A stretch of DNA of 16,449 bases from assembly GCA_016932955.1 (NCBI GenBank), contig JAFGBV010000047.1, positions 1 to 16,449 on the forward strand, in the 5' to 3' direction. The notes under the pieces are model-generated. The model did no database searches. It saw nothing but the letters and a program-made list of their open reading frames with translations, and was not told the DNA's origin. Source of the stretch: Anaerolineales bacterium. GTDB lineage: Bacteria; Chloroflexota; Anaerolineae; Anaerolineales; UBA4823. Positions 1 through 16,449 of the stretch are shown piece after piece (position 1 is the stretch's first letter; every line of letters starts with the position of its first letter). The position numbers and the translations under genes were made by a program.

Positions 1-361
1 CGCCATGCAGCAGCGCATCGAAACCCGCATCCAGTCCGGCTGGGATTCCCAGCCCAAAAGCGAAGTCGTTCCCCCGCCCCACTGCCAGCAATCCCATCAC
101 CGGCGCTTCCTGGCCCGCTTCCATGATACCCATCAGCCCATTTAGCACCTCGTTGGCGGTTCCATCTCCCCCAACCGCCACGATCACCTGGCTTTCCCTG
201 GCTGCCTGGCGCGCCAGCTCGCTTGCCTCCACCGGGCGCGTGGTCACCTTAAGATCATAGTCCAGCTCGTTGACCAGCGCCTGGCGCTCAATCTCGGGGA
301 TTGCCCTTGCTCCTGCCCCTCGCCCTGAAATGGGATTAACAATAAATGTATAGTGCGTCAT
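1..361 (-). CDS. Diacylglycerol/lipid kinase family protein (YegS/BmrU-like), N-terminal part
   Basis: Only the first 120 residues are in the window; the gene runs off the left edge. The family transfers phosphate from ATP to diacylglycerol or a related lipid at the inner face of the membrane. Visible motifs are an N-terminal NPISG at residues 9-13, the nucleotide-binding GGDGT at 64-68 followed by ANEVLNGL, and GRGNDFAFGLGIP at 95-107, which matches the family's G-x-GND block. These are the standard N-terminal catalytic-domain motifs. The ATG at 359-361 opens the reading frame directly on the beta strand ahead of NPISG. No strong Shine-Dalgarno precedes it. The gene lies 49 bases downstream of the Thr/Pro-rich protein gene on the same strand, so the two are probably co-transcribed. 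The exact lipid substrate cannot be read from the sequence; a sphingosine-kinase-like or undecaprenol-related role cannot be excluded. Confidence 0.9.
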   Translation of the reverse strand, partial: MTHYTFIVNPISGRGAGARAIPEIERQALVNELDYDLKVTTRPVEASELARQAARESQVIVAVGGDGTANEVLNGLMGIMEAGQEAPVMGLLAVGRGNDFAFGLGIPAGLDAGFDALLHG

Positions 362-410
362 TGACTGCCGTCCAGGTGAAGGGGACAGCATAGACCAGTA
401 AGTATCGAGA

Positions 411-1283
411 TCATGGGTTAGGGCATTCCTCCGGTAAATTAGAATAATCAAAGATCAGCACAATGTTCGTGCCTAAAAGCTGGATCTCCCCCGTCGTTTG
501 CAAGCAGCGCCCCTTGACAGCCAGCTCTTCAACAGCTTCTGCTGGCACATCATAGGTGAGCCACACCATCGTCTCGATGTCATCCGAGAAGACAACCAGC
601 GTCCCCCCGCCGCTCGGCGTGGTGCGCAGCACCACCCCCTGCACGCACAGCGTTTGCCCCACATCCGCCTCCCCCACTGCCGTTGCCTCCCGGCAGCCCG
701 CTTCAGGTGTGGCTGAGGCTTCTTCCACCACCTCTGTCTCCTCTGTGGGTGGAGGTGGTGTGGCGGTCGGGGGGGGGCGCCGTGTTGGCGTCGCCGTGGG
801 CAGCGGCGTCTCAGTCTGCGGGGACAGTGGCGTGAGGGTTGGGCGCTGTGTCGGTGTGATCGTAGGTGTAGATGTCGCTTCGCCTCGCGCCAGCAGTACC
901 AGCGCCTGCTCCAATACCGGGCGCCCGGGTCCTGCTGCCAGCAGCCATCCCAAAACCAGCACGACACCCACCCCCAGCAAAGGGAACAGCACCCGCCGTA
1001 CCCCCCGCCGTTCCGTCCACTTTCTCTGCTCCGGTTCCGCCTGGCTCGCCATCATCATCTCCGAGCGCAAAGAAGAGGCCAGTTCTTGCGCCGATTTGTG
1101 CGGCGCGGGCGGTTTTGGGGCAACTGGCGCCGGTTCTGGCGCAGCCTCGGCAGGTTTCTGATCCTTCTTTTGCAGCAGCTTCAACAAAGGGAAGCCCTTC
1201 CCGGTAGAGGCAGTCTTCTTGGGTTGCAAAGGCTGCTCGCTGCGGCTTTCTGAGTCAGTTGAGCGCTTGAATCGGATCGGCAT
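411..1283 (-). CDS. Membrane-anchored Thr/Pro-rich protein of unknown function
   Basis: I do not recognise a named family. The 290-residue product has four parts. Residues 1-95 are a charged, Pro/Ala-rich, probably disordered cytoplasmic segment with Lys/Arg-rich stretches. One hydrophobic helix spans about 98-117 and is preceded by WTERRGVRR, which suggests a cytoplasmic N terminus. A long Thr/Pro linker (about 137-192) is of the kind common in Chloroflexota surface proteins. A compact C-terminal domain (about 195-290) has four cysteines (C197, C213, C260, C287) that could form two disulfides outside the cell. The strand-rich C-terminal pattern (TLCVQGVVLR, GTLVVFSDD, KGRCLQTTGEIQLL) is reminiscent of an OB-like barrel, but this is a guess. 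I chose the ATG at 1281-1283: an AGGTG lies seven bases upstream, whereas the GTG two codons earlier would almost touch it. A nine-C run encodes part of the linker. Confidence 0.85.
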   Translation of the reverse strand: MPIRFKRSTDSESRSEQPLQPKKTASTGKGFPLLKLLQKKDQKPAEAAPEPAPVAPKPPAPHKSAQELASSLRSEMMMASQAEPEQRKWTERRGVRRVLFPLLGVGVVLVLGWLLAAGPGRPVLEQALVLLARGEATSTPTITPTQRPTLTPLSPQTETPLPTATPTRRPPPTATPPPPTEETEVVEEASATPEAGCREATAVGEADVGQTLCVQGVVLRTTPSGGGTLVVFSDDIETMVWLTYDVPAEAVEELAVKGRCLQTTGEIQLLGTNIVLIFDYSNLPEECPNP

Positions 1284-1316
1284 GACCACGCACCTGGTAA
1301 GGGGTAAGATCGCTTA

Positions 1317-1325
1317 AGTATAGCA
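1317..1325 (-). promoter_or_regulatory. Extended -10 promoter for the Thr/Pro-rich protein gene
   Basis: Read on the minus strand the site is TGCTATACT, an extended -10 (TG-n-TATACT). Transcription would start near 1310, leaving a leader of about 27 bases before the ATG at 1283. No convincing -35 hexamer is present; its expected place falls inside the terminator stem at 1337-1365. The same ATGCTATA core occurs in the plus-strand promoter at 1553-1562. Predicted from sequence only. Confidence 0.5.
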
Positions 1326-1326
1326 T

Positions 1327-1365
1327 GGAAATGAAAGGCCTGGCAGGATAACTCCCTGCCAGGCC
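1327..1365 (-). terminator. Rho-independent terminator, minus strand
   Basis: A perfect 11-bp stem (GGCCTGGCAGG at 1337-1347 pairing with CCTGCCAGGCC at 1355-1365) closes a seven-base loop. On the minus strand it is followed by TTTCATTTCC, a T-rich tail. On the plus strand no T tract follows, so the terminator is directional. It lies about 47 bases beyond the stop of the possible small gene at 1412-1540 and just ahead of the promoter for the Thr/Pro-rich protein gene. It therefore implies a short minus-strand transcript arising in this gap. Confidence 0.75.
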
Positions 1366-1372
1366 CATGCTC

Positions 1373-1388
1373 AGCGGTTTGAACCGCT
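1373..1388. repeat. Short inverted repeat
   Basis: AGCGGT and ACCGCT (1373-1378 and 1383-1388) can form a six-base stem with a four-base loop beside the terminator hairpin. It lacks a T tract and has no clear job. It could add to transcript folding at the 3' end of the minus-strand transcript, or it could bind a protein. Confidence 0.35.
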
Positions 1389-1411
1389 AAGCGTTACGTT
1401 AAGCGATTGCA

Positions 1412-1540
1412 CTACTTGATGATCAACGGCAGGCGCCAGTGATAAGGTTCTACCATCGTGGTCAGTGTGACCACTGCCCACATGTCCTCATCCTGCTGCG
1501 CCAGGATCGTAACCGTAGCCACGTCCATGTCGCTCGGCAG
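1412..1540 (-). CDS. Possible small protein gene, 38-42 residues
   Basis: A minus-strand frame runs from an ATG at 1526-1528 (38 residues) or an in-frame CTG at 1538-1540 (42 residues) to TAG at 1412-1414. The product would begin MDVATVTILAQQ and end in WRLPLIIK; I recognise no family. Four things favour a real gene. A consensus AGGAGG lies at 1547-1552. A TTGACA hexamer sits just upstream. A strong terminator lies just downstream. No in-frame stop separates the Shine-Dalgarno from the ATG. The spacer to the ATG is long but holds a perfect five-base hairpin (1531-1544) that would bring the two together when folded, and the CTG is correctly spaced without it. It could instead be a remnant of a longer gene or a non-coding RNA. 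Confidence 0.45.
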   Translation of the reverse strand: MPSDMDVATVTILAQQDEDMWAVVTLTTMVEPYHWRLPLIIK

Positions 1541-1552
1541 AGCGTCCCTCCT

Positions 1553-1580
1553 ATGCTATAATCCCCACCAATCATGTCAA
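1553..1580 (-). promoter_or_regulatory. Candidate minus-strand promoter and Shine-Dalgarno lead-in for the small gene
   Basis: On the minus strand a perfect TTGACA (1575-1580) is followed after 16 bases by TAGCAT (1553-1558), which matches the -10 consensus at four of six positions. AGGAGG at 1547-1552 follows at once. The transcript start would fall on or near the ribosome binding site, which is unusually tight and lowers confidence. The -35 overlaps the first codons of the divergent kinase gene. Confidence 0.4.
1554..1562 (+). promoter_or_regulatory. Extended -10 promoter for the plus-strand signalling operon, probably leaderless
   Basis: TGCTATAAT is a consensus extended -10. Its last base is only 11 bases before the kinase ATG at 1574, so transcription would start about five bases or fewer before the start codon. 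No Shine-Dalgarno lies between (the sequence is C/A-rich). The in-frame TAA at 1559-1561 rules out an earlier start. The kinase mRNA is therefore predicted to be leaderless or nearly so. The element overlaps the minus-strand -10, so the two directions probably compete. Confidence 0.6.
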
Positions 1581-4291
1581 CCACCGCCCATCCCTCGTAC
1601 CAACTGCGCGAGGCATGTCGCACCAGCGCTGCCCGTTGGGCTGCCTGGCTGGTGCACACCCAGGACGGCTGGGAGGTTAACACCCAGCATGCCCTCAGTC
1701 AAACGCGCCAGAAAGCCCTGCGCCGCTTCACCCACGAACCGCGCAATGCCGCCTGGCTGGCTGGCGCCCTCAGCAGCAGCCGTATGCGCTGGCACTCCAC
1801 CGGCAGCCAGTCTCAGCAACTCGGCGTCGGGCGGATTTACGCCTTCCCCAATGCACACAGCATGGAACTATTGCTCGTCGGCGCCGAAGCACTCGAAAAA
1901 CCCGCCGAAGGCCTCTTCCGCATCCTCGCCAGCATGGGTGCGCAACCCCAGAACACCCTTCAAACCGCCCCTGCCGCACCTCCCATCCCACGGTCAAGCC
2001 TGTCTCCAGATTCCATCCCACCTTCTTCTCCCGCACCTGCTCCCCCGTGGTCCTTCTCCAGCGGACTCGAAGCCTCCTACGATCCTCAGGGCGCCCTGCA
2101 GAATGTCCTCGAATTTTTATCCACCCAGGTGCCTTGCCACTGCACTTACCTTGCCGTTCGCTCCGGCGAAGTTTTTCGCGTCCAGGCTGCCTGGCACTGC
2201 CCGGCTACCATCCTCGGATATGACATCCCCGTCCAGGAGGATGCTCCCCTCCAGGAGCTGCTTGCCAACCGCCGGGGCGTCTTACGCGACGACCTGCAGA
2301 CCGAGCCGCGCTTTGCCCTGCGCCTGCTGCTCAGCCCGGCCAACCATGCCTGGATGGGCCTCCCCATCCAGGTTGGTCAGCGCCTGATCGGCTTCGTCGC
2401 CTTTGGAGCAGCGCAAAAAGGCGCTTTCGATGCGCTTCAGCTCCAGCAGACTGCGCAACAGGTTGAGCATCTTGCCTATAATATTGAGAGCGCCCTCATC
2501 TTCAGCGAAGTCGCCCGTTACCTGCAGCAGTTAGCTCTGCTCAACGAGCTGGCTTCCACCGCCTCCCTCGGCGTCGACAAAGATGAATTCGCCCGCCGGG
2601 TGATGCTGCGACTGCGCCGTACCTTCAAAACCGATTGGGCGGCGGTTCTGCTCCTCTCCGCCGATGGTACAACGCTCTTAGAATTTGGCGGCGGTTTCCG
2701 CGCCGGTCCGGGCTGGGCCATCCCCGTCCGAACCAGCCTCATGGGCTTGGCTGTTCAAACCGGTCTTCCGCTGCGCGTTGGCGATGTGCGCACAGACCCA
2801 CGCCACTTCATCCTTCATCCCGATATTCGCTCCGAGCTTGCCGCCCCGCTCAAGTACCGCGGCCGCGTTATCGGCGCACTCGTCCTGGTATCCAACGAGA
2901 CCAATGCCTTCTCCCAACAGGATGAGCAGCTCCTGGTCGTCATCGCCAGCCATATGGCAGGGTTGTTTGAGAACGCTCGCCTCAACGAAGAGACTCGTGA
3001 GCGCGCAATTAAACTTGCCGACTCCGTGCGCCAGCTTCAGGCCGTGCGCGATACCTCCCTCGACCTTGCCGGCGACCTGGACCTCGATACCCTGCTCACC
3101 CGCGTCGTCCAGCGCGCCCGCAGCCTTGTGGGCGCGCGCGGCGCCGAATTGGGTCTCTACAATGAAGAACAGCAAGTCGTGGATATCCTGGTTTCCGATA
3201 CCCCCTGGGAGAATTTCATCGGTCTCCAGATCCCCCTCATGGCAGGCGTCGCCGGCCGCCTGGCGGCTTTTGGCGAGCCAATTGTGGTCACCGATTACAA
3301 CGCCTGGTCTGGCAGGCTTCTCCCCCATCGCCACGCCGCGTTCAAAGCTGTTGCTGGCGTACCGCTCAAGTTCAAAGGCCAGGTGATCGGCACCCTCACT
3401 GTCCTGGATGATCGCCCCGAGAAACAGTTCCAAAGCGAAGATGTCCAACTCCTCGAGCTGCTCGCCCCCCAGGCAGCCATCTCCATCCGCAATGCCCGCC
3501 TCTACCAGGAGTTGCAGGAGCGCATCAAAGCCCAGCACCTTGCCGAATCGCGCTTGCTCCGCTCAGCCCGTTTGGCTGCCGTGGGCGAGATGGCTGCCGG
3601 CGTAGCCCACGAGCTGAACAACCCCCTCACCACCGTCACTGGCTTCGTCGAGCTCGCCATCGAAGACCTACCCCCCGATTCCCCCCAGCGCGCCGACCTG
3701 GAGCTGGTGCTCGAAGAATCATACCGTGCTCGTGGCGTAGTCCGCCGCCTGCTCGATTTCTCCCGCCCTGTAGAAGATCAGCGAGTGCGCGCCGATGTCA
3801 ATGAGCTGGTTGGGCAGGTCATCCCCCTCGTCCAGCACCTCGCCCGCACCGGCGGCGTTGCAATTCAGACTGAGCTGGCATCTGACCTGCCCTGGATCTC
3901 CCTCGATCCCAACCAGATCAAGCAAGTGCTCCTGAACCTGATCCACAACGGCTTGCAAGCCATGCACACGGGCGGGCTGCTCACCATACGCACCTTACTG
4001 GCCCCCCCCTCCGCCTCTGAAGCCGGGGATGAAGACCTCCTGGTAGCCATATCGATCCGCGATACCGGCGAGGGCATCCCGCCCGAAAATCTCGAGCGCC
4101 TCTTCGAGCCATTCTTCACCACCCGCCCCGCCGGCAGAGGCACCGGCCTTGGCCTTTCCGTCAGCTACGGCATCGTCTCCAGCCACGGCGGGCATATCGA
4201 AGTCGAATCCCAGGTCAGCAAGGGAAGCAATTTCACCATCTACCTGCCACAAACTGGCGCATCCGTTAATGGGGAAAACAATGGAGACTGA
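1574..4291 (+). CDS. Soluble multi-GAF sensor histidine kinase
   Basis: The 905-residue product should autophosphorylate a histidine and pass the phosphate to a response regulator, most likely one encoded by the next two genes. There is no signal peptide or membrane helix, so it senses a cytoplasmic cue. Residues 1-125 look like a degenerate GAF-type domain and are followed by a Pro/Ser linker (130-160). Three GAF-like domains cover roughly 165-310, 320-470 and 485-645, each ending in the typical helix (for example [19 protein letters not shown]). The HisKA H-box is [15 protein letters not shown] with H679. The ATPase domain shows the N-box (N788, N792), the G1 box DTGEGI at 830-835, the F-box LFEPFFTT and the G2 box GTGLGLSV. 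The ligand is unknown. The ATG at 1574 is the first possible start and lies just after a promoter. The last 11 bases overlap the next gene, which indicates translational coupling. Confidence 0.93.
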
Positions 4292-6125
4292 CCCAGCCGC
4301 AGCAGTTGAGAAACCATTGCCTGTCAACCATTCCGCCCAGCCTTCCCATGCCCAGGATACAACCGCCGGGAGTATCTTCGTCGTTGATGATGAACCCGGA
4401 ATCCTGCGCCTCTGCCACCGCCTGCTGGAGCGGGCAGGCTTCCAAACACTGGTTTTCAACGATCCCCGCAAAGTACTCGTCGCACTGGAGGAGTTGCCAA
4501 CTGAGATCAGCACGCCCCTCGACCTGCTGCTAGTTGATATTCGCATGCCCGAATTGGACGGTTTTCAGGTCATTGAGACTGCCCGCCACCGATTCCCTGA
4601 TCTCGCCGTTGTCGTGATGACCGGCTTTGGCACCGTCGATACCGCCATCGAAGCCCTGCGCAAAGGCGCTGATGGTCTCATCCTGAAACCCTTCAGTGGC
4701 GGCGAGCTGGTGCAAAGTGTTCGCCGCGCCCTTCAGCAGTCCCGCAGCAAGCAAGATGTCGCCCGTTTGCAAGCGCTCAGACCGTTATTTGATATCACCG
4801 AATCACTCTTCGCCGAGACAAACCCCAAACGCCTGCAAACCCTCATCCTGCAAGCTGTGCTGGCGCGTTTGCCCTGTTCGCAGGCCGAATTCTACCAAAC
4901 TGAGAGTATCGAAACAACCCCTCTCGCCCAGGCTGCCCCTCCACCAGCAAAAAAACGCCTTGCTGGCGCTGCTCCTGCTACCCGCTTGCGTCTCGCCGCT
5001 GCCGCAAGCGCCTTCGGTGCAGACGCCACGCCCACCCGGGGAAAGCCAAAAGGCAGCGATACAGGCATGCTCACCGAGCCAATCGCCCGTCAGGCCGACA
5101 CATTGCGCGCCCCCTTGCTCATCCAGCGCGAAAAACAAGGCAGCCTGCAATTACAAGAGATCCTCATCAGCCGCCAATTAGGCTCGGTTATGTGCGCTCC
5201 GGTGGTGCTCAAATCGGGCGCCGCGTTGCGCGGTGTGCTGCTGGCTGCCCGCCGGGTTGACGAGCCGCGCTTTCGTGAATCAGACCTGGAGATGTTCACC
5301 ATTCTCGCCCGTCAGGCTGCCGTTGCTATGGATAACGCCCGCCTGCAGGCTGAATTGCGCCAAAACATCCGCCAGCTGGAAGACTCTCAACGCGCCCTCA
5401 TTCAAGCCGAGAAAATGGCCATCGCCGGGCGCCTTACCGCCTCCATCGCCCATGAGATCAACAACCCCCTGCAATCCGTCCAAAATTGCCTCCACCTTGC
5501 CGGGCGCCAGGAACTTCCTCCCGACCAGCGGGAATCCTATCTGTCCACCGCACAAAGCGAGTTGGAACGGCTTATGTTCACCGTCCAGCGCATGCTTGAT
5601 TATTATCGGCCCACTGCGCTGGATCGAAAACCCCTGGATATCTCCAATTTATTAGATAAAGTGCTCACCCTGGCAAGCAAGCAATTGGCTGATCTCGGCG
5701 TGGATGTACACCTCCACCTCCAGCCCAAGCTGCCCCCGATACTCGCTGTCAGCGATCAGATCCAGCAGGTTTTTCTCAACCTGATCTTGAATGCCATGCA
5801 AGCCATGTCAGATGGCGGCACACTCCACATCACCGCCAGCCTGGATTCCACCAACCCAGATGGTGTCGAAATCTTCTTTGAAGATACCGGTCCCGGCGTT
5901 CCTGCCAGCCAGCGCAAGCATATCTTCGAGCCTTTCGTCAGCACCAAAGAACAGGGCGCAGGCCTTGGCCTTGCCGTCAGTTATGGCATCATCACCGCCC
6001 ACGGAGGCAGCCTGGATCTGGTGGAAAGGCGCCAGCCCGGATCGCCTCACGGCGCATGTTTCCGCATCAACCTACCCATGGCGGGCAATGCCGATCCCGC
6101 ACACACTCCCCACACAGCCAGATGA
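4281..6125 (+). CDS. Histidine kinase with N-terminal receiver domain
   Basis: The 614-residue soluble protein has a receiver at about 30-150 with every key residue: acidic pair D36/D37, phosphoacceptor D86 (in LLLVDIRMPELDGF), T114 and K136 (LILKP). A degenerate GAF domain follows (about 165-355), interrupted by an Ala/Pro-rich low-complexity stretch at about 212-262. HisKA has H391 in SIAHEINNPL. The ATPase domain has N500/N504, D535 in DTGPGV, and GAGLGLAV. Order and context suggest the upstream kinase phosphorylates this receiver and so tunes a second kinase that acts on the following regulator; that is inference. The frame is open further upstream, but I chose the ATG at 4281 because GGGG lies seven bases ahead and the protein then overlaps the preceding gene by only 11 bases. 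The ATG at 4269 (four residues longer) is also possible. It ends in an ATGA overlap with the next gene. Confidence 0.92.
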   Translation: METDPAAAVEKPLPVNHSAQPSHAQDTTAGSIFVVDDEPGILRLCHRLLERAGFQTLVFNDPRKVLVALEELPTEISTPLDLLLVDIRMPELDGFQVIETARHRFPDLAVVVMTGFGTVDTAIEALRKGADGLILKPFSGGELVQSVRRALQQSRSKQDVARLQALRPLFDITESLFAETNPKRLQTLILQAVLARLPCSQAEFYQTESIETTPLAQAAPPPAKKRLAGAAPATRLRLAAAASAFGADATPTRGKPKGSDTGMLTEPIARQADTLRAPLLIQREKQGSLQLQEILISRQLGSVMCAPVVLKSGAALRGVLLAARRVDEPRFRESDLEMFTILARQAAVAMDNARLQAELRQNIRQLEDSQRALIQAEKMAIAGRLTASIAHEINNPLQSVQNCLHLAGRQELPPDQRESYLSTAQSELERLMFTVQRMLDYYRPTALDRKPLDISNLLDKVLTLASKQLADLGVDVHLHLQPKLPPILAVSDQIQQVFLNLILNAMQAMSDGGTLHITASLDSTNPDGVEIFFEDTGPGVPASQRKHIFEPFVSTKEQGAGLGLAVSYGIITAHGGSLDLVERRQPGSPHGACFRINLPMAGNADPAHTPHTAR

Positions 6126-6976
6126 GTGCTTTGCCATCTTCCCCTCCCGCTCCGCCACCCCGTCTCCTCGTCGTTGACGATGAAGAGGCCATGCGCCGGT
6201 CGCTCGCAGAAATCCTGCGCCTCGAAGGCTACCAGGTATTCACTGCCTCTGATGGCGATACTGCCATCACCCTCATTGGGCAGGAGAATTTTGACCTTGT
6301 GCTTCTTGATCTCAAAATGCCTCGTACAGATGGCCTGGAAGTGCTGCGCCACACCGCCCGCGTTGCCCCCGATACTCAGGTGATCCTGCTCACCGCCCAT
6401 GGCTCTCTGGAATCGGCTATCGAGGCCTTGCGCCAGGGCGCTTACGACTATCTGCTCAAACCAGCCTCCCCTGCCCAGATCCTTGCCAGTGTTGCCCGTG
6501 GTTTGCAGCAGCGCGCCGAAGCGAACCAGAAACGTGCCCTCATCCAGCAAATCGAAACCTCTATCCGCCATCTCAAAGGCATTCAAGAAATGCCCGTCAA
6601 TCCCCCAGCGGAGGAATTGCTGCATCTATCCCCTGAGATCAGCTATGATCCTCAGCGCAGAGAGCTGCATTGGCCAAACGGTGTCATCCAACTCACCCCA
6701 ACAGAAGGCCGCTTGATGAAAATCCTTTTTGAAAATCCCGGGCGCGTCTTCACCCATCGCGAATTAGTCTTTCTCGTACAAGGTTACGAAACCAGAGATT
6801 GGGAAGCGCCAGAAATCCTGCGCCCCCTCATCAGCCGCCTGCGCCATAAGCTGACCTCCATCCCAGGCGCAGACCGCTGGATCGTCAGCGTTCGCAGCAC
6901 GGGGTATGTATTGGAACCCCCTAGCGAGCCACCAGACAATAAGGCTGCTTCATCAGGCACAAATCCCCCCTCGTAG
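6122..6976 (+). CDS. OmpR/PhoB-type response regulator
   Basis: The 284-residue product has a receiver at about 13-130 with D19/D20, phosphoacceptor D63 (LVLLDLKMP), T91 and K113 (LLKPA). A helical linker (about 130-170) leads to a C-terminal winged helix (about 178-266). There, the segments TPTEGRLMKILFENPG, THRELV, ISRLRHKL and VSVRSTGYVL match the OmpR fold in order. It is the expected DNA-binding output of the operon; its targets are unknown. The start ATG overlaps the stop of the preceding kinase gene in ATGA. That start was preferred over an upstream frame extension because the earlier residues carry no domain, while the receiver begins within 13 residues of this one. The last 18 residues are a loose Pro/Ser-rich tail. 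It converges with the transporter gene after a gap of 33 bases. Confidence 0.93.
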   Translation: MSALPSSPPAPPPRLLVVDDEEAMRRSLAEILRLEGYQVFTASDGDTAITLIGQENFDLVLLDLKMPRTDGLEVLRHTARVAPDTQVILLTAHGSLESAIEALRQGAYDYLLKPASPAQILASVARGLQQRAEANQKRALIQQIETSIRHLKGIQEMPVNPPAEELLHLSPEISYDPQRRELHWPNGVIQLTPTEGRLMKILFENPGRVFTHRELVFLVQGYETRDWEAPEILRPLISRLRHKLTSIPGADRWIVSVRSTGYVLEPPSEPPDNKAASSGTNPPS

Positions 6977-7009
6977 CGGCAGCCACTTTTCTGAAAGCCC
7001 TGCCCCCAA

Positions 7010-7951
7010 TTACCCTCCTGGAGGCCAGATCATATCTTTCGGGATTCCAGGAGGCCTCAGCCAGTTCAGCAGGCTGCTACGCACCAGTTTGCGCGGGGCG
7101 GGCTTCTCCCGCGCGATCAGTGCCAGGCTAAACATCAACAGCAGCGCACCCACCCACTGCGCATTGCTCAGGCGCTCGCCCAGCCATAAATGCGAGACCA
7201 CTACCGTCACCAACAGCTCTCCCAGCCCCAAAAGTGCCGTTTGCATGCCGCCCAGATGTTTCACACCCAGAAATAGCGTCAAACGTGAGAGGAAGGTCAC
7301 CAAAGTCAATCCAAGGATGCTTCCCCATGCCGTGCTAATCGACGGTACAACCGAGTCACCGAAAAGAAAATATGCCGGCACCACAACCAGGCTCATCGAG
7401 AGCAGCGTATAGAACGTCACCGTCTCCGCGGGCATATCGAACAGCACGCGTTGGTTGATTGGCAGGTGCAGCGCGTAGAGCGCAGCTGCGGCCATCATCA
7501 TCAGCATCCCCCACATATCCACCTGCTGGTGAGGCGAAAACCTGAGCAGCAACAGAGCAGGCAAGATCAAGACCAAACGAAACAATGTCAACCTGCTGGG
7601 AGGCTGACCATCAATCCACAGCCACACTACCACAAACAAAGGGTACAGCGAATACAGCAGTTGCCCCAGGCTGGCATCGATACGCCCCAATGCGGCATAG
7701 TAGAATAACGAGCCAAGCCCATTGACCAACCCAGCCAGCATACAGCCCAAAAGCCCCGCAGGGTAAATGAAAAGATACTGTCGCTTGAAGATCAGAAGCA
7801 CTACCAGCAACAAGAGTGCCGCCAACATCGTGCGCAAAGCTACCACGCCCTGCCAGGGCATGCCCAGGCTGATCGCATGCTTGCCAAATACTGGCGCCAT
7901 GCCTAAGAACACGGCTGAAGCCAGCGCTGCGTACAATCCTTTATTTCGCAT
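7010..7951 (-). CDS. EamA/DMT-superfamily transporter, possible amino-acid exporter
   Basis: The 313-residue inner-membrane protein has ten hydrophobic helices (about 5-25, 34-55, 64-84, 90-112, 120-137, 146-163, 177-197, 208-230, 236-257, 263-280). They form two five-helix EamA halves. The second half ends with the family-like segment LGLGELLVTVVVSHLWLGERLS near 241-262. A cytoplasmic tail of about 33 residues follows. The superfamily includes exporters of threonine/homoserine, cysteine pathway metabolites and other small molecules, but substrate cannot be assigned from sequence. Its ATG overlaps the last 11 bases of the threonine-synthase-receiver gene. It lacks a good Shine-Dalgarno of its own, so translation is probably coupled. 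That coupling makes a substrate linked to the enzyme's product the most attractive guess; sugar, nucleotide or drug export remain possible. Confidence 0.88.
   Translation of the reverse strand: MRNKGLYAALASAVFLGMAPVFGKHAISLGMPWQGVVALRTMLAALLLLVVLLIFKRQYLFIYPAGLLGCMLAGLVNGLGSLFYYAALGRIDASLGQLLYSLYPLFVVVWLWIDGQPPSRLTLFRLVLILPALLLLRFSPHQQVDMWGMLMMMAAAALYALHLPINQRVLFDMPAETVTFYTLLSMSLVVVPAYFLFGDSVVPSISTAWGSILGLTLVTFLSRLTLFLGVKHLGGMQTALLGLGELLVTVVVSHLWLGERLSNAQWVGALLLMFSLALIAREKPAPRKLVRSSLLNWLRPPGIPKDMIWPPGG
7014..7054. repeat. Inverted repeat at the convergent gene ends
   Basis: CCTCCTGGA (7014-7022) pairs with TCCAGGAGG (7046-7054), a nine-base stem around a 23-base loop. It covers the last codons of the transporter gene just past the end of the plus-strand operon. 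It might slow plus-strand read-through, but no T tract follows on either strand, so I do not call it a terminator. The 33 bases between the two stop codons contain no other element that I can see. Confidence 0.3.
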
Positions 7952-9644
7952 TTTTATTGATGTTGACCAGGGTCATTACCTCATCCAGGAATTCGTCATT
8001 CATAAACTCTCCCTTTTGCATCAGGGAGTGAATACGCCCCTGGAGGCGTGCTTTTTCATCATTTGTCAGTTCTTTTGCCGTAACCACAATTACCGGGATG
8101 GATGCAGTCTGCACGTCAGCCTTTAGGGCATCGAGCACCGAAAAGCCATCCACCTCTGGCATCATCAAATCCAGGATGATCAGATCGGGATGCTCGCCTC
8201 GCGCAAGCTCGATCGCCTCACGCCCATTGGTCGCCTCGAACAGTGTATAATCCCCCTGGGCTTGCAGGATGCGCCGGATCAGGCGGCGCGCATCCGGGGT
8301 ATCATCCACAATCGCCACCCGTGAATAACGTTCCGAGGTCACCCGGCTTAGCGCCGCAAACAAGCCTTCCTCGGGCTTCTCACGCAGCACCTCCGTTGAC
8401 ACCTCTACATCCCGCGACCAGCCCTCCCCCAAGATCATCTCCTCAATGGGCATGGTATGCCCAGAGCAGTTCACCACCACCACATCGGTCGGCTTGATCT
8501 GCCCTGCTCGCACCATCTTGATCACCCCAGCAAATGCCACTGCCGCCGCCGGCTCCACTGAGATTCCCTCCATCTTCGCCAGGATGTGAATCGTGCGGAA
8601 AGCTTCTTCATCCGTCACACTGTCAAAGGTGCCACCACCTCCCTGCAGCATCCGCTGGCGCAGCAAGGTATAGGTACGCCCAGGATCGCCCGTAGAGAGC
8701 GTGGCAATATTCGTTCGCGGAGAACGGATCGGATCCGCCACCTCCAGCCCCTGCCGCCAGGCATGCGCCATTGGCGCGCATCCATCCGTTTGGATATTAG
8801 CCATCGCTGGCAGGTCGTCGATTAAATCCATCTGGCGCATTTCATCAAACCCTTTTTGCACCCCCTGCGGCCCCAAGCCTCCACTGACCGCCTGTACATA
8901 CCAATCCGGTGCACGCCACGGCCCACCTTTTCGCCCCTTGTGAGAGATGTTTCCTCCCAAGATTGTCGCCAATTGCTCGGCAATCTCGTAAGCAATCGTC
9001 TTCATCGCCTCCACGGATGCAATCGTCCGCGACCCCTTCTCCAGGTACAATCCCCTCTGGCGGGCAAATTCCGCCGCAACCTGTTTCGTCTGATCGTAGG
9101 ATGCTGTAACCTTAACAACCTGTGAGCCGTATATCGCCACCTCACGCATCTTTTCTGCGGGCACCAGACTGGTCAAAAATGTCCATAGCTTGATTCCCGC
9201 TCGTGCCGCGTACGCTGAATAAGCGATTGCCACATTGCCCGTCGAGGCTAACACTGCCTCCGTAATGCCAGCTTCCTTCAGCGTCGCCACTCCCAAAGCC
9301 GCCTGGCGATCCTTAAAGGATCCCGTAGGCCCTTGTCGCTCATCCTTGATGTAGATGTGCGGGCATCCCAGCATCATTCCCAGGTTAGCAGCATGGATCA
9401 AGGGGGTTCCCCCCTCCCCCATGGTGATCAGCGGGTTGGGTCCATGTACAGGCAGCACCTCCATATAGCGCCACATCGAAAATGGGCGATCCTTCACCAG
9501 CTCGGGCAGCCTGCCCCGCAATCCCTTATAATCATAGCGTGCTTCTCGCCAGCCACTGCCGCACTTTGCACACTCATTGGATGAAGGCACGAAGGGCGCC
9601 CGATAACCACAATCCAGGCATTCAACACTGACATGGGATGACAT
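7941..9644 (-). CDS. Threonine-synthase-like PLP enzyme fused to a C-terminal receiver domain
   Basis: The 567-residue product begins with a zinc ribbon (C9, C12, C25, C28). A fold-type II PLP enzyme domain (about 70-405) follows: GEGGTPL at 76-82, GPTGSFKD with PLP lysine K111, ASTGNVAIAYSAYAARAG at 133-150, a glycine loop SGGLGPQG at 254-261, EPAAAVAFAG at 364-373, and VNCSGHTMP. Threonine synthase makes L-threonine from O-phosphohomoserine. The glycine loop and the insert near 231-249 are unlike textbook members, so a related reaction is possible. After a linker (about 406-440), residues 441-565 form a complete receiver: D447/D448, phosphoacceptor D492 (LIILDLMMPEVDG), T522, K544. A standalone enzyme of this type would end near residue 405-430, so the receiver is an extra domain. 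The ATG at 9644 is set by AAGGAGGT 10 bases upstream. The gene follows the giant kinase after 34 bases and overlaps the transporter gene. Confidence 0.88.
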   Translation of the reverse strand: MSSHVSVECLDCGYRAPFVPSSNECAKCGSGWREARYDYKGLRGRLPELVKDRPFSMWRYMEVLPVHGPNPLITMGEGGTPLIHAANLGMMLGCPHIYIKDERQGPTGSFKDRQAALGVATLKEAGITEAVLASTGNVAIAYSAYAARAGIKLWTFLTSLVPAEKMREVAIYGSQVVKVTASYDQTKQVAAEFARQRGLYLEKGSRTIASVEAMKTIAYEIAEQLATILGGNISHKGRKGGPWRAPDWYVQAVSGGLGPQGVQKGFDEMRQMDLIDDLPAMANIQTDGCAPMAHAWRQGLEVADPIRSPRTNIATLSTGDPGRTYTLLRQRMLQGGGGTFDSVTDEEAFRTIHILAKMEGISVEPAAAVAFAGVIKMVRAGQIKPTDVVVVNCSGHTMPIEEMILGEGWSRDVEVSTEVLREKPEEGLFAALSRVTSERYSRVAIVDDTPDARRLIRRILQAQGDYTLFEATNGREAIELARGEHPDLIILDLMMPEVDGFSVLDALKADVQTASIPVIVVTAKELTNDEKARLQGRIHSLMQKGEFMNDEFLDEVMTLVNINKNAK

Positions 9645-9654
9645 ATCGCCAACT

Positions 9655-9662
9655 ACCTCCTT
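9655..9662 (-). promoter_or_regulatory. Strong Shine-Dalgarno for the PLP enzyme-receiver gene
   Basis: AAGGAGGT on the minus strand is a near-perfect anti-16S match, ten bases before the ATG at 9644. It fixes the start of the fusion gene ahead of the zinc ribbon. It lies within the 34-base spacer after the kinase gene, so this cistron can be translated efficiently without coupling to the kinase. Confidence 0.8.
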
Positions 9663-9678
9663 GAAGATTGCTCGAACC

Positions 9679-12600
9679 TCACCCCTGCTTCAAACGCCTC
9701 AATGCATGCTCGATACTCGAGAGCAACTCTTCTTCGCCCACCGTACCCTTATGAAGCAAATTCTGAGAGAACTCTGCCAGCTTTTCCCGCTGGATATCCG
9801 TCAAATCCCCAGCCGTAAAGATAATCACAGGAATCTCGCGCAGACGTGCATCTACCTGCAGCACTTCCAGCAATGCAAATCCATCAATCTCCGGCATAAA
9901 CAGGTCGAGGATGATCGCGTGAGGTGGGTCCGATTGAATTGCCGCCAGACCCTCCGGACCGCCATGTGCCAGGCGCACCTTGTAATTGGTGCTCTGCCGC
10001 AAGATCTTTTCTACCAGGCGCAGGTCGTCCTCATCGTCATCCACCACCAACACCGTCTGAATACTACCATCCCCATTGAGCCGGGTGAGCGCTTTCACCA
10101 GATCATCTTCCAAGATAGGCTTGGTCAGATAACTCACTGCCCCCAGGCTTATCCCCTTTTCGCGCTCCTCCACAATGCTGCAGATGACCACCGGAATTGC
10201 GCGCGTCTCCGGATCTTTTTTCAACGCCTCCAGCACCTGCCAGCCATCAATCTTGGGCATCATCACATCCAGTGTGATCGCGAATGGTTGAACAGTTCGT
10301 GCTGTTTCAACCGCTTTTGCTGGATCAGTCAACACGACCACATCATATCCATGATCATGCAGGTAACGCTCATATAGATTTAACACCTGTCGATCATCAT
10401 CAATCGCCAGCACCACCCGCCCACCCTCGGGTCTCTCAACGCTTGTAAGAACCTCACTCACTTGTGGTAGCTTCTCCCCTTCAAGCGGCAGGGTGAAATA
10501 GAACCGGCTCCCTTTACCAATCTCACTCTCAACCCCAATCCGCCCGCCATGCAGTTCCACCAACAGGCGCGAGATCGAAAGCCCCAAGCCAGATCCACCC
10601 ACCTTGCGCGTTGGCGAGGAATCCACTTGAGAAAAAGCCTTGAAGAGCTTATCCTGATCCTCTAAGGCAATACCTGGGCCGGTGTCAATCACACTCACCA
10701 TCATTTCCCGCCCCCACTCAACGCTCGTGATCACCTCCGCCTGTATCGTGATAGAGCCCTCGTCCGTAAACTTGGCCGCGTTAGCCATGAAATTGATTAA
10801 AATCTGCCGCATGCGCGTCGGATCCGCCCGCACGGTTGGCAGGTCTGCTGGCACATCCTTAATCAACTTGATCTGCTTATCTTTGGTCAAGCCCACCGCC
10901 GTCGACATTGCACTGGTAATCAGATCGCCCAGGTTGACATCATCGTCGAAGGCCAGCTCCATCTTACCAGCCTCGATTTTCGAAATATCCAGCACATCAT
11001 TGATCAGCTCGAGCAGGTGCTGACCAGCGCTGTTGATCGCCGTCAGGTCTTGCTTCTGCAGATCGCTGATCGGCCCATCAATTCCTTTGAGGATCACTCG
11101 CGAAAAGCCAATGATGCTATTGAGCGGGGTGCGTAATTCGTGCGACATATTTGCCAGGAATTGCGATTTCAGCTTATCCAACTCGCGTAGCTGCTCGGCT
11201 GTGGCACGTTGCTCCTCATACAGGCGGGCATTTTCCAAGGCCGTGGCTGCCGAGTTCGCCAGCGTCATCGCCAGGTTAATTTGGTCGGGATTGAAACGGT
11301 TGGCTTGCACACTCTCTTTCTCATCTACCGGAACTTCCATTTCGATAATCCCAATTGCCCCACCTTTAATAGCCAGTGGCAATACCACCAAAGTGTGCAA
11401 TCCGTGCTCCTGCATGTATTCCTGTTCAGCACGATCAGCTTTTGCATCGCCTGCAAGTACCACCAATGGCTCTTGCGTTTGGATTACTTTGGCTGTCACC
11501 GGATATTCCGCAACGTTCAACACCAGGCCTATATCCTCAGAGGTGATAAACTGTCCTTCTTCTGGCTGCTCTGCTAATTCTCCTTCAGCACCGATGATAG
11601 GGGCGCGCTCAGTACGTATCAGGTCAGCTACTACGCGCAATTCTCCGGTTTCCAAATCATGGAGCGAGACGGATACCTCCGGAACATTGAAGGTGGCGAT
11701 AAAGTGTCGTACCACGATATTAGCGATCTGAGATAGTTCCATGGGCGCGTTGGCCAGTGAACGGCTTAGATCGAAAATCGTGCTCAGCTCCTGAACACGT
11801 TGTCTGGTTTCCGCAACAGCTTGCTGCGCCAATGCATAAGACCGGGCATTATCCACTGCCACAGCGATCTGATCGGTCAATGTTTGCAATATCGCCACAT
11901 CATCCGCTGTGAATGCGTCTACCTGAGTAGATTGCACATCCAGCGCGCCGGTGGTCAGGTTGCCAATCTTCATTGGGATTGCCAACTCTGCCATCGTATC
12001 TGGCAGCAATGGATTGGGACGGTGGCTTGGGTTGATACGCACATCGTTGAGCACCAGCGGTTCACCGCTTCCTGTCACCACGCCAATGACCGATTGCGAG
12101 CCAACAACCAGGCTGTGGCTGCGGCGTTTGAGCTCCGCCCCAGCCTCGCCGGTGGAGGCTGCTACTACTGCATTCTTGCGCTGCTCATCCAGCAAAAAGA
12201 TCGAGGCATGATAAAAGCCATAGCGATCGCGAATCAAATTGACCGCCCGGTCAAGGAGAACATCCAGCGCCAGCGTACCAGAGGTATCACGGGCAATCTC
12301 AGCCGCAGTCTCCAACTGGGTCGCACGCCTTCGCGACTCATCCAGCAAGCGCAAGTTTTGGATCGACACGGCCGACTGATTGGCCAAGGCCATCAAGATA
12401 CGCCGGTCCTGCTCCTCAAACCGTGTATGCTCATCGTACAGCCCGACAATGATCCCCATCCACTGACCACCCACCGTAAGCGGGGCGATTGACAGGGATT
12501 TTGCCCCCATCTGCTCCACAAATAGAGTGCGCGCCACACCTTCCAGCCGAGGATCAACCAATGTATTCTCCACAAGCAACACCTGATCGGGTCGCAACAA

Positions 12601-15600
12601 CTCGCGCATCGCCACCCAATTTTCCATCGGGTAACGCGTTCCTGGGGGGGTTGACATTGGCTGAGCTGACCAGGATGCAATTTGAATAAACCCTTCTGGT
12701 GCCACCTCGCCCACCCACGGTCGTTCAAACAAGCTGACAGTGACCGCACTCGCATTCTTATGTCCCAGAATGGTGCTCTGGCGTAGAACATCCAGGATGC
12801 TCTGATAATCTTGTGCCGCATTCAACACCGCGCTGGCCTGATATAGTGTTCCTGTCTCAGCCAGAGCGCGCTGCGTCTGCTCATATAGGTTGGCATTTTG
12901 GATCGAGGTAGAAATCTGCCCCACCAGTGTTTCTGCCACAGAAATTTCTTGAGCGGTGAAAACACGGTTCTTTTCGATCACGTCCAAACCAATCGTTCCA
13001 ATCACTTCGCCGCCTGCGATGATCGGGAAAATGGCAATCGATTGAATTCCACGCTGTACCATCAAGATATGCATCGGCGCCAGTAACGGGCTGGATTGTG
13101 CGTCAGGAATCACCGCCGGGCGCCGTGTCTGGATCACCTGCTCTGTAGAAGGATTTCCCTGCACTGGGATCCTCGATCCCACCGCAGACGCGTCTCCACC
13201 GCTGGATTTTTCTGCCACCACCGTCAGCGACTTCTTGTCCTCATTCAACAATGAGATGGAGGCATGCGCCAGGTGGAAAGCATCAATCAGTTCACCAGCC
13301 ACTGCGTCCAACACTTCGCGCAGATCTGGCGAAGAGACCATCGCCGAAACCACCCGGTTCACCAAGCCCAGTTCTTCACTGCGTTGCTGCGCTTCCCGAG
13401 CGCGCTGTTCTGCAATCGAGACACTGCGCAGGTTCTGGATGGCTACCGCAGCCTGCCCTGCCAGCGCCATCAACCTGCGAATCTCGTTCTCAGGAAAATC
13501 GACTTTCTGCGGGTAATTGGCATTCAGAAAACCAACCCACTGCGCGCCAACTACAAGCGGTACGAAAATGGTGCTGATTGCCAGAAAACCCTTGGTGTAC
13601 AGCTCGCGCATCACCTCATCCAGGCGAGGATCGTTGGGTAGATCCTCGATGATCAGTGGGCTATCTGCGCGCAGCAATTGCATTATCGAAGGATATGCCT
13701 GCAACGGATAGCGAGGCATGAAGGCTTCGCTTGGGTTTTCCACCCAGCGCGCCAATACCTCTGCCCACTCCGGTCTCTCTTGCGCTGTCCAGGGTCGGTC
13801 AAAGTAATTCACACTCACGTGGTGTGCCCCATCGCCAGCAATGGTATGACGCCGCATTGCATCCAGGATTTCATCAAAACTCTGTGCCGTATTTAGCTCT
13901 GCGCTCGCCTGGTACAGTCCAGCCGTCTCGCCCAGCGCTACTTGCGTTTGTTGGAACAGGTTCGCATTCTGGATCGCAACAGCAGTCTGCGCCGCCACCG
14001 AACGGATTAATTCTGCAGCCTCTTGAGAATATGCATCCACCTTGGTGCTATCCAGTGTGATCAAGCCCACTGTCTCTCGCCCGGCGATAAGTGGCGCTGC
14101 CAGCCAACTGTGAATATGCTCCATCCCCATTACCGCCTCCCAACGAGGGTCGGTATGTGTATCCGCAATCACCACCGGCTCGCCGCCCCTTACTACCTCC
14201 CCTATCAGCGCATCGTTTGACACAGGGCGCAAGAACATCGCAGTTCCTGATGGTTCCATCTCGTATCCGCGTGCACCAATCAATTGGCGCTCGTCACCTT
14301 GGATCAATTGGATCGAAGCCCGGTCGAACTCCACCAGCCGGGCAAGTTGCTCCAGCATGCGATCGGTCACCTGACCCAAATCCAGTGTCGAGCCAACCAC
14401 CCGCGCAATCTCCCGTAGCGTATCAGCCACCTGGCGGCGACGTTGCTCCGTCTGGAACAAACGCGCGTTCTCGATCGCAATACCCGCCGAGCTGGCAACC
14501 GCTGTAAGCAGATTCTGATCGCCTTCATCATACAGATTCGGAGTCCCATAACTCTGTACCGCAATCACCCCAACAACCTGCTCACCTGCAACCATCGGCA
14601 CCCCCAGCCAAGATTCCGCCGCTCGCCCGATATGCTCAATCCCCAGTTGCTGCGTGATCCAATCCGCCACACTCTCTCGCACCAACACCGGCTTGCGCGC
14701 GCGGATGATATATTCCGTCAATCCATTGCCGAATTTTCGGGGTGCCCACTTCACCAGCTTTCCATCATCAATCGAATATGGGAAAGAAATCTCCTCATTT
14801 TCCACATCATATAGGGCAATGTAGAAATTCGTGCAATCGATCAAACGTGAGGCATAGCGATACAATGTTTCGGGGAGCTCTTCTGGGCTGAGCTGCTCGG
14901 AAATCTCACGGCCCATTTCATTCAGCACTGCCAGCTCATCTGCACGGAGCTGCGTCTCCACAAACAAGCGCGCATTCTGCAAAGCGCTCGCTGCCTGGCT
15001 GGCCACCGCCGTCAGCAGGCTTGCATGTTCCTCCGTATACAGGTAGGGTGTTTCCACACTCTGCAGCGAAATCACACCCAAAGTCTGGTCGCCGTAACGG
15101 ATCGGCACTCCCAGCCATGATACTGCTGGGCGGTCGTTGCCCAGGGGAATAAATTCAATCCCCAACTCTTCTCGTTGTTTCACCCCCTCATCACCATTCA
15201 GTAGCAGCATTTTCCCGGTGCGGATAATATAATCAGATAGGCCTGCGCCTAATTTCCGCGGCGGGCGTTCGACCCGCTCGCCTCCAGAGAGCACCAATGG
15301 TGTACTGACTGTATCAGAGTCCGCATCATACAAAGCCACAAAGAACGTTTCTTTTTCCAATGGCACAAGCTGGCTGACGCTCGTCAGCAACGCTTCTGCA
15401 ATCCCTTGCACATCCAGCAACCCCCCCAAAGTTCGCCCCAGCTCATTCAAGACCGCCAGGTTCTCACTGCGCCGCTGAGCATCGGTGAACAGGCGAGCAT
15501 TCTGGATCGCGTTGGCTGCCTGGCTGGCTACCGAGGTCAGCAAGCCGCGATGTTCCGCCGTGTAAAGGTATGGTGTGGTCGTGCTTTGTACCGAGATTAT

Positions 15601-16449
15601 GCCCAAGATCTTCCCACCATACAAGATCGGCACCCCCAACCACGAAACCGCCGGGCGATCATTTGCCAGCGCAACAAACTGGATACCCAAGCGCTCCATC
15701 TGCTGGGGAGTATCTAAGCCATTCAGCAGCAAGCCTTCCCCGGTGCGGATCACATAATCCGTCATCCCGTGCCCTAGCTTGCGGCTCGCGAAAACCACTA
15801 GCTGCCCATCCGACTGGACGATAGGGAAGCTAATTTCGTCCTTCTCCGCATCATAGAGCGCTACAAAGAAAGTGTGAATCGGCACCAGGCGGCTGGTATA
15901 TGTGAGCAGCGCTTCAGCAATGGTATTCACATCCAGTAGCGATGTCAACGCCTGGCCCATCTCATTCAATACAGCCAGGTTCTCGCCACGCTGCTGCGCC
16001 TGGCGGTAGAGTTGCGCATTTTCCGCTGCAATACCGATCTGCTGCCCGGCAACTTGCATCAGCGATAGATTCGCTGATTGCTCGCTGAGCGTGGTGGTGC
16101 CAAATGCACACAATGTCCCCAGCACACGCCCTTTGGAGGCCAGCGGCACCCCCAGATATGAGTGGAATCCTAACCGAAGAAGACTGGCAACATCCACTCC
16201 CTCTGGAGCATGATCCAGGTCTTCAACGCTGATCGGCTTTTGTATTTGATATACATACTCGCACAGCGTGCCTTCCATACCGTCGGTTTGTAACTTACGG
16301 ATCATTTGGTCAGGCAAGTTACGGTAAACCGTAAGCTCCAACCGTCCGGTAGCGTCGTTGAACATGCTGATCAAACCAGCATCGATATTCACTGCCTGCA
16401 TGATTGCGGCTAGCAGATCACTCAGCGTTTCCTGCAAATCCAGCGAGCG
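9679..16449 (-). CDS. Giant soluble multi-GAF hybrid histidine kinase, 5' end outside window
   Basis: At least 2256 residues are encoded; the frame stays open through the right edge. Numbering below starts at the TTG codon at 16437, which is not a likely start because coding continues upstream as RSLD. About ten GAF domains follow one another (roughly 1-145, 155-315, 325-490, 505-660, 675-828, 840-1002, 1020-1182, 1195-1362, 1372-1535, 1550-1738). Each is linked by a helix of the IQNARLF type. Then come HisKA (H1766 in FLANMSHELRTPLN), the ATPase domain (N1882/N1886, D1918 in DTGPGI, GGSGLGLS) and two receivers. Receiver 1 has D2013-D2015, D2057, S2087 and K2106. Receiver 2 has D2133-D2135, D2178, T2208 and K2230. 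No membrane helix is visible, and I saw no phytochrome-type chromophore cysteine. GAF ligands are unknown. It is first of the three minus-strand genes seen and probably signals to the enzyme's receiver; that pairing is inferred. Confidence 0.93.
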   Translation of the reverse strand, partial: RSLDLQETLSDLLAAIMQAVNIDAGLISMFNDATGRLELTVYRNLPDQMIRKLQTDGMEGTLCEYVYQIQKPISVEDLDHAPEGVDVASLLRLGFHSYLGVPLASKGRVLGTLCAFGTTTLSEQSANLSLMQVAGQQIGIAAENAQLYRQAQQRGENLAVLNEMGQALTSLLDVNTIAEALLTYTSRLVPIHTFFVALYDAEKDEISFPIVQSDGQLVVFASRKLGHGMTDYVIRTGEGLLLNGLDTPQQMERLGIQFVALANDRPAVSWLGVPILYGGKILGIISVQSTTTPYLYTAEHRGLLTSVASQAANAIQNARLFTDAQRRSENLAVLNELGRTLGGLLDVQGIAEALLTSVSQLVPLEKETFFVALYDADSDTVSTPLVLSGGERVERPPRKLGAGLSDYIIRTGKMLLLNGDEGVKQREELGIEFIPLGNDRPAVSWLGVPIRYGDQTLGVISLQSVETPYLYTEEHASLLTAVASQAASALQNARLFVETQLRADELAVLNEMGREISEQLSPEELPETLYRYASRLIDCTNFYIALYDVENEEISFPYSIDDGKLVKWAPRKFGNGLTEYIIRARKPVLVRESVADWITQQLGIEHIGRAAESWLGVPMVAGEQVVGVIAVQSYGTPNLYDEGDQNLLTAVASSAGIAIENARLFQTEQRRRQVADTLREIARVVGSTLDLGQVTDRMLEQLARLVEFDRASIQLIQGDERQLIGARGYEMEPSGTAMFLRPVSNDALIGEVVRGGEPVVIADTHTDPRWEAVMGMEHIHSWLAAPLIAGRETVGLITLDSTKVDAYSQEAAELIRSVAAQTAVAIQNANLFQQTQVALGETAGLYQASAELNTAQSFDEILDAMRRHTIAGDGAHHVSVNYFDRPWTAQERPEWAEVLARWVENPSEAFMPRYPLQAYPSIMQLLRADSPLIIEDLPNDPRLDEVMRELYTKGFLAISTIFVPLVVGAQWVGFLNANYPQKVDFPENEIRRLMALAGQAAVAIQNLRSVSIAEQRAREAQQRSEELGLVNRVVSAMVSSPDLREVLDAVAGELIDAFHLAHASISLLNEDKKSLTVVAEKSSGGDASAVGSRIPVQGNPSTEQVIQTRRPAVIPDAQSSPLLAPMHILMVQRGIQSIAIFPIIAGGEVIGTIGLDVIEKNRVFTAQEISVAETLVGQISTSIQNANLYEQTQRALAETGTLYQASAVLNAAQDYQSILDVLRQSTILGHKNASAVTVSLFERPWVGEVAPEGFIQIASWSAQPMSTPPGTRYPMENWVAMRELLRPDQVLLVENTLVDPRLEGVARTLFVEQMGAKSLSIAPLTVGGQWMGIIVGLYDEHTRFEEQDRRILMALANQSAVSIQNLRLLDESRRRATQLETAAEIARDTSGTLALDVLLDRAVNLIRDRYGFYHASIFLLDEQRKNAVVAASTGEAGAELKRRSHSLVVGSQSVIGVVTGSGEPLVLNDVRINPSHRPNPLLPDTMAELAIPMKIGNLTTGALDVQSTQVDAFTADDVAILQTLTDQIAVAVDNARSYALAQQAVAETRQRVQELSTIFDLSRSLANAPMELSQIANIVVRHFIATFNVPEVSVSLHDLETGELRVVADLIRTERAPIIGAEGELAEQPEEGQFITSEDIGLVLNVAEYPVTAKVIQTQEPLVVLAGDAKADRAEQEYMQEHGLHTLVVLPLAIKGGAIGIIEMEVPVDEKESVQANRFNPDQINLAMTLANSAATALENARLYEEQRATAEQLRELDKLKSQFLANMSHELRTPLNSIIGFSRVILKGIDGPISDLQKQDLTAINSAGQHLLELINDVLDISKIEAGKMELAFDDDVNLGDLITSAMSTAVGLTKDKQIKLIKDVPADLPTVRADPTRMRQILINFMANAAKFTDEGSITIQAEVITSVEWGREMMVSVIDTGPGIALEDQDKLFKAFSQVDSSPTRKVGGSGLGLSISRLLVELHGGRIGVESEIGKGSRFYFTLPLEGEKLPQVSEVLTSVERPEGGRVVLAIDDDRQVLNLYERYLHDHGYDVVVLTDPAKAVETARTVQPFAITLDVMMPKIDGWQVLEALKKDPETRAIPVVICSIVEEREKGISLGAVSYLTKPILEDDLVKALTRLNGDGSIQTVLVVDDDEDDLRLVEKILRQSTNYKVRLAHGGPEGLAAIQSDPPHAIILDLFMPEIDGFALLEVLQVDARLREIPVIIFTAGDLTDIQREKLAEFSQNLLHKGTVGEEELLSSIEHALRRLKQG
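12352..12855 (-). repeat. GAF domain 8, second copy of the GAF 6 subtype
   Basis: This domain and GAF 6 (13432-13920) share features not found in the other GAFs: an opening (A)LxET-LYQASA-LN-AQ-(Y/F)-ILD helix, V(S/T)V-(Y/L)F-RPW, DPRL(D/E)-V-R-L, PL-VG-QW-G, and a closing MALA-Q-AV-IQNLR. They are separated by an unrelated GAF 7. The alternation suggests duplication of a two-domain module or insertion between copies. Confidence 0.65.
14458..15975 (-). repeat. Three tandem paralogous GAF repeats inside the giant kinase
   Basis: Residues 155-315, 325-490 and 505-660 are copies of one another. Shared segments recur in the same order: NLAVLNE(M/L)G or ELAVLNEMG, F(F/Y)(V/I)ALYD, PRK(L/F)G or SRKLG, Y(V/I)IR, SWLGVP, (T/S)xVAS, and NARLF. 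Copies one and two are closest, both with NDRPAVSWLGVP and PYLYT-EH. The pattern indicates stepwise intragenic duplication, with copy three older. The DNA is visibly similar but no longer identical. Confidence 0.75.

Follow-up and report, generated by a model that had tools for sequence, protein, structure and literature searches.

The DNA analysed here is a 16,449-nucleotide stretch of an Anaerolineales genome (the window). At positions 7941..9644 on its minus strand lies a gene for a 567-amino-acid protein in which a four-cysteine segment, an enzyme of the PLP fold type II (PALP) and a complete receiver follow one another. An earlier note on this DNA had described the frame as uninterrupted, and this is borne out: it is open on the minus strand, and the plus strand is full of stops. 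The gene is also a single frame in all 80 named loci, which are the best 80 of at least 583 relatives. The strong ribosome-binding site claimed in the same note was located as AAGGAGGT at 9655..9662 (minus strand), with 11 bases separating GGAGG from the ATG. A promoter and terminator scan returned two promoter-like sites, against a shuffle mean of 1.5, and none on the minus strand.

The neighbouring genes were assigned using Pfam. Upstream of the fusion gene, after an intergenic gap of 34 bases, lies a multi-GAF hybrid histidine kinase gene (9679..16449, minus strand), of which 2256 amino acids are seen before the window end cuts it. Its HisKA domain is at 10966-11169 and its two receivers are at 10087-10413 and about 9700-10065 (all minus strand). 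Downstream, a gene for an EamA-family transporter (PF00892; 7010..7951, minus strand) overlaps the fusion gene by 11 bases. Convergent with these are genes for a receiver-histidine kinase (4149-6125, plus strand) and an OmpR-type regulator (6056-6976, plus strand).

The CxxC...CxxC segment of the fusion protein (9561..9620, minus strand) contains C9, C12, C25 and C28, which are invariant in 80 of 80 loci (best 80 of at least 583) and in 21 of 21 divergent members, and we infer that it binds metal. The four cysteines of the zinc ribbon proposed earlier are present. The name rests on the cysteines because no zinc-ribbon family reaches its Pfam cut-off in the four proteins scanned (the window protein and three homologues). 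The catalytic domain (residues 73-394; 8463..9428, minus strand) matches PF00291 with 203.2 bits, relative to a cut-off of 35, and includes the Schiff-base Lys111 (9312-9314, minus strand), invariant among homologues. A variable linker (residues 410-427; 8364..8417, minus strand), where pLDDT is <50 and the lengths of homologues differ, precedes the receiver (residues 442-561; 7962..8321, minus strand). The Response_reg match (PF00072) covers residues 443-544 with 74.6 bits (cut-off 30.2), and the phosphoacceptor Asp492 is encoded at 8169-8171 (minus strand). All motifs quoted in the earlier note are in place: K111 (in SFKDRQ), ASTGN at 133-137, EPAAA at 364-368 and SGH at 394-396 in the enzyme, and D447/D448, D492, T522 and K544 in the receiver. 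The receiver domain has its acidic pair, its phosphoacceptor Asp and its T/S and K switch residues. The predicted structure of the whole protein is of moderate quality (pLDDT 76.2, pTM 0.72) and is uninformative on contact between the domains.

Two homologue searches found PALP and receiver together in all 240 rows listed (120 + 120, both queries included). In the 120 best rows listed, which include the window protein, K111, D447, D448, D492, T522 and K544 are identical throughout. The catalytic Lys and the phosphoacceptor Asp are invariant, within a single fused frame, in 80/80 named loci (best 80 of at least 583). When 21 divergent members are added to these loci, K111, D448 and D492 are each found in 101 of 101 sequences, position 522 is T or S in 101 of 101, and K544 is present in 100 (one gap). 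D448 and D492 are thus kept in 80/80 loci and 21/21 divergent members, and D447 is replaced by Glu in 5 of the best 80 loci and in 6 of the 21 divergent members. The SGG-G-P and ASTGN-region glycines are invariant across the fused family. A sequencing or assembly artefact is ruled out, because fused members recur in both homologue listings and in the named loci. No receiver-less family member was found among the homologue lists and genomes examined, and the combination of receiver-less close relatives with a local frameshift, which the fusion might have been traced to, was not encountered there. Two broken copies of more than one frame each (G142, locus L174; G285, locus L178) are surrounded by kinase, receiver and EamA-type sequence, and four short matches reach contig ends (G114, G059, G031 and G302).

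Judged by their titles or by look-up, the 80 named loci (best of at least 583 relatives) are all from Chloroflexota; one of these, L002, is titled Candidatus Aquidulcis, which NCBI assigns to Candidatus Limnocylindria. Based on a gap in scores, the fusion protein is absent from 167 of 249 genomes of the class, and it is absent from 35 of the 61 genomes in the family search. Cultured hosts include Anaerolinea thermolimosa, Longilinea arvoryzae, Bellilinea caldifistulae and Thermanaerothrix daxensis.

A partner histidine kinase is found nearby, as is expected for a receiver protein. Within the 500 bases searched, a receiver-bearing frame that matches the window kinase lies upstream in 80 of 80 loci (best of at least 583), and the gap to the fusion gene is ≤50 bases in 68 of them. 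A kinase core was identified in 77 of these 80 upstream frames (again the best 80 of at least 583 relatives); the remaining three frames are short, two being cut by contig ends. Wherever letters exist (76 to 77 of 81 rows), the kinase keeps its His, N-box Asn and G1 Asp. The second kinase receiver is not always present, since its letters are missing in 12 of 81 rows. Of 20 divergent members, 13 likewise have a kinase core directly before the fusion. Six have none in the adjacent position: L153, L154 and L171, which are near-identical, of 712 amino acids each and followed in each case by a receiver gene; L163 and L172, with an IF-2B family gene upstream of the fusion; and L170, with an Na/H exchanger there. 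The upstream frame of L168 is without any Pfam match. Adjacency of the kinase and fusion genes would not, on its own, prove phosphotransfer.

Relationships among the receivers were evaluated using a small tree (65 rows, 119 columns). As outside rows it has 24 receivers chosen from those of 115 further neighbourhood frames, and a few of these 24 themselves adjoin divergent fusions (in L165 the receiver of a kinase, and receivers in L156, L159 and L169). The enzyme receivers and the terminal receiver of the kinase form one 29-row clade (99/94), and kinases of the window type end in a receiver of this shared clade. In L153, L156, L157 and L169 the enzyme carries a second such receiver; next to three of these (L156, L157 and L169) the kinase has no receiver match. 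Each system has several receivers: two belong to the kinase, one to the enzyme, and sometimes there is a free-standing one. Such multiplicity would fit a receiver that serves as a phosphate sink, or as a docking or dimerisation module that places the enzyme beside the kinase with its activity unswitched, and the variable, low-confidence linker is also compatible with this. However, virtually every member examined retains Asp, T/S and K, which would be unneeded for pure docking, and we consider such a role distinctly unlikely.

A same-strand EamA match was identified in 76 of 80 loci (best of at least 583); relative to the fusion stop, it begins between -56 and +261 bases. The window's EamA protein is far under the cut-off of the NCBIfam transporter model (55.8 vs 230.2). 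The protein family of the convergent kinase and regulator is found in 51 of 80 loci (best of at least 583), nearly always on the opposite strand, in a count for which the offsets of L033 were wrong; in L033 the kinase and EamA genes are in the expected order. The receivers of this family group with the window's convergent receivers. Chance is not a credible explanation of the gene order, given that the same order recurs in so many loci.

These neighbours bear on whether the PLP domain is itself a sensor, which would bind or turn over an amino acid and report through the receiver to a kinase whose target lies elsewhere, such as the convergent OmpR-type regulator. The frequency of the convergent group as a neighbour would fit, as would the Anaerolinea thermolimosa cluster, which is rich in sensor parts (GAF, dCache and a MASE11-like region under its cut-off); the adjoining EamA gene suits a link to amino acids whichever way it runs. 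Against this, the receiver tree does not place the receiver of the convergent regulator near those of the enzyme, and the invariance of the catalytic Lys and of the SGG-G-P and ASTGN-region glycines goes beyond the needs of a pure sensor. A sensor role is thus unlikely, if less so than a sink or docking role.

The earlier note had taken the enzyme to be of the threonine-synthase type. The PLP enzyme-receiver fusion stands, and threonine synthase as its enzyme is not supported. The protein does have the PLP fold type II and the Schiff-base lysine of threonine synthases (PF00291, K111), its PALP domain has threonine synthases as best Foldseek matches (e.g. 6cgq and 2d1f), the closest solved sequences are likewise threonine synthases, the ASTGN loop is common to both, and many jgi entries carry the name. 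However, all six curated threonine-synthase models listed (among the best 25 of 125 families) were missed. The best-scoring NCBIfam model, NF006050 (residues 5-396), gives 231.7 bits vs a cut-off of 303, and TIGR00260 gives 143.8 vs 167.1; the window protein is also under the cut-offs of NF004170, NF006205, NF004996 and NF005035. In 10 of 10 host genomes the fused protein is under both threonine-synthase models tested and another gene exceeds the thrC cut-off, which rules out the fusion as the cell's only threonine synthase. In 8 of the 10, the separate thrC-type gene carries NSxNPYR and GNAGN, both of which are missing from the fused family. We take Thermus N154, S155, R160 and N188 to be the contacts to the phosphate of O-phosphohomoserine. 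In the window protein the equivalents of N154, R160 and N188 are changed and S155 is kept; across the family alignment N188 corresponds to an invariant Gly255, R160 is mostly Ser, Ala, Cys or Thr, and S155 is mostly Ala.

In the enzyme tree, the fused members that were sampled group apart as one clade (100/100). The sample consists of 10 proteins from a clustered set of 79 fused ones, the window protein, 20 divergent members and L135; left out were duplicates within the fused group (L111-L120 and L129), as well as any PALP protein that has GTGGT or lacks a recognised lysine motif. We draw from this tree no more than that the fused members belong together, because it carries a warning of long branches meeting (thrC and the fused clade). 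That the fusion is the cell's threonine synthase with a receiver added, so that the kinase gates threonine synthesis, is therefore very improbable. Thus, we conclude that the enzyme is probably not making threonine, and that the filing of many PALP-receiver proteins as threonine synthase is likely a mislabel.

We consider it rather probable that the locus encodes a two-component system with a PLP enzyme as its direct output, a relative of threonine synthase that differs from it. The absence of the protein from most class genomes, the divergent members without an adjacent kinase core and the kinases lacking the second receiver speak against this. An intact receiver joined to a metabolic-type PLP enzyme, together with a kinase gene directly before it in nearly all examined loci, makes it plausible that the enzyme is gated after translation by a two-component signal, as previously proposed. 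The signal probably controls amino-acid chemistry directly, because the enzyme gene usually follows the sensor kinase and precedes the transporter. The co-directional hybrid kinase would sense a signal via its own GAF domains, with further input probably coming from GAF/Cache proteins encoded earlier in many relatives, and would autophosphorylate. Phosphate would then pass to Asp492, directly or via the kinase's own receivers, and alter the activity or the oligomeric state of an enzyme whose predicted substrate is a small amino acid or a derivative of one. The EamA protein probably carries the product or substrate of the enzyme across the membrane, and perhaps couples the enzyme to transport. 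A bolder and more doubtful proposal, which we put forward tentatively, is a whole pathway from membrane to metabolite without transcription, in which GAF/Cache receptors and a ParA ATPase would feed the hybrid kinase, the phosphorylated PLP enzyme would form an amino-acid-type product, and EamA would export it, perhaps to serve as a signal outside the cell or as a precursor for the envelope. Receivers would have moved from one to the other of kinase and enzyme in evolution while the circuit stayed constant.

If the enzyme is under the control of the kinase, a single step would lead from a two-component system to small-molecule metabolism in many Chloroflexota, most of them uncultured. Because the order of kinase, enzyme and transporter genes is conserved, a ready test set is at hand, cultured hosts among it. 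No description of a PALP-receiver fusion was found in the literature titles and abstract openings listed, and Galperin's receiver-output reviews may mention one.

Several known systems can be compared with the fusion. Threonine synthases of the thrC type (TIGR00260; PDB 2zsj, 2d1f, 6cgq and 1uim) share the PLP fold type II, the SFKDR lysine and the ASTGN loop, whereas the fusion is under the family cut-off, is without NSxNPxR and GNAGN, and has a receiver. The PRK08197-type threonine synthase (NF006050) has S/TFKARG and GNAGG where the fusion has SFKDRQ and GGLGP, and the fusion forms a separate clade. Cysteate synthase (TIGR03844) is a threonine-synthase relative with another substrate. The fusion scores 88 bits there, vs a cut-off of 324.9. 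That the joining of a receiver to a metabolic enzyme is new in principle is not supported: KaiC-REC, BcsA-like-REC and others are already described in PMC5847659. Those metabolic-enzyme response regulators share the receiver-enzyme joining with the fusion and have a narrow phyletic range, to which the Chloroflexota origin of the best 80 of at least 583 fusion relatives may correspond. Section 14 of that paper names no PALP enzyme, whereas the fusion described here has one and occurs with kinase and transporter genes in most loci examined.

The fusion gene occupies positions 7941–9644 on the minus strand as a single frame of 567 amino acids, and AAGGAGGT (9655–9662) precedes its ATG at 9644. 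Pfam places a PALP domain at residues 73–394 of the protein and a receiver domain at residues 443–544, both well over cut-off. When the sequence was checked, every motif that the earlier note had named, among them the Schiff-base lysine K111 and the phosphoacceptor Asp492, was found at its position. A 292-aa frame elsewhere on the minus strand (411–1289) has a Thr/Pro-rich middle and no Pfam family match.

Evidence beyond the window comes from relatives. A search of ~5.8 billion proteins gave 7701 matches, and both domains are present in all of the best 120, which include the window's own protein and span 69–100% identity. K111, D447, D448, D492, T522 and K544 are identical in these 120 of the 7701. 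With a distant member as the query (L135, 697 aa, PALP plus two receivers), both domains were again found in 120 of 120 rows among the matches listed, L135 included. Across both searches, a custom receiver model detected a receiver in 240 of 240 rows among the matches listed. A scan of species genomes returned at least 583 relatives, of which the best 80 were kept; these belong to the Chloroflexota by title or look-up, four are cultured species, and all 80 loci encode the fusion in one frame.

We also drew 249 genomes from the class of Anaerolinea thermolimosa. Full or nearly full fusions (≥617 bits) occur at 101 places in 79 of these genomes, with two or more places in 22 of the 79, and three further genomes contain pieces only. 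The pieces score 339–498 bits, after which scores fall to ~240 bits, the level of matches confined to the PALP portion of the model. In a family-level draw, a member was detected in 26 of 61 genomes at a threshold of E 1e-120. Based on the counts in these two draws, the fusion family is common yet by no means universal. Among the short or broken copies inspected, none is a plain receiver-less gene; each either runs out at a contig end or is split over several frames that adjoin receiver and kinase sequence. Two fusion genes that run across more than one frame, with kinase and EamA-type sequence alongside (L174, G142:C91, 5543–7200; L178, G285:C42, ~6158–7665), reflect either real decay or assembly error.

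The earlier note had described the enzyme as of threonine-synthase type, and its identity as a threonine synthase is not supported by the sequence. The best NCBIfam model is for threonine synthase (NF006050), where the score is 231.7 bits and the cut-off 303; the thrC model (TIGR00260) gives 143.8 bits against 167.1. Fold comparison still places threonine synthases first (6cgq, 2d1f, 2zsj). In ten of ten fusion-bearing genomes the fused protein falls under both the thrC and NF006050 cut-offs; a separate gene exceeds the thrC cut-off in all ten and the NF006050 cut-off in eight. In eight of the ten, a gene of thrC type contains both NSxNPYR and GNAGN; neither motif occurs in the fused proteins. 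In an alignment to Thermus threonine synthase, we examined N154, S155, R160 and N188, which we take to hold the substrate's phosphate, a role on which a literature search found nothing. N188 aligns to Gly255, unchanged in the 80 loci and 21 divergent members; R160 aligns to residue 210, mostly Ser, Ala, Cys or Thr; N154 aligns to residue 203, which is variable; and S155 aligns to residue 205, Ser in the window and Ala in 60 of the 80 loci. Of 63 PALP domains placed in a tree, the 32 that are fused group as a single clade (100/100), which is distinct from the thrC, PRK08197 and KDRA groups found in the same genomes. Because the tree warns of long branches, the branching order of these three groups was left unused. 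The model scores, separate thrC genes, changed residues and separate clade suggest that, on sequence evidence, the enzyme shares superfamily and chemistry type with threonine synthase and acts on a different substrate.

In all 80 loci, the stretch searched ahead of the fusion gene contains the end of a frame that matches the receivers of the window's hybrid kinase. That frame includes the kinase core, 59–81% identical, in 77; the remaining three frames are short, two of them at contig ends. The gap between kinase and fusion is at most 50 bases in 68 of 80 loci (median 17, largest 369, window 34). Over 81 aligned rows, the kinase His, N-box Asn and G1 Asp are invariant wherever present, and the second receiver is absent from 12.

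The window type has two receivers on the kinase and one on the enzyme. Four divergent members (L153, L156, L157 and L169) have two on the enzyme; the kinases adjoining L156, L157 and L169 gave no receiver match, L153 is without an adjacent kinase core, and several divergent members are adjoined by free-standing receivers. In a 65-row tree, the first and second enzyme receivers and the terminal kinase receiver form one clade of 29 rows (99/94), next to a group of mostly free-standing receivers. This tree takes in 24 further receivers from fusion neighbourhoods, a few of them from divergent clusters themselves (L156, L159, L165, L169); a tree without the 24 also groups the enzyme and kinase receivers (41 rows, 97/92). 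The 65-row tree does not show the direction of descent among the receivers. Receivers seem to move between proteins while the circuit stays. Their grouping, obtained from 119 columns with a narrow set of outside rows, adds to gene order as an argument for placing kinase and enzyme in one pathway.

Downstream, a same-strand EamA-family gene starts between −56 and +261 bases from the fusion stop in 76 of 80 loci. In three of the others (L027, L070, L072) the sequence ends within ~100 bases of that stop, and in L069 the gene is absent. Among the 67 loci with at least two upstream genes (L033 misplaced), a ParA-type ATPase family lies upstream of the kinase in 57 and a GAF-sensor-containing family in 58. 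Both families are named from proteins of Anaerolinea thermolimosa, whose sensors include dCache-HAMP-GAF and a GAF protein with a MASE11-like region under its cut-off. In one locus the ParA/MinD-type gene (L032:5059–5841) has GAF sensor genes on one side and the hybrid kinase on the other. A receiver/kinase and OmpR-type family like window 4149–6976 is present in 51 loci, nearly always on the opposite strand.

Divergent clusters have other neighbours. One subfamily (L158, L159, L161, L162) also has a PRK08197-type threonine-synthase gene in the cluster, together with a free-standing receiver in the first three; the L161 copy, the one scored, reaches 577.5 against a cut-off of 303. Directly before two divergent fusion genes lies, instead of a kinase, a gene of the IF-2B family of sugar-phosphate isomerases such as MtnA (L163:10032–11108; L172:7102–8139). 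The latter locus also includes a 1484-aa ribonucleotide reductase frame (L172:2333–6787) that matches intein-splicing and LAGLIDADG domains.

The architecture, conservation, gene order and receiver grouping of the system are observed. Most likely, the kinase would phosphorylate Asp492 and thereby alter the PLP enzyme, whose product or substrate may be transported by the EamA protein. Rival readings are that the PLP domain acts as a sensor, that the receiver acts as a sink or dock, or that the enzyme is a true threonine synthase.

According to PMC5847659, both bacteria and archaea are known to have receivers joined to standard metabolic enzymes, and the archaeal fusions are narrowly distributed. 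One jgi name among the matches listed for L135, "threonine synthase/CheY-like chemotaxis protein", holds both parts, and therefore automatic annotation has already seen a PALP-receiver fusion. Searches of an open-licence library for such fusions or receiver outputs listed no paper on this fusion.
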